This document shows positions 1 to 64,000 of a DNA stretch of 64,000 bases, piece after piece. The translations under genes were made by a program, and so were the position numbers. Under the pieces are notes generated by a model. It had not been told where the DNA came from. It searched no databases and saw nothing but the letters and a program-made list of their open reading frames with translations. The stretch's first letter is position 1. Each line of letters starts with the position of its first letter. The stretch is from Kineosporia babensis. Lineage in GTDB: Bacteria; Actinomycetota; Actinomycetes; Actinomycetales; Kineosporiaceae. The DNA lies in contig NZ_JAJOMB010000013.1 in assembly GCF_021129305.1 (NCBI RefSeq), forward strand, positions 1-64,000. Reading direction: 5' to 3'.

Positions 1-70
1 GAGGGGGGAGAGGGGGGGGGGGGGGGGCCGCCGCGGCGGGGGCCCGGCCCCGCCTGCTTGTGAGCTCACG
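1..70. repeat. G-rich low-complexity leader with a 16-G homopolymer
   Basis: The first 27 bases are almost pure G, with an unbroken run of sixteen G at 12-27, followed by a C/G-rich stretch up to the first gene at 71. No start signal, ORF or repeat unit is visible. It could be a true G-tract upstream of the cysteine desulfurase gene (G-quadruplex potential) or a sequencing or assembly artefact at a contig edge. The sequence alone cannot decide. Confidence 0.6.
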
Positions 71-1345
71 ATGCCTACACTCGAACCCGTGACTTCCTAC
101 CTCGACCATGCGGCGACCACGCCGATGCGGCCCGAAGCGGTGGCGGCGATGGCTGAGGAAATGGCGTACGCCGGCAACGCCTCGTCCCTTCACTCCTCCG
201 GCCGGCGGGCCCGCCGGGTGGTCGAGGAGGCGCGCGAGCAGATCGGCGTGGCCCTGGGGGCCAGCCCCAGCGAAGTGATCTTCACCGCCGGCGGTACCGA
301 GTCGGACAACCTGGCGGTCAAGGGCCTGTTCTGGGCCCGCCGGGCCGCCGACCAGGGCCGTCGCACGATCGTGGCCACTCCGACCGAGCACCACGCGGTG
401 CTCGATCCGCTGGAGTGGCTGGTCAAGCACGAAGCGGCGGACGTGCGCTGGGCACCGGTCGATCGCGCGGGGCGCGTCGATCTGGACGGTCTCGAACAGC
501 TTTTGGACGAGGTGGGCGAGTCGGTCTCGCTGGTCACCGTGATGTGGGCGAACAACGAGGTCGGGACGGTACAGCCGATCGCCCAGATCGCGGAACTGGC
601 GCACCGGCACGGCATCCCGGTTCACACCGACGCGATCCAGGCCGCCGGGCACCTGCCGTTGGACTTCACCGCCAGCGGGGTCGACTGCCTGAGCATCAGC
701 GGGCACAAGCTGGGCGGGCCGATCTCTTCCGGAGCGCTGCTGGCCCGGCGCGGGCTGGACGTGGTGCCGGGTATGCACGGCGGCGGGCAGGAACGCGGCA
801 TTCGCTCCGGCACCCTCGACGTACCTGCCCTGCGCGCCTTCGCCCTGGCCGCCACCCTGGCGGTGGAGGCCCAGCCGACCGAGAGCGAGCGGATCGCGGC
901 GCTGCGCAACGATCTGGTGCGGGCAGTCTGGGACGCCGTGCCGGACGCGGTTCTCAACGGAGCCGTCCCGCGCGAACTGGACGGTCTGGGACCGACGCTC
1001 GCACCTGCGTCCTCTGCTGTGAGACTGCCGGGCAACGCGCACTTCACCTTCCCCGGCTGCGAGGGCGACTCCCTGCTCTACCTGCTCGATGCGCGCGGGG
1101 TGGAATGTTCCACCGGTTCGGCCTGCCAGGCGGGAGTACCTCAGCCCAGCCATGTGTTGCTGGCCATGGGCGTGCCCGAGGCCACCGCCCGGGGCGCGCT
1201 GCGGTTCTCCCTGGGGCACACCTCCACAGCGTCCGACGTCGCCGCCCTGGCCGAGGCGATCGGGCCGGTGGTGGACCGGGCCCGGGGAGCGGGCATGAGC
1301 TCCGCCCCGACGAAGCAGAAGCAGGCCGAAGAGGTAAAGCGATGA
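71..1345 (+). CDS. cysteine desulfurase (NifS/IscS family)
   Basis: PLP-dependent enzyme that removes sulfur from L-cysteine and passes it as a persulfide to acceptors. 424 aa, slightly longer than the usual 380-400. The N-terminus carries the family motif YLDHAATTP. The SGHK box places the PLP lysine at K213, and the STGSAC box places the persulfide cysteine at C352. ATG at 71. The stop overlaps the next start (ATGA), so it is translationally coupled to mnmA; this pairing is conserved in actinobacteria and implies it is the sulfur donor for tRNA 2-thiolation. Fe-S cluster assembly is a possible second role, but no suf or isc scaffold gene is adjacent. Confidence 0.93.
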
Positions 1346-2448
1346 GAGTTCTGGCGGCGATGAGCGGCGGGGTCGACTCGGCCGTGGCCGCGGCCCGCGC
1401 GGTCGACGCCGGTCACGAGGTGGTCGGCGTGCACCTGGCGCTGGCCCGTAACCCCGAGACGCTGCGGGCCGGTGCGCGCGGTTGCTGCACGATCGAGGAC
1501 TCGGGGGACGCCCGCCGGGTGGCCGACGTGCTCGGCATCCCGTTCTACATCTGGGACCTGGCCGAGCGGTTCCAGCAGGACGTGATCGAGGACTTCGTGG
1601 CCGAGTACCGCTCCGGCCGCACCCCCAACCCGTGCGTGCGCTGCAACCAGAAGATCAAGTTCGCGGCGCTGCTGGACAAGGCCGTCGCGCTGGGTTTCGA
1701 CGCGGTCAGCACCGGGCACTACGCGCAGATGATCGACGGCCCGCACGGCCGCGAGCTGCACCGGGCCGTGGACATGGGCAAGGATCAGTCGTACGTGCTG
1801 GCCGTGCTGGAGCCCGAGCGCCTGGCCCGCTCGATCTTCCCGCTGGGCGACACCCTGAAGGAAGACGTGCGCAAGGAGGCCGCCGAGCGCGGTCTGCGAG
1901 TGGCGAAGAAGCCGGACAGCCACGACATCTGCTTCATCTCCGACGGTGACACCCAGGGCTTCCTGGCCAAGCACCTCGGCGAGCAGCCCGGCAAGATCGT
2001 GGACACCAGCGGCGAGCAGCTGGGCGAGCACTCCGGCGCCTACGGCTTCACCGTGGGTCAGCGGCGAGGCCTGTCCATCGGCCGCCCCGCCGCCGACGGC
2101 AAACCGCGCTACGTGCTGTCGATCGAGCCGGTCTCGAACACCGTGGTCGTGGGTTCGGCCGAGGAGCTGAAGGTCAGCGGCATCACCGGTGCCGAGGCCA
2201 CCTGGTGCGCCCCGGTGCCCGAGCCCGGCGCCGAGTTGCACGTCCAGGTACGGGCGCACGGCCGGGCGGTGCCGGCCCGGCTGGTCTCCGCCTCGGTTCC
2301 CGAGCCTTCCGGCGCGGTGCAGACGCTGCCGAGCACGGTGGATGTGGAGCTGATCGAGCCGATCGCGGGGGTTGCCGCCGGGCAGACTCTGGTGCTGTAC
2401 CGGGGCACTCAGGTGATCGGATCGTCCACCATCAGCGCCACCAGCTGA
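1342..2448 (+). CDS. mnmA: tRNA-specific 2-thiouridylase MnmA
   Basis: ATP-dependent thiolation of U34 in tRNA-Lys, -Glu and -Gln in the cytoplasm. 368 aa, normal length. The PP-loop SGGVDS is at residues 8-13. The catalytic cysteine pair is C101 (in [12 protein letters not shown]) and C197 (in SHDICFIS), and the family motif GQRRGLSIG is present in the C-terminal half. The start is the ATG at 1342, overlapping the desulfurase stop by 4 nt. An upstream in-frame extension exists but would run through the preceding gene. tRNA-Gln and tRNA-Glu genes, whose products are likely substrates, lie at 52.3-52.6 kb. Confidence 0.96.
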
Positions 2449-2499
2449 ACCGGCCCGCCCTGATTCTTCGCGTTTCGCCTGCTACGTAAGGTGTGGGTC

Positions 2500-3648
2500 G
2501 TGTCGATCGCCCGACCGTCCCGTGACGTGCTGCTGGCCCTGGTTCTCGCGGTGGCCGCGTTCATCCCCGGCAACGGCACGTTCGCCGCGGTGATGGGTGC
2601 GCAGGAGTTGCGCGATCAGGACGCGGACTGGCTCTCGGCGCTCCTGATCCTGGCCCAGTGCCTGCCTCTGGTTCTGCGCCGCACCCGGCCCGCGCTCTGC
2701 CTGGGCCTGGTCGGAGCCGCCTTCGCGGCGTATCAGTTGCTGGGCTACCAGCCGAGTTCCGCCGGGCTCAGTCTGTACCTGGCGCTGTACAGCGTGGGTG
2801 CGCATCTGACCCGGCGGCGGTTCGAAGTGGTTGTCGCAGCCGGGGTTTCGTACCTCGTAGTGGCGGTGGTGCTGCTGCAGGGCCCCTATGCCGAGCGGCC
2901 GATCGACGCGGTGACCTTCGTACCCGTGCTGGCGCTGTTCTGGCTGATCGGGGAGGGCGTGCGGGCGCGGGCCAATGCCGAGGCCGCGCGCCGGGCGGCC
3001 CAAGAGCGTGAGGCGGTGGCCGCCGAACGGGCCCGGATCGCCCGGGAACTGCACGATGTGGTGACTCATCACGTCACGGCCATGGTGGTGCAGTCCGAGG
3101 CACTTCCCTTTCTGCTGCCGCACAACCCCGACAAGGTGCGCGTGGGCCTGGCCACGATCAGCACCACCGGCCGGTCCGCGATGACCGACCTGCGCGAACT
3201 GCTCGACGTGCTGCACGACCCGGGCACCCCGATCGAGAGCACCCCGGCCCGCGAAGGCCTGGAAACCCTGATCGAGCGCGCCCGTTCGGCCGGCCAGCCG
3301 ATCGAGTTCACCCAGCACGGCGAGGCCGGGACCCTGCCCACCGGCCTGGCGCTGGCCCTGCAACGTGTGGTGCAGGAGTCGCTGACCAATGCCCTGAAGC
3401 ACGCTCCCGGTCGTGCTGTGGACGTCACGCTTACCTATTCCCCGGATGCAGTAGACCTCGCCGTGGTGACCACGCCGGGCTCGACCGTGCGTCGTCGGCC
3501 CTGGGCGCGTTCGGGGCGGGGCATTGCGGGGATGCGCGACCGGGTGGCTGCTTTCGGCGGTGAGCTGACCGCTGGGGGAGACGCCGACGGGAGCTTCGCA
3601 GTGCGGGCGTGGCTGCCGCGCAAGAGCGTAGCGACAAGGGGCGGATGA
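2500..3648 (+). CDS. NarL-type sensor histidine kinase, orphan
   Basis: About 382 aa. The first 160 residues are hydrophobic with roughly five membrane segments and no large extracellular domain. A HisKA_3 dimerisation box follows (RELHDVVTHH, phospho-acceptor H185), then an HATPase_c domain with N-box QESLTNALKHA and G-box GRGIAGMRDRV. GTG at 2500 is preferred because AAGG lies 9 nt upstream; GTG 2491 is an in-frame alternative with the AAGG abutting it. Kinases of this type normally sit next to a LuxR-family response regulator, but none is present on either side: upstream is mnmA and downstream a convergent VOC gene. The partner must be elsewhere. Signal unknown. Confidence 0.88.
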   Translation: MSIARPSRDVLLALVLAVAAFIPGNGTFAAVMGAQELRDQDADWLSALLILAQCLPLVLRRTRPALCLGLVGAAFAAYQLLGYQPSSAGLSLYLALYSVGAHLTRRRFEVVVAAGVSYLVVAVVLLQGPYAERPIDAVTFVPVLALFWLIGEGVRARANAEAARRAAQEREAVAAERARIARELHDVVTHHVTAMVVQSEALPFLLPHNPDKVRVGLATISTTGRSAMTDLRELLDVLHDPGTPIESTPAREGLETLIERARSAGQPIEFTQHGEAGTLPTGLALALQRVVQESLTNALKHAPGRAVDVTLTYSPDAVDLAVVTTPGSTVRRRPWARSGRGIAGMRDRVAAFGGELTAGGDADGSFAVRAWLPRKSVATRGG

Positions 3649-3681
3649 GCTTCCACCCCGGCATCACGACGGAGGCTCGTT

Positions 3682-4485
3682 TTAGCCGGGCGGCTGCATG
3701 AGCCAGAAGCGACTGCCCCAGGGGTCGCGGAGCGAGGCCATCCGGCCGAACGGGGACTCGAAGTCGCGGCGGACGATCCGGCCGCCGGTGGACTCGGCGA
3801 ACTCCAGGGCCGCGGTGATGTCGCGGACCTGGAAATACACCAGCCAATAAGGGGCGGCGTCGTCCTCGCCCATCATCGGACCCATCCCGCCCAGAGGCCA
3901 TTCCTCGTCCGGGTGGGCAAAAGTCTGGTAGCTGCTGTCCGCCTCCATCTCGGCCGGCAGTGCTTCGTTGCGGAAGTCGAAGAGCTTGCCGTAGAAGGCT
4001 CGGGCCACAGTGGGATTCGGCGTGCGTAGGTCATCCCAGACGAATGAACCGGGGTCGCGCACGTAGGCCGCGCCGATGGATTCACCTGCCTGCCAGAGCC
4101 CGAACGGAGCGCCGGTCGGGTCGCAGGCGACGGCGCGATGCCCCCGGGAGCCAGATGCCTGGGGCTGCAGCAGAATCTGCCCGTTGTTGGCGTTTACGGC
4201 TTCCAGGGAGGCATTGAGGTTGTCCGTGGCGAAATAGTTCAGCCAGCCGGTGGGCCGTCCGGTCTCCTCGCTGGGGCTGTGCAGGATGTCCTCGTGGATC
4301 TCCCTGATGCCGGAAGCTTCTACCCCGTCCACGGTGGCCAGTACTAGCGCATGATCGGACGTAGAGCGTTCGAACGACCAGCCCAGCAAAGGCCCGTAGA
4401 ACGCCTTGGCTGCTTCCACGTCTTCCACTGCGAGTTCGGTCCAGCACGGTGTGCCCGCGCGCCAGCGTTCGGTGCGGATTCCCAC
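3682..4485 (-). CDS. VOC (glyoxalase/bleomycin-resistance fold) protein, two domains
   Basis: 267 aa made of two vicinal-oxygen-chelate repeats, roughly 8-125 and 135-265. Each begins with the typical pattern of a beta strand then AKAFYGPLLGW or ARAFYGKLFDF, and ends with DPTGAPFGLWQ or DPWGSRFWLMQ. Many relatives are annotated as lactoylglutathione lyase-like or antibiotic-binding proteins; the substrate cannot be read from the sequence. The start is the GTG at 4485 with GGGAGG just upstream. Longer in-frame starts at higher coordinates lack such a site and add an Arg-rich non-family stretch. Convergent with the histidine kinase; 33 bp separate the stops. Confidence 0.85.
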   Translation of the reverse strand: MGIRTERWRAGTPCWTELAVEDVEAAKAFYGPLLGWSFERSTSDHALVLATVDGVEASGIREIHEDILHSPSEETGRPTGWLNYFATDNLNASLEAVNANNGQILLQPQASGSRGHRAVACDPTGAPFGLWQAGESIGAAYVRDPGSFVWDDLRTPNPTVARAFYGKLFDFRNEALPAEMEADSSYQTFAHPDEEWPLGGMGPMMGEDDAAPYWLVYFQVRDITAALEFAESTGGRIVRRDFESPFGRMASLRDPWGSRFWLMQPPG

Positions 4486-4577
4486 GTACGCCTCCCGTCT
4501 GCGTCGGGCGCTGCGCGCAGCGTCCGTCCCCTCGAATCGTGCGGATAGTAACCGCTCGATCACCGTACTGCGCGGAG

Positions 4578-4746
4578 CTAGGGAGTGTTTTGGAAGTCGC
4601 TGCCGTAGCGAGGAGGTGCCCGGTGGTCGTCTGGCAAGCCGTTGGAGCGCCCTCGTAGCGGTGTTCTACGTGGGCGTTCCAACGGCGCAGTCCAGGCGGC
4701 CACCGGGTGCCCCGCAGTAGGCATGGACTTCCAAAACACGACCTAG
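4578..4746 (+). repeat. 169-bp full-length hairpin element, copy 1 (MITE-like or structured RNA)
   Basis: The whole segment folds back on itself. The outer 21-nt arms (4578-4598 and 4726-4746) match at 19 of 21 positions and both end in CTAG, which could be a 4-bp target duplication or the arm ends. The inner parts pair imperfectly down to a small apex near 4650-4665. Two blocks, CCGTAGCGAGGAGGTGCCCG (from 4603) and CCGGGTGCCCCGCAGTAGGC (4703-4722), recur in the element at 53671-53837. No ORF of credible coding character and no transposase are inside. It lies between the divergently transcribed VOC and 231-aa genes. Confidence 0.85.
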
Positions 4747-4777
4747 CCTGGCAGGAGGGTCGGGAAGGGGTGAATGC

Positions 4778-5473
4778 ATGACGGTGGTGGGGCCAGGGGA
4801 GATGCTGGCTACCCATGGGCGAACGGTTTACCCCCGAGGCGCGGATCCCGGGCGGCAGGCTTTCGTCGAAGGACGCGAGCGGCGGCGTTTCGCTGAACGG
4901 CTTGCCGATGCGCAAAGGGCGGCGCAACTGCCGGAGGGGAGGGCTCGTCATCTGGTGGAGCGTTTCGCGCCCCTGCAGGGAATTGGTGGCCTGACGTTGT
5001 ACCTGGGCGAGGGGGAGTTGCTGGCCCGGTTGTACGGGGCAGTGATCGATCTGGTGCCTGAGTTGGTCCCCGCGGCAACAGATCTCGCCGAGGCTGCCGA
5101 ACTGGGCGAGGAATCGGTGGTCGATCTGCTGCTCGCGGAGGTGGATCGAGACGTCCGTTTGCTGCTCGACGAGACCCCGGAGCGACTTTGGGCGGTGCTC
5201 GGAGTGCGTTCACCGGTCAGCTCTTTCGTTGGGGTAAGGCAGATTCTGGACGCGCTGCTCGTGGTCGCAGACGACGGTCACGCTCCTGGTACGCGGGTAC
5301 GGATGCTGGCCGGGTCGGCTGCAGGGAGGGTCGGCACGGTGGTCGGGGCGGTGTGGGGCTCGCAGGGGGCGCCGGTTGGGTACCGCATTTGGGACGATGT
5401 GAGCGGCGTAGAGCTCGGAGCTGCCACCGGGGATCTGGTTGTGCTGGCGGGGCAGGAGTGCCTGGGGCGTTAG
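4778..5473 (+). CDS. hypothetical protein, 231 aa
   Basis: Family not recognised. ATG at 4778 with GAAGGGG seven bases upstream. The N-terminal 60 residues are Arg/Glu-rich and probably helical. The middle (70-150) has acidic, Leu-rich helices. The last 60 residues look beta-rich with a GTVVGAVWG segment, reminiscent of a small barrel, but no defined motif can be named. No signal peptide or membrane segment. It is transcribed away from the hairpin element and toward the MetE-like gene, with a 98-bp gap. Codon use is like the neighbours, which supports it being a real gene. Confidence 0.7.
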   Translation: MTVVGPGEMLATHGRTVYPRGADPGRQAFVEGRERRRFAERLADAQRAAQLPEGRARHLVERFAPLQGIGGLTLYLGEGELLARLYGAVIDLVPELVPAATDLAEAAELGEESVVDLLLAEVDRDVRLLLDETPERLWAVLGVRSPVSSFVGVRQILDALLVVADDGHAPGTRVRMLAGSAAGRVGTVVGAVWGSQGAPVGYRIWDDVSGVELGAATGDLVVLAGQECLGR

Positions 5474-5571
5474 TTCTCAAATCAGGGACGGTGTGGTCGC
5501 CCTCCAGGAGGGGCTGCGGCTTCGCGGGGAGCACGGCGTTTTGGGGGCTGCGGGCACCGTAGGCTCAGGGT

Positions 5572-6654
5572 GTGTCGTCGTCCTCTTTCCTGCATCTGCC
5601 CGGTGACCTCCCGCTCGACCTGCCCGGCGACGAGCCGGAGAACCAGGTGACGATCGGTCCGGCGGCCGCCTCCGGCATCGGCTCGTGGCCGGGTACCGAC
5701 GTTGTCGACACCATGCGCATCACGTTCGGTGAGCTCGGCGAGGCGCCGGCCATCCCGTATCTCCCGGAGTTGCCTGCTCGTGGTCCCGGTGCGGACATGA
5801 TCGGCCGGGGTGCCGGGCTGCTCGTCGACCTGCCGGTGGACCTGCAGCCCTCGGGCTGGCGCCTGGTCGATCACCCGGGCCGTGACCACAAGCGCACCAG
5901 GGCCTGGCTGCGGCAGGACCTGGACGTACTGGCGGAGATCGGTGACAGCTACGAGGGCCTGCTGAAGCTGCAGGTCACCGGCCCCTGGACGCTCGCTGCG
6001 AACCTCTGGCTGCCCCGCCTGGAACGGGTCGTGGTGGATCCGGGTGCCTGCCGGGACCTGATCGCCTCGCTCGCCGAAGGCCTGTCCCAGCACCTTCAGG
6101 AAGTGGCCCGGCTGCTGCCCAGGGCCCAACTGCTGCTGCAGGTGGACGAGCCCTCGGTGCCGGCCGTGCTGGACGGCTCGCTGCCCACCGCCAGCGGGTT
6201 CGGCCGGTTGCGGGCGATCGAGGAGCCGGTCGTGATCGAAGGCCTGACCACCGTGCTGGAAGCCGCGCGATCCGCCGGGGCGGTGCGCACCATCATCCAC
6301 AGTTGTGCTCCCAAGCCGCCCGTGCGCACTCTGCTGCGTACCGGCGCGGACGCCCTAGCCCTGGACATCAGCCTGCTCGACACCCAGCGCTGGGAGCAGA
6401 TGGCCGAGGCGACCGAGAACGGGACCACCCTCTGGGCCGGCGCTGTGCCGACAACCGGTGCTGCTCGTCCGCAAGCAGTTGCCGACGCGATCTGGAACCC
6501 CTGGCGCAAGCTCGGCCTGGATCCCAAGTCGGCCGCCGACGTGGTGCTGACCCCGGCCTGCGGACTGGCGGGATCTTCGCCGCAGCAGGCCCGTTCGGCG
6601 CTGAAGGTGGCGCGCGAGGCAGCCCGGATCCTGGCCGACCGGGCCTTCGAGTAG
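5572..6654 (+). CDS. MetE C-terminal-domain-like (cobalamin-independent methionine synthase family) protein
   Basis: 360 aa, about half of full MetE and lacking the N-terminal barrel. It resembles the short actinobacterial UROD/MetE-like proteins encoded just before ligA. Candidate zinc ligands are H243 and C245 (IIHSCAPK) and C330 (TPACGLAG). The glutamate ligand of true MetE is not obvious; DISLLD lies in that area. SWPGTD near the N-terminus is a family motif. GTG start at 5572 with a weak ribosome site. It probably transfers a methyl or related one-carbon group using a zinc-activated thiol, but the acceptor and donor are unknown, so it should not be equated with methionine synthase. Confidence 0.75.
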   Translation: MSSSSFLHLPGDLPLDLPGDEPENQVTIGPAAASGIGSWPGTDVVDTMRITFGELGEAPAIPYLPELPARGPGADMIGRGAGLLVDLPVDLQPSGWRLVDHPGRDHKRTRAWLRQDLDVLAEIGDSYEGLLKLQVTGPWTLAANLWLPRLERVVVDPGACRDLIASLAEGLSQHLQEVARLLPRAQLLLQVDEPSVPAVLDGSLPTASGFGRLRAIEEPVVIEGLTTVLEAARSAGAVRTIIHSCAPKPPVRTLLRTGADALALDISLLDTQRWEQMAEATENGTTLWAGAVPTTGAARPQAVADAIWNPWRKLGLDPKSAADVVLTPACGLAGSSPQQARSALKVAREAARILADRAFE

Positions 6655-8883
<2,229 letters not shown>

Positions 8884-9013
8884 CTGAAGACGTCGGGGCT
8901 CCGGGGAGGTGCGACCGGCGGCGATGGTGACGTGCGTGCGGCGGTGACGCTGCGGTTGGTGTGATTTGCTCGGGGAGGTGCAACGCGGGGCAAGCGGAAG
9001 GCGTCTGCTGGCT

Positions 9014-9436
9014 GTGTTCGAGAGCGGGCAGTTCACCAGCGCCACTGGCCCAGATTCCGGGGGCCAGGGTTCTGGCTCTCAGCAGATTTCTCGAGAGCAG
9101 GGTTCTCCGGAGCAGGGTTCTCAGGAGCTGAGTCTTCCGGAGCAGGGCTCGGAGCGGCCGTCGTGGCTGCGGCGCTGGGTGGTGAACCCAACTGTCACGG
9201 TCTTCACCGCGATCAACGTCCATGTCGTGCAGCCCGGGGTGGCGTTGGCCGGTCTGCTGGTCCGGCTCTTCTACCGCTACGTCCTGTGCCCCATCGGCTG
9301 GAGCCTGCGCTGGATCTGGCGGCGGGTGATCGGACCGGTACTGGAACTGCTGTCGCTCATCGCCGACCTGTTCTCCTTCGTGTTCCACGTGGTGCTGTTG
9401 CCGTTCCGCCTGATCGGCCGGCTGCTCGACTGGTAG
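9014..9436 (+). CDS. small membrane protein with Ser/Gln/Glu-rich N-terminus, relative of the next gene
   Basis: About 140 aa from the GTG at 9014 (GGAAGG upstream); in-frame GTG 8978 and TTG 8966 are alternatives. Residues 1-55 are polar and contain near-repeats of EQGSPEQGSQ. The remaining 85 are hydrophobic and aromatic with several Arg. The segment LFYRYVLCPIGWSLRWIWRR resembles one and a half of the 12-residue aromatic/Pro repeats in the following protein, so the two look like paralogues. Transcribed with it (64-bp gap) and downstream of ligA. Family not recognised; probably membrane associated. Confidence 0.6.
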   Translation: MFESGQFTSATGPDSGGQGSGSQQISREQGSPEQGSQELSLPEQGSERPSWLRRWVVNPTVTVFTAINVHVVQPGVALAGLLVRLFYRYVLCPIGWSLRWIWRRVIGPVLELLSLIADLFSFVFHVVLLPFRLIGRLLDW

Positions 9437-9500
9437 CCGTGTCTGCCACGTCTCACCGAAACTGTGCAACGGCGGCCCGGACGCGGACGTCTGCACGCAC

Positions 9501-10496
9501 GTGAGCACGCAGCCCGATCAGCCGTTCCGGACCGAGGCGGAAGTTCCGGTCCTGATCCGGGCTTTCGCCGTGGTCTTCGTCCTTCCGTTCCGGCTGGCCT
9601 GGGAACTGCTCCTGGTCCTGGCCCGGCGGGTGGACCGGTACCTGCTCAAGCCGCTCGGCCGGGTCTTCGTCCTGCTCGTGGTGGCACCGCTGGTCTGGGT
9701 CTGGCAGCGGGTGGTGGTTGCCACGGCCCGGTTCCTGCTGCAGTACCTGGTGATCGTGCCGGGAGCGTTCATCTGGCGCTACCTCGTCGTGCTGCCCAGC
9801 GCATTCCTGTGGCACTACCTGGTGGAGATCCCCGCGGCGTTCGTCTGTCGCTACCTGGTTCTGGCCCCGATGGCTTTCGTGTGGCGCTATCTGGTGGTGC
9901 CGCCGCTCAGCTTCGTCTGGCGCTATCTGATCGCAGCGCCGGGGGCGTTCCTGTGGCGCTACCTGGTCGTGCTGCCCGGCACGTTCGTGTGGCACTACCT
10001 GGTGGAGATCCCGGCATTGTTCGTCTGGCGGTATCTGGTGGTGACGCCGGCAGTCTTCGCCTGGCAGAACCTGATCGTCGCGCCAGCCGGATTCGCCTGG
10101 CGGTACCTGGTCGTGGCCCCGGCCGTGCTGGCCTGGGCCTATCTGGTCGTGGCGCCGAGTGTCCTCCTCTGGCAGTACCTGGTGGTCGTTCCCGGCCGCT
10201 TCGTCTGGCATCAGGTGCTCAGGCCGCTGAACCGTCTGCTGAATGCTCTGTTCGCGTACCTGGTGGTCAGGCCGATCGTCTGGGTGCTGACCAAGTTCTA
10301 CGAGTACGTCCTGCTGCCGGGCTGGCGGGGAGCCGGCCGGCTGCTGCGCTTCCTGTACCGCCTGACCCTGCGTCCGATGTTCCGGGCCGTCGGCTGGGTC
10401 TGGCGCAACACCGTGGTAGCCGCCGCCCGCACGTTCCGGATCGCGCTGCGCCAGACCGGTAGCGCCGTGCGCAGCTTCCTGCGGGCGATCCCCTGA
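9501..10496 (+). CDS. membrane protein with thirteen 12-residue aromatic/proline repeats
   Basis: 331 aa, no recognised family. After a hydrophobic lead-in, residues 77-232 consist of exactly thirteen consecutive 12-residue units of consensus [A/V]-F-V-W-R-Y-L-V-V-A-P-A; examples are AFVWRYLVVPPL and TFVWHYLVEIPA. Each unit has one basic or polar residue (R/H/Q) between W and Y, and one proline at unit position 11. A further 100 residues continue W/R/L-rich. No signal peptide, enzyme motif or cytoplasmic domain is visible. GTG at 9501 with a poor ribosome site. The repeat is kept at protein level while codons differ between units, which argues for selection. Function unknown; membrane-inserted or membrane-coating structure is an inference. 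Confidence 0.7.
   Translation: MSTQPDQPFRTEAEVPVLIRAFAVVFVLPFRLAWELLLVLARRVDRYLLKPLGRVFVLLVVAPLVWVWQRVVVATARFLLQYLVIVPGAFIWRYLVVLPSAFLWHYLVEIPAAFVCRYLVLAPMAFVWRYLVVPPLSFVWRYLIAAPGAFLWRYLVVLPGTFVWHYLVEIPALFVWRYLVVTPAVFAWQNLIVAPAGFAWRYLVVAPAVLAWAYLVVAPSVLLWQYLVVVPGRFVWHQVLRPLNRLLNALFAYLVVRPIVWVLTKFYEYVLLPGWRGAGRLLRFLYRLTLRPMFRAVGWVWRNTVVAAARTFRIALRQTGSAVRSFLRAIP
9729..10196 (+). repeat. thirteen tandem 36-bp repeats inside the aromatic-repeat gene
   Basis: 468 bp made of thirteen in-frame 36-bp units with no gaps, each encoding F-x-W-x-Y-L-V-x-x-P. Units share cores such as TGGCGCTACCTGGT and TGGCACTACCTGGTGGAGAT (the second occurs twice, six units apart less one). The arrays on the opposite strand give a periodic but meaningless Gln/Asp-rich ORF. 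The variation between units is largely at synonymous or conservative positions. Confidence 0.92.
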
Positions 10497-10568
10497 AGCG
10501 GCTGCCGGTACGTCCCAAATCGGTAGAAGGCACTGGGCGAACCCGGCCGATCATGATGGGATTCGCCG

Positions 10569-12215
10569 ATGGACGCTGACGTCATCGTGGTGGGAGCCGG
10601 CCTGGCCGGTCTGGTAGCGACAGCCGAGCTCGCGGCCGCGGGCAAGCGGGTGCTGCTGCTGGACCAGGAGGGCGAGCAGAACCTCGGTGGCCAGGCGTTC
10701 TGGTCGTTCGGCGGGCTGTTCCTGATCGACTCGCCCGAGCAGCGCCGGATGAAGGTCCGCGACTCGCACGAGCTGGCCTGGCAGGACTGGCAGGACACGG
10801 CCGGGTTCGACCGCGAGGAGGACCACTGGCCCCGGCGCTGGGCCGAGGCGTACGTCAACTTCGCCGCCGGGGAGAAGCGGGCCTGGTTGTCCGGGCTCGG
10901 GGTCAAGTGGTTCCCGCTGGTCGGCTGGGCTGAGCGGGGTGAAGGGCGCGCCGGAAGCCTGGGCAACACGGTTCCCCGCTTCCACATCACCTGGGGCACC
11001 GGGCCCGGCGTGGTCGAGCCGTTCGAGCGCCGCGTGCGTCAGGCGGTGGCCGAGGGCACGGTCACGCTCGCCTTCCGGCACCGGGTGAACGAGCTGACCA
11101 CCGACAACGGCACGGTCACCGGTGTCCGCGGCACGCTGCTCGCCCCCGACCAGCGTCCCCGCGGTGTCTCCGGCAACCGGCGTGAGGTCGGCGAGTTCAG
11201 CTACCAGGCCCAGGCCGTGATCGTCACCTCTGGGGGCATCGGTGGCAACCATGAGCTGGTGCGGGCGAACTGGCCGGAGCGGCTCGGGACGGCGCCGGAG
11301 ACGATGGTCACCGGGGTCCCGGCCTACGTCGACGGCCGGATGATCCGGATCACCGAGGAAGCCGGCGGCACGGTGATCAACCCTGACCGGATGTGGCACT
11401 ACACCGAGGGCCTCTACAACTGGGACGCGATCTGGCCCGGCCACGGCATCCGGATCCTGCCCGGCCCCTCGTCCCTCTGGATCGACGCCCTCGGCCGGCG
11501 GCTGCCCGCCCACCTCTACCCGGGCGCCGACACCCTCGGCACGCTGCAGCACCTGCGGGGCACCGGGCATGATCACAGCTGGTTCGTGCTCTCCGGCAAG
11601 ATCGTCGAGAAGGAGTTCACCCTCAGCGGCTCCGAGCAGAACCCCGACCTGACCGAGAAGTCGATCCCGAAGCTGCTCGGCCGGATCAAGCCCGGCCCGG
11701 CCCGCCCGGTGCAGAACTTCCTCGACAACGGGGTGGATTTCGTCCAGGCCGCCACCCTGCCCGAGCTGGTGCAGGCGATGAACGCGACCACCGGCAACGA
11801 CCTGCTCGACCTGGCCACGGTGGAGGCCTCAGTGCTGGAGCGGGACCGGCAGATCGTCGACCCGTCCTCGGCGGACGCGCAGGTGCTGGCGATCCGTGAC
11901 CTGCGCAGCTACACCGGCTACCGGCTGCTGCGGACCGCCGCGGAGCAGCGTCTGCTCGACCCGAAGACCGGTCCGCTGATCGCGGTACGGCTGAGCGTGC
12001 TCACCCGCAAGACCCTGGGCGGGCTGCAGACCGACCTGGACGGGCGGGTGCTCGGAGCCGACGGGGAACCGGTACCCGGACTGTACGCAGCGGGGGAGTG
12101 CGCGGGTTTCGGTGGCGGGGGTATGCACGGCTACCGCGCTCTGGAAGGCACCTTCCTGGGCGGCTGCCTGTTCAGCGGGCGCACGGCGGGACGGGCCGCG
12201 GCCAAAGCCTTGTAG
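10569..12215 (+). CDS. FAD-binding dehydrogenase (3-ketosteroid dehydrogenase/fumarate reductase-like family)
   Basis: 548 aa, ATG at 10569. The N-terminal Rossmann fingerprint is VIVVGAGLAGL (GxGxxG at G9, G11, G14), followed by a second family signature GGQAFWSFGGLFLIDSPEQRR within residues 35-60. The C-terminal FAD motif GLYAAGECAGFGGGGMHGYRAL is followed by GGCLFSGRTAG. The length and these signatures fit the group usually annotated as putative FAD-binding dehydrogenase, related to KstD and flavocytochrome c but without the haem domain. The substrate is unknown; no steroid-catabolism genes are nearby. Cytoplasmic. Confidence 0.85.
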   Translation: MDADVIVVGAGLAGLVATAELAAAGKRVLLLDQEGEQNLGGQAFWSFGGLFLIDSPEQRRMKVRDSHELAWQDWQDTAGFDREEDHWPRRWAEAYVNFAAGEKRAWLSGLGVKWFPLVGWAERGEGRAGSLGNTVPRFHITWGTGPGVVEPFERRVRQAVAEGTVTLAFRHRVNELTTDNGTVTGVRGTLLAPDQRPRGVSGNRREVGEFSYQAQAVIVTSGGIGGNHELVRANWPERLGTAPETMVTGVPAYVDGRMIRITEEAGGTVINPDRMWHYTEGLYNWDAIWPGHGIRILPGPSSLWIDALGRRLPAHLYPGADTLGTLQHLRGTGHDHSWFVLSGKIVEKEFTLSGSEQNPDLTEKSIPKLLGRIKPGPARPVQNFLDNGVDFVQAATLPELVQAMNATTGNDLLDLATVEASVLERDRQIVDPSSADAQVLAIRDLRSYTGYRLLRTAAEQRLLDPKTGPLIAVRLSVLTRKTLGGLQTDLDGRVLGADGEPVPGLYAAGECAGFGGGGMHGYRALEGTFLGGCLFSGRTAGRAAAKAL

Positions 12216-12283
12216 CCGGGTGACCTTCGCCCCTGGCGAACGGATTAACCTCCTGGATCCACACCTGAGGCAGGATGTGCCGC

Positions 12284-13687
12284 ATGGCCGTCAGTCTGCG
12301 CCCAGGGCCGCCCCTGCGTTTTGTCACTCCGTCGATGACCCCGTCGCTGCAGCGCTTCATCCACAACGAGGCCAGCAGCGCCGCCGTGCTGCTCGCGGCC
12401 AGTGTGGTGGCACTGATCTGGGTCAACTCACCCTTCGGGGAGAGCTACCACCACCTCTGGGAGACCCCGATCCGGATGGCGGTGGGTGAGGCCGTCTTCG
12501 AGATGGACCTGCACCACTTCGTCAACGACGCCGCGATGGCCGTGTTCTTCATGGTGATCGGCCTGGAGGTGGCCCGTGAGACCACCGCCGGGGAACTGAG
12601 CGACCGGCGGATCATGAGCGTGCCGGCGATCGGTGCGATCGGCGGTCTGGCCGTGCCGATCGTGATCTACCTGATCATCAACTCGGTGTTCGGCGACGGC
12701 GGCGAGGCGATGCAGGGCTGGGGCATCGTGATGTCCACCGACACCGCGTTCGTGCTCGGCGTGCTCGCCCTGTTCGGCCCGCGCTGCCCGGACCGGCTGC
12801 GGATCTTCCTGCTGGCGCTGGCCGTGGTCGACGACATCGGGGCGATCGCGGTGATGGCGATCTTCTACTCCGACGACATCCAGATCGTGCCGTTGTTCGC
12901 GATGGTGGGGATCCTGGCGCTGTTCGGGGTGCTGCGCTGGATCGGCTACTGGAAGCTCACCCCCTACGTCATCCTCACGCTCGCCCTGTGGTTCGCGGCC
13001 TACGCCTGCGGTGTTCACCCCACCCTGGCCGGTGTGCTGGCGGGCCTGCTGATTCCGGCTTCTACCCCGGAGAACCGCAGCCGGGAACTGGTGGTCTTCG
13101 GCCGCGCCCTGATCGAGAACCCCTCGGCCTCCGGAGTGCGCCTGGCGAATCTGGCTGCCAACTCCACGGTCTCGGCCAACGAGCGCCTGCAGACCTGGCT
13201 GCACCCCTGGTCGGCGTTCGCCGTCATCCCCGCCTTCGGCCTGGCCAACGCGGGCGTGGAGCTCAGCTCGGAGACGATCGGGAGCGCCCTGACGTCGTCG
13301 GTGACGATCGGCGTCATCGTGGGTCTGCTGGTGGGTAACGGCCTGGGGATCACCATGTTCGCCATCGGAGCGCTGCGCTCGGGGGTAGGCATGTTGCCCG
13401 GCGGGGTACGTTACGGCCACCTGTTCGGCGCAGCGTTGCTGGCCGGGATCGGCTTCACCATCTCCCTGTTCATCACCGACCTGGCCTTCGACGACCAGGC
13501 GCTGCAGGACCAGGCCAAGATCGGCATCCTGGCGGGTTCGCTGCTGTCCGCGGTGGTCGGCGTGTGGGTGTTGCGGGTGATGGGCGAACGTATGCCGCTG
13601 TGCTCCCCGGCGGGCGACAGCGCTCCCCCCGAGCTCCCGCCGCTCCCGTGGACGGCACCGGACTACCCCCGCTCGTTCGGCCGCTAG
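12284..13687 (+). CDS. nhaA: Na+/H+ antiporter NhaA
   Basis: Electrogenic Na+/H+ exchange across the cytoplasmic membrane for pH and sodium homeostasis. About 467 aa with roughly twelve membrane helices. The ion-binding aspartate pair is in LAVVDDIGAIAV (D183/D184), equivalent to D163/D164 of E. coli NhaA. HPTLAGVLAG and the GIGFTISLFITDLAF helix are also family signatures. ATG 12284 (AGGA 8 nt upstream) is preferred over ATG 12275. The C-terminal 35 residues are Pro/Ser-rich. In several actinobacteria NhaA is fused to a thioredoxin/DsbA domain; here a separate DsbA-like gene converges on it. Confidence 0.95.
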   Translation: MAVSLRPGPPLRFVTPSMTPSLQRFIHNEASSAAVLLAASVVALIWVNSPFGESYHHLWETPIRMAVGEAVFEMDLHHFVNDAAMAVFFMVIGLEVARETTAGELSDRRIMSVPAIGAIGGLAVPIVIYLIINSVFGDGGEAMQGWGIVMSTDTAFVLGVLALFGPRCPDRLRIFLLALAVVDDIGAIAVMAIFYSDDIQIVPLFAMVGILALFGVLRWIGYWKLTPYVILTLALWFAAYACGVHPTLAGVLAGLLIPASTPENRSRELVVFGRALIENPSASGVRLANLAANSTVSANERLQTWLHPWSAFAVIPAFGLANAGVELSSETIGSALTSSVTIGVIVGLLVGNGLGITMFAIGALRSGVGMLPGGVRYGHLFGAALLAGIGFTISLFITDLAFDDQALQDQAKIGILAGSLLSAVVGVWVLRVMGERMPLCSPAGDSAPPELPPLPWTAPDYPRSFGR

Positions 13688-13695
13688 CCGTTCCG

Positions 13696-13889
13696 GGACG
13701 AAACTGCCAACAAACCAAATGGCGGACGTTGTGCGCAAGGTGCGCACAACGTCCGCCATTTGGTGTGCGGGAGGAAACAACTGGGGACGTGGGCCTGCGA
13801 GGTGCGTACGACGTCCCCCATTGGTGTGCGGGGGAACGAAACAACAGGGGACGTTGCGCGCGCGAGGTGCGCACAACGTCTCCCATTCG
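13696..13889. repeat. array of three related hairpin repeats between nhaA and the DsbA-like gene
   Basis: Three consecutive units of about 58-75 bp share a GAAAC-AAC lead, a GGACGT ... ACGTCC inverted repeat and a CCATTTGGTGTGCGGG tail. Unit 1 contains a perfect hairpin (13715-13763). Units 2 (about 13771-13831) and 3 (about 13832-13889) have the same layout with decayed arms. All lie in the 204-bp gap between convergent genes. This looks like tandem duplication of a bidirectional terminator or a REP-like element. Confidence 0.75.
13715..13763. terminator. bidirectional hairpin after nhaA
   Basis: Perfect 22-bp inverted repeat (CCAAATGGCGGACGTTGTGC... with loop AAGGT). It has no T-tract but is stable in either direction, as expected for a shared terminator between the convergent nhaA and dsbA-like genes. 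Confidence 0.7.
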
Positions 13890-13891
13890 GT

Positions 13892-14566
13892 TTAGCCGAG
13901 ACCGAAGAAGCGCCGCCGGGGCGTGACCGACGCACTGCCGTTGGTCGCGCGGCGGATCGATGCGACATCCACCACGCCGGAATACGGCGCCCCGTCGATG
14001 AACAAGGTGGGGGTACCGGAAACGCCGCTGGCCACGCCGGCCGCGTAGTCGGCCTGCACCAGCGGCGCGTACTCCTGGGCGGCCTCGCCGACCGCCTTGT
14101 CGGGATCCGCACCCACGTACTCCGCGTACATCCGCAGATCACGGTCGGTGAGCCGGTTCTGGTTCTTGAACAGCTTGTGGTGCATCTTCCAGAACGCGTC
14201 GTTCCCGCTCGTGGCCTGCACCGACTCCGCGGCCAGAGCGGCGGTGAGGGCGAAGGGGTGCACCTCGAACAGCGGGAAGTTCTGGAAGACCAGACGGATC
14301 CGGCCCTCGGACGAATCGACCACCTCGTGCAGCACGGGGGCGGCACCGGCGCAGTAGGGGCACTCGTAGTCGCCGAACTCGACGATGCAGATCTCGGCCT
14401 CGGGGTTGCCGAACACGTGCCGGGCCGCGGCACTGATCGTGTCGCCCTCGGGCAGACCCGGCTCGGCAACCGCAGACGGGTCGACCTCACGGACGGCGAC
14501 CGCGTTGAACGGGGGCAGTGCGGGCGTGCCCTCGTCGGTGTTCGTGGGTTCCACGTCCTGGGACAC
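13892..14566 (-). CDS. DsbA-family thioredoxin-fold protein
   Basis: 224 aa from the GTG at 14566, which has GGAGG nine bases upstream. A longer in-frame ORF upstream lacks a ribosome site. The redox motif CPYC is at C69-C72 in VEFGDYECPYC, followed by the helical insertion and the cis-Pro loop VSGTPTLFIDG. No signal peptide or lipobox, so it is predicted to be cytoplasmic, unlike classical DsbA. The first 45 residues are acidic and probably disordered. Relatives occur as the C-terminal half of NhaA fusions in actinobacteria, so a link to the convergent nhaA is plausible but inferred. Disulfide oxidoreductase or isomerase activity is expected. Confidence 0.85.
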   Translation of the reverse strand: MSQDVEPTNTDEGTPALPPFNAVAVREVDPSAVAEPGLPEGDTISAAARHVFGNPEAEICIVEFGDYECPYCAGAAPVLHEVVDSSEGRIRLVFQNFPLFEVHPFALTAALAAESVQATSGNDAFWKMHHKLFKNQNRLTDRDLRMYAEYVGADPDKAVGEAAQEYAPLVQADYAAGVASGVSGTPTLFIDGAPYSGVVDVASIRRATNGSASVTPRRRFFGLG

Positions 14567-14735
14567 GGGGGTTGACCTCCGGTTCGGGGCTTTCAGGTTA
14601 CGGACATGAAACGGCTGGGGCCGCTCCGGGCCTGCTGCGGGAGTCGTGCGTATGGGGCGGGTGGTGGTGACCGTAGACTGCCCTGGCATTTAGCAGAAGC
14701 AAGCAACACCACCGAACGCAAGGGAGCCTCTCCTC

Positions 14736-15032
14736 ATGCCCGCGATCTCTCGCGATGAGGTGGCCCACCTCGCCGGACTGGCCCGGATCGAGATGAACGA
14801 CGCGGAGCTGGACCGGATGGCCGGCCAGCTCGACGTCATTCTCGGCGCCGTGGCCCAGGTCCGTGAGGTGGCCGGGGACGACGTGCCCGCCACGTCGCAC
14901 CCGATGCCACTCGTCAACGTGACCCGCCCGGACGTGCCGCGCCCCGGCCTGTCCGCGGAGCAGGCACTCGCGGGAGCCCCGGCCCAGCAGGAGCAGCGTT
15001 TCCGCGTTCCCCGCATCCTTGAGGAGGACTGA
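14736..15032 (+). CDS. gatC: Asp-tRNA(Asn)/Glu-tRNA(Gln) amidotransferase subunit C
   Basis: 98 aa, normal for Gat[18 protein letters not shown] at the N-terminus and the [11 protein letters not shown]-terminal belt are family hallmarks. It wraps GatA and stabilises the GatA-GatB interface. ATG 14736 with AAGGGAG upstream. The stop shares one base with the gatA start (TGATG), so the two are coupled. Confidence 0.96.
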
Positions 15033-16555
15033 TGAGCGAGCTGATCCGCCGCACCGCGGCCGAGCTCTCGGGCCTGCTCTCGTCCGGCGAGGTCTCCGCC
15101 GTCGAGGTCACCCAGGCCCATCTGGACCGGATCGCCCAGGTCGACGGGGACGTTCACGCGTTCCTGCACGTCGCCGGGGAGCAGGCGCTGGCCGAGGCCG
15201 CCGCCGTCGACACCGCCCGTAAGGCCGGTGAGCAGCTCGGTGCCCTGGCCGGGGTGCCGATCGCGGTCAAGGACGTGATGACCACGCAGGGCCTGCCCAC
15301 CACGGCCGGCTCGAAGATGCTCGAGGGCTGGATCCCGCCGTACGACGCCACCGTCGTGCGCCGTCTCAAAGAGGCGCGGCTGGTCACCCTGGGCAAGACC
15401 AACATGGACGAGTTCGCGATGGGCTCCTCCACCGAGCACTCGGCCTACGGCGCCACCCACAACCCGTGGGACCTGGACCGGATCCCGGGCGGTTCCGGCG
15501 GTGGCTCGTCCGCCGCGCTGGCCGCGTTCGAGGCCCCGCTGGCCACCGGCACCGACACCGGTGGCTCGATCCGTCAGCCGGCGTCGGTCACCGGCACGGT
15601 CGGCGTGAAGCCGACCTACGGCGCGGTCTCCCGCTACGGACTGATCGCCCTGGCCTCCAGCCTGGACCAGGCCGGCCCGTGCGCCCGCACCGTGCTGGAC
15701 ACGGCGTTGCTGCACGAGGTGATGGCCGGGCACGACCCGCTGGACTCGACCAGCCTGACCGACGGTTACCCGGACGTCGTGGCCGCCGCCAAGGCCGGTG
15801 CGACCGAGGGCATCGCCGGGCTGAAGATCGGCGTGATCCGTGAGCTGCACGGCGGGGACGGCGGTTACCAGGCCGGCGTGATGGCCCGCTTCGACGAGTC
15901 GTTGGCCCTGCTGACCAAGGCCGGTGCCGAGATCGTCGAGGTCTCCTGCCCGAGCTTCACCGCGGCCCTGGCCGCGTACTACCTGATCCTGCCGAGCGAG
16001 GCCTCCAGCAACCTGGCCAAGTTCGACGCGATGCGTTACGGCCTGCGGGTCGGCCCGGCGGGCGTCGAGGCGCCCAGCGCCGAGCAGGTGATGGCCGCCA
16101 CCCGGGCCGCCGGCTTCGGTGACGAGGTCAAGCGCCGGATCATCCTGGGCACCTACGCCCTGTCCTCCGGCTACTACGACGCCTACTACGGCTCGGCCCA
16201 GAAGGTGCGCACGCTGATCCAGCGCGACTTCGCCGCCGCCTTCGGGCAGGCCGACGTGCTGGTCAGCCCGACCAGCCCGACCACCGCGTTCAAGCTGGGC
16301 GCCAAGCTCGACGACCCGCTGTCGATGTACCTGCAGGACGTCGCCACCATCCCGGCCAACCTGGCCGGGGTGCCCGGGATGTCGCTGCCCTCCGGCCTGG
16401 CCGACGAGGACGGTCTGCCGGCCGGGATCCAGCTGCTGGCTCCCGCCCAGGCCGACGACCGGCTCTACCGGGTCGGCGCTGCCCTGGAGTCCCTGCTCGT
16501 GGAGAGCTGGGGCGGTCCCTTCCTGGCCAAGAACACCCTGGAGGCGATGAAGTGA
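15032..16555 (+). CDS. gatA: Glu-tRNA(Gln) amidotransferase subunit A (amidase)
   Basis: Hydrolyses glutamine to provide ammonia for converting Glu-tRNA(Gln) (and Asp-tRNA(Asn)) to the amide. 507 aa. The amidase-signature Ser-cisSer-Lys triad is visible as K80 (IAVKD), S155 (PGGSGGGSS) and S179 ([12 protein letters not shown]). Second gene of gatCAB; the stop overlaps the gatB GTG by four bases. Confidence 0.97.
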
Positions 16556-18090
16556 CCTCGCTCAGCCAGTTCGCCGAGGTCCTCGACTACGACGAGGCCC
16601 TCGAGAAGTTCGACCCGGTCCTCGGCCTCGAGGTGCACGTCGAGCTGAACACCCACACCAAGATGTTCTGCGGCTGCTCCACCGAGTTCGGCGCCGAGCC
16701 GAACACCCAGGTCTGCCCGGTCTGCCTGGGCCTGCCCGGCGCGCTGCCGGTGCTGAACCAGACCGGCCTGGAGTCGGCGATCCGGATCGGCCTGGCGCTG
16801 AACTGCTCGATCGCCCAGTGGTGCCGCTTCGCCCGGAAGAACTACTTCTACCCGGACATGCCGAAGAACTTCCAGACCTCGCAGTACGACGAGCCGATCG
16901 CGTTCGAGGGGTACCTGGACGTCGAGCTGGAGGACGGCGAGACCTTCCGGGTCGAGATCGAGCGCGCCCACATGGAGGAGGACACCGGTAAGTCGCTGCA
17001 CATCGGTGGCTCCACCGGCCGGATCCAGGGCGCGGAGTACTCGCTGGTCGACTACAACCGGGCCGGCATCCCGCTGATCGAGATCGTCACCAAGCCGATC
17101 CGCGGGGCCGGGGACCGGGCTCCGGAGGTGGCCAAGGCCTACGTCTCCGCACTGCGCGAGCTGCTGCGGGCGCTCAAGGTCAGCGACGTGAAGATGGAGC
17201 AGGGCTCGATGCGCTGCGACGTCAACGCCTCGCTGCGTCCCCGCGCCGAGGACCAGGACGCGGTTCCCCTGGGCACCCGCACGGAGACCAAGAACGTCAA
17301 CTCGCTGCGCAGTGTCGAGCGTGCGGTGAAGTACGAGATCTCCCGCCAGGCGGCCGTTCTGGTCGAGGGCGGCAGCATCTTCCAGGAGACCCGGCACTGG
17401 CACGAGGACACCGGGATCACCACCTCCGGCCGCCCGAAGTCCGACGCCGACGACTACCGCTACTTCCCCGAGCCCGACCTGGTCCCGATCGCGCCTGCGG
17501 CGCAGTGGGTCGAGGAGCTGCGCGCCACCCTGCCCGAGCCGCCGGCCCTGCGTCGGCGCCGGCTGCAGAGCGAGTGGGGCTTCTCCGACAAGGAGATGCG
17601 CGACCTCTACAACGGCGGTGCGGTCGAGCTGGTCGAGGCCACGGTCGCGGCCGGTGCCTCGTCCGCGGCGGCCCGCAAGTGGTGGACCGGTGAGCTGGCC
17701 CGGCTGGCCAACCAGCAGGAGAAGACGCTGGCCGAGATGCCGGTGACGCCGGCCCAGATCGCGCAGCTGCAGGCCCTGGTGGACGGCGGCCAGCTCACCG
17801 ACAGCCTGGCCCGCCAGGCGCTCGAGGGTGTGCTGGCCGGTGAGGGCGACCCGGAGCAGGTCGTCGAGAAGCGCGGCCTGGTCGTGGTCTCGGACGAGGG
17901 CGCGCTGGGCGAGGCCGTCGACCGGGCGATCGCGGCCAACCCGGGCATCGCCGACAAGATCCGGGCCGGCAAGGTGCAGGCCGCCGGCGCGCTGATCGGC
18001 GCGGTGATGAAGGAGATGAAGGGCAAGGCCGACGCGGCCCGGGTCCGCGAGCTCGTGATCGAGCGGCTCGCCCCGGACGCCGAAGCCTGA
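16552..18090 (+). CDS. gatB: Asp/Glu-tRNA amidotransferase subunit B
   Basis: 512 aa. The GatB signature [18 protein letters not shown] lies near residue 22 and the zinc cysteines are in CGCS ... CPVCLG. A C-terminal YqeY-type helical domain (about 360-510) binds tRNA. It activates the tRNA-bound glutamate by ATP phosphorylation and transfers ammonia from GatA. GTG start at 16552. A GGDEF-EAL gene begins 3 bp after the stop, so the operon probably reads gatC-gatA-gatB-GGDEF/EAL. Confidence 0.97.
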
Positions 18091-18093
18091 TTG

Positions 18094-20418
18094 ATGTTTC
18101 GTGACGCGGTGAAGCCTCCCGCTTCACCGCACCCTCGACGAAGAGTCAGGGACACCGCGCTGTGGGCGGTGGCGGCACTCGCCGTCGCCTGCGCGGTGGT
18201 CCTGACCTTCGTCGGCCTCGACCGGGGCCCCGAGGCCCGGAACCTGGCCACCGGGCTGACCGGTTCGGTGGCCCTGGCCTGCGGCGCGGTGCTGGCCTGG
18301 CTCGGGACCACCGACGAACCCCGGCGCTATCGCCAGGTGCTCGGCGGCGCGCTGGTGTTCTGGGGCACCGGTCAGATCGTCAATTCGCTCACCGACCACA
18401 CCTTTCCGTCGTTCGGTGACGCGATCGCGCTGGTCGCCGCCCCGCTGGGGGTGTGGGGCCTGCTGCTGGTGCCCCGGATCGTCCCCGGCCGCAATCCGGC
18501 CTGGCGCCTGGGCCTGGACTCCGTCCTGCTCGGCGTCACCGTGGCCCTTCCGGCCTGGCACTTCGTCTTCTCCGCGGCGCTGAGCGACCGGCCGTTCGAC
18601 GCCGACGTGGTGATGGCCGTGCTGGTGCTGATCGCCGATCTGACGGTGATCTGCTTCGCCACCCTCGCCTTCGTCCGCGACCTGGACCGCAATCTGCTGA
18701 TCACCGCGGTCGGGGCCGGCCTGTACACGGTCGGCGACCTGATCACCCTGCGCGCCGCGCTGACCAGCGAGCAGCAGCAGGACACCTGGCCGTGGTGGGC
18801 CGCCCTGCTGTGGTGCCTGGCCTGGCCGGTGATCGCCTACGGCCTGCTGCACTACGAGCCCGGGCCGGCGGACGAGCGCAACGCCCCGGTCGACCCGGAC
18901 GCGCGCGGCGTGATCATCACGACCACCACCAGCCTGGTCCTGCTGATGGTCTCCCTGGCCGCGCTGCTGGCCGCCGACGACATCGACAAGGTCGCGCTGG
19001 TCCTGGTGATGATCGCGGTGATCGTGTTCGGCGGCCGGGAGCTGCTGAACACCCGGATCCGGGCCGCCCTGCTGCAGCGGCTCAACGAGGAGGCCACCGC
19101 CGACCCGCTGACCGGCCTGGCCAACCGCCGGGTGCTGCAGGCCCAGATGGCCCGGTTGCAGCAGGGCGAGCCCTGGTGCCTGCTGACCGTCGACCTGGAC
19201 GGCTTCAAAGACGTGAACGACCTGCTCGGCCACGCCACCGGCGACAAGCTGCTGGCTGCGGTCGCGCACCGGCTCAGCGCTGCGGTTCCGGCCAACGCCC
19301 TGGTCAGCCGGATCGGTGGGGACGAGTTCGCGGTGCTCCTGCCGGGCACCCTGCAGGTAGGTACCGCGGTGGGCCAGACCGTGGTCACCGCCGTGCGGCA
19401 GTCGGCGGCCGACGTAGAGGGAGTTACCCGAATCGAGGTTTCGGCCAGCATCGGCGTCGCCGCGGTAGACGCGAACGCCACCCTGGAGCTTGCCGCCAAG
19501 CAGTCCGACTCCGACGAGGCCCCCACGGTTGTCGACCCCCTGGGTGCGCTCTCCGCCTCCGGCGCCGCGTTGCGCGTGGCCAAGGCCACCGGCCGCAACC
19601 GCGTGGAGGTGTACGACGCCACGGTGGCCCAGATCCGCCAGCGCCGCCTGCGCGTGGAGGAGCGACTGCGCACCGCCGTGGAGGACGGCGCGATCACCGT
19701 GCAGTTCCAGCCGATCGTCGACCTGCGCCGTGGCGTGGTCACCGGCGCCGAGGCCCTGGCCCGCTGGACCGATCCGCAGCTGGGCCGGGTGGGCCCGGAC
19801 GAGTTCATCACCGTGGCCGAGCAGACCGGCATGGTGGTCGACATCGGCGAGCAGATCATGGAAGCCACGCTCAGCAGCGCCGTGAAGGAAGGCCTGTTCG
19901 ACCGCGGGCTCCGGATCAACTGCAACGTCAGCCCGGTCCAGCTGCGGGTGCCCGGCTTCCACCAGGTGGTGCAGGAGGCGGTGACCGCCCACGGCGCTCC
20001 CCGCGAGCAGTTCGTCATCGAGGTGACCGAGCAGGTCCTGGTGGAGGAGGGGCAGGCGGCCCAGACCCTGCACCGGCTGGCCGCCCTCGGCTTCACCATC
20101 GCGATCGACGACTTCGGCACCGGCTACTCGGCCCTGGGCTACCTGCAGCGCCTGCCGGCCGACATCCTGAAGATCGACCGCGCCCTGACCAGCAGCCTGG
20201 TCTCCGAACCGCGCTCGCGGGCGATCACCCGGGCGGTGCTCGACCTGAGCCGCACGGTCGGGGTGAGCGTGGTGGTCGAGGGGGTGGAGACCAGCCAGGT
20301 GGACGATCTGGTCCGGCGGATGGGGGTCGGTTTCGGCCAGGGCCTGCACTACGGGCACGCGATGAGCGCCGGGGACCTGGCCGCGATGGCCGACCGGCTG
20401 AGCGGTCCGGGCCACTGA
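18094..20418 (+). CDS. membrane GGDEF-EAL protein (cyclic-di-GMP turnover) 1
   Basis: 774 aa from the ATG at 18094, three bases after gatB. Residues 20-325 hold about eight to ten membrane helices with no recognisable sensor domain. The GGDEF domain follows (intact motif at 408-412) without an RxxD inhibitory site before it. The EAL domain has E553-A554-L555, NCNVSP, IEVTEQ, DDFGTGYSALGYL, LKIDR and VEGVET, so all catalytic positions of a phosphodiesterase are present. Both activities are therefore possible. The first of four such proteins in the window. No ribosome site is obvious; coupling to gatB translation is likely. Confidence 0.9.
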   Translation: MFRDAVKPPASPHPRRRVRDTALWAVAALAVACAVVLTFVGLDRGPEARNLATGLTGSVALACGAVLAWLGTTDEPRRYRQVLGGALVFWGTGQIVNSLTDHTFPSFGDAIALVAAPLGVWGLLLVPRIVPGRNPAWRLGLDSVLLGVTVALPAWHFVFSAALSDRPFDADVVMAVLVLIADLTVICFATLAFVRDLDRNLLITAVGAGLYTVGDLITLRAALTSEQQQDTWPWWAALLWCLAWPVIAYGLLHYEPGPADERNAPVDPDARGVIITTTTSLVLLMVSLAALLAADDIDKVALVLVMIAVIVFGGRELLNTRIRAALLQRLNEEATADPLTGLANRRVLQAQMARLQQGEPWCLLTVDLDGFKDVNDLLGHATGDKLLAAVAHRLSAAVPANALVSRIGGDEFAVLLPGTLQVGTAVGQTVVTAVRQSAADVEGVTRIEVSASIGVAAVDANATLELAAKQSDSDEAPTVVDPLGALSASGAALRVAKATGRNRVEVYDATVAQIRQRRLRVEERLRTAVEDGAITVQFQPIVDLRRGVVTGAEALARWTDPQLGRVGPDEFITVAEQTGMVVDIGEQIMEATLSSAVKEGLFDRGLRINCNVSPVQLRVPGFHQVVQEAVTAHGAPREQFVIEVTEQVLVEEGQAAQTLHRLAALGFTIAIDDFGTGYSALGYLQRLPADILKIDRALTSSLVSEPRSRAITRAVLDLSRTVGVSVVVEGVETSQVDDLVRRMGVGFGQGLHYGHAMSAGDLAAMADRLSGPGH

Positions 20419-20645
20419 GTTCGGTGGATCTGGACGCCACCGAGACCCGTTGACGACCAACGGAAATGCTGAACCGTTCGGCGCGTAATGTCTCAAAACG
20501 GACACAATGTGTTTCCAGCGCAAAGTAATCGGTAAAAGACGCACAGATTCCGCGTGAGGCCGCAAAACGCCCTGTACCGTCTCACAGGGTCCAGCACCAG
20601 GACGGCTGGCCCCTTCATGCGTGACGGAAGGCGAGGAGCCATCGG

Positions 20646-23600
20646 ATGGCGGATCTTCACGATCCCCGGTCTGTCTCAGGTAGCCGTCGGGCCCGGCGTC
20701 GCGCAGCTCCGCAAGATCCTCAGACTCCCGCCGGATCGGGTCCGGGTCGGCTGCCAGAAGCTGAAACGCCTGCTCAGCCAGGTGCTTTTCGGGCTGCTCC
20801 GCCGATCACCACACCCAATGGTGTGCCGATCGTCGATGCGATCCGCAGCCGTCGGGGAAACCCGGCCTCCGCCGACTATGCCCGGTCGCCCTACGGGCAG
20901 GCCGGATATTCGCAGGGGGACGATTCGGCTCCCCAGTACCGCTCGCAGCGACGACGCGCCGACGCCCAGGGGTATGTGGATTCGAGCCCGGCTGAAACCC
21001 GGGGGTACGAGTCCCCGCGTGCTTACGAGGCGCCGTGGGATGTCCCTGGCGAAGAGCCCGATGGGGGACGTGGCAACCGGCGGGGTACGGGAACGCCGGC
21101 TCCGTGGGACGAGGGTTTCGTCAGCCCGGCTCGCGGTGGCGGTCGATCGCCGCGGGGTGAGGTTGCCGCCTCTACGCCCGTCGACGGTCTGAACACCCCG
21201 ACCCGGCATCCGGCGCCGCAGGAAGAGCCTGTGCCGCAGCCGAGTCGGTCGCGGCGGACCGTTGCTCCGTGGGACGCGCCGGATGCTCCGGACACTCCCG
21301 CCGCTCCAGTTGCTGACGTCCCTCAGGACAACGTTCCCGCGAGTCAGGGTTCTACCCACGGCGTCTCGGCCGACAGTTCGTGGGGTGAGCCGTCGCGGGG
21401 GGTCTACCGGCCGGACGATCGTTACCAGCCGACCCAGCACCAGCACGAGTTCCGTTCCGTGGAGGCGCGTCAGGCCGCGCCCCGGCAGGAGCGCCAGCGC
21501 GTGGAGCGGGCCCGTGACGCCTCGGATGCCCTGTGGCTGCAGCACCTCTCGCAGCCCGCTACCTCCGACAACCTCTTCGAGCCGCGCGTTTCGGGGTATG
21601 GCTCCGCCGGGCCGGACCCGCGGTCCGGGAACGCCGGTCGCGGCCAGAACCTTCCGGGGCAACCCGAACCCCCCCGGGCAGCGCAGACGCCCGCAGAGCT
21701 TCGAGGGCCTGAGGCGTACGACCGATCAGGTCGCCCGGAAGAGAACGGCACGCACGGCCAGGCCGACGCGCCGGGCGCTTTCTCGGGACACTCGGTACAG
21801 GCCCCGGTCTGGCCGGATCCGCAGGACCACTTCGGTCAGCGGGGTACTCACGGCCCGACGGACGCCGCGCCGATCGGCCAGGCCCGCCAGAACGCCCTGG
21901 AGGGCAGCCGGTCTGGTCAAGGCAGTCGAAACGGCCAGGACGAGAGCCAGGACGAGTACGGTCGCCAGATCGCGGACTTCCGTCAGGCCTTCTCCCCCCG
22001 GGAACTCGAGGCTGGACAGGCGGGTCCGGACAGCCAGTTGGAGCGGTACGGGCGTCGGGACAGTAACGGCCGTAAAGCCCAGTACGGTCAGCCGGACGCC
22101 CCGGAGCAGCACAGCGAGTACAGCAGCCCGGACGGTTTCGGTCGCCAGGACGCGCACGGAAGCTCGGGGCGTGGGGACACGAGTGGTCTCGCTGGCCAAA
22201 ACGCTTACGGGGAGCTGGACCGTGGGGACGCGTACGGTCGCGTAGGCGGGGACGGTCGCGAGGACGCGCACGGAAGTCTGGGGCGTGGGGACGCGTACAG
22301 CCGCGCCGATGAGCTTGCTCGCCAGGAGGCGTACGGGAGTTCAGGGCGTGGGGACGCTGATGGTCGTCTAGCTGAGTTCGGTCACCCGGGGGAGTACGGG
22401 GACCAGGGGCGTGGGGGCGCAAATGGCCGCCAGAACGCTTACGGCAAGACGGATCAGGGGGACCCGTACAGGCGCGCGGATCGTCAGGAGCAATACGACG
22501 GCCCGGATCAGTACGCCCGGTCGAACAGCTATGCGAGACCGGACGAGCGGGACCTCCACGGTCAGCCGGATGAGTACGGTCGGCCGGGTGGGCGCGGTGG
22601 TGCGGACCAGCGTGATCTCTACGGTCCTCCGGACGATTACGCTCGGCAGGACGAGTACGGGGGCCCGGATCAGCGGGACTGGCACGGAAACCCGGATGAG
22701 TACGGTCGGTCGGAGCAGTACGGCGAGGAAGAGCAGTACGCCCGGTCGGGCCACTCCGGCTCGCAGAACTACCCCGGCCAACTGGATGAGCACGGTCAGC
22801 CAGGTGAGTACGGCCGCCCGGAGCAGTACAGCGAGGAAGAGCAGTACGCCCGGTCCGGCCACTCCGGCACACGGAACCACCCCGGCACGCAGGACCGCTA
22901 CGGCCGGCCGGATGAGTACGGTCAGCCGGACCAGTACAGCCCGCACGACCGTTACGGGATCCCGGACCAGCGCGGTCAACAGGATCAGTACGGCCACCAG
23001 GACCGGTACGGGCGCCCGGACTCCCGCGACGGCCGGTACCCGTCCACCGGCCGCCCGCCCGCCGGACCCGGTGACGCGAAACCCGGCGAGCAGGGCAGCA
23101 AACCGCGTCTGGCCTGGATCGACACCGCCCGCGGCCTGGCCATCGTCCTGGTCGTGTTCATCCACGCCACCCAGTGGATCCAGGAATCGGCGATCAGCAT
23201 CGGCGTGTGGGACGACGTCAACGAGGTCGTCAGCACGCTGCGGATGCCGCTCTTCTTCATGTGCGCGGGCATTCTCGCGACCAAGTGGCTCTACGCCGCC
23301 TGGGCCGACCTGTTCGCCAAGAAGGTGTTCTTCCTGGCCTGGGTCTATCTGCTCTGGCAGCTCGTCGGCACCGGCCAGGCCCTGGTGGCCGCACAGATCA
23401 CCGGCGACCAGCTGAGCCCGTTCCGGATGCTGGTCTCGCTGGCGATGACCCCGGCCCGGCCGCGGTTCGAGCTCTGGTTCATCTGGGCCCTGGCGATCTT
23501 CTTCGTGGTGGCCCGGCTCTGCTCACGTTTCCCGCTGGCCCCCCAGCTGGCCGTGGGCGCGCTGCTCGGCGCCTTCGCCTTCTCCAGCCTGGTGCCCGAG

Positions 23601-24209
23601 GTCAACCTGGGCTGGAACGGCGTGCCGAAGTACTACCTGTTCTTCCTGATCGGCATCTACTACCGGCCGGTGCTGCTGGCCCTGTCCAACCGGCTGACCA
23701 AACCGCTGGCCCTGGCCGCGGTGGCGGGCTGGCTGGCGATCGCCACCCTGACCTACCTCACCGGGGTGATCTACCTGCCGGGAGTCGGTGTGGTGGTGCG
23801 GATCATCGGCCTGGTCGCCGGGATCGGCGTGGCCCTGCTGCTGCAGAACGTCAAGCTGCTGGGCTACCTCGGTTCCCGGACCCTGCCGATCTACCTGGCC
23901 CACACCCCGCTGCTGGTGGTCATGGTCTTCGTCCTGGACCAGGTGGCCGAGACCGGCGCGGTGCAGGGGATCAAGTGGTTCCTGCCGATCCTGCTGACCC
24001 TGCCGGCGGTGGCCCTGGCCCTGCTGATCCACGACCTGGTGATGAAGACCCCGGCCAAGGTGTTCTACGAACCGCCGGCCAAGGCGACGCAGCTGGCCCA
24101 CGACACCGTGGCCCGCCACCCGGCCGGCCGGGACAAGATGCCCAAGTCGATGGTGCCCGGCCTGCACGAGCGGCCGTTCGACCGGCAACTCGAACGCATC
24201 CTGCGCTGA
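20646..24209 (+). CDS. acyltransferase-3 family membrane protein with 818-residue Tyr/Gly/Arg-rich N-terminus
   Basis: 1187 aa. Residues 819-1187 are a complete acyltransferase-3 domain: about ten helices, opening IDTARGLAIVLVVFIHATQW with catalytic H840, later RFELWFIWALA and GSRTLPIYLAHTPLLV. These enzymes move acyl groups onto extracellular sugars or cell-wall molecules. The preceding 818 residues are low complexity and predicted disordered, dominated by Y, G, R, D, Q, P and S with many YGRPDEYG, DQYGHQDRYG and YARSGHSG motifs. ATG 20646 with AGGAG 7 nt upstream. The acyltransferase at 25554-26660 matches the C-terminal domain closely but has only 15 residues before it, so the long tail is an added module. 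The tail must lie in the cytoplasm if the first helix follows the usual topology. Confidence 0.85.
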   Translation: MADLHDPRSVSGSRRARRRAAPQDPQTPAGSGPGRLPEAETPAQPGAFRAAPPITTPNGVPIVDAIRSRRGNPASADYARSPYGQAGYSQGDDSAPQYRSQRRRADAQGYVDSSPAETRGYESPRAYEAPWDVPGEEPDGGRGNRRGTGTPAPWDEGFVSPARGGGRSPRGEVAASTPVDGLNTPTRHPAPQEEPVPQPSRSRRTVAPWDAPDAPDTPAAPVADVPQDNVPASQGSTHGVSADSSWGEPSRGVYRPDDRYQPTQHQHEFRSVEARQAAPRQERQRVERARDASDALWLQHLSQPATSDNLFEPRVSGYGSAGPDPRSGNAGRGQNLPGQPEPPRAAQTPAELRGPEAYDRSGRPEENGTHGQADAPGAFSGHSVQAPVWPDPQDHFGQRGTHGPTDAAPIGQARQNALEGSRSGQGSRNGQDESQDEYGRQIADFRQAFSPRELEAGQAGPDSQLERYGRRDSNGRKAQYGQPDAPEQHSEYSSPDGFGRQDAHGSSGRGDTSGLAGQNAYGELDRGDAYGRVGGDGREDAHGSLGRGDAYSRADELARQEAYGSSGRGDADGRLAEFGHPGEYGDQGRGGANGRQNAYGKTDQGDPYRRADRQEQYDGPDQYARSNSYARPDERDLHGQPDEYGRPGGRGGADQRDLYGPPDDYARQDEYGGPDQRDWHGNPDEYGRSEQYGEEEQYARSGHSGSQNYPGQLDEHGQPGEYGRPEQYSEEEQYARSGHSGTRNHPGTQDRYGRPDEYGQPDQYSPHDRYGIPDQRGQQDQYGHQDRYGRPDSRDGRYPSTGRPPAGPGDAKPGEQGSKPRLAWIDTARGLAIVLVVFIHATQWIQESAISIGVWDDVNEVVSTLRMPLFFMCAGILATKWLYAAWADLFAKKVFFLAWVYLLWQLVGTGQALVAAQITGDQLSPFRMLVSLAMTPARPRFELWFIWALAIFFVVARLCSRFPLAPQLAVGALLGAFAFSSLVPEVNLGWNGVPKYYLFFLIGIYYRPVLLALSNRLTKPLALAAVAGWLAIATLTYLTGVIYLPGVGVVVRIIGLVAGIGVALLLQNVKLLGYLGSRTLPIYLAHTPLLVVMVFVLDQVAETGAVQGIKWFLPILLTLPAVALALLIHDLVMKTPAKVFYEPPAKATQLAHDTVARHPAGRDKMPKSMVPGLHERPFDRQLERILR
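22713..22868 (+). repeat. direct 48-bp repeats within the Tyr-rich region
   Basis: Two near-identical 48-bp copies at 22713-22760 and 22821-22868, 108 bp apart start to start, encode EQYGEEEQYARSGHSG and EQYSEEEQYARSGHSG. They sit in a longer run of looser YG-x-PD repeats (about 22140-23040). This shows the low-complexity tail grows by in-frame duplication. Confidence 0.85.
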
Positions 24210-24224
24210 GAGCCACCTGCTGGG

Positions 24225-24258
24225 CCATGGACCGTGGGCCGAAACCCACGGTCCATGG
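24225..24258. terminator. bidirectional terminator hairpin
   Basis: A perfect 14-bp inverted repeat, CCATGGACCGTGGG, with a 6-nt loop, lies between the convergent acyltransferase (stop 24209) and lipoprotein (stop 24261) genes. Confidence 0.8.
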
Positions 24259-24260
24259 TT

Positions 24261-25373
24261 CTAACCCAGGTCCAGACGCAGGACGCGGTCGTCCCGGCGA
24301 CTGGGCTCCCCGCGTCCGTCGGTGTTGGAAGTGGTGACCCAAAGGTGCTTGCCCTTGGGAGTGGCGGCCACCGCGCGAAGGCGACCGAAACGTCCGTGGA
24401 ACAGGCTCTTCGCCTTACCCACGCCCTTGCCCTTCAGGGGGACCGCCCACAGCCGTTCCCCACGTAGCGCACCCAAGTAGGCCACATCGTCCACAATCGC
24501 CAGCCCGCTGGGGGACGCGACATCGGTGCGCCACTGCACCTTCGGGGCGACGAAACCCTTGCGCTTCTTCTTGCCCTCGACCAGCGGCCAGCCGTAGTTG
24601 CGCCCGGGCAGGATGCGGTTGAACTCGTCCCAGGTGTCCTGGCCGAACTCGGTGGCCCAGGGCCGGCCCTTGGAGTCGAAAGCCAGACCTTGCACGTTGC
24701 GGTGGCCGAGCGAGTACACCGCCGAACCCTTGAACGGGTTGTCGGCCGAGATCGAGCCGTCCGGGTCGAGCCGCAGGATCTTGCCGCCGAGGCTGCTCTT
24801 GTCCTGGGCGTTGTCGGTGACCGCGGCGTCGCCGGTGCCGATCCAGAGCTTGCCGTCCGGGCCGAAGGTGATCACGCCGCCGTTGTGGTTCCCGGCGCTC
24901 GGGATGCCGGTGAGCACGTTCTTCGGCTTGCCGAGCTTGCTGCCGTCGAAACTCATCCGGACGACCCGGTTGTCGGTCTTGGTGGTCAGATAGGCGTAGA
25001 GCTGGACCGGCTTCTTCGCGGTGGGCCGGGCCCCGGGCCGCAGTGCCAGGCCGAGCAGGCCGCCCTCCCCGTCGTTGAACACACCGGGTACCTTGCCGAC
25101 CCGGTTCCGCGTGCCCCTGGGGTTGACCCTGGTGATCGCCCCGCTGGGCCGCTGAGCCACCAGTGCCGAGCCGTTGGCCAGGAACGCCACACCCCAGGGC
25201 ACGCTGAGCCCGTTGGCCAGCGTCTTGCCCAGGCTGACCTTGGGGACTGCCGCGGCGGCGACCTCACTCGAGATCTGCGTCATCGCGGGTTCGGCGGCGG
25301 AGGGACGGCCCGAGCACCCGGTCAGGGCGACCACGAGCAGTGAACCGGCTGCGATCGTGCGGGAAGTCTTCAC
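24261..25373 (-). CDS. PQQ-dependent sugar dehydrogenase-like lipoprotein
   Basis: 370 aa from the GTG at 25373. A lipoprotein signal peptide (VKTSRTIAAGSLLVVALTGC) places the lipid-anchored cysteine at C20, so it is exported and membrane tethered. The mature part is a six-bladed beta-propeller of the glucose/sorbosone dehydrogenase type: LSVPWGVAFLANG, GGLLGLALRPG, GNHNGGVITFGPDGKLWIGTGDA, SLGHRNVQGLAFD and GRNYGWPLVEGKKK. It probably oxidises a sugar or polyol using PQQ, but PQQ genes are not in the window, so a binding role is possible. It lies between two related acyltransferases. Confidence 0.85.
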   Translation of the reverse strand: MKTSRTIAAGSLLVVALTGCSGRPSAAEPAMTQISSEVAAAAVPKVSLGKTLANGLSVPWGVAFLANGSALVAQRPSGAITRVNPRGTRNRVGKVPGVFNDGEGGLLGLALRPGARPTAKKPVQLYAYLTTKTDNRVVRMSFDGSKLGKPKNVLTGIPSAGNHNGGVITFGPDGKLWIGTGDAAVTDNAQDKSSLGGKILRLDPDGSISADNPFKGSAVYSLGHRNVQGLAFDSKGRPWATEFGQDTWDEFNRILPGRNYGWPLVEGKKKRKGFVAPKVQWRTDVASPSGLAIVDDVAYLGALRGERLWAVPLKGKGVGKAKSLFHGRFGRLRAVAATPKGKHLWVTTSNTDGRGEPSRRDDRVLRLDLG

Positions 25374-25553
25374 CCGGTCGATCCTGCCACGTGGACGATC
25401 CGGGAACGCTTCGCCGCGACGTAACGACGAGTAGAACTGTTCGGTAAGCAATTCCCGGCCCGAACCGCCGCGAAAGCCTCTGCGCCGGGGGTTTTCGCGT
25501 GTCATCCTGCCCGGGGACGTGGTCTGCTCATCCGGGGGAACGGGTAGGAATCC

Positions 25554-26660
25554 ATGGCACAGAATCCTGCAGTCGTCGACCTGCGTGGCTCCGGCCGGGT
25601 GGTCTGGATCGACACCGTCCGGGGGCTGACGATCGCTCTGGTGGTGCTCCTGCACGCGACCGAGTGGGTGCAGGAGACCGGCGTCCGGATCAGCGCCTGG
25701 GATCCGGTGAACGAGCTCGCCGAAACCCTGCGGATGCCGATGTTCTTCCTCTGCTCCGGCATCCTGGCGGCCAAGTGGCTGCACGGGCCCTGGCGGGAGC
25801 TGTTCGGCCGGCGGGTGCTGGTGCTGGGCTGGGTGTACCTGCTCTGGCAGGTGATCGGCAGTGGCCAGGCGCTGGTCGCCGCCCAGATCACCGGCGACCA
25901 GCTCACCCCGCTGCGGATGCTGGCCTCGCTGCTGGCCAGCCCGCTGCGCCCGCGCTTCGAGCTGTGGTTCATCTGGGCCCTGGCGGTGATCTTCGTGCTC
26001 GCCCGCCTGGGCTCGGGCCGCTCACCCGGCCGGCAGATCGGGCTCGGCCTGGTGGTCGCGGCGCTGGCCTTCTCCAGCCTGGTCCCGGCCGGGCTGAACG
26101 AGGGCTGGGCCGGGGTGCCGCGCTACTACGTGTTCTTCCTGATCGGTTGCTACCACCGGCCTCTGCTGCTGGCCCTGGGCGCTGGAATGACCCGGATCCG
26201 GGCCTGGGCCGCAGTGGCCGCCTGGCTGCTCACCACCGGCCTGGCCCTGCAGTTCGGTGTGCTGGGCTGGCCCGGGGTAGGCCTGGCGGCGCGGCTGGTG
26301 GCGGTCCTGGCCGGGGTCGCCTTGGGTCTGCTGCTGCAACCCCTGAAGGTGTTCGGGCACCTGGGCTCGCGCACACTGGCGATCTACCTGGCCCACACCC
26401 CGCTCGTGGTGCTCATGGTGTTCCTTTTCGACCAGGCCGGGGGTACCGGCGCCGACCACACGGTGCTGTTGAGCATCCCGCTGGTGTTCTCCGTGCTGGC
26501 CGTCGCCCTGTCGCTGGCCCTGCACTGGCTGGCGCTCCGCGGCGGGCTGCGGGTTCTCTACGGTCCGCCGCGCGCCCTGATGGAGCGGATCAGCGGGCCT
26601 CGTCGTACCGGCGCAGGGCCAGTTCGACCAGCGCCGGATGCGGTGCCAGGGGAGCGGTGA
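25554..26660 (+). CDS. acyltransferase-3 family membrane protein
   Basis: 368 aa; ATG 25554 with GGTAGGA upstream. Ten-helix acyltransferase-3 domain starting at residue 18 with catalytic H34 (LLHATEW). It shares long stretches with the C-terminal domain of the 20646-24209 protein (AAQITGDQL, FELWFIWALA, GSRTL-IYLAHTPL), so the two arose by duplication. Likely O-acylation of an envelope glycan or lipid. The last 71 bp overlap the 3' end of the convergent chelatase gene, an unusual antisense overlap between two genes that both look real. Confidence 0.88.
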   Translation: MAQNPAVVDLRGSGRVVWIDTVRGLTIALVVLLHATEWVQETGVRISAWDPVNELAETLRMPMFFLCSGILAAKWLHGPWRELFGRRVLVLGWVYLLWQVIGSGQALVAAQITGDQLTPLRMLASLLASPLRPRFELWFIWALAVIFVLARLGSGRSPGRQIGLGLVVAALAFSSLVPAGLNEGWAGVPRYYVFFLIGCYHRPLLLALGAGMTRIRAWAAVAAWLLTTGLALQFGVLGWPGVGLAARLVAVLAGVALGLLLQPLKVFGHLGSRTLAIYLAHTPLVVLMVFLFDQAGGTGADHTVLLSIPLVFSVLAVALSLALHWLALRGGLRVLYGPPRALMERISGPRRTGAGPVRPAPDAVPGER

Positions 26661-27273
26661 CCCGATCGGCCCCGGCCTCGTTCAGCCGGGTGACGAACTG
26701 GCCGGGTGCCAGCAGGTAACAAGCAACGGTGACTTGCCTTCCCGGGTGGGCCTTTCGGGCGGCGGCCACTGCATCGGCCACCGTAGGAGCGCCGGCTGCC
26801 GCGTAACCGACACTCACGTCGGCGCCGTTTCGGGCGGCGGACAGCGCGGCGGCGGTCTGCTGCACAGCCTCGCTCGCCGCCGGGTCGCTGGAACCGGCCG
26901 CCGCCAGCACGATCACGTCATCCGGGGCAGCGTCTGTCAGACGGTCCTGCAGCGCCTGGATCAGCAGGGGGTCCGGGCCGAGCGGGGCGGCGGCCCGGGC
27001 CTGGCCGGGGGCCGAGGCCACGGCGCGGCCGATGTCGGTCTTGACGTGGAAACCGGTGGAGAGCAGCAGTGGCACGACCACCAGCGACGCACCTTCGTCC
27101 CGCAGCCGGTTCACCACGTCACCCACGAACGGCTCCTCCACGTCGACGTGCGCGGCCTCGATCCGCAGGCCTGGCCGGGCGGCGGCGATCTCGGCGCGGA
27201 ACTGCTCGATCACGGCGCGGCCGGCCGGGGATCGGGTGCCGTGGGAACAGGCGACAAGCACGGGGTCGGTCAT
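26590..27273 (-). CDS. sirohydrochlorin chelatase-like protein (CbiX/SirB family)
   Basis: 227 aa, ATG 27273. Two-lobed chelatase fold: first metal-binding histidine H11 in VACSHGTRS, second H76 in LLSTGFHVKTDI. The second half repeats the pattern with AAAGSSDPAA and YLLAPGQFV. Such proteins insert ferrous iron or cobalt into sirohydrochlorin for siroheme or cobalamin. No sulfite reductase or cob genes are adjacent, so the metal cannot be assigned. No good ribosome site; an upstream GTG is possible. The stop lies inside the convergent acyltransferase gene. Confidence 0.85.
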   Translation of the reverse strand: MTDPVLVACSHGTRSPAGRAVIEQFRAEIAAARPGLRIEAAHVDVEEPFVGDVVNRLRDEGASLVVVPLLLSTGFHVKTDIGRAVASAPGQARAAAPLGPDPLLIQALQDRLTDAAPDDVIVLAAAGSSDPAASEAVQQTAAALSAARNGADVSVGYAAAGAPTVADAVAAARKAHPGRQVTVACYLLAPGQFVTRLNEAGADRVTAPLAPHPALVELALRRYDEAR

Positions 27274-27326
27274 GCCGGGGGAGTCTGTCACGTCCCCGAA
27301 GTCGTGGCGAAAAGTTCCGAATCGGT

Positions 27327-27354
27327 GGAAACCTCTCGATGGGTCGGCGGCGTC
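27327..27354 (+). promoter_or_regulatory. candidate ECF-type promoter for the sigma-factor gene
   Basis: GGAAAC at 27327-27332 and CGTC at 27351-27354, with an 18-bp spacer, resemble the GGAAC-N16/17-CGTC pattern of extracytoplasmic sigma promoters and sit 44 bp before the sigma gene. The spacer is slightly long. Autoregulation would be typical but is inferred. Confidence 0.4.
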
Positions 27355-27397
27355 TGTAGATGATGTCCTTGTCCATCGAGCCACGGAGATCCTCGTG

Positions 27398-28042
27398 ATG
27401 GCCTTGCTGCCGGCGCTGCGTGCGCTGCGCCTGCTCAGCGAACCGGCCCGGCCGGCCCCGCCCGCGCGCTACGACCTGCTCACCGAGAGCGGTTCGCAGG
27501 CACGGGAACTGGATCAGGAGTCGGCCGAGGTCAGTTTCCGCCGGTTCGTCGCCGCGCGCTGGGGCGCCCTTCAGCGGTATGCGTTCCTGCTGACCGGCGA
27601 CCACCAGATCGCCGAGGACGTGGTGCAGGTGGCGCTGGAGAGGTGCTGGCGGCGCTGGGACAAGATCCGTGCCGACTCGCCGGAAAGCTACGTGCGGACG
27701 GCGGTGGCCAACACCGCGGCGTCCCGGCATCGTCGGCGCCGGCTGCCCGAACTGTCGCTGGAAGAGATCGTCCGGCCACCCGCGCAACTCTACGACCACG
27801 CCGAAACTCAGGCCCTGCGCTCCGGCCTCTGGGCCGGGCTGAACGATCTGCCACCCCGCCAGCGCACGATCGTGGTGCTGCGGTTGTGGGAAGACCGCTC
27901 GGTGGAGGAGACCGCGCGGGTTCTCGGGATCAGCGCCGGTGCGGTGAAGTCGCAGCTGTCCAAGGCGATCGCCGCCCTGCGCAAGCATCCTCAGGTACTG
28001 GGAGCCCTGCTGGGGTCGGACTGGACGGAGGCCTCGCGATGA
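27398..28042 (+). CDS. RNA polymerase sigma factor, SigE/ECF type
   Basis: 214 aa from the ATG at 27398 (GGAG 9 nt upstream). Sigma-2 region: VSFRRFVAARWGALQRYAFLLTGDHQIAEDVVQ..., with the usual ERCWRRWDKI helix. Sigma-4 region: LPPRQRTIVVLRLWEDRSVEETARVLG then SAGAVKSQLSKAIAAL, a helix-turn-helix. No sigma-3, as in ECF factors; the LTGD/AEDVVQ wording fits the SigE-family group common in actinobacteria. The stop overlaps the next start (ATGA), and that gene encodes a one-helix membrane protein, the layout expected for a sigma/anti-sigma pair. Directs transcription to a stress regulon, unknown here. Confidence 0.9.
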   Translation: MALLPALRALRLLSEPARPAPPARYDLLTESGSQARELDQESAEVSFRRFVAARWGALQRYAFLLTGDHQIAEDVVQVALERCWRRWDKIRADSPESYVRTAVANTAASRHRRRRLPELSLEEIVRPPAQLYDHAETQALRSGLWAGLNDLPPRQRTIVVLRLWEDRSVEETARVLGISAGAVKSQLSKAIAALRKHPQVLGALLGSDWTEASR

Positions 28043-29562
28043 GCGAGAGGTTCGTAGCAGAGATCCGGTCCGTGCTCGACGATGTCGACAAGGCGCTGGC
28101 GGCCGAACCGGCTCCGATGCCGCCGTGGGCCGAGATTCAGGGATTCATCCAGGCTTCCCGGGCCAGCCGTCGTCGCCGGGTGGGGCTCGCAATTGCCGCG
28201 GTTGCCGCCGCTGTGGCTGGGCTGCTGGTGGTGCAGCAGGGATTGCTCGGGGGAGGGCTGGACAAGACGGCCCCGGCTGATCGCCATACCCCCGAATACC
28301 TGGTCGAGGTAAGGGGAAACCTTGCCAACGACAGTCAGTGGCTCGACGAATTCCGGACGTGGGCGGCCAGTCGCGATCTGACGGACCCCAACGCTGCGGC
28401 CGACAACCTTGAGGGGAGTGAGTTGGAGGCCCCGATTGACGACGTCAAGGTGGTCTACGCCTCGGACATCGGTGATTACCGGGTGGCCGCTGCCGTAGGC
28501 ACCTGGCCCAGCACCGACGGACCGCGCCTGATCCAGTTCTACGGACGGGCTGGGGCAGCGGCCGATCGGATGCGGGCGAACGGATTCGAGGAACCGGGGG
28601 ACAACTTCGGCGGAGTGGTTACCTCCGACCAGATGTTCCACGACCTGAACCTGGCTGAGCGCAGGGATCTGGGCGCTGCCGCCTATGTGGTCTCCCGGGA
28701 GCCGAAAGACGTCCAGCTGCAGATGCCCCCGGAGATCGATGCCTCGGGCATGGTGTTCGAGCGAACGAAGGAGATCGAGGCCGAGGCGGGGGTGCAGGAG
28801 GCGGTGGTGCCCCCGGCTGAGCCCGGCGAGTACGCCCTGGTGGTCGACGGGGATCGGGGGCCCTACCGAGACTTCTCCACCCAGCCGTTCGACGGAGGGA
28901 TCGGTGCCGTGAACCTGGTCCCGAAGCGTGGCGGGCCGGCGGAGCAGGCTTCCCAACTGGAGCAGATCGCCGCCCAGACCTGGGGCGCCGCCCGCCAGCC
29001 GTTCTCCGACGGAATTTGGGAACTGCTGGCTGCGGATCCGGAACCGATCACGAAAGCTGATCCGAATCGTCCTCTGGTCGGGGTACTGGCCTTGCCCAGC
29101 GGTGCCCGGGTGCTGGCCGCCGGCCACATTTCCGCTCCGTACGGTAAGCGCGAGGGTGGACCGCACTCCCACCTGGACTACGCAAGGCTGCTGCCCAGCG
29201 GGCACCCGGAGGCGGAGACCGGGGTGGTCTGGCAGAGCTACAAAGACACCAAAAAGGGCCGTAGCGACGAAGTCATCCAGACTGCGGCGCTGGGACCTGA
29301 GGGGACCGTTTCGGTGGAATGGGACGGCCCGGGCGGAGCCACCCGTTCGTCGGCCACGAACACGCTGGCCAGTACTTCCCGCACCGATGTGAAGTCGGTG
29401 CGGTTCCTGGACTCCTCGGGCGCGGAACTGGCGATCGGTGCGGTGGAACGGCCGGTGGCGGCGGAGTACTCGCCGATCGACGACCAGCACGTCGGGGAAC
29501 GGTTCGAGACCATGCCGGGCTGGTTGTTGCCGCAGGTGAAGGACAAGCTGGCCGGTTTCTGA
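28039..29562 (+). CDS. single-pass membrane protein, probable anti-sigma or sigma-partner protein
   Basis: 507 aa. Residues 1-47 are cytoplasmic, with a helical acidic start ([23 protein letters not shown]) and a basic RASRRRRV stop-transfer. One membrane helix follows (48-67, [19 protein letters not shown]), then about 440 extracytoplasmic residues with beta-rich segments. The N-terminus is short and lacks the zinc HxxxCxxC motif, so it is not a classical ZAS anti-sigma factor. Overlapping ATGA with the sigma gene strongly implies joint function. The outer domain is not recognised; it could be a sensor. Cytoplasmic side small, outside large: a transmembrane signalling topology. Confidence 0.7.
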
Positions 29563-29656
29563 GGCACCGGCGCGGACGGGCCGGTGCGGAGGGGAGCCCG
29601 TCCGCGTCAGAGTGTTTTCCGGGCTGGTACTGCGGGTCGGCGTAGGGTCACCCGGT

Positions 29657-31360
29657 GTGAGCCAGACGAGCGAGCACGACATCAAGCCGCGCAGCCGGCA
29701 GGTCACCGACGGGATCGAGGCCACCGCCTCGCGCGGCATGCTGCGCGCGGTCGGGATGGGCGACGAGGACTGGGTGAAACCGCAGATCGGGGTGGCCAGT
29801 TCGTGGAACGAGATCACCCCGTGCAACCTCAGCCTGGACCGGCTGGCCAAGGCGGTGAAGGACGGGGTGCACGCCGGCGGCGGCTACCCGCTGGAGTTCG
29901 GCACGATCAGTGTCAGCGACGGCATCTCGATGGGCCACGAGGGCATGCACTTCTCGCTGGTCTCCCGCGAGGTGATCGCCGACAGCGTCGAGACGGTGAT
30001 GCAGGCCGAGCGGCTGGACGGCAGCGTTCTGCTGGCCGGGTGCGACAAGTCGCTGCCGGGCATGCTGATGGCCGCCGCCCGCCTGGACCTGGCTTCGGTC
30101 TTTCTGTACGCCGGTTCGATTCTGCCGGGCAAGGCCACCTTCACCGACGGCAGCGAGAAGGACGTCACGCTGATCGACGCCTTCGAGGGGGTCGGCGCCT
30201 GCGCCCGGGGTTTGATGAGCCGCGAGGACCTGGACATCCTGGAGCGGGCGATCTGCCCGGGCGAAGGCGCCTGCGGGGGTATGTACACGGCCAACACCAT
30301 GGCCAGCGCGGCCGAGGCCCTGGGCATGTCGCTGCCCGGGTCGGCCGCACCCCCGGCCACCGACCGCCGCCGCGACGGCTTCGCCCGGCGTAGCGGCGAG
30401 GCCGTGATCAACCTGCTGCGCCGCGGGATCACCGCCCGGGACATCCTGACCAAGGAGGCCTTCGAGAACGCGATCGCCGTGGTGATGGCGTTCGGCGGCT
30501 CGACCAACGCGGTGCTGCACCTGCTGGCGATCGCGCACGAGGCCGAGGTCTCGCTGACGCTGGACGATTTCGCCCGGGTCGGCGCCCGGGTGCCGCACCT
30601 GGCCGATGTGAAGCCGTTCGGGCGTTACGTGATGTTCGACGTGGACCGGGTCGGCGGGGTGCCGGTGGTGATGAAGGCGCTGCTGGACGCCGGGCTGATG
30701 CACGGCGACGTGCTGACCGTGACCGGCGCGACGATGGCCGAGAACCTGGCCGGGATCAACCCGCCGGACCTGGACGGCAAGGTGGTCCGCGCACTTTCCG
30801 AGCCGATCCACCGCACCGGCGGGATCACCGTGCTGCACGGCTCGCTGGCACCCGAGGGTGCGGTGGTGAAGAGCGCCGGGTTCGACGAGGACGTGTTCGA
30901 GGGCACCGCCCGGGTGTTCGAGCGCGAGCGCGCGGCGCTGGACGCGCTGGAGGACGGGACGATCACGGCCGGGGACGTGGTGGTGATCCGGCACGAAGGG
31001 CCCAAGGGTGGCCCGGGGATGCGCGAGATGCTGGCCATCACCGGGGCGATCAAGGGCGCCGGCCTGGGCAAGGACGTGCTGCTGCTGACCGACGGCCGCT
31101 TCTCCGGCGGCACCACCGGGCTGTGCGTGGGGCACGTGACGCCGGAGGCGGTGGACCGCGGGCCGATCGCGGCGGTCCGCGACGGCGACCGGATCCGGCT
31201 GAACGTCGCGGACGGCACCCTGGACCTGCTGGTGGAGCCGGCCGAGGTCGAGAACCGGCTGCGGGACTGGACTCCGGTTCCGCACGCCTACCGCCGGGGA
31301 GTCCTGGCGAAGTACACCAAGCTGGTCGGATCCGCCTCGCAAGGGGCGGTTCTGGGGTAG
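29657..31360 (+). CDS. ilvD: dihydroxy-acid dehydratase
   Basis: Dehydrates 2,3-dihydroxy-isovalerate and -methylvalerate to the keto acids of valine/leucine and isoleucine. 567 aa. Iron-sulfur cysteines C56 (ITPCNL), C129 (AGCDKSLPG) and C206 ([14 protein letters not shown]) are intact, as is the C-terminal [15 protein letters not shown] motif. GTG 29657 is chosen: AGGG lies 9 nt upstream, while the in-frame extension to 29612 adds a non-family stretch. Set apart from ilvBNC by two GGDEF-EAL genes. It shows no attenuator of its own. Confidence 0.96.
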
Positions 31361-31456
31361 CCGTTCAACCTTTCTCCCTCAGCCGCCGATGACTCGCGCA
31401 GGACCGTCCACATCCGCGGCGGGCCGACGGGGGAGAGCTGGTTTCCGGGTGGACAC

Positions 31457-34021
31457 ATGCTGATCGCGATCATCGCGACTGCTGCGATGGCGGTGGGGGC
31501 GGCCTGCGTAGCCTTCGACGCGGCCCGGCGCGAGCCTGCCTACCGGCGCGGAACGCTGTGCTCCGGCGTGGCTTTCCTGCTCTGGGGCGCGATCTCGATC
31601 GCCGCCCTGGCCGGGTTGCCGGACGTCTGGTTCTGGGGCGTGCTGCGCCCACTGATCCCGATCCTGTTCATCGTGGCCACCAACAACCCGGCCTCGGGCC
31701 TGCCCGCCCGCGAGAACCTGGCGATCGTGGCCGACGGCTGGCTGTTCCTGGCCAACCTGGTCGGCGTGACCTGGATCGTCGCGGTGCAGCAGAACCTGGT
31801 CGCGGTCCGGCCCGAGATCGCCCCGGCCCTGCTCTGGTTCGTCCCGGTGATGCTGCTGACCAGTGCCGGGATCGGCCTGGCGCTGCGCACCATGCCGATG
31901 TTCCGGACCGCCTCGCTGCTGGCCATCGCCTCCAGCAGTCTCTCGCTGGTGGGGGACGCGATCGGCCTGGCCACCCGGACCGAGCTGGCGGTGCCGTTCT
32001 GGGCGCTGGCCTGGTGCCTGATGGCGTACACCACCCGGCTCGACAACGGTGGCGTCTACGGGCGTCCGCACCTGGACCCCCGGCCCCGCACGCTGCGGTT
32101 GTGGCAGCTGCCGGTCCCGCTGGCGCTGGCCCTGATCGTGGTGCCCGGCGCCACCGACCCGGTGGTCGCCATGCTGCTGCTGGGTACCTCGGCCGCGGCC
32201 TGCATCGCGCTGACCGCGCAGTCGTACCGCACCGAGCAGCTCTGGAACGACCTGACCGCGCGCAGCCGGCTCTACGAGGACCTGCTGGAGAACACCCAGG
32301 ACGTGATCCTGCAGGTGGACGACTTCGGGGTGATCGAGTTCGCCAACCCGGCCTCCACCCGGGTGCTGGCGATGACCTCCGAGCAGCTGGTCGGCACCAC
32401 CCTGACCGACTACCTGCACCCGGACGACCAGCAGCTGACGGCCGGGGTCGCGGTCTCGCGGCGGGGCGAGCAACGGGTCGAGACCCGTTTCCGGCCTGCC
32501 TTCTCGGGAATTGAGGACGATTCGGGCCCGGTGGATCCGCCCGGCACCATCGGGCTGGTCGGGAACATGTGGCCGGCCGAGAAGTCCCGCTGGCGGGTGA
32601 TCGAGTGGGGGATCACCCCGCGCGACGACGGCGGCGCGGTGCTGGTCGGCCGGGACGTCTCGGACCGGGTGCGGATGCAGAGCGAACTTCTGGACGCCGC
32701 CCAGACCGACCCGCTGACCGGGCTGCTCAACCGCACCGCGTTCCTGGAGGCGGTGAACGCCCGGCTGGCCGACGGGCAGACGGTGGCCGTGATGTTCATC
32801 GACCTGGACAACTTCAAGGAAGTCAACGACACGATGGGCCACGCCGAGGGCGACCGGCTGCTGCACAAGGCGGCCGAATGCCTGCGGCAGGCAGCCGGGC
32901 CGGGGGATGCAGTGGCCCGGCTCGGCGGCGACGAGTTCGCGGTGATGCCGGCCGCGGCCGACCCTGAGGCGGCCCGGATCGCCGCCGACGCGGTGGTCAC
33001 GGCGTTCAACGGTTTCGACGAGACCGCACACGGACGTCCTTCGGTGTCGGCCAGTCTCGGGCTGGTGCTCGCGGATCCGGCGGTCACCCGGACCGCGCGG
33101 GAAGTGCTGCGGGACGCCGACCTGGCGATGTACCGGGCCAAGCAGCGCGGCGGCGCCGGGGTGGTGGACTTCGAACCCTGGATGTCCGAGCGGGTGATGG
33201 AGCACCACCGGTTGCGCGGCGACCTGGAGACCGCGGTGCGGGACGAGAGCCTGACCCTGTACCTGCAGCCGGTGGTGGATCTGCACACCCGGCAGTGGGA
33301 GGGTTTCGAGGCGCTGGTGCGCTGGCCGGTCGGCGCCGAGACCTGGTCCCCGGCGCAGTTCCTGCCGGTGGCCGAGGAGAGCGGGCTGATCGTGCCGATG
33401 GGCGCCTGGGTGCTGCGGGAGTCCCTGCGGCAGCTGGCCGGCTGGCGGGACGAGCGGCTGGGCATGGCGGTGAACGTCTCGGCCCAGCAGCTGGTCGGCA
33501 CCGACTTCTTCGACATCACCATGCAGGCGCTGACCGAGAGCGGGATCGCCCCCAGCCGGCTGACCCTGGAGATCACCGAGCAGGCCGCGATCCAGGACCT
33601 GGGCCGCACCGCCTCCCGGCTGGAACTGCTGCGCTCCGAGGGCGTGCACGTGGCGATCGACGACTTCGGCACCGGCTTCTCCTCGCTGCAGTACCTGTCC
33701 CGGCTGCCGGTGGACATCCTGAAGATCGACCGGAAGTTCGTCTGGGGACTGGGCCAGCAGGCCGAGGACGACGTGCTGGTGCGCTCGATGCTCGGGCTGG
33801 CCGCCGAACTCGGCCTGGAGGTGATCGCCGAGGGGGTGGAGACCCGCCGGCAGGCCGAGCTGCTGCTGGAGTACGGCTGCCGGCTGGCCCAGGGCTTCCT
33901 GTTCTCCCCACCCCGCCCGATCGAGGAGCTGCGGGCCAGCGACCCGTTCGTCAGCCCGGCCCCGGCGCCCCGGATCCCGCAACCGCGCCGAGCCGTGGAC
34001 GACCGCCAGCCCTCACGCTGA
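31457..34021 (+). CDS. membrane PAS-GGDEF-EAL protein 2
   Basis: 854 aa, ATG 31457. About eight membrane helices fill residues 1-260. A PAS domain follows (about 270-405, opening RLYEDLLENTQDVILQVDDFG), then a GGDEF domain with GGDEF at 490-494 and a normal DLDNFKEVND metal site. The EAL domain has E618-A619-L620, NVSAQQL, EITEQ, DDFGTGFSSLQYL, LKIDR and AEGVET. Both catalytic sets are complete; the I-site position reads GPGD rather than RxxD. Membrane-bound cyclic-di-GMP enzyme that may sense a small ligand through PAS. Followed 88 bp later by a homologous gene in the same direction, suggesting duplication. Confidence 0.9.
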   Translation: MLIAIIATAAMAVGAACVAFDAARREPAYRRGTLCSGVAFLLWGAISIAALAGLPDVWFWGVLRPLIPILFIVATNNPASGLPARENLAIVADGWLFLANLVGVTWIVAVQQNLVAVRPEIAPALLWFVPVMLLTSAGIGLALRTMPMFRTASLLAIASSSLSLVGDAIGLATRTELAVPFWALAWCLMAYTTRLDNGGVYGRPHLDPRPRTLRLWQLPVPLALALIVVPGATDPVVAMLLLGTSAAACIALTAQSYRTEQLWNDLTARSRLYEDLLENTQDVILQVDDFGVIEFANPASTRVLAMTSEQLVGTTLTDYLHPDDQQLTAGVAVSRRGEQRVETRFRPAFSGIEDDSGPVDPPGTIGLVGNMWPAEKSRWRVIEWGITPRDDGGAVLVGRDVSDRVRMQSELLDAAQTDPLTGLLNRTAFLEAVNARLADGQTVAVMFIDLDNFKEVNDTMGHAEGDRLLHKAAECLRQAAGPGDAVARLGGDEFAVMPAAADPEAARIAADAVVTAFNGFDETAHGRPSVSASLGLVLADPAVTRTAREVLRDADLAMYRAKQRGGAGVVDFEPWMSERVMEHHRLRGDLETAVRDESLTLYLQPVVDLHTRQWEGFEALVRWPVGAETWSPAQFLPVAEESGLIVPMGAWVLRESLRQLAGWRDERLGMAVNVSAQQLVGTDFFDITMQALTESGIAPSRLTLEITEQAAIQDLGRTASRLELLRSEGVHVAIDDFGTGFSSLQYLSRLPVDILKIDRKFVWGLGQQAEDDVLVRSMLGLAAELGLEVIAEGVETRRQAELLLEYGCRLAQGFLFSPPRPIEELRASDPFVSPAPAPRIPQPRRAVDDRQPSR

Positions 34022-34108
34022 AATACCGCCCGATCACGAACAGTTGAGAGTTGCGCAGAACCGGCATTTGGCAACGTCGAGTGCCCACCCGGCGGTTACT
34101 GTCGTCGC

Positions 34109-36841
34109 GTGCTGACCGCTATCGGGATGGCTGCTGCGGCGATCCTGGCCGGGCTGGCGTGGCTGCACGCAGCGCTGCGCTCGCGCAGCCGGGTCGTGAT
34201 CACCGCCACCGTGGCCGCCGGCGGGGTGTGCTGGGCGGTTGCCAGTGCCTCGGCCCGCCTGGTCGAGCCGGCCGGAACGCTGCTGTCCGGTCAGCTCGCC
34301 GACTTCCTGATGGTCCTGGCCGCGGGTGGCCTGCTCACCGCCATCGCCGGCTCGGGCGACCGGATCGTCCCGGGCCGAAGGCCGGGCATCGGGGTCGCCG
34401 AGGCCGCGGTACTGGCGTTCGGCGCGGCCAGCATCGTCTGGGTGGTGGCCGACGCCCCGGTCGAGCTTCCGGCCAGCGCGGCCTTCGCCCTGCTGCCGGC
34501 CGTGCTCGACCTGATCGCGCTGCTGGTGGTGCTGCGCCTGCCGACCCGCACCTCCGGCCAGCACGGCTACGTCGGGCCCGAGGGCAATGCCTCCCCGGGC
34601 CGGTCCTGGGGCGTACTGGTGATGGCCCTGACCGCCGTGTTCGCCGCCGACCTGCTGCGCGGCACCCGCATCGCCGGGGCCGGCATCCCCGAGTGGCCCA
34701 ACGCCTCCGACGCGGTGCTCGTGCCGGTGGTACTCGCTTCCTGCGCCCTGCTCGCGGCCTACAGCCTGCGCCTGGCGCGCTTGCCCACCCAGCCCCAAGC
34801 TCGACCGGAGCGAATCGCCGAACCCGCCGACGACGTCCATCATTTACCCCGCCGCCGAGGCCGAGTTGTGCCCTACGGCGTAACCCTGACCGCCGCGCTC
34901 GCCGTAGGTCTACAAGCGATGGCCGGGCGTACGGGCGAGATCCCCTTGTTCGGCCTGGGCTGCCTGGCGCTGGCCTTCGCGGTCTGGCTGACCCTGCTGC
35001 TCCTGGAACAGGACGAACTGCTGCGCCGCCAGGTCGAGGCCCGCAAGCGGCTCAGCGCCCTGGTCGAGAACACCAGCGACCTACTGCTGCGGCTTGACAC
35101 CAACGGCCGCGTGCTCGCCGTCAACGCCGCCGCCCCACGTCTGCTGCACCGCGCGCCCGGGGCCGTCCTCCAGCGCCCGTTCGAGGAACTGGCCCGGGTA
35201 GAAGATCAGCGCAAGGTACGCGAGGCCGTGCTGGAGGTAACCCGCGGCCACCGAGACGAGGCCGAGATCGAGGTCCGCCTGGCCCCGCCCGCCGCCGGCA
35301 CCGCTCAGCTGCGCCTACGCGGGGTGGACGGCGGCGCGGTGGCGAACCTGAACGACGTCACCGACTCGGTGGAGCTGCGCCAGCGGCTGGAACGCCTGGC
35401 CCGGTTCGACCAGATGACCGGCCTGGCCAACCGCACCCATCTGCTCGACGAGGTGGGTACCTGGATGAGCGGGGGTAACCCGGAGATCGCGGTGCTCTAC
35501 GCCGACCTGGACGGGTTCAAGGCGGTCAACGACCGGTTCGGGCACGCTGCCGGAGACCGGGTACTGGTGGACGTGGCGGCGCGGCTGGACGCGGTGGCCG
35601 GGGGAGTGGACGCCCGGCGCCGGATCATTTCTCGTGTCGGGGGCGACGAGTTCATCCTGGCGCTGGACGGAATCGGCCCGGTGGCGGCGGCCACAGCGGC
35701 TCAGCGTCTGGTCGAGGCGGTTGCCCCTCCGTTCCGGGTCGGAGGTCGCACGGTCCAGCTGGGGGTAAGCGTCGGTGTCGCGCACAGTGCCGACGACGCG
35801 GACACCGCGGCGACTTTGGTGCACCGGGCCGATCTGGCGATGTACAGGGCCAAATCGGACGGGCGCTCGCGCTACGAACGCTGGCAGCCCGAGCTCGAGG
35901 AGAAGGTACGGCGCCGGGTGGACCTGGCGATCGGTCTGCGCGATGCACTGGAGCGCGGCCGCCTGTCGGTGGCCTACCAGCCCATCGTGCGGTTGACCGA
36001 CGGGCACGTGCAGGGCGTCGAGGCACTGTTGCGTCTGCCCACCGGGGTAGAGCGGATGCCCGGCCTGGACGACGTGGTGAGCCCGGCCGAGCTGGTCGAA
36101 GTGGCGGAGGACACCGGGGCGATCACCGAGCTGGGGGAGTGGGTGTTACGCCAGGCGGTGACTCAGGCGGCGGGCTGGCACCGGCGCGGCCTCGGGGTGT
36201 CGGTGAGCGTGAACATGTCGGTGGCCCAGCTGGTCTCGCCCGCTTTTGTCGAGTTGGTCACGGGAATGCTGGAGGCCACCGGGTTACCGCCGTCGCGGCT
36301 GGTGCTGGAACTGACCGAGAGTCAGCTGGTGGAGCACAGCGGTCCGGCTCCGGTGGCCCTGCAGGCGCTGCGGGACGCCGGTATCCGGCTGGCCATCGAC
36401 GACTTCGGCACCGGGTACTCCTCGCTCTCCTACCTACGCCGGATGCCGGTGAGTCTGGTCAAGATCGACCGCTCGCTGCTGGCCGGCCTGGGTACCGATC
36501 CCCGCGCCGCCGCGTTGCTGTCGGCGGTGGTGGCGATGGCCCGAGGGCTGGACCTGAGCGTGGTGGCCGAGGGTATGGAGGATTTGGCCACGGCGCGCGC
36601 CCTGCGTGACCTAGGGGTGCAGGCCGGGCAGGGATTCGCGCTCTCCAAGGCACTGCCCGCCTCCGAGCTGCGGCAGTTGCTGCAGCGTGGGCCGATTCAG
36701 ATCGATGAGCAACAATTCGTCGACATCGCCCAGGAGGGCGAAAAAGCGCCGCAAGCAGCGGAAATCGGTGACCAGAGGGACGTCCGGGCGCAGTCGTCCG
36801 TCGATCTGACCGAGGGGCGGGCGCCGCGTCTCAATCCGTGA
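34109..36841 (+). CDS. membrane PAS-GGDEF-EAL protein 3
   Basis: 910 aa from the GTG at 34109; ATG 34127 is an alternative and neither has a clear ribosome site. Membrane region 1-305 of about nine helices with a soluble linker (215-250). PAS-like domain at about 312-420 (SALVENTSDLLLRLDTNG), GGDEF domain (motif at 511-515) and EAL domain (E638-A639-L640, NMSVAQL, ELTESQ, DDFGTGYSSLSYL, VKIDR, AEGMED). A polar 60-residue tail follows the EAL fold. Domain order equals the preceding protein. No RxxD inhibitory site before GGDEF. A long 5' region of ilvB separates it from the ilv operon. Confidence 0.9.
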   Translation: MLTAIGMAAAAILAGLAWLHAALRSRSRVVITATVAAGGVCWAVASASARLVEPAGTLLSGQLADFLMVLAAGGLLTAIAGSGDRIVPGRRPGIGVAEAAVLAFGAASIVWVVADAPVELPASAAFALLPAVLDLIALLVVLRLPTRTSGQHGYVGPEGNASPGRSWGVLVMALTAVFAADLLRGTRIAGAGIPEWPNASDAVLVPVVLASCALLAAYSLRLARLPTQPQARPERIAEPADDVHHLPRRRGRVVPYGVTLTAALAVGLQAMAGRTGEIPLFGLGCLALAFAVWLTLLLLEQDELLRRQVEARKRLSALVENTSDLLLRLDTNGRVLAVNAAAPRLLHRAPGAVLQRPFEELARVEDQRKVREAVLEVTRGHRDEAEIEVRLAPPAAGTAQLRLRGVDGGAVANLNDVTDSVELRQRLERLARFDQMTGLANRTHLLDEVGTWMSGGNPEIAVLYADLDGFKAVNDRFGHAAGDRVLVDVAARLDAVAGGVDARRRIISRVGGDEFILALDGIGPVAAATAAQRLVEAVAPPFRVGGRTVQLGVSVGVAHSADDADTAATLVHRADLAMYRAKSDGRSRYERWQPELEEKVRRRVDLAIGLRDALERGRLSVAYQPIVRLTDGHVQGVEALLRLPTGVERMPGLDDVVSPAELVEVAEDTGAITELGEWVLRQAVTQAAGWHRRGLGVSVSVNMSVAQLVSPAFVELVTGMLEATGLPPSRLVLELTESQLVEHSGPAPVALQALRDAGIRLAIDDFGTGYSSLSYLRRMPVSLVKIDRSLLAGLGTDPRAAALLSAVVAMARGLDLSVVAEGMEDLATARALRDLGVQAGQGFALSKALPASELRQLLQRGPIQIDEQQFVDIAQEGEKAPQAAEIGDQRDVRAQSSVDLTEGRAPRLNP

Positions 36842-36887
36842 GACAGAGGGCGTCGCGATTGACATCCCCGTGATCCGGGGGCAACGT

Positions 36888-36932
36888 GTGAGCGTGCGTA
36901 AGACTCTCGTACTTGGACGGCGCGCCCGCTGA
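36888..36932 (+). CDS. ilvB leader peptide
   Basis: 14-codon ORF starting GTG at 36888 and encoding VSVRKTLVLGRRAR, then TGA. A G-rich ribosome site (GGGGG) lies about 6 bases upstream. The T-L-V-L cluster and the basic tail match the short leader peptides described for ilvB in actinobacteria (comparative work on Streptomyces and relatives). Stalling at the Leu/Val codons would report low branched-chain aminoacyl-tRNA and favour read-through of the terminator at 36957-36990. Confidence 0.75.
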   Translation: MSVRKTLVLGRRAR

Positions 36933-36990
36933 GGTCATGATGACCCGCGAGCGCGCGACCCCTTGTGCCCTATGGGCCGAGGGGTCTTTT
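36933..36990 (+). promoter_or_regulatory. transcription attenuator of ilvBNC
   Basis: Immediately after the leader stop comes a perfect small hairpin (GGTCATGATGACC, 36933-36945). It is followed by an intrinsic terminator: GACCCC at 36957-36962, GGGGTC at 36981-36986 and TTTT at 36987-36990. The arrangement leader peptide, alternative hairpin, terminator, 98 bp, ilvB is that of ribosome-mediated attenuation. The exact antiterminator pairing was not resolved by eye. Confidence 0.75.
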
Positions 36991-37088
36991 CGTCCCTGCC
37001 GACGGTTGCACGCTGATCATCGCCCCGGCTCGGACGAACCGGTCCACCCGATGTTCAGCATTGATCCGACGAGCGAAGGAACCCCCTG

Positions 37089-38912
37089 ATGCCCGGCCAG
37101 CACACCGAGTCCCCCGGCGCCCGCGCCGCCGCCCCGAGCACCCCGAGCGCCCCCCAGGTCACCGGTGAGCCGATGACCGGTGCGCAGAGCCTCGTCCGCT
37201 CGCTCGAGTCGGTCGGTGTAGAGACGGTTTTCGGGATTCCGGGCGGGGCGATCCTCCCGCTCTACGACCCGCTGATGGACTCCGAGAAGATCCGGCACAT
37301 CCTGGTCCGGCACGAGCAGGGCGCCGGTCACGCGGCCGAGGGCTACGCCCAGGCCACCGGCCGGATCGGGGTCTGCATGGCGACCTCCGGCCCGGGGGCC
37401 ACCAACCTGGTCACCGCGATCGCCGACGCCTACATGGACTCGGTGCCGATCGTCGCGATCACCGGCCAGGTGAGCAGCAAGGTGATCGGCACGGACGCCT
37501 TCCAGGAGTCCGACATCGTCGGCATCACCATGCCCATCACCAAGCACAACATGCTGGTCACCGACCCGGCGGAGATCCCGCGAGCGGTGGCCGAGGCGTT
37601 CCACATCGCCGGTACCGGCCGCCCCGGCCCGGTGCTGGTCGACGTCAGCAAGGACGCCCTGCAGGCGCAGACCACGTTCTCCTGGCCGCCGAAGCTGGAC
37701 CTGCCCGGTTACCGCGCCGTCACCCGGCCGCACAACAAGCAGATCCGGGAGGCCGCCCGGCTGCTGACCACGGCCGAGCGCCCGGTGCTGTACGTCGGCG
37801 GCGGCGTGATCAAGGCCGGGGCCAGCGCGGAACTGCTGCGCCTGGCCGAGTTGACCGGCGCCCCGGTGGTCCCCACCCTGATGGCGCTGGGCGCGCTGCC
37901 CGACTCCCACCCCCAGAACCTGGGGATGCCGGGCATGCACGGCACCGTGGCGGCGGTCACCGCCCTGCAGAAGGCCGACCTGCTGATCAGCCTGGCCGCC
38001 CGGTTCGACGACCGGGTGACCGGGAACCTGGACTCGTTCGCCCCGCACGCCAAGGTCGTGCACGCCGACATCGACCCGGCCGAGATCGGCAAGAACCGGG
38101 CCGCCGACGTGCCGATCGTGGGCGACGCCAAGGAGGTCATCGCCGAGCTGCTGCTGGCCGTCGAGGCCGAGCATGCGGCCGGCCGCCAGGCCGACCTCAG
38201 CGCCTGGTGGACCCAGCTGGACGGCTGGCGCCAGGCCTACCCGCTGGGCCACACCCCGGCCCCTGAGGGTGAGGTCTCCCCGCAGGACGTGCTGGCCCGG
38301 ATCAGCGCGATCTCCGGCCCGGAGTCGATCTACGTGGCCGGCGTGGGCCAGCACCAGATGTGGGCCGCCCAGTTCATCGACTACGAGAACCCGCGCACCT
38401 GGATCAACTCCGGCGGCCTGGGCACGATGGGCTACGCGGTCCCGGCCGCGATGGGCGCCAAGGCCGGTTCCCCGGACAGCGTGGTCTGGGCGATCGACGG
38501 CGACGGCTGCTTCCAGATGACCAATCAGGAGCTGGCCACCTGTGTGATCAACCAGATCCCGATCAAGGTCGCCGTGATCAACAACTCCAGCCTGGGCATG
38601 GTCCGGCAGTGGCAGAACCTGTTCTACAACGGCCGGTTCTCCAACACCGACCTGCACACCTCGGTGGGCAGCCGGATCCCCGACTTCGTCAAGCTGGCGG
38701 AGGCCTACGGCTGCGTGGGCCTGCGCTGCGAGAGCCCGGACGACGTGGACGCCACGATCAAGAAGGCGATGGAGATCAACGACGTGCCGGTCGTCATCGA
38801 CTTCGTGGTGCACCGCGACGCGATGGTCTGGCCGATGGTCCCGGCCGGGGTCAGCAACGACCTGATCCAGATCGCCCGGGACACCGCCCCGGACTTCGAG
38901 CGCGAGAACTGA
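37089..38912 (+). CDS. ilvB: acetolactate synthase large subunit
   Basis: Thiamine-diphosphate enzyme condensing pyruvate with pyruvate or 2-oxobutyrate. 607 aa, ATG 37089, AAGGA upstream. The catalytic glutamate is E76 in [14 protein letters not shown]. The ThDP/Mg motif runs from GDG (471-473) to VINN. The first 25 residues are a Pro/Ala-rich extension common in actinobacterial IlvB. Head of ilvB-ilvN-ilvC, spacing 12 and 44 bp, under the attenuator at 36888-36990. FAD- and ThDP-dependent, cytoplasmic. Confidence 0.97.
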
Positions 38913-38924
38913 GAGCTGAGACCC

Positions 38925-40516
<1,592 letters not shown>

Positions 40517-40525
40517 GCCACGCCG

Positions 40526-40562
40526 AAGGCCCCCGCCACCGCGATCCGGTGGCGGGGGCCTT
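40526..40562 (+). terminator. rho-independent-type terminator of ilvBNC
   Basis: Perfect 15-bp stem AAGGCCCCCGCCACC / GGTGGCGGGGGCCTT with a 7-nt loop, ten bases after the ilvC stop. The T-tract is short. Confidence 0.9.
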
Positions 40563-40662
40563 CTGCCGTCCCAGCTTCACCAGCGGTAGTTGCCGTAGAA
40601 GCAGCTTTCCAACGCTTCCAAGGCAACCAGAGCTGGCAAATGCGACTGGGGCTGGTGAAGCT

Positions 40663-40749
40663 GGGGAGCGGGGCGGAGCGGGTTAGGGGAGCGGGGCGGA
40701 GCGGGTTAGGGGAGCGGGGCGGGGCGGAGCGGGTTAGGGGAGCGGGGCG
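40663..40749. repeat. tandem 23-bp repeats covering the 3' end of a VOC gene
   Basis: Units GGGGAGCGGGGCGGAGCGGG+TTA at 40663-40685 and 40686-40708, then a 28-bp variant with an extra GGGGC at 40709-40736 and a partial fourth copy to 40749. Read on the minus strand each unit ends with TAA, and the last full unit contains the stop codon of the VOC gene. The array is thus a run of duplicated gene ends. Confidence 0.9.
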
Positions 40750-41117
40750 TAGAGGTCGATGTGGGTGCCGTCCGGGTCCTGCACGGTGGCGTGGCGGCGG
40801 GCCCAGGGGGCGTCCAGCGGCTCACGGAAGCCGTAGCCGTCCTCGTCCAGCCAGGCGTACAGCTCGTCCAGCTCGGCGGCGGTGTCGCAGCGGATCCCCA
40901 GGGTGACCCCGGTGCGCGGCGCGTCCTGGTCGATGTCCCAGTCCAGCTCGCGCAGCAGATCCTCGGTGTACAGCAGCAGCCGCAGGCCGCCCAGGTCGGC
41001 GATCGCCGCGCCCGGGTGCCCGCCGGGCTCGAACGTACAGCCCAGCCGCTGGTAGAAGGCGGTCGACTTGCCCAGGTCGGCGACGACCACGGTGACGGCA
41101 TCCATCCGGAATCCCAT
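40734..41117 (-). CDS. VOC (glyoxalase-fold) protein, single domain
   Basis: 127 aa from the ATG at 41117; ATG 41105, with GGGA before it, is an alternative. One VOC domain: MDAVTVVVADLGKSTAFYQRLG at the start, HATVQDPDGTHIDLYAPLP at the end. Single-domain members act as dimers; metal enzyme or binding protein, substrate unknown. Divergent from leuB. The 3' end is inside the tandem repeat. Confidence 0.85.
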   Translation of the reverse strand: MGFRMDAVTVVVADLGKSTAFYQRLGCTFEPGGHPGAAIADLGGLRLLLYTEDLLRELDWDIDQDAPRTGVTLGIRCDTAAELDELYAWLDEDGYGFREPLDAPWARRHATVQDPDGTHIDLYAPLP

Positions 41118-41232
41118 GCGGACAACTCTAGACACGCCCGGGGCTGCGGCCAGGTGAAACGCGCCGGAACCGCCGTCCACATGATGAGACATCGTGACCA
41201 GGATCCGGACCCGAGCCGGTAGGATGCGGAGC

Positions 41233-42294
41233 ATGAGCACCCCGAGGACCCCCTCGTCCGTCCGTCTGGCCGTCATCCCCGGCGACGGCATCGGCCCTGA
41301 GGTCGTCACCGAGGGCCTGAAGGTCCTGCGGGCGGCGGTCGGTTCGGAGGTGTCCTTCGAGACCACCGAGTACGACCTCGGTGCCCGTCGCTGGCACGCC
41401 AGCGGCGAGACACTGCCCGACGCCGCGCTGGCCGAGATCCGGCAGCACGACGCCATCCTGCTCGGCGCGATCGGCGACCCCGCCGTGCCCAGCGGTGTTC
41501 TGGAGCGGGGCCTCCTGCTGCGCCTGCGGTTCGAGCTGGACCACTACGTGAACCTGCGGCCGGCGCGGCTGTACCCGGGCGTCACCTCGCCCCTGTCCCC
41601 GGCCGTCCTGGAGAACGGGCTCGACTTCGTCGTGGTCCGTGAGGGCACCGAGGGGCCGTACGTCGGCAACGGCGGCGCGGTGCGCACGGGTACGCCGCAC
41701 GAGATCGCCACCGAGGTCAGCATCAACACGGCCTTCGGTATCGAGCGGGTGGTGCGCGACGCGTTCCGCCGGGCCGCCGCCCGCCCGCGCAAGCACCTCA
41801 CCCTGGTGCACAAGCACAACGTGCTGGTCCACGCCGGTCACCTCTGGCGCCGCACCCTCGAGCAGGTCAACGCCGAGTTCCCCGAGGTCACCACCGACTA
41901 CCTGCACGTCGACGCGGCCACCATCTTCATGGTCCAGAACCCGGGCCGCTTCGACGTGATCGTCACCGACAACCTGTTCGGCGACATCATCACCGACATC
42001 GCCGGCGCGATCGCCGGGGGCATCGGCCTGGCCGCCTCCGGCAACGTCAACCCCGACCGCACCGCGCCGAGCATGTTCGAGCCGGTCCACGGCTCCGCGC
42101 CGGACATCGCCGGTCAGCAGAAGGCCGACCCGACCGCCACCATCCTGTCGGTGGGCATGCTGCTGGAGCACCTCGGCCTGGACAAGGCCGCCCAGAAGGT
42201 CGAGCAGGCGGTATCCGCCGACCTGATCGAGCGCGCGGACCGAGTACGCACCACGGCCGAGATCGGCGACTCGATCGCCGCCCGGCTCGCCTGA
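41233..42294 (+). CDS. leuB: 3-isopropylmalate dehydrogenase
   Basis: Oxidative decarboxylation in leucine synthesis, NAD+ and Mg2+ dependent. 353 aa. [11 protein letters not shown] near the N-terminus, [18 protein letters not shown] substrate loop, and [27 protein letters not shown], the cofactor motif. ATG 41233 is chosen (GGTAGG 9 nt upstream) over ATG 41224 and GTG 41194. Unlinked from leuCD (13 kb away) but in the same branched-chain block. Confidence 0.95.
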
Positions 42295-42318
42295 CCAGGG
42301 GCCCGTCCCAGTACTGAA

Positions 42319-42357
42319 GACGGCGGCCGGTCGGGTGATCCCCGACCGGCCGCCGTC
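42319..42357 (+). terminator. terminator hairpin after leuB
   Basis: Perfect 17-bp stem GACGGCGGCCGGTCGGG with a 5-nt loop, 24 bases after the leuB stop. No T-run. Confidence 0.85.
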
Positions 42358-42770
42358 GCGTTTGCCTCCGGCGGGTAGCACCAACTGCCTGAGGACGTCC
42401 GTGGGCACCGAAGCCTCTCGGCCCGTCGTCGGCGGGTGGTAGCGGTACATCCGGTACCAGGTGCCCCGTGTGTACACAACGAAGGTTCTTCCCGGCGGAG
42501 CGGTCGAGGTTCGTGAGCCACAAGGCGCTACCTCAGGGGCCCCGTCCCCGGAACCCCGGGGCACGCTTCGCTCAGGAACAAGCAGGCGCCACCGCCAGAA
42601 ACGGCAAGGCACCGCCGCCAGGAACAACGAAGCACCGCATCCGGTACCAGCGAGCCGGCGTCCGGCCACCACCACCGCCCGGTCGCCCAGCATCCCCGCT
42701 GCTACCGTCGTCAATAGATTTCTTTAACCGGTTCCGCCACGTCCGGGCCGGGTTGCGAGGGAGTATCGCG
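42358..42770 (+). other. 413-bp non-coding stretch, ilvE 5' region
   Basis: No credible gene. An ilvE in-frame extension exists, but its composition (Arg/Pro/Ala, no family similarity) and the good ribosome site at the ATG 42771 argue against it. The 13-mer CATCCGGTACCAG occurs twice (42448-42460 and 42638-42650). The only A/T-rich stretch, around 42708-42728, may hold a promoter. No leader peptide or attenuator was found for ilvE. Confidence 0.6.
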
Positions 42771-43862
42771 ATGAGCGCCGCACCACTGTCTTTCAGCACC
42801 ACACTCAACCCGTCACCGGTCACGCCGGAGCGCCGGGCCGAGATCCACGCCGCCCCCGGTTTCGGGAAGTTCTTCACCGACCACATGGTCTCGATCGACT
42901 GGACCGACGGCCAGGGCTGGCACGACGCCGGCCTGGTGCCCTACGGCCCGATCCAGCTCGACCCGGCCGCCGCAGTGCTGCACTACGCCCAGGAGATCTT
43001 CGAAGGGCTGAAGGCCTACCGGCACGCCGACGGCTCGATCTGGACGTTCCGCCCGGAGGCCAACGCCGCCCGGCTGGCCCAGTCCGCCCGCCGGCTGGCG
43101 CTGCCCGAGCTGTCCGAGGCCGACTTCCTGAAGTCCCTGGAGCTGCTGGTCAGCACCGACCAGGAGTGGGTGCCCAGCCACGAGGGCGGCGAGAGCAGCC
43201 TGTACCTGCGGCCGTTCATGTACGCCTCCGAGGTCTTCCTCGGTGTCCGCCCGGCCAAGCAGGTGCGTTACCTGCTGATCGCCTCGCCGGTCGGGGGCTA
43301 CTTCGCCGGCGGGGTCAAGCCGGTCTCGATCTGGCTGTCCTCCACCTACACCCGGGCGGCGGCGGGCGGCACCGGCGCGGCCAAGTGCGGGGGCAACTAC
43401 GCCGCCAGCCTGGCCGCTCAGCTGGAGGCCCAGGCGCACGGCTGCGAGCAGGTCTGTTTCCTGGACTCGGCCAAGCACAAGTGGGTCGAAGAGCTCGGCG
43501 GGATGAACATCTACTTCGTCCGTAAGGACGGAACGCTGGTCACGCCGCCGGTTTCCGGCACCATCCTGGAGGGCATCACCCGTGCCTCCATCCTCGCTCT
43601 GGCCGGCGAGATGGGCCTGAAGGTCGAGGAGCGCCCGATCAGCATCGACGAGTGGCGCGCAGACGTGGCCTCGGGCGAGATCACCGAGGTCTTCGCCTGC
43701 GGCACCGCGGCGGTGATCACCCCCCTGGGCCGGCTCAGCTGGGAGGGCGGCGAGCTGGAGATCCCCACCGGCGAGGTCAGCATGAAGATCCGCCAGACGC
43801 TGCTCGACATCCAGTACGGCCGCGCCGAGGACACCCACGGCTGGATGCACCGCCTGGTCTAA
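42771..43862 (+). CDS. ilvE: branched-chain amino acid aminotransferase
   Basis: Last step of valine, leucine and isoleucine synthesis, PLP dependent. 363 aa, the long actinobacterial/mammalian-type BCAT. PLP lysine K205 in [24 protein letters not shown], the CEQVCFLDS region and VEELGGMN are family motifs. ATG 42771 with GGGAG 8 nt upstream. Convergent with cimA across a hairpin terminator. Confidence 0.95.
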
Positions 43863-43882
43863 AAGGTTCCCAACCAAACTAT

Positions 43883-43917
43883 GGACGGGGTGGTCACCAA
43901 AGGTGCCCACCCCGTCC
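43883..43917. terminator. bidirectional terminator between ilvE and cimA
   Basis: GGACGGGGTGGTCACC, AAA, GGTGCCCACCCCGTCC: a 16-bp stem with one mismatch. Nearly the same hairpin occurs at 45752-45784 on the other side of cimA. Confidence 0.85.
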
Positions 43918-43933
43918 TTAGTTCGAAGCCCTT

Positions 43934-45532
43934 TTACAGACGAGGAGCAGCCCCCATCGCCTGGAGCCCGAAGACAAAGCTCTCCAGGAGGGCCTGCCAG
44001 CTCGCCTCCACCACGTTCGGCCCGACCCCCACGGTCCGCCAGACAGCACCGGAACCCGTGGTCTCGACCAGCACCCGGGTGATCGCGTCGGTGGCCGATT
44101 CCCCGTCCAGGATGCGCACCTTGAAGTCGGTCAGCTTCATCGCGTCCAGCTCGGGGTAGACCGGCAGCAGCGCCTGCCGCAGCGCATGGTCCAGTGCGCT
44201 CACCGGACCGTTGCCCTCCGCGGTAGCCACCGAGCGCGTACCCCCGGCGGTCAGCTTCACCGTCGCCTCGCAGACCGCCTCGGCCGTGCCGTCCCGGAAT
44301 TCGGTGATCACTCGCCAGCTCTCGACCGCGCAGAACTGCGGCTGGGCGCCGTGCACCTCCTCCTGCAGCAGCAGCGAGAACGAGGCGTCGGCAGCCTCGA
44401 ACGTGTAACCCCGGGCCTCCAGCTGCTTCACCCGATCGGTCACCCGGCTCAGCAGTTCCCGGTCGCCGGACAGATCGAAACCGAGCTCCTTGCCCTTCAG
44501 CTCGATCGAGGCCCGGCCTGCCATGTCCGACACCAGCATCCGCATGTCGTTGCCCACCTGAGCCGGATCGATGTGCTGGTACAGGTCCGGATCCACCTTG
44601 ATCGCGCTGGCGTGCAGCCCGGCCTTGTGGGCGAAGGCAGAGGCCCCGACGTAGGGCTGACGCTGGTACGGCAGCACGTTGGCGATCTCGTTCACCGCGT
44701 GCGCGATCCGGGTGATCTCGGCCAGCTTGCCCTCCGGCAGCACCGGACGGCCCAGTTTCAGCTCCAGGTCGGCCAGAACCGTGATCAGGTCGGCGTTCCC
44801 GGTGCGCTCGCCGTACCCGTTCAGCGTGCCCTGCACCTGGATCGCCCCGGCCTCGACCGCGGCCAGCGAGTTGGCGACCGCACAACCGGTGTCGTTGTGG
44901 GCGTGGATCCCCAGAAGCGCACCGGTTTGCGCGCTCACCTCCTGCACCACCTCGGTGACCCAGCCGGGAAGCATCCCGCCGTTGGTGTCGCACAGCACCA
45001 CGACCTCGGCCCCGGCCTCGGCAGCCGAGCGCACCACCCGTAGCGCGTAGTCCGGGTTGAAGCGGTAGCCGTCGAAGAAGTGCTCGGCGTCCAGGAACAC
45101 CCGGCGGCCGTGATCGCGCAGGTGGCGCACGGTCTCGGTGATCATCGCCAGGTTCTCCTCGGCGGTGGTGCGCAGAGCCCGCTCCACGTGCCGGATATCG
45201 CTCTTGGCGACCAGGGTCACGGCCGGGGCCAGCGAGTCGATCAGGGCCTGCACCTGCGGGTCCTGATCCACCGCGACGCCGGCCTTGCGGGTGGCGCCGA
45301 ACGCGGTGAGCACGGCCTGCTTCAGGTTCAGATCGGTGGCGGCCCGGCGGAAGAACTCCGTGTCCTTGGGAATCGCCCCCGGCCAGCCGCCCTCGATGAA
45401 GCCGACCCCCAGTTCGTCCAGATGGCCGGCGATCGCCAGCTTGTCCGGCACCGAGAGGCTGAGCCCCTCCTGCTGGGCGCCGTCGCGCAGGGTGGTGTCG
45501 TACACCTGGAAGGTGCTGCCGGTGCTCTCCAT
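43934..45532 (-). CDS. cimA: (R)-citramalate synthase
   Basis: Condenses pyruvate and acetyl-CoA to citramalate, giving a threonine-independent route to 2-oxobutyrate and isoleucine. 532 aa. The N-terminal DRE-TIM barrel opens VYDTTLRDGAQQEGLSLSV; GIHAHNDTGCAVANSLAAVEAG holds the metal-binding HxH region. A C-terminal LeuA-dimer regulatory domain (about 400-520) is where isoleucine would bind. The wording and length fit CimA rather than 2-isopropylmalate synthase. ATG 45532 with GAAGG upstream. Preceded by a leader peptide and terminator with Val-Ile-Ile codons. Confidence 0.92.
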   Translation of the reverse strand: MESTGSTFQVYDTTLRDGAQQEGLSLSVPDKLAIAGHLDELGVGFIEGGWPGAIPKDTEFFRRAATDLNLKQAVLTAFGATRKAGVAVDQDPQVQALIDSLAPAVTLVAKSDIRHVERALRTTAEENLAMITETVRHLRDHGRRVFLDAEHFFDGYRFNPDYALRVVRSAAEAGAEVVVLCDTNGGMLPGWVTEVVQEVSAQTGALLGIHAHNDTGCAVANSLAAVEAGAIQVQGTLNGYGERTGNADLITVLADLELKLGRPVLPEGKLAEITRIAHAVNEIANVLPYQRQPYVGASAFAHKAGLHASAIKVDPDLYQHIDPAQVGNDMRMLVSDMAGRASIELKGKELGFDLSGDRELLSRVTDRVKQLEARGYTFEAADASFSLLLQEEVHGAQPQFCAVESWRVITEFRDGTAEAVCEATVKLTAGGTRSVATAEGNGPVSALDHALRQALLPVYPELDAMKLTDFKVRILDGESATDAITRVLVETTGSGAVWRTVGVGPNVVEASWQALLESFVFGLQAMGAAPRL

Positions 45533-45592
45533 CGTGGTTCGCCTTCGGTCGTGGATGCTGGTTTTCGCCGGTTCGTCACGGCCCGGCGCATG

Positions 45593-45622
45593 AAAAAAGA
45601 CCCCCCGCGGGTGCGGAAGGTC
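45593..45622 (-). terminator. attenuator terminator upstream of cimA
   Basis: On the minus strand a 10-bp stem (GACCTTCCGC / GCGGGGGGTC, two G-T pairs) with a 4-nt loop is followed by six T. It ends 61 bp before the cimA ATG, inside the cimA 5' region, so it would stop cimA transcripts unless overridden. Confidence 0.85.
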
Positions 45623-45623
45623 T

Positions 45624-45664
45624 GCGCGTCGACGGTGCCCTAGCCCTGGGCGGTGCCGACGCGC
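45624..45664 (-). promoter_or_regulatory. alternative hairpin overlapping the end of the cimA leader peptide
   Basis: GCGCGTCG and CGACGCGC (45657-45664 and 45624-45631) can pair perfectly; the first arm lies in the leader codons R-V-G. A ribosome stalled at the upstream Ile codons or finishing the leader would change this pairing. It is the likely pause or antiterminator element. Confidence 0.55.
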
Positions 45665-45693
45665 CTGCGAATAATGACGCCGTGGTTGAACAT
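45640..45693 (-). CDS. cimA leader peptide
   Basis: 17 codons from the ATG at 45693: MFNHGVIIRRRVGTAQG, stop TAG. The Val-Ile-Ile codons are GTC ATT ATT; ATT is a rare codon in such a GC-rich genome, and two in a row in a leader suggest deliberate use as slow Ile sensors. The terminator follows 17 bases after the stop. This is the standard layout of ribosome-mediated attenuation responding to isoleucine and valine. Confidence 0.75.
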   Translation of the reverse strand: MFNHGVIIRRRVGTAQG

Positions 45694-45751
45694 GCTGCCG
45701 GTGATTCTGCCACACGCTGGGTAGGCATGGCCTTCGATGACCACAATGGAA

Positions 45752-45784
45752 GACGGGGTGGGCACCTTTGGTGCCCACCCCGTC
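45752..45784. terminator. hairpin terminator of the secreted-protein gene
   Basis: Perfect 15-bp inverted repeat GACGGGGTGGGCACC around TTT, just after the minus-strand stop at 45801. Almost identical to the hairpin at 43883-43917. Confidence 0.85.
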
Positions 45785-45800
45785 CTCAGGTTGTGGAGAC

Positions 45801-46889
45801 TCAGCGCCAGTACGGCGTGACCGTCTCGCCCTTCACCTTCTTGCCCAGCGGGACCACGGTGTAGTTCGCGCTGTCCGGGTTCTGCACCCCGAAGCGGGCG
45901 TTCACCGTCCACAGCGTGTGGTGCACGAAGGTGGCGGTGCTCGGCACGTCCAGCTTCGGCGAGGTCAGGGTCTTGCGCCAGGTGGCCCGCCAGCCCTTGC
46001 CCCGGCTGTGGTGCAGCTTCAGCTTCTCCACCGCGTTCTGGCTGTTGCCGCGGATCACGAACAGGGTGTGGCCCTTGCGCTCCAGCCCGTCGCCGCCGGT
46101 GATGCCCGGGCCCCGGCGGATCGGCAGGACCTTGGCCTCGCCGGTGTGGTAGCTGACCCGGTAGATGCCGCCGAACGTGCTGTTGTTCAGGATCAGCGAA
46201 CCGTCCCAGAGGGTCTCGAGGCCGTTGGCGCCGTTCTTGCCGGCCGGGGTGAGCGGCCAGGCCCCCTTCAGGTTGATGAAGTTGATCTGGCCGGCCTTGG
46301 CCCCGGTGGCGTCCCGCAACGCGATCCGGGTGAGCCGGTCCACCCGGGAGTCGGTGACCCAGACCGCGTTCGGCTCCACCGTCAGGTCGTTCAGGAAGAT
46401 CGCGCCGGGGACCTTGACCCGGTGCTTGATCGATCCGGTGGCGATGTCCACGCCGAGCACGATGCCCTGGTCGCCGTCCTGACCGGCGGCCCAGAGCAGG
46501 TTCGAGCGCGGGTCCCACTCCATCCCGCGCAGCGAACGGCCGGGGACGCCGGGCGTGAGCACCCGGCCCTCACCGGTCTTCAGGCTGCCGGTCCAGATCC
46601 GGCCGTCGGCCAGTGAGCCGGCGAAGAACTGGCGCTTGGGACCGGAGGCGATCCCCTCGGGCCGGAACCCGTTGGGCAGGTTGATCGAATCGGGGAACTT
46701 CTTGGCCGTCGCCGCGATCGGGGTGCTCTCCAGCGCCACCGTGGCCTTCGAGCCCGCCGGGGAGGCAGCCGGGGTCGCGGCGGAGTACTCCCCGGCGAGC
46801 GCTGGGGAAGCGATGAGGGCCAGTCCGAGCACCGCCGCGCCGGCGGCCGTGCGGACGTGCCCGAGGTACCTGAACCTTCTCGTTGTCAT
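45801..46889 (-). CDS. secreted SMP-30/NHL-like beta-propeller protein
   Basis: 362 aa, ATG 46889. Sec signal peptide of about 34 residues (basic MTTRRFRYLGHV, hydrophobic core, cleavage after SPALA). The mature protein has repeated propeller segments (GFRPEGIASGPKRQFFAGSLADGRIWTG, GRSLRGMEWDPRSNLLWAAG, AIFLNDLTVEPNAVWVTDS, LETLWDGSLILNNSTFGGIYRV), as in SMP-30/gluconolactonase and strictosidine-synthase-like folds. Catalytic function unproven. Followed by its own hairpin, so probably monocistronic. Confidence 0.75.
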   Translation of the reverse strand: MTTRRFRYLGHVRTAAGAAVLGLALIASPALAGEYSAATPAASPAGSKATVALESTPIAATAKKFPDSINLPNGFRPEGIASGPKRQFFAGSLADGRIWTGSLKTGEGRVLTPGVPGRSLRGMEWDPRSNLLWAAGQDGDQGIVLGVDIATGSIKHRVKVPGAIFLNDLTVEPNAVWVTDSRVDRLTRIALRDATGAKAGQINFINLKGAWPLTPAGKNGANGLETLWDGSLILNNSTFGGIYRVSYHTGEAKVLPIRRGPGITGGDGLERKGHTLFVIRGNSQNAVEKLKLHHSRGKGWRATWRKTLTSPKLDVPSTATFVHHTLWTVNARFGVQNPDSANYTVVPLGKKVKGETVTPYWR

Positions 46890-46995
46890 GCGCAAAGTTC
46901 AGCGAACGCACAGGATTCGCGGGGCCGGAAACACGCCGCGAGTTCGGCCTACCCCCTCGTCATCCACTTCCAAGGGCCAGACCCGAACGGGCTAA

Positions 46996-47871
46996 TCACG
47001 CCGAAACTTCAGTCCCAGCAGGGCTGATCAGCAACTCCAGCACCGTGATCATCCTGGTGCGCAACAGCTGCGAGCGTTCGGCGAAAGCCCGCTGCCGGCT
47101 CACATACTCCGCTTTGCCCTCGGCCGTCTCGATCGCCACAGCCGGCTGCTGGTAGGACGAAAGGTCGTACGGCGAGGCCTGCATGTCGAGCAGCCGGATG
47201 TCGCGGGCCAGCTCGAAGCAGTCCAGGGCCAGGTCGCCCGGAATCGCCGGGCCCAGCTTGGTGGCCCACTTGTGCCCGTCCATCGAGGCGTGCAGGCAGC
47301 CCGGCTGGTCCAGCTCGACCTGGGTCTCACGGGTGGGCTGCAGGCGATTGCGGCCCACCGCCTTCGGGGTGAAGAACCGGAACGCGTCGAAGTGGCTGCA
47401 GCGGATCGGGTGCGCCTCGACCACCGCGTCGGTACCGGCCTGTCCCAGCCTCAGGGGGAGCGGGTGGCGGTGCTCGTCCTGCCGGTAGACCATCGCCCAC
47501 TCGTGCAGGCCGAAACAGCCGGTGAAGGCCGGCCGGGTGGAGATGGCGGTGAGCAGGCGATGGATGAACCGGACCGAATCGCCGCGCTCCGCCATGAACT
47601 GCGCCGCGTCGAAACCCACCGTGCCGTCTTCGGCGGTGCTGTACCAGCGCCAGTTCTGGTGCGGGATGCCGCCGGGCGTGGGCTCCAGCCGGGTGCCGGC
47701 CCCCGGGTGCCAGCGGCGCATCACCGAGGGCCGGGTGTTGTAGTACTCGAACAGGAAGTCGTCGATCGCGTGCCGTTCCCGCCGGGCCTTGCGCTCGCGA
47801 TGCCCGGCGGTCAGCTCGTCGGCCCGGCGTTCGTGCTCCCGGGCCAAGGGCTGCCACTGCTCCGCCTGCAT
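46996..47871 (-). CDS. conserved actinobacterial protein, often annotated 3-methyladenine DNA glycosylase
   Basis: 291 aa from the ATG at 47871. The segment DDFLFEYYNTRPSVMRRWHPG matches my recollection of a cytoplasmic family in Streptomyces and relatives that carries the label 3-methyladenine DNA glycosylase. I see no helix-hairpin-helix or AlkA-like catalytic Asp region, so the label should be treated with caution. Rich in His, Trp and Arg, with no signal peptide. Divergent from the fumarylacetoacetase-family gene, sharing a 67-bp promoter region. Confidence 0.65.
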   Translation of the reverse strand: MQAEQWQPLAREHERRADELTAGHRERKARRERHAIDDFLFEYYNTRPSVMRRWHPGAGTRLEPTPGGIPHQNWRWYSTAEDGTVGFDAAQFMAERGDSVRFIHRLLTAISTRPAFTGCFGLHEWAMVYRQDEHRHPLPLRLGQAGTDAVVEAHPIRCSHFDAFRFFTPKAVGRNRLQPTRETQVELDQPGCLHASMDGHKWATKLGPAIPGDLALDCFELARDIRLLDMQASPYDLSSYQQPAVAIETAEGKAEYVSRQRAFAERSQLLRTRMITVLELLISPAGTEVSA

Positions 47872-47938
47872 CACCTCACACACCGCACCAGTATGTCCCG
47901 GGCTGGGGGAGGGCCGGCCCGGGGCATAAAGTCTCAGC

Positions 47939-48733
47939 ATGCTCATCGCGAGATTCACCACCGGCGAAGACCCTCGGTACGCGGTCGTCGAGGGCGAGCA
48001 GGGATCCGGGTTCCTGCACGTCATCAGCGGCGACCCGCTCTTCCAGACGGTCCAGATGACCGGTGAGAAGGTCCGGTTCGACGACGCCGTGCGGCTGCTG
48101 GCCCCGGTCATCCCGCGCAGCAAGGTGGTTGCCGTCGGCAAGAACTACGCCGACCACGTGGCCGAGATGGCCACCACCCCGGGCGAGGCCCCGCCCGAGG
48201 AGCCGCTGCTCTTCTTCAAGCCGAACACCTCGGTGATCGGCCCGGGCGACCCGATCGTGCTGCCCCGCCAGTCCAGCAACGTGCACTACGAGGGCGAGCT
48301 GGCGATCGTGATCGGCAAGCTCTGCAAGGACGTTCCCGCCGAGCGGGTGAACGAGGTGGTGCTCGGTTACACGATCGCCAACGACGTCACCGCGCGGGAC
48401 CTGCAGAAGTCCGACCGGCAGTGGGCCCGGGCCAAGGGTTTCGACACCTTCTGCCCGCTGGGGCCCTACCTGGTGCTGGACGCCGACGCCACCGACGTGC
48501 GGGTGACGACCCGGGTGAACGGCGAGACCAAGCAGGACGGCCGGACCTCCTCGCTGATCCACAAGATCCCGGAGATCGTGGCCTACATCTCGGCCGCGTT
48601 CACCCTGCTGCCCGGCGACGTGATCCTGACCGGTACCCCGGCCGGGGTCGGGCCGCTGAACGCGGGCGACCGGGTCGAGGTGGAGATCGAGGGCATGGGT
48701 GTGCTGAGCAACCCGGTGGTCTCGCGCGACTGA
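47939..48733 (+). CDS. fumarylacetoacetate hydrolase family protein
   Basis: 264 aa, ATG 47939. FAH fold: VVAVGKNYADHVAEM, then the metal ligands in VHYEGELAIVIGK (two Glu) and YTIANDVTARDLQ (Asp), KGFDTFCPLGPYLV, and GDVILTGTPAGVGPL near the end. Members hydrolyse or isomerise acylpyruvates and 2-hydroxyhepta-2,4-diene-1,7-dioate, or act as oxaloacetate decarboxylase; the substrate is unclear. In relatives this gene often precedes gltX, which is absent here. Confidence 0.88.
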   Translation: MLIARFTTGEDPRYAVVEGEQGSGFLHVISGDPLFQTVQMTGEKVRFDDAVRLLAPVIPRSKVVAVGKNYADHVAEMATTPGEAPPEEPLLFFKPNTSVIGPGDPIVLPRQSSNVHYEGELAIVIGKLCKDVPAERVNEVVLGYTIANDVTARDLQKSDRQWARAKGFDTFCPLGPYLVLDADATDVRVTTRVNGETKQDGRTSSLIHKIPEIVAYISAAFTLLPGDVILTGTPAGVGPLNAGDRVEVEIEGMGVLSNPVVSRD

Positions 48734-48753
48734 TCTGCGCAACCAGATGTGAG

Positions 48754-48903
48754 ACGTCCGCGGCCCCTGGGAGGGGACCGCGGACGTTTCGTTCTGGCTG
48801 GCCTCTGGTGCGCTTCGAGGTGCGCCGAGCGGTACCCACCGAGCTTGAATGTCGGTGACCAAACCGGGGACGTCCGCGGTCCCTTGAGAGGCGACCGCAA
48901 CCG
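48754..48903. repeat. two related hairpin units between the FAH-family and GGDEF-EAL genes
   Basis: Unit A: hairpin ACGTCCGCGGCCCC ... GGGGACCGCGGACGT at 48754-48787 followed by TTTCGTTCTGGCT. Unit B, from 48870: CGTCCGCGGTCCC ... GCGACCGCAACCG followed by TTCATCCTTCTGGTT. The two resemble each other along about 55 bp, so one looks like a decayed copy. Unit A would end the FAH-family transcript; unit B could serve the convergent gene. Confidence 0.7.
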
Positions 48904-48933
48904 TTCATCCTTCTGGTTCTGCTCTGCAGTTCC

Positions 48934-51546
48934 TCAACGGGCCTCGGCCAGATGCCCTTCGCGGGCGGCCAGCCAGTCGATGAATCCGGCCAGCGGCATC
49001 GGCGGGGCCAGGTAGAAACCCTGCATGTTGGTGCAGCCCAGGCGTTCCAGCTCGGCCCAGGTGGCCGCGTCCTCCACGCCCTCGGCCACCACCGCGAGGT
49101 CGAGGTTGGTGCCCAGATCCACGATGGAGCGCACGATCGCGGCGTCACCCGGCTCGGTGAGCATGCTCATCACGAAGCTCTTGTCGATCTTGACCTCCTG
49201 CACCGGCAGCTGGCGCAGGTAGGACAGCGAGGAGTACCCGGTGCCGAAATCGTCGATGGACAGGCCCACTCCGAGGTCGTGCAGCCGGTCCAGCACCATC
49301 CGGGTGCGGCCCGGGTCGCGGATCACCGAGCTCTCGGTGATCTCCAGGGTGAGCGAGTCGGCCGGGACGGCGTGCCGGTTCAGCAGCCGCTGGACGCTGG
49401 CGATCAGGTTGTCGTTGAGATTGCTGCGGGCCGAGAGGTTCACGCTGACCGTCAGCCGGTGCCCGGCCCGCCGCCAGCGCCCGCAGGCCGCCACCGCCTG
49501 TTCCAGCACGGCGTCGGTGAGCTGCGGGATCAGGCCGTTGCGTTCGGCCAGCGGGATGAACGTGTCGGGGAAGAGCAGGCCGTGGCGGGGGTGGCGCCAG
49601 CGCACCAGCGCCTCCACCCCGAGCACCAGGCCGGTGCGCAGATCGGCCTGGGGCTGCACGTACACCTCGAGCTGACCGGCCGAGATGCCCTGGCGCAGCT
49701 CGGCGGTGAGGGCCAGCCGTTCCGGGGTCTCGTTGGCGTCCAGGCCCTTTTCGTACACGTGCAGGCCGGAGCCGGAGTTCTTGGCGTAGTACATCGCCGC
49801 GTCGGCCCGTTTCAGCAGGGTGTGCCCGTCCGAGCCGTGCAGCGGGGCCACGGCGATCCCGATCGCGGCCCCGACCTCCACGTCGACGCCCTGGATGCTG
49901 ACCGGTTTCTCCAGCCCGCAGCGCAGCCGGGTGGCCACGTCCAGAGCCTGGGTGATGGTGTCCAGACCGGGCAGCAGCACGGTGAACTCGTCGCCGCCGG
50001 TGCGGGCCAGGGTGCCGTGCCCGCCCAGCGACTTGTGCAGCCGCTGCCCGACCTCCTGCAGCAGCCGGTCGCCCAGCGGGAGCCCGAAGGTGTCGTTGAC
50101 CTGCTTGAAGTTGACCAGGTCGAGGTTCATCACGGTGAACCCGGGGGAGCGGTCGGCGCGCAGCTCGCTCAGCGCGCTGACCATCTCCTGCTGCAGCCGG
50201 TTGCGGTTGGGCAGGCCGGTGAGCTTGTCGTGCAGCGCGTCGTGCCGCAGCCGGTCCACCAGCCGGCCGTTCTGCAGGGCCATGCTGGCGTGGTTGGCCA
50301 CCGTCATCAGCAACTGCACGTCGTCGGAGTCGAACGAGCGCACGTCGCTGATCCGGTCGCCGACCAGGATGGTGCCGACGATGCCGGCCTCACCCTTGAG
50401 CGGCACCAGGATCGCGTCGCGCAGGCCGCGCTCGGCGAGCAGCGGGCGGTGGCCGCGATCGCCCCGGGGGATCAGCAGCGGGCCGCCGCTGGTGACCACC
50501 CCGGACCAGCTCGGGTCGCTGGCGGCCGGTTCGGTGAGCCGGGCCCGGCGCAGCTTGCTGCCCGAGCCCCGGCTGTCGATCCGCAGCGGCTGGTGGCCGG
50601 ACTCGGGGGAGACGAAGACGATCTCGGCGTAGTCGGCCCGCAGCACCTCGCGGGCGTGCTGCAGTACCCCGGTGAGGATCTCGTTGACCTCGGGCGTGCT
50701 GCTGACCGCGTGACTGAACCGGTAGAGCCGCTCCAGGCTGAGATGCCGCTCGAACAGGCTGGAGTAGCGCCGGTAGGCGGCCAGCAGCAGCACCATCGAG
50801 ATCAGCAGGGGGATCGCGGCCCGGCTGGTGGCGGCCAGGGCGTGCACCGCGACCAGGGCGATGCAGGTGACCCAGGCCGAGGTGGCGGCGCCCCGGCCGG
50901 CCTCGAGAAAGAAGTCCCGGCGCTTGGTCTCGCCGTCCACCACGGCCAGCACCACGGTGACCGCGACCGCCGAGAGCAGGCCGCCGCAGACGGTGGCGAC
51001 CAGGGCGGCGGCCCAGGCCTGCTGGTCGATCACCGCGCCCTCGCCCCGGATCAGGTTGAACAGCAGCAGGGCGAGCACCGACTCGGCGAACAGCATGGAG
51101 CCGTTGAAGAACACCTTGACCGGGCCCTGGCGGCGCCACAGCACCAGCGCGGCCAGCACCCCGATCAGCCGCCCGGCCACGAACGCACCGGGGGAGGCGA
51201 AGAACAGGCCGAGCACGGTGGCGATCTCGTTCATCGAGATGGCGCGGACCTGGCGGTGCCCGTTGACCTGCACCATCTGCACGACGATCTCGCAGGCGGC
51301 GGCCAGCGCGGCCACCGTGTACCAGTCCAGCTGCAGCAGCTCGCCGCGCCCGCCCAGCTCCTGGGTGAGCGGCAGGAACCACAACCCGGCGCCGAACGCG
51401 ACCAGCAGCAGGCTGACCCCGATGATCCGCAGCGAGGTGAGGTCCGGGCGCAGCGGGGTTGGTGTCCGGCGTGACACGGAGCGACCCGGTCGGGTCAGCA
51501 GGGCCAGCGGGGACAGTTCGGTGAGGCGGAAGCCCAGAACTGCCAT
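48934..51546 (-). CDS. membrane GAF-GGDEF-EAL protein 4
   Basis: 870 aa, ATG 51546 with an AGGGGGTG site. Membrane region about 40-260 (seven or eight helices, MASE-like). GAF domain about 275-430 (LERLYRFSHAVSSTPEVNEILTG to FDSDDVQLLMTVANHASMALQ). GGDEF at 517-521; the usual DLD metal motif reads NLDLVNFKQVND. EAL at 645-647 with SVNLSARS, EITESS, DDFGTGYSSLSYL, VKIDK and AEGVED, so phosphodiesterase residues are complete. It occupies the place where relatives often carry gltX between the FAH gene and the tRNAs. Confidence 0.9.
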   Translation of the reverse strand: MAVLGFRLTELSPLALLTRPGRSVSRRTPTPLRPDLTSLRIIGVSLLLVAFGAGLWFLPLTQELGGRGELLQLDWYTVAALAAACEIVVQMVQVNGHRQVRAISMNEIATVLGLFFASPGAFVAGRLIGVLAALVLWRRQGPVKVFFNGSMLFAESVLALLLFNLIRGEGAVIDQQAWAAALVATVCGGLLSAVAVTVVLAVVDGETKRRDFFLEAGRGAATSAWVTCIALVAVHALAATSRAAIPLLISMVLLLAAYRRYSSLFERHLSLERLYRFSHAVSSTPEVNEILTGVLQHAREVLRADYAEIVFVSPESGHQPLRIDSRGSGSKLRRARLTEPAASDPSWSGVVTSGGPLLIPRGDRGHRPLLAERGLRDAILVPLKGEAGIVGTILVGDRISDVRSFDSDDVQLLMTVANHASMALQNGRLVDRLRHDALHDKLTGLPNRNRLQQEMVSALSELRADRSPGFTVMNLDLVNFKQVNDTFGLPLGDRLLQEVGQRLHKSLGGHGTLARTGGDEFTVLLPGLDTITQALDVATRLRCGLEKPVSIQGVDVEVGAAIGIAVAPLHGSDGHTLLKRADAAMYYAKNSGSGLHVYEKGLDANETPERLALTAELRQGISAGQLEVYVQPQADLRTGLVLGVEALVRWRHPRHGLLFPDTFIPLAERNGLIPQLTDAVLEQAVAACGRWRRAGHRLTVSVNLSARSNLNDNLIASVQRLLNRHAVPADSLTLEITESSVIRDPGRTRMVLDRLHDLGVGLSIDDFGTGYSSLSYLRQLPVQEVKIDKSFVMSMLTEPGDAAIVRSIVDLGTNLDLAVVAEGVEDAATWAELERLGCTNMQGFYLAPPMPLAGFIDWLAAREGHLAEAR

Positions 51547-52339
51547 CCGTCACCCCCTGCGATCAGGGACGGGGACGCAGACCCGAGCGCGATTCGGCTC
51601 CAGGAGCGGGCCGGACCGGGCCGCGAGAGCGCGCCCCATCAGCCCGCCACCGGCATGCCGCCGGACCCGAAAAACAGTGCTTGAACTGTGAACATCCCCG
51701 TCCCCCGGTGGTCACGCCCCTGTGTGCTGGAGCGTAGCTGAACCGCCGATGCGCCAAGAGCGGAAGTCCGGACGATCTCGTGGTCGACACCTTACCCATA
51801 GTCATATTGACACCGACGGGTGTTGGACACGTTGCGTGGCGACAGCTCACGGTGCGAGCGGGCGGCGTGCGGGTGGAGGGGCGCATCCATCACGCAAAGT
51901 AGTGGAAAGTTCTGAGGCTGGGGGTGCCTACGTCTGCTTCGTGCACGGTTGGCCGTTGCGGCCGGCGGCGCTGCGGCGGGGCTGGTGGGGAGGGATTCGC
52001 CGGTGCTGGGGATGCGTGCGGATGGGTTGTAGGAGGAGGTGGCCTGTACCGCGCTGGATCGCAGGAAGGTGGGCCTGCATCCGAGTGGTCTGCACCGGGC
52101 GGTGGGCGGGTGTTCGTGGGGTGAAGGTGCTGTCGGGGCGGGCTGCTTCGGTGGGCCTGGCCGCGATCGGCCGGTGTATCCGCCGGTCCGGCGGCTCCGG
52201 CAGCTCGGGCGGGGTCCCGGCCGGACGGCAGGCCGATTTGGGTCCACGGTCGCGTACCGGTAATGTTCTCTTCAGGCAGCCGCCCAAGCGGAAAGATCGC
52301 CTCCTCGGAGATGATCTTACGGCGGGATGGTTACCTGAT
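51547..52339 (+). other. 793-bp non-coding stretch before the tRNA genes
   Basis: ORFs crossing this stretch have Trp/Gly/Arg- or Pro/Arg-rich content with no family character, and one runs into the tRNA; none is credible. A long-range complementarity (GGGACGGGGAC near 51565 and CATCCCCGTCCC near 51692) could fold the GGDEF-EAL 5' region. A promoter candidate for the tRNAs is at 52238-52266. A pseudogene is possible, but no gltX-like peptide was recognised in any frame. Confidence 0.6.
52238..52266 (+). promoter_or_regulatory. candidate sigma-70-type promoter for tRNA-Gln/tRNA-Glu
   Basis: TTGGGT (52238-52243), 17-bp spacer, TAATGT (52261-52266), about 70 bp before tRNA-Gln. Good spacing and position; no other gene would use it. 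Confidence 0.55.
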
Positions 52340-52411
52340 TGGGGTATGGTGTAATTGGCAACACGGCTGATTCTGGTTCAGTTGTTCTAGGTTCGAGTCC
52401 TGGTACCCCAG
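52340..52411 (+). tRNA. tRNA-Gln (anticodon CTG)
   Basis: 72 nt. Acceptor arms TGGGGTA/TACCCCA with discriminator G; D arm with AATTGG; anticodon stem GCTGA/TCAGT around loop TTCTGGT, anticodon CTG at 52373-52375; T arm with GGTTCGAGTCC. No CCA encoded. A substrate for GatCAB if glutamylated by a non-discriminating GluRS, as is usual in actinobacteria. Confidence 0.95.
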
Positions 52412-52553
52412 CTCGGTGAGATTGTTACAAGGCAGGCTCATGCCCGCCGGAACGACAATCAGGCCGATTCGGAAATAGCCGAGAGATCGGCTAGGATCGA
52501 ACAGCTGGCAAGGCCGAAAGGCGCAGGCCAGCAAGGCAAGACAGCAAGAATAT

Positions 52554-52626
52554 GGCCCCGTTGTGTAGTGGCCTAGCACGTCGCCCTCTCAAGGCGGTAG
52601 CGCGGGTTCGAATCCCGTCGGGGCTA
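52554..52626 (+). tRNA. tRNA-Glu (anticodon CTC)
   Basis: 73 nt. Acceptor GGCCCCG/CGGGGCT with a terminal G-T pair, discriminator A; anticodon loop CTCTCAA, anticodon CTC at 52588-52590; T arm GGGTTCGAATCCC. No CCA encoded. Closed by the terminator at 52636-52667. Confidence 0.95.
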
Positions 52627-52635
52627 CACCGAGAC

Positions 52636-52667
52636 ACGGCCCTCGACCTCTTCTGGTCGGGGGCCGT
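52636..52667 (+). terminator. terminator after tRNA-Glu
   Basis: ACGGCCCTCGACC / GGTCGGGGGCCGT, 13 bp with one G-T pair and a 6-nt loop, nine bases after the tRNA; GACAC/GTGTC extends the base. Confidence 0.85.
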
Positions 52668-52769
52668 CGTCGTGTCCGGTAATCTCTCGCCGACCTGCGA
52701 GAACATGTGGCTGCCCGGGGGTAGGGCGCCACCGCGGGGGCACCAGTGGAATCAATGGAGGGAAAGCTC

Positions 52770-53216
52770 ATGACGGCCCAGATCGGACAGATGGTCCGGG
52801 AGTTGCTCGCGGGCGACCTGAACGCGTATCCGGAGCGCACCAAGGCTCTGGACGAGCAGGGCTGGAACGCCTTCGGCGAGATCGTCGGTGCTGCTTTCTA
52901 CCGGGCCGTCGCCCAGATGCTCACCCCGCAGGCCGACGTGGCCGCCTTCGTGGCCGCTGCGGCCGCCCCGTACGCCCAGACCCCCGTGGCGATCGACCCG
53001 TCCGCGGCCGAGGCTCTGGTCCGCTCGGTGCTCGGTGACGACGCCACCGTGGGCCAGGTGCTCGAGCAGCTCGACGAGCCCGACCTGGCCCGGATCGAGC
53101 TGGTCCTGCTGCGCCGGCTGATCGAGGACGGCAACGGCGCGATCAAGGTGGACGCCCTGGTCGACTCCGCCCAGGACGAGGCCGCCGAGTTCAGCGGTGA
53201 GGCCGGCGTCTCCTGA
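52770..53216 (+). CDS. hypothetical protein, 148 aa
   Basis: Not recognised. ATG 52770 is selected because GGAGGG lies 7 nt upstream; ATG 52755 and GTG 52746 are weaker. All-alpha, acidic and Ala-rich: RELLAGDLNAYPERTKALDEQGW, then FVAAAAAPYAQTP, then VLEQLDEPDLARIELVLLRRLIED. No signal peptide, cysteine or known motif. It has its own terminator at 53234-53270. The good ribosome site, GC3 pattern and terminator support a real gene. Confidence 0.75.
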   Translation: MTAQIGQMVRELLAGDLNAYPERTKALDEQGWNAFGEIVGAAFYRAVAQMLTPQADVAAFVAAAAAPYAQTPVAIDPSAAEALVRSVLGDDATVGQVLEQLDEPDLARIELVLLRRLIEDGNGAIKVDALVDSAQDEAAEFSGEAGVS

Positions 53217-53233
53217 CGTCTTCTCGCCGCTGT

Positions 53234-53270
53234 CCGAGCCCGTTCGCCCCCGCCGGGGTGACGGGCTCGG
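53234..53270 (+). terminator. terminator after the 148-aa gene
   Basis: CCGAGCCCGT / ACGGGCTCGG stem around a C/G-rich loop, followed by TTCCGTTTT. Confidence 0.8.
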
Positions 53271-53279
53271 TTCCGTTTT

Positions 53280-53670
53280 GGGGCGTGCGCCTGGTGATGT
53301 TCGGCGGATCACCTGTGACCTGACCAACGCGCGCCGGGCGGGGTGAAGTTGTACTGGAGTACCGGGAACTGCGGAAAGCCGTGCGGGAGACGCGATCGGC
53401 ATCACAGTGCAATCGCACTGACTGGTGAGAGGTGGCTCTCACCGATGACGAGAACACCCGCTGGCTCTGGCCTCGTCGGCGTGAAATCTCCGCCGGCTCA
53501 GCCATCCCGGCCACTTCGTGGCCCGATCGGCTGGTGATCGGCCACCGGCGTCCGTGATCTGGCCGGCTTCTCAGGGCCGATCGGGAGGGGCACAGCCGGC
53601 CACTCTGGTGCGTGAGTTGGTTTGGTGACCACGAACGTTCGTTGGTGGGTCACCGCACCGGTCGCGTGAC
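53280..53670. other. 391-bp gene-free stretch rich in inverted repeats
   Basis: No credible ORF. Small palindromes: AGTGC/GCACT at 53406-53419, GGTGAGAG/CTCTCACC (perfect 8 bp, 53424-53443), GGTGACC/GGTCACC spanning about 53623-53654, and several CGGCCA/TGGCCG pairs between. Directly followed by the second hairpin element. It may be an accumulation of mobile hairpin remnants. Confidence 0.55.
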
Positions 53671-53837
53671 CTGGGGCCTGTCCTGCGGATCTTTGCCTAC
53701 TGCAGGGCACCCGGGACGCCGTCTGACCGCGTCCGGTGTGGCCCCACGCAAAACCATTGCGAGGGGCCCCACCGGCCACGTCAGCCGACGTCCGGGCACC
53801 TCCTCGCTACGGCCCTGATCCACAGGACAGGCCCCAG
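53671..53837 (-). repeat. 167-bp full-length hairpin element, copy 2
   Basis: Terminal arms 53671-53691 and 53817-53837 match at 20 of 21 positions (CTGGGGCCTGTCCTG... on both strands). Read on the minus strand, the inner blocks CCGTAGCGAGGAGGTGCCCG and CCGGGTGCCCTGCAGTAGGC are the same as in the element at 4578-4746, at the same distances from the ends. The arm sequences differ at many positions but keep pairing. No transposase, no clear target duplication. It lies downstream of the IclR regulator gene, where it could act as its 3' hairpin. Confidence 0.85.
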
Positions 53838-53918
53838 CCGTGCTGCGGGCTGATCCGACCGTCCGGCTCAATCCGCCGACCACCGGGCGCATCCCGGCGC
53901 CCCAGCGGTCAAAGTGGT

Positions 53919-54644
53919 TCAGCCCTGGGGCTGGCTGCGGCGCAGGACCTCGGTGAGCCGCCCGGCCGCAGCCACCACCGCAGCCGCGTGCTGGCGGCCC
54001 GGCTGACGGGTGAAACGCTCGACCGGGCCGGAGATCGAGACCGCCGCGACCACCCGGCCGGACGGTCCCCGCACCGGCGCGGACACCGAGGCGACCCCCG
54101 GCTCCCGCTCCGCGATGCTCTGCGCCCAGCCCCGGCGCCGCACCGCCGACAACGTGCTCGCGGTGAACTTGGCGCCGTTCAGCCCACGGTGCAGCCGATC
54201 CGGTTCTTCCCAGGCCAGCAGGGTCTGGGCGGCCGAACCGGCGTGCATCGACAGGGCCGAGCCGACCGGGATCGAATCCCGCAGCCCGACCGGCCTTTCC
54301 GCCGCGGCCACGCAGATCCGCTGATCACCCTGACGGCGGAACAGCTGGGCGCTCTCGCCGGTGTGGTCGCGCAGCGCCGCCAGAACCGGCCCGGCGGCGG
54401 CCAGCAACCGGTCCTCGCCGGCCGCGGCGGCCAGTTCGCCCAGTCGCGGCCCGAGCACGAAACGCCCCTGCAGGTCGCGGCTGACCAGCCGGTGGTGCTC
54501 CAGGGCGACCGCCAGCCGGTGCGCGGTGGGCCGGGCCAGCCCGGTCGCGGTGACCAGCTGGGCCAGGGTGGCGGGCCCCGCCTCCAGGGCGTCGAGCAGC
54601 ACGGCTGCCTTGTCCAGGACGCCGACTCCGCTACTCTTGTCCAT
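53919..54644 (-). CDS. ndgR: IclR-family regulator, NdgR-like
   Basis: 241 aa, ATG 54644. N-terminal winged helix ([43 protein letters not shown]), C-terminal IclR effector domain with the [17 protein letters not shown] and RGWAQS...[13 protein letters not shown] segments. Divergent from leuCD, the position of NdgR (AreB/LtbR) in Streptomyces and Corynebacterium. There it controls leucine synthesis and amino-acid-dependent growth, so the same role is inferred. Almost no ribosome site; the transcript may be nearly leaderless. An inverted repeat sits 14 bases upstream. Confidence 0.85.
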
Positions 54645-54657
54645 GGAGCGATACTGT

Positions 54658-54676
54658 CGTCTCACGAAGCGAGACG
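54658..54676. promoter_or_regulatory. candidate NdgR operator between ndgR and leuC
   Basis: Perfect inverted repeat CGTCTC-N7-GAGACG in the 143-bp divergent region. IclR proteins bind such short dyads; placement fits autoregulation and leuCD control. No second copy was seen upstream of ilvB, leuB or cimA. Confidence 0.45.
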
Positions 54677-54787
54677 CAAGTCCGGCCAGCACCGGACTCC
54701 GGCACCACCGCCGATCGCGACCGGTTGGGCACCGCGAGGTGCCCGGTGAAACACGAACGGGCTGACCCCGGATGGAGGCTGATCAAC

Positions 54788-56239
<1,452 letters not shown>

Positions 56240-56295
56240 ACCTCGGCAGCCCTCGCCCGCCACTTCAGACCTCACAGCTAAGGAACAGCGAAATC

Positions 56296-56892
56296 ATGGA
56301 GAAGTTCAGTACCCACACCGGTATCGGGGTCCCGCTGCGCCGCTCGAACGTGGACACCGACCAGATCATCCCGGCGGTGTACCTCAAGCGGGTGACGCGC
56401 ACCGGGTTCGAGGACGGCCTGTTCTCCGCCTGGCGCCAGGACCCGGAGTTCGTCCTGAACCAGGAGGCCTACAAGGCCGGTTCGGTCCTGGTGGCCGGCC
56501 CCGACTTCGGCACCGGTTCCTCCCGCGAGCACGCCGTCTGGGCGCTCAACGACTACGGCTTCCGGGTCGTCCTGTCCTCCCGCTTCGCCGACATCTTCCG
56601 GGGGAACTCGGGAAAGGCGGGACTGCTCACCGGGATCGTCGAGCAGGCCGACGTGGAGAAGCTGTGGACCGCGCTGGAAAGCCGCCCGGGCACTGAGGTG
56701 ACGGTCGATCTGACCGCCCGGAGGGCCGTCTGCGGCGACCTGACGGTGCCGTTCGACGTCGACGACTACACCCGCTGGCGGCTTCTGGAGGGTCTGGACG
56801 ACATCGGCCTGACCCTCCGGCACGTCGAGGACGTGACTGCTTTCGAGTCGAATCGGCCACACTTTCTGCCGACCACTCTGCCGGCCCGCTGA
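56296..56892 (+). CDS. leuD: 3-isopropylmalate dehydratase small subunit
   Basis: 198 aa, ATG 56296. Swivelling domain of the LeuCD enzyme: [17 protein letters not shown] at the start, [17 protein letters not shown] substrate-recognition loop. Normal length. ATG follows a weak AGGAA site. Confidence 0.97.
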
Positions 56893-57151
56893 GGACCCCC
56901 TCAGTCCCAACCGGAATCACCATTCATTCTCGGAATTAATTGAAAGAGAATGAGTTTCGCGAAACTCGGCGGTCCGCGCCGGCCCTCGGAAGGGGCCGTG
57001 CGAGGGCCGCCGAGGGCGGTTTGGGGGGCGGTTTTGCGTTGAGACACAACGACAAAACCTCACTCTGTATTGGATTTATAGGCCGGATTGCGTTTACCTT
57101 CATCTTCGACATCAGGCTTCGAGCCTGATCCCATGTACCGGAGGATGGAAA
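56893..57151 (+). promoter_or_regulatory. hupB upstream region with palindromes and A/T-rich patches
   Basis: Unusually A/T-rich for this genome around 56925-56955 and 57050-57080. Contains an imperfect palindrome GTTTT..GTTG..CAAC..AAAAC (57031-57058), a TATAGG near 57077 that may be a -10, and a hairpin ATCAGGCT-TCG-AGCCTGAT just before the ribosome site GGAGGATGGAAA. Likely promoter and 5' UTR control of the abundant HU protein; exact start not assigned. Confidence 0.5.
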
Positions 57152-57898
57152 GTGAACAAGGCAGATATCGTCGAACTTCTTCAGGAGCGACTGGGTGGCC
57201 GTCAGGCTGCGGCCGACGCCCTGGACGCCGTCATCGACACCATCACCCGCGCCGTGGTCCGCGGCGAGAAGGTGACCATCAGCGGTTTCGGTTCTTTCGA
57301 GAAGGCCGTCCGCAACGCCCGTACCGGCCGTAACCCGCGTACCGGCGAGAAGGTCCGCATCAAGAAGACGTCCGTCCCGCGTTTCCGGGCCGGCACGTCC
57401 TTCAAGGCGTACGTCGCCGAGCCGCGCACCCTGCCGAAGCCGGTTGCCGGTTCCAACCGCGCCGCCACCACCCGTGGTGTCGCCGCCGCCGCCAAGGCTG
57501 CTGCGCCGAGCCGGGCCACCAAGAGCGCCGCCACCAAGGCCACCGCCGCCAAGACCACGGCCGCGAAGAAGACCGCCACCAAGGCGACTCCGGCCAAGAC
57601 CACGGCCACCAAGACCACGGCGGCGAAGAAGACCACCGCCACCAAGGCTGCCCCGGCGAAGACCACCACGGCCGCGAAGAAGACCGCGACCAAGGCCCCC
57701 GCCGCGCGCAAGACCGCCACCAAGGCCGCTCCGGCCAAGGCCGCGGCCACCAAGACCACCGCGGCCAAGACCACGACCGCGCGCAAGACGGCCGCCAAGA
57801 AGACGGCGACCACCGCCAGCCGCACCGCCACCAAGGCCACCCCGGCCCCCACCGCCGCGAAGCGCACCACCACGCGTCGTCGCAGCACCACCGCCTGA
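57152..57898 (+). CDS. hupB: HU-family nucleoid protein with Lys/Ala/Thr-rich tail (HupB/HupS type)
   Basis: 248 aa, GTG 57152 with GGAGG 8 nt before it. Residues 1-95 are a complete HU fold (NKADIVELLQERLGGR, ISGFGSFEKA, RTGRNPRTGEKVRI). Residues about 110-248 are basic low-complexity repeats of KTTAAKKTATKA type, like mycobacterial HupB and Streptomyces HupS. The tail binds and compacts DNA and resembles eukaryotic histone H1 tails. The antisense strand of the tail gives long ORFs that are not real genes. Strong hairpin terminator follows. Confidence 0.95.
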   Translation: MNKADIVELLQERLGGRQAAADALDAVIDTITRAVVRGEKVTISGFGSFEKAVRNARTGRNPRTGEKVRIKKTSVPRFRAGTSFKAYVAEPRTLPKPVAGSNRAATTRGVAAAAKAAAPSRATKSAATKATAAKTTAAKKTATKATPAKTTATKTTAAKKTTATKAAPAKTTTAAKKTATKAPAARKTATKAAPAKAAATKTTAAKTTTARKTAAKKTATTASRTATKATPAPTAAKRTTTRRRSTTA

Positions 57899-57935
57899 TT
57901 CGTTCGCGGTACGCACCAAAAGCATCACCCCTCCA

Positions 57936-57984
57936 CACGTGGTGGGCGTCCCGGAACCGGGATGCCCACCACGTGGCTGTTTTG
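57936..57984 (+). terminator. hupB terminator
   Basis: 19-bp stem CACGTGGTGGGCGTCCCGG / CCGGGATGCCCACCACGTG (one G-T pair) with a 2-nt spacer at the loop, followed by GCTGTTTT. Confidence 0.9.
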
Positions 57985-58086
57985 GCCGCCCCTTCAGAAA
58001 CCGCCCACCTGGGCCGACAGCAGCTACATGAGCTTTTGAGCGGGCCGGAATTGGTACTTGGCCCGACGTGGGCCACGATGTGTTCC

Positions 58087-59403
58087 ATGAACGACGTACT
58101 CACCGTGCACGGCGGCACCCCGCTGGTCGGCAGCATCCAGGTGCGAGGTGCCAAGAACCTGGTCTCCAAGGCGATGGTGGCCGCGCTCCTCGGTGAGGAG
58201 CCGAGCGTGCTGCGTAACGTCCCGCAGATCCGCGACGTCGGTGTCGTGGGTGGTCTGCTCGAACTCCACGGCGTTCAGGTCGAGGAGGTTCCCGGCCCGG
58301 AGGGCGAACTCCGGCTGGACCCCAGCAATGTCATTCAGGCGCACGTCGCCGACATCGACGCGCATGCGGGTTCCAGCCGTATCCCCATTCTTTTCTGCGG
58401 CCCTCTGCTTCACCGGCTGGGTGAGGCATTCATTCCCGATCTCGGTGGGTGCCGGATCGGTGACCGTCCGATCAATTACCACCTCGACGTGCTGCGGCAA
58501 TTCGGCGCGGTGGTGGACAAGCAGCCGAACGGAATTGCCATCCGGGCCCCGCGCCGGCTGCAGGGCACCAAGGTCAAGCTGGAGTACCCGAGCGTCGGCG
58601 CCACCGAACAGGTGTTGCTGACCAGCGTTCTGGCCGAGGGCGTCACCGAGCTCACCAACGCGGCGATCGAGCCCGAGATCATGGACCTGATCGCGGTGCT
58701 GCAGAAGATGGGCGCGATCATCAGCGTCGACACCGACCGGGCGATCCGGATCGAAGGCGTCGACCGGCTCGGTGGTTTCACCCACCGCGCGATGCCGGAC
58801 CGGATGGAGGCGGCCAGCTGGGCCAGCGCCGCGCTGGCCACCAAGGGCGACATCACCGTGCTGGGCGCCCGCCAGCAGGAGATGATGACGTACCTGAACG
58901 TGTTCCGGAAGGTCGGGGGTGTCCTGGACATCGGCGACGACGGCATCCGGTTCAGCCACCCCGGCGGGGAACTGAACTCGCTGGTCCTGGAGACCGACGT
59001 GCACCCGGGTTTCGGCACCGACTGGCAGCAGCCCCTGGTGGTGGCCCTGACCCAGGCCAGCGGCCTGAGCATCGTGCACGAGACGGTCTACGAGAACCGG
59101 CTGGGCTTCACCCAGGCGCTGCGTGACATGGGCGCCCAGATCCAGCTGTACCGCGAGTGCCTGGGCGGCCGGCCGTGCCGGTTCGGCCAGCGCAACTTCC
59201 TGCACTCCGCGGTGATCTCGGGCCCGGCCAAGCTGCACGGCGCCGACATCACCGTGCCGGACCTGCGGGGCGGCTTCAGCCACCTGATCGCCGCGCTGGC
59301 CGCCGAGGGCACCTCCCGGGTGCGCGGGATCGGCCTGATCGACCGCGGTTACGAGCACTTCACCCAGAAGCTGCAGATGCTGGGCGCCAACTACGAGCGC
59401 TGA
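58087..59403 (+). CDS. murA: UDP-N-acetylglucosamine 1-carboxyvinyltransferase
   Basis: First committed step of peptidoglycan synthesis: enolpyruvyl transfer from PEP to UDP-GlcNAc. 438 aa, ATG 58087. RGAKNLVSKAM gives substrate-binding K23-N24. The active-site cysteine is C122 in LGGCRIGDRP, so fosfomycin sensitivity is expected (Asp at this site would give resistance). RFGQRNFLHSA and DLRGGFSHLIAALAAEG near the C-terminus are characteristic. Longer in-frame starts would overlap the hupB terminator. Confidence 0.95.
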   Translation: MNDVLTVHGGTPLVGSIQVRGAKNLVSKAMVAALLGEEPSVLRNVPQIRDVGVVGGLLELHGVQVEEVPGPEGELRLDPSNVIQAHVADIDAHAGSSRIPILFCGPLLHRLGEAFIPDLGGCRIGDRPINYHLDVLRQFGAVVDKQPNGIAIRAPRRLQGTKVKLEYPSVGATEQVLLTSVLAEGVTELTNAAIEPEIMDLIAVLQKMGAIISVDTDRAIRIEGVDRLGGFTHRAMPDRMEAASWASAALATKGDITVLGARQQEMMTYLNVFRKVGGVLDIGDDGIRFSHPGGELNSLVLETDVHPGFGTDWQQPLVVALTQASGLSIVHETVYENRLGFTQALRDMGAQIQLYRECLGGRPCRFGQRNFLHSAVISGPAKLHGADITVPDLRGGFSHLIAALAAEGTSRVRGIGLIDRGYEHFTQKLQMLGANYER

Positions 59404-59410
59404 GCCGAAG

Positions 59411-59445
59411 AAGTTCCCCCGGAGGCGATGCTTCCGGGGGAACTT
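59411..59445 (+). terminator. murA terminator
   Basis: 13-bp perfect stem AAGTTCCCCCGGA / TCCGGGGGAACTT with a 9-nt loop, eight bases after the stop. Just downstream two direct near-repeats of about 30 bp (CGGAAAATAAAGGACGCG at 59455 and CGGAAATTGAAGGACGCG at 59503) occur without known meaning. Confidence 0.85.
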
Positions 59446-59549
59446 TCGTTTGCCCGGAAAATAAAGGACGCGCCGGTCACCTCACGTCTTCAGTGGTGCT
59501 CGCGGAAATTGAAGGACGCGGTGGCCGGGTCACCCGCGAGTGTGGCGTT

Positions 59550-59786
59550 TCAGGAGGTGGCCGGGTTTTCGGGGGCAGCAGAACGTTCGGCGGCGCCAAT
59601 GGTTCCCAGCGTGAGCCGGACGATCTCGTCGCCCTGCCGCTCGGCGCTCAGCCGCTGGCCCGGGCGCAGATGGCGCAGGCCGCTGTGCTCCAGGGCGCCG
59701 GTGCCGAAGGGCAGCACCTCGCCGGAATCGGTGAGGACGGAGCCGGAACCGGTCTCGGCGTCGTAGCGGTACACGGTGGCCTGCAC
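59550..59786 (-). CDS. small OB-fold/cold-shock-domain-like protein
   Basis: 78 aa, GTG 59786. TVYRYDAETGSGSVLTDSGEVLPFG, with GLRHLRPGQRLSAE further on, resembles the compact actinobacterial cold-shock-like proteins (strand, GxGSV turn, second strand), but the RNP motifs of CspA are not typical. A nucleic-acid or ligand-binding role is inferred only. Same direction as cofC, 40 bp after its stop. Confidence 0.65.
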   Translation of the reverse strand: MQATVYRYDAETGSGSVLTDSGEVLPFGTGALEHSGLRHLRPGQRLSAERQGDEIVRLTLGTIGAAERSAAPENPATS

Positions 59787-59826
59787 CCGTTCAGGGTAGT
59801 CAACTGCGCATCGTGATCGGCTGTTC

Positions 59827-60525
59827 TCAGCCCGGCGAAATTGCCCCGTCCTGCAGTAGTGCCCCGGTGCGCGGGCCCAGGCCGAGCGCGGCGGCGGCCC
59901 GCAGATCGGCCTGGGTGTCCACGTCCCGGCGGAGCGCGGGCAGGTCCAGTTCCAGCTTCAGGGCACCGGACTCGGCGTGCTTGCGGGCCGAGGAAGGGCC
60001 GAACGAGGGACGCATCCGGCCGGGTTCCCGGGCGGCCAGCAGCACGGTGCCGATGCCGTCCGCGTCCGGGACGAAGACCATGTCCGGAGCGGTTCGGCGG
60101 CTTGGGGGCGACGTTGTCAGGGCCTGAGAGGCGCTCTGCAGCGCCAGGTCCAGATCGGCCGGACGCAGAGCCGGAAGGTCGCCCAGCAGGACGGCACAGG
60201 GCCCCTCAAGGCCGCGCAGGCCGTCCTCGATCGCGGCGAGCAGGCCCGAGCCCGGCCGGGACTCACCCCGTACCTCTGCCCCCGCGGCCGTGGCCGAGCC
60301 GGTCAGAAGAGCATCGGCGGTGACCACCACGACCCGGCTCACGGCCGGCGTCGCCAGTACGGCGTCCAGGCAGTCCAGGGCGATTGCGGTGGCCAGCGCG
60401 GCCGGGGCGGCCAGCCGGGACTTGGCCTTCGGGCCACCCTTGAGCGGCAGCACCATCGTCCAGCCCGGCGACTGCGGCGCCGGTGGCCGGGCGCGCGTGC
60501 CGGGAGCACCGGCGTCCTCGATCAT
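59827..60525 (-). CDS. cofC: phosphoenolpyruvate/2-phospholactate guanylyltransferase (CofC/FbiD)
   Basis: 232 aa from the ATG at 60525 (GGAGG upstream). Makes the GDP-activated three-carbon precursor of coenzyme F420; in actinobacteria the substrate is reported to be phosphoenolpyruvate (FbiD). MobA-like fold: VLPLKGGPKAKSRL GTP-binding start, AVLLGDLPALRPADL metal-site aspartate, RPSFGPSSARKHAESGA in the last third. Other F420 genes are not in the window. Divergent from plsC. Confidence 0.88.
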   Translation of the reverse strand: MIEDAGAPGTRARPPAPQSPGWTMVLPLKGGPKAKSRLAAPAALATAIALDCLDAVLATPAVSRVVVVTADALLTGSATAAGAEVRGESRPGSGLLAAIEDGLRGLEGPCAVLLGDLPALRPADLDLALQSASQALTTSPPSRRTAPDMVFVPDADGIGTVLLAAREPGRMRPSFGPSSARKHAESGALKLELDLPALRRDVDTQADLRAAAALGLGPRTGALLQDGAISPG

Positions 60526-60626
60526 GGGTGCTGGGCCTCCTGGCCGCCGGCGGTGGACGGAATGCCGCTGCGGACACGGCAAGATGGTCCGATGCGGCGT
60601 GATCGGACTGCGGGTCGGTACCTGCG

Positions 60627-61433
60627 ATGCATGAGCTGAAGTCCCGGACTCGGAAGGTGGGAACGCTGGTGAGGAGGCGAAGGATCGGGCCGTGGTACCG
60701 GCTGGCCGTGATCCTGCTCAAACCCGTCCTGCTGCTGACGACGAAGAGGAACTGGCGGGGCGCGGAGAATCTTCCGGCCACCGGCGGGGTGGTCACGGTG
60801 TCCAACCACATCTCCCACTTCGACCCGTTCACCTACGGGCACTTCGTCTACGACAACGGCCGGCACCCGCGCTTCCTGGCGAAGGAGAGCCTGTTCCGGC
60901 TGCCGCTGCTGGGCCGGATCGTGCGGGGCGCCGGGCAGATCCCGGTCTACCGCGAGACCCGCGACGCCGGCGCAGCCTACTCGGCGGCGGTCGCGGCGGT
61001 GCGCCGAGGTGAACTGGTGGCCATCTTCCCCGAGGGCACGATCACCCGGGACCCGGCGTTGTGGCCGATGCGGGGCAAGAGCGGTGCGGTCCGGGTGGCG
61101 CTGGAAACCGGTGCCCCGCTGGTGCCGATCGCCCAGTGGGGTGCCCAGGACGTCCTTGCGCCGTACTCCCGGCGGTTTCGGCTCTACCCGCGCACCACCA
61201 GTTCGGTCGTCGCCGGGCCGCCGATCGACCTGAGCCCCTACCAGGGCCGGCCGATCACCGTGCCGCTGCTGGCCGAGGCCACCGAGCACGTGATGGACGT
61301 GCTCACCGGCCTGCTCGAGCAGATCCGGGACGAGCCGGCCCCGGCCCAGCGGCACGACCCCAGAACCACCGGGAAACCGCTTTACGGCAACCCGAACCAG
61401 AAAGCTCCCAAGCGGAAGAGGTCAGGTAGATGA
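60627..61433 (+). CDS. plsC: 1-acyl-sn-glycerol-3-phosphate acyltransferase (PlsC family)
   Basis: 268 aa, ATG 60627 (an internal in-frame GTG is possible). Acyltransferase boxes NHISHFD (His-Asp catalytic pair) and FPEGTITRD are intact, with an intermediate QIPVYRETRD box. Makes phosphatidic acid at the inner membrane face. The last 35 residues are basic. The stop overlaps gpsA (ATGA), coupling two steps of glycerophospholipid synthesis. Confidence 0.92.
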   Translation: MHELKSRTRKVGTLVRRRRIGPWYRLAVILLKPVLLLTTKRNWRGAENLPATGGVVTVSNHISHFDPFTYGHFVYDNGRHPRFLAKESLFRLPLLGRIVRGAGQIPVYRETRDAGAAYSAAVAAVRRGELVAIFPEGTITRDPALWPMRGKSGAVRVALETGAPLVPIAQWGAQDVLAPYSRRFRLYPRTTSSVVAGPPIDLSPYQGRPITVPLLAEATEHVMDVLTGLLEQIRDEPAPAQRHDPRTTGKPLYGNPNQKAPKRKRSGR

Positions 61434-62431
61434 GTCGGGTCGCGGTGATGGGCACGGGATCGTGGGGAACCACGTTCGCCATGGTGCTCGCGGATTCGGG
61501 CGCCAAGGTGACGATGTGGGGCCGGCGGGCCGAGGTCTGCGCCGAGATCGCCGAGGAGCACCGTAACCCGCAGTACCTGCCCGGCCTCGAGCTGCCCGCC
61601 ACGATCACCGCGAACCCGGACCCGGCGGTGGCGCTCGAGGGTGCCGACATCGTTGTGCTGGCGGTGCCCTCGCAGACCCTGCGCACCAATCTGAGTGCCT
61701 GGAAACCGTTCATCGGCTCGTCCGCGGTCACCGTGAGCCTGATGAAGGGTGTCGAGAAGGGCACCCTACGGCGGATGAGCGAGGTGATCGGCGAGGTCCT
61801 GGAGATCGGGCCGGAGCGCAACACCGTGGTCTCCGGGCCCAACCTGGCCACCGAGATCGCCGCCCGCCAGCCGACTGCCACGGTGGTCGCCTGCACCGAC
61901 CACAACACCGCGGAACTGGTGGCCGCGGCCTGCTCGGCGCCCTACTTCCGGCCCTACACCAACCACGACGTGATCGGCGTGGAACTGTCCGGCGCGGTGA
62001 AGAACGTGATCGCCCTGGCCGTGGGCATGGTCGAGGGGATGGGCCTGGGTGACAACTCGAAGGCCTCGATCATCACCCGCGGCCTGGCCGAGATCACCCG
62101 GCTGGGGGTGTCTCTCGGGGCCGAGCCGGCCACCTTCGCCGGGCTGGCGGGGATGGGCGACCTGGTCGCCACCTGCGCTTCTCCGCTCTCGCGGAACCGC
62201 ACCTTCGGGGTGCACCTGGGACAGGGGATGAGCGTGGACGAGACCGTCGCGATCACCAACCAGACCGCCGAAGGGGTCAAGAGCGCGGGGGCGATCCTCG
62301 GCCTGGCCAAGGCGCACGGGGTGGACATGCCGATCGCCGAGGCGGTCACCGGAGTGGTCTCCGGCGAGCTGCCGCTCTCGGAGCTGGCGCAGAGCCTGCT
62401 GTCTCGTCGTCGTAAGTCCGAGTTCGCCTGA
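61430..62431 (+). CDS. gpsA: NAD(P)-dependent glycerol-3-phosphate dehydrogenase
   Basis: Reduces dihydroxyacetone phosphate to sn-glycerol 3-phosphate for phospholipids. 333 aa. Rossmann start VAVMGTGSWGTTFAMVLA; VVSGPNLATEIA and the catalytic lysine in LSGAVKNVIALAVGM are family motifs; GLAGMGDLVATC and SRNRTFG follow. Overlaps plsC by 4 nt. Closed by the hairpin at 62454-62492. Confidence 0.96.
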   Translation: MSRVAVMGTGSWGTTFAMVLADSGAKVTMWGRRAEVCAEIAEEHRNPQYLPGLELPATITANPDPAVALEGADIVVLAVPSQTLRTNLSAWKPFIGSSAVTVSLMKGVEKGTLRRMSEVIGEVLEIGPERNTVVSGPNLATEIAARQPTATVVACTDHNTAELVAAACSAPYFRPYTNHDVIGVELSGAVKNVIALAVGMVEGMGLGDNSKASIITRGLAEITRLGVSLGAEPATFAGLAGMGDLVATCASPLSRNRTFGVHLGQGMSVDETVAITNQTAEGVKSAGAILGLAKAHGVDMPIAEAVTGVVSGELPLSELAQSLLSRRRKSEFA

Positions 62432-62453
62432 GGCGCGTTCACCGACCGACCCG

Positions 62454-62492
62454 GCCGCCCCGTCCCTAGTTCAAATTAGGGGACGGGGTGGC
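62454..62492. terminator. bidirectional terminator between gpsA and the cystathionine gene
   Basis: GCCGCCCCGTCCCTA / TAGGGGACGGGGTGGC pair with one bulge around TTCAAAT. The core GGACGGGGTGG recalls the hairpins at 43883 and 45752. Confidence 0.75.
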
Positions 62493-62524
62493 TGGTTTTG
62501 GTGCCTCGGTAGGAGGAGCGCTCG

Positions 62525-63679
62525 TCAGGAGGCAGATTCCAGGGCCTGGAGCAGATCGGCCCACAGGTCCTCGACGTCTTCGATACCGGTGGAGAGCCGG
62601 ATCAGCGTCTCCGGCACCAGAGTGGACTCCCCTCCGTGCCGGCGCCGCCGCTCCAGGGACGACTCCACCCCTCCGAGGCTGGTGGTGTGCACCCACAGCT
62701 GTGTGGCGGCGCAGACTTTTTCCGTCGCCTCCGCATTCCCGTCCAGCTCGAACGAAAGCATGGCGCCGAAGCCGCGCATCTGCCGCTTGGCCAGTTCGTG
62801 GCCGGGGTGCGAGGTCAGCCCGGGGTAGCGCACCTGGGTGACAGAGGGGTGATCGCTCAGCCGGCGGGCCAGTTCGGCCGCGTTAGCGCTCGCCCGATCC
62901 ACCCGAAGAGCCAGCGTGCGCAGCCCACGCAGCGCCAGCCAGGCCTCCATCGGGCCCGGAATCGCCCCGTTGATCGTGCGATGCCCGTGCAGGCGGGTCA
63001 AAAGACCGTCCGGGTCGCCGGTCTGCGCCACCACGATGCCGAGCAGGACGTCGGAGTGCCCGCTGAGGTACTTCGTCGCCGAATGCACCACCAGGTGTGC
63101 GCCCAGTGACAACGGTTGCTGCAGAAGGGGGGTGGCGAACGTGTTGTCGACCGCGCTCAGCACACCCTTCTCCCGAGCCGCGGCGATGATCGTGGCCAGG
63201 TCGCTCACGTCCATCATCGGGTTGGTCGGGCTCTCCAGGATCACCAGATCGGCGCCCTCCAGGGCCTGGATCACGACCTCCGTGTCGGCCGCCGGCACCG
63301 CTCGCACACTGAGTCGTCCGGCTGCGGCGAGTTCGGCCGACAGCTGCGCGGTTCCGGAGTAGGGCACGTCCGGGATCACCACTGTGCCACCCAGCGGCAC
63401 CAGGTTGAGCACGGCCGAGATCGCCGCCATCCCCGAGCCGAACGACAGCGCCGCGCCACCCTCCAGGGCGCCCACCGCGTCCTCCAGCGCCGTCCAGGTC
63501 GGGTTGCCCCAGCGGCCGTACCCCAGATCACCCGGCTGATGGGCGAAGTCGGAGGCGGTGTACGTAGAGGTCAGCACCACCGGGACGTTCATCGGCTGGT
63601 TCGCCGCGGCCGGCGGGCGGCCCGCGGTGACCGCCACGGTGGCCAGAGCCTGCCCGGCCCGGGAGATGTCGTCGCTCAT
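62525..63679 (-). CDS. cystathionine gamma-synthase/lyase family PLP enzyme
   Basis: 384 aa from the ATG at 63679. Cys/Met-metabolism fold: YGRWGNPTWTALEDAVGALEGG, the PLP lysine K203 in VVHSATKYLSGHSDVLLG, and C-terminal LGGVESSLERRRRH. The family tyrosine-arginine motif reads YGRWGNPT. Acts in transsulfuration, as gamma-synthase, gamma-lyase or methionine gamma-lyase; residues do not decide. Stands alone, divergent from ddl. Confidence 0.88.
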   Translation of the reverse strand: MSDDISRAGQALATVAVTAGRPPAAANQPMNVPVVLTSTYTASDFAHQPGDLGYGRWGNPTWTALEDAVGALEGGAALSFGSGMAAISAVLNLVPLGGTVVIPDVPYSGTAQLSAELAAAGRLSVRAVPAADTEVVIQALEGADLVILESPTNPMMDVSDLATIIAAAREKGVLSAVDNTFATPLLQQPLSLGAHLVVHSATKYLSGHSDVLLGIVVAQTGDPDGLLTRLHGHRTINGAIPGPMEAWLALRGLRTLALRVDRASANAAELARRLSDHPSVTQVRYPGLTSHPGHELAKRQMRGFGAMLSFELDGNAEATEKVCAATQLWVHTTSLGGVESSLERRRRHGGESTLVPETLIRLSTGIEDVEDLWADLLQALESAS

Positions 63680-63758
63680 GCGCACAGAGTAGGTGCGGTA
63701 CGGGTGCAGGGGTTCACCGGGATCGGGGGTGGCTGCGGGAACGGTACTCTCGCCGGTC

Positions 63759-64000
63759 ATGGACGCTATCCAGTCCGTGGATGCCACGGAAGCCAGCGCG
63801 ACCCCGGCCCGCAAGAGGCGGGTGGCAGTGCTGTTCGGCGGGCGCTCGAGCGAGCACGCGGTCAGCTGCGCCACCGCCTCGTCGGTGCTCAGCGCCATCG
63901 ACCGCGACGCCTACGAGGTGATCCCGATCGGCGTGACCCGCACCGGTCGCTGGGTTCTCGCCGCCGACGACCCGCAGCGCTGGGCGATCAGCGCCGGGGT
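63759..64000 (+). CDS. ddl: D-alanine-D-alanine ligase (5' part, cut by window end)
   Basis: 80 codons visible from the ATG at 63759. After a 20-residue lead come VAVLFGGRSSEHAVSCATASSVLSAID and VIPIGVTRTGRW, the N-terminal domain of Ddl, which joins two D-alanines for peptidoglycan. No stop before the window end. Position after gpsA agrees with gene order in Mycobacterium and Streptomyces; here the cystathionine gene is inserted between them. Confidence 0.9.
   Translation, partial: MDAIQSVDATEASATPARKRRVAVLFGGRSSEHAVSCATASSVLSAIDRDAYEVIPIGVTRTGRWVLAADDPQRWAISAG

Follow-up and report, generated by a model that had tools for sequence, protein, structure and literature searches.

The two long hairpins found in a 64,000-nucleotide stretch of the Kineosporia babensis genome (contig NZ_JAJOMB010000013.1, positions 1 to 64,000; hereafter the window) are copies of one non-autonomous transposable element, a MITE, that belongs to a large family. 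They show the features of such elements: they are short (169 bp for element 1 and 167 bp for element 2), their arms are paired as terminal inverted repeats, they include no transposase gene and they are dispersed with differing flanks. We consider it likely that this MITE is mobilised through interchangeable arms and that its core persists with a fold specific to one strand. The degrees of confidence expressed below overlap, since two of the alternatives share the MITE part with this explanation.

The features of both copies are listed in Table 1. A first-pass annotation, made from the letters alone, had placed the hairpins at these positions and described them as alignable from end to end, and direct reading of both agrees with this. 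It had also counted nine differences between the 21-nt left arms, seven of them matched by changes in the right arms. The nine lie at positions 3, 7, 8, 12, 13, 16, 17, 18 and 19 and the matched changes at 3, 8, 12, 13, 17, 18 and 19, again by direct reading, and the two internal blocks are fixed in both window elements apart from the single C/T difference already described. The adjacent wobbles that it placed in the helix joining the blocks are widely kept, U.G in 31 and G.U in 30 of 33 sequences. Element 1 measures 163 bp between its TA duplications. In element 2 the flanking dinucleotides TG and CA pair with each other, as expected from copying between the arms of a palindrome.

Table 1. 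Positions of features of the two window hairpins and of a second gene-less element with the same right end
Feature	Position	Strand	Remarks
Element 1, arm type A	4578-4746	+	CTAG...CTAG; RNA-like fold with its sense running left to right
Element 1, left TA, putative target-site duplication	4579-4580		TA at both ends, outer flanks variable among copies; one empty site on a Streptomyces plasmid
Element 1, right TA, putative target-site duplication	4744-4745		Same basis as left TA
Element 1, left terminal inverted repeat	4581-4598	+	GGGAGTGTTTTGGAAGTC
Element 1, right terminal inverted repeat	4726-4743	-	Minus-strand reading GGTCGTGTTTTGGAAGTC
Element 1, conserved left block	4602-4623	+	GCCGTAGCGAGGAGGTGCCCGG; near-invariant in alignments A1 and A2
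Element 1, conserved right block	4703-4722	+	CCGGGTGCCCCGCAGTAGGC; pairs with left block via adjacent U.G and G.U wobbles
Element 1, apical hairpin	4654-4670	+	CGTAG-CGGTGTT-CTACG; columns 79-95 of alignment A2
Element 2, arm type B	53671-53837	-	TG at the left end and CA at the right end in place of the flanking TA
Element 2, left terminal inverted repeat	53817-53834	-	GGGCCTGTCCTGTGGATC
Element 2, right terminal inverted repeat	53674-53691	+	Plus-strand reading GGGCCTGTCCTGCGGATC
Element 2, conserved left block	53792-53813	-	
Element 2, conserved right block	53695-53714	-	
Second gene-less element, copies	L117 1611-1930; L118 1186-1415; L113 3206-3530; L119 1879-2167; L007; L040		

The last 19 bases of the left block, allowing up to 3 mismatches, are found at two places in the window, the mean per shuffle being 0.05 (100 shuffles, none of which reached 2). 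In the whole K. babensis genome, a draft of 9.4 Mb in 89 contigs, the left block is present at 48 sites when 3 mismatches are allowed, including 29 exact ones, whereas the reversed pattern gives 5; the pair of elements is therefore not due to chance. The further copies that the first-pass annotation proposed to look for are thus numerous, in other genera as well as in the host. Five arm-A copies at five places, element 1 included, are 98-100% identical to element 1, and the dispersed copies carry differing flanks (compared by eye). With up to 1 mismatch the left block is found in 6 of the 13 genomes of the host's family, which are all six of the genus, K. babensis among them. Exact left blocks in named genomes number 4 in Kineosporia rhizophila, 1 in K. 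mesophila and 1 in Kribbella sandramycini, a count that possibly leaves K. babensis itself aside.

A covariance model of the core matches at least 18 of 394 genomes of the class, K. babensis included, and at least 8 of these 18 carry two or more matches (up to 9 candidates per genome were scored). As the elements on which the model was built reach 31.3-46.2 bits with their antisense strand and the class matches 41-60 bits, these matches were not accepted on score alone. Loci were retained on the basis of sense-versus-antisense alignment (12 representatives), the conserved blocks and TA ends, and homology rests on the direct alignments because the model by itself is too unspecific. Of the 66 pairs of the 12 representatives, 65 score higher when aligned sense to sense than sense to antisense, the exception being L196-L216; Z values from 60 shuffles each, with the arms included, range from 0.1 to 98.9. 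By these scores the Kineosporia elements appear linked to the Streptomyces type with IS630 arms only through intermediates (Z of 19.9 for L001-L202, 14.0 for L202-L197 and 25.2 for L197-L198), the direct comparison, L001-L198, giving a Z of 1.1. Streptomyces-type copies are also present in plasmid records, 32 with one query (29 Streptomyces, 2 Embleya and 1 Kitasatospora) and 25 with a second (23 Streptomyces and 2 Embleya). Element 1 had no match in plasmid records, nor had a Streptomyces-type element in phage records. The first-pass annotation could name no known family for the hairpins and the same holds for Rfam, which at threshold gives only two tRNAs in the window and, for 11 loci searched up to an E value of 1, only tRNAs and mir-3158 in L193 (39.9 bits, the gathering threshold being 97).

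Short forms of about 75-85 bp also occur, with both arms and at least one adjoining block and without the inner hairpin (L085, L132, L134, L136, L140 and L107:5013-5087); two copies in K. rhizophila suggest that these move as well. A second gene-less element has the right end of the hairpins and a different interior, its copies being alike over about 160-290 bases and including an inverted repeat of their own (Table 1). Inspection by eye of a longer element with only the right end in common revealed no transposase ORF.

Most copies start and end with TA, mostly inside CTAG, and the bases further out are variable. An empty site is provided by two related Streptomyces plasmids, one of which has one CTAG where its filled sister has CTAG at each end of the element; the alignment gap is of 183 bases and lies at the stop codon of wrbA. 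This is one clean case (L276), in Streptomyces plasmids, two further candidates (L277 and L278) having been left out for poor alignment. By the empty site the target-site duplication may be TA or CTAG, and since some flanks read TA without the full CTAG, TA is favoured. The TA ends also argue against REP sequences or BIMEs with their RAYT transposase, REP hairpins having no TA duplication.

Movement by a matching transposase appears best supported, from sequence matches, in a genome with elements of the Streptomyces type (G273). It contains 54 arm sites, 50 of which form 25 pairs 145 bp apart, and all 15 copies examined among these pairs read C-TA...TA-G. One further arm pair spans 1,736 bp between its outer ends and surrounds the gene for a 390-aa IS630-family transposase (NF033545, 6.3e-43; PF13358). 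A partial second copy of this IS630 element, 99.8% identical over 1,032 bp, is found elsewhere, and the G273 hairpin agrees with the IS630 end at 20 of 22 bases in the right arm and 19 of 22 in the left. Lying between the left end and the transposase gene of the IS630 element (L257:933-2668) is a GNAT acetyltransferase ORF (979-1443), a possible passenger. Among seven IS630 loci, TARTGC-type ends were found in four, two of them with 5 mismatches in 16.

Other arms of the family resemble the ends of IS5-type elements. An element annotated as IS5 family on an Arthrobacter plasmid has the ends CTAGGGCGTGTCTCCTAA, and 14 of the 15 bases after the TA are as in the arm of the Kribbella hairpin. On a Streptomyces cavourensis plasmid (L279:1400-1660) an IS5-type element and a hairpin of the family adjoin with one TA in common, the transposase gene there showing 73.6% identity to the IS5-type locus L267. 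Nine stretches with IS5-type loci gave clean TA-flanked ends in three (two from L267, one from L273), weak ends in L272 and none in five; ends were additionally obtained for L268 and for K. babensis L086. The latter (L086 1361-2375, C10) is an IS5-type (DUF4096) element, now broken; the outer bases of its ends, GAGAGTGTTGGGTAA and GAGAGCGTTTTGGGTAA, are like those of arm type A, arm A and the degenerate end being alike at 8 of the first 9 bases. The IS5 link of the Kineosporia arms would be one of type and not of identity, the window arms matching IS5-type ends in the outer bases only. An IS630-mobilised, RUP-like origin of the window copies finds no support in their arms GGGAGTGTTTTGGAAGTC and GGGCCTGTCCTGTGGATC, which are unlike the IS630 ends found.

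By analogy with these relatives, the window copies would have been moved in trans by an IS5- or IS630-type transposase. In K. babensis, PF13340/PF01609 loci lacked the window arms at up to 6 mismatches, scattered weak matches aside, and a PF13358 profile search of the genome gave no match. The surroundings of twelve transposase loci yielded one unrelated weak pair of TA-flanked repeats, and a search for arm pairs in the genome and the genus returned no transposase-carrying element with the window's arm types. A 20-nt arm pattern, sought as exact matches only in the 394 class genomes, occurs in K. babensis alone, and the solo type-B arms, read in part, are decayed copies or unrelated flanks with no full IS. 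Two of the eight PF01609 matches in K. babensis sit at contig ends, so a partner could be missed in this draft assembly.

These observations bear on the first-pass reading of the hairpins as a structured RNA and not a MITE. Its RNA-like covariation stands, and extends to the inner stems, but its exclusion of a MITE does not, given the TA/CTAG target, the empty site and the arms of relatives that match the ends of insertion sequences. Arms conserved in sequence and matching the ends of a transposase-carrying element had been named as what would speak against that reading; among the relatives the arms are conserved within types and match the ends of IS5- and IS630-family elements. An independent structured small RNA, or an element akin to a riboswitch, with no part in transposition, would account for the covariation, the wobbles, the conserved internal blocks and the one-strand pattern described below. 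It is at odds with the TA ends and the empty site, with near-identical copies in differing flanks, with the mixed orientations of the neighbouring genes, with arms that relatives have in common with transposase-carrying elements and with the lack of any Rfam match at threshold, and we regard it as highly improbable; as a complete account it is already contradicted by the IS630-arm pairs and the empty site.

Arm types are fixed and common to many copies, beyond what two sequences show. In three pairs of K. babensis elements, type A and type B arms have 9-11 of 18 bases in common on each side, whereas 113-115 of 121 aligned bases are identical in the cores; the core of element 1 is more diverged (106 of 115 aligned bases, over 129 columns, against another type-A copy). 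Similarly, Streptomyces-type elements with the arms GGGCGTGTTGCGAAAGTC, GGTCGTGTCCGCAAAGTC, GGGCCTGTCGTCAAACTC and GGGCCCTTCTGATGGATC and with an IS630-type arm have 90-base cores that agree at 79-83 of 89-90 positions in five comparisons, and one with an IS5-type arm and one with an IS630 arm are identical at 83 of 90 core positions. Comparison between genera shows stronger conservation in the core than in the inner half of the ends. The arm covariation largely represents the replacement of whole terminal repeats on both sides, which explains the covarying arms of the first-pass annotation. The exchange may have come about by copying from one arm to the other or by neighbouring insertion at a shared TA, of the kind seen in S. 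cavourensis. One copy (L122 2334-2560) is a hybrid, with its left arm of type A and its right arm of type B.

Covariation within the hairpin was measured on an alignment of 33 distinct full-length sequences. Here 98.3% of cells pair and 31 of the 58 pairs show a double change, which none of 500 shuffles reached, and sliding the partner by 1-3 columns leaves pairing at no more than 44.2% and double-change pairs at no more than 12; the shuffles ignore ancestry, and the slides are biased towards a structure that was itself obtained from these sequences. Double changes are found in 16 of the 22 pairs of the inner helix, a part that forms no transposon end. As the sequences share ancestry, p-values overstate the significance of such counts.

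The pattern is that of one strand. Folds and mispair counts were obtained for 39 of 48 elements (38 from Kineosporia and 1 from Kribbella), 9 that are partial, rearranged or of unclear ends having been dropped. The sense orientation was fixed by sequence, not pairing, in the Kineosporia set, and by the model, backed by the alignments, in the Streptomyces type. Predicted RNA folds of the sense strand of the 39 full-length copies have raw energies of -103.7 to -149.0 kcal/mol and are stronger than those of the antisense strand in all 39 (means of -130.9 and -107.3 kcal/mol); for element 1 the minimum free energies are -125.7 kcal/mol on the plus strand and -103.3 kcal/mol on the minus strand. 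In 25 of 25 class loci the model matched the more strongly folding strand, a partly circular result since the model chose the strand. A strand-neutral alignment of arm to arm gives G.T and A.C mispairs in a ratio of 297:58 for the 39 elements and 209:26 for the 25 class loci, leaving out gaps and other mismatches (347 and 184 cells, respectively). In the 39 elements the excess divides into 272:48 in the core and 25:10 in the arms, and in 18 representatives into 124:15 and 23:2. Four loci (L199, L203, L210 and L218) are excluded from the 25; L199 and L203 were used in the pairwise alignments and in the count of the 18 representatives.

The changes within types, polarised by the majority of each type and placed on pairs from RNAalifold, which accepts G.U, follow the same pattern. 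Watson-Crick pairs changed to G.T in 12 cases, to A.C in 2, to another Watson-Crick pair in 7 and to other states in 6. At G.T pairs 19 of 19 changes led to a Watson-Crick pair, any transition at such a pair having this result; unpaired columns included only 7 transitions, a number too small for a control. G>A changes number 10 at G.T pairs, where pairing is improved, and 2 at G-C pairs, both compensated, so that a one-strand bias towards C>T does not account for the changes. These comparisons support the view that pairing in one strand is preserved by selection, with G.U apparently tolerated more than A.C. The core is thus probably kept for a one-strand property, presumably at the level of RNA.

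Two other ways of explaining a conserved palindrome were weighed against this one. If the family were an ordinary MITE with no RNA role, the palindrome would be kept by the need for both ends to match one transposase and by template-switch copying between arms. The arms of the relatives do match transposase-carrying elements and change as blocks, and the TG and CA of element 2 are what such copying would give. The two strands would then be expected to be equal, however, which is not what the 297:58 ratio indicates, nor would the ten G>A changes at G.T pairs and the two compensated ones at G-C pairs be expected, and the mismatched blocks conserved across genera would be left unexplained; we consider this account unlikely. 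Alternatively, one-strand pairing could be that of single-stranded DNA folded during replication or transposition and recognised as DNA. Strand preference alone does not separate RNA from single-stranded DNA, and the arms too show a G.T excess (25:10 in the 39 elements). The arms of the relatives match the DDE-type families IS5 and IS630, however, which act on double-stranded ends, and the stabilising effect of G.T is greater in an RNA hairpin than in one of DNA; recognition as DNA seems to us rather improbable.

Returning to the mobile element with interchangeable arms and a persisting core, its genomic setting is consistent with insertions that do little damage. Of the elements with two callable neighbours, 32 of 74 adjoin a predicted stop codon and 3 the start-side end of a gene, as judged with a crude gene caller for 74 of 87 rows (the other 13 were duplicates, fell within a gene call or lacked a neighbour that could be called). 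CTAG contains TAG and a stop codon is thereby rebuilt on insertion. Between co-directional genes the folding strand is antisense in 23 cases and sense in 8, so that read-through would mostly yield the weaker-folding strand. A harmful effect of sense copies on expression could explain this antisense excess, as could the crude gene calls.

We propose that a transposase encoded elsewhere binds the arms, excises the element and inserts it at CTAG. This target would often be the TAG of a stop codon and the rebuilt stop would make insertion nearly harmless. When the transposases of the host change, copies in which both arms have been replaced would spread, so that the arms follow whichever transposase is available and the core persists. 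K. babensis would hold descendants of two arm types, while the transposases that fit them would have been lost or would lie in unassembled parts of the genome; a partner IS for the window copies would carry the ends TAGGGAGTGTTTTGGAAKTC or TAGGGCCTGTCCTGTGGATC. Less certain is the part played by the transcript of the core, which as a long hairpin with wobbles may act as RNA, in processing, in mRNA stability or through effects on expression that make the element more tolerable. A bolder version, which we put forward tentatively and with more doubt than belief, is that the strand-specific structured RNA is the unit of inheritance, the IS5- and IS630-type transposases being disposable vehicles and the RNA the selected cargo; it would have lasted in several actinobacterial families by switching its transposon ends between the two types.

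Bacterial MITEs are usually tied to one IS through their ends. What differs here is that related cores lie between the ends of two transposase families, in several actinobacterial families and with a measurable one-strand pattern. The IS5- and IS630-family insertion sequences have the same ends and the same TA/CTAG target as the relatives of the window copies, but they encode a transposase where the hairpins encode none, and the hairpins show no likeness to their interiors beyond the ends. Several small folded repeats of other bacteria are comparable. In the available text of one source (PMC3049150), the pneumococcal RUP, BOX and SPRITE are presented as folded small mobile repeats, some in this group having IS-like ends. 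RUP is described there as a gene-less element of 107 bp with IS630-like terminal repeats, tightly folded with these repeats paired. The hairpins resemble it in being small, gene-less and folded with paired terminal repeats, and the G273 copies in their IS630-like ends; RUP, however, is AT-rich and streptococcal, whereas the hairpins are GC-rich, occur in several actinobacterial families and have several arm types, including IS5-like ones. BOX elements, in the same portion of that text (PMC3049150), are small mobile repeats of modular build and strong secondary structure, made of boxA, boxB and boxC modules and of widely variable length, whereas here the ends are exchanged around one core. The Correia elements or NEMIS of Neisseria are small MITEs with inverted repeats and a conserved core, whose transcript can be cleaved by RNase III according to the available parts of PMC2649163, PMC10969869 and PMC2229807. 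The likeness to the present family, judged by description and not by sequence, lies in the small size, the inverted repeats and the conserved core; the exchange of arms between transposase families seen here is not mentioned for Correia/NEMIS in the available parts of PMC10969869 and PMC2229807. The main text of this 2024 review of prokaryotic MITEs (PMC10969869) does not contain 'actinobacteri', Streptomyces or IS630, and the accessible portion of the open-access literature, searched also with sequence words of the elements, gave no description of them.

Should the core prove to be a functional RNA, the family would offer a natural case for testing how an RNA, selfish or useful, outlasts the transposases that move it, and its multi-copy hairpins at stop codons could affect the fate of mRNAs in actinobacteria, antibiotic producers included.
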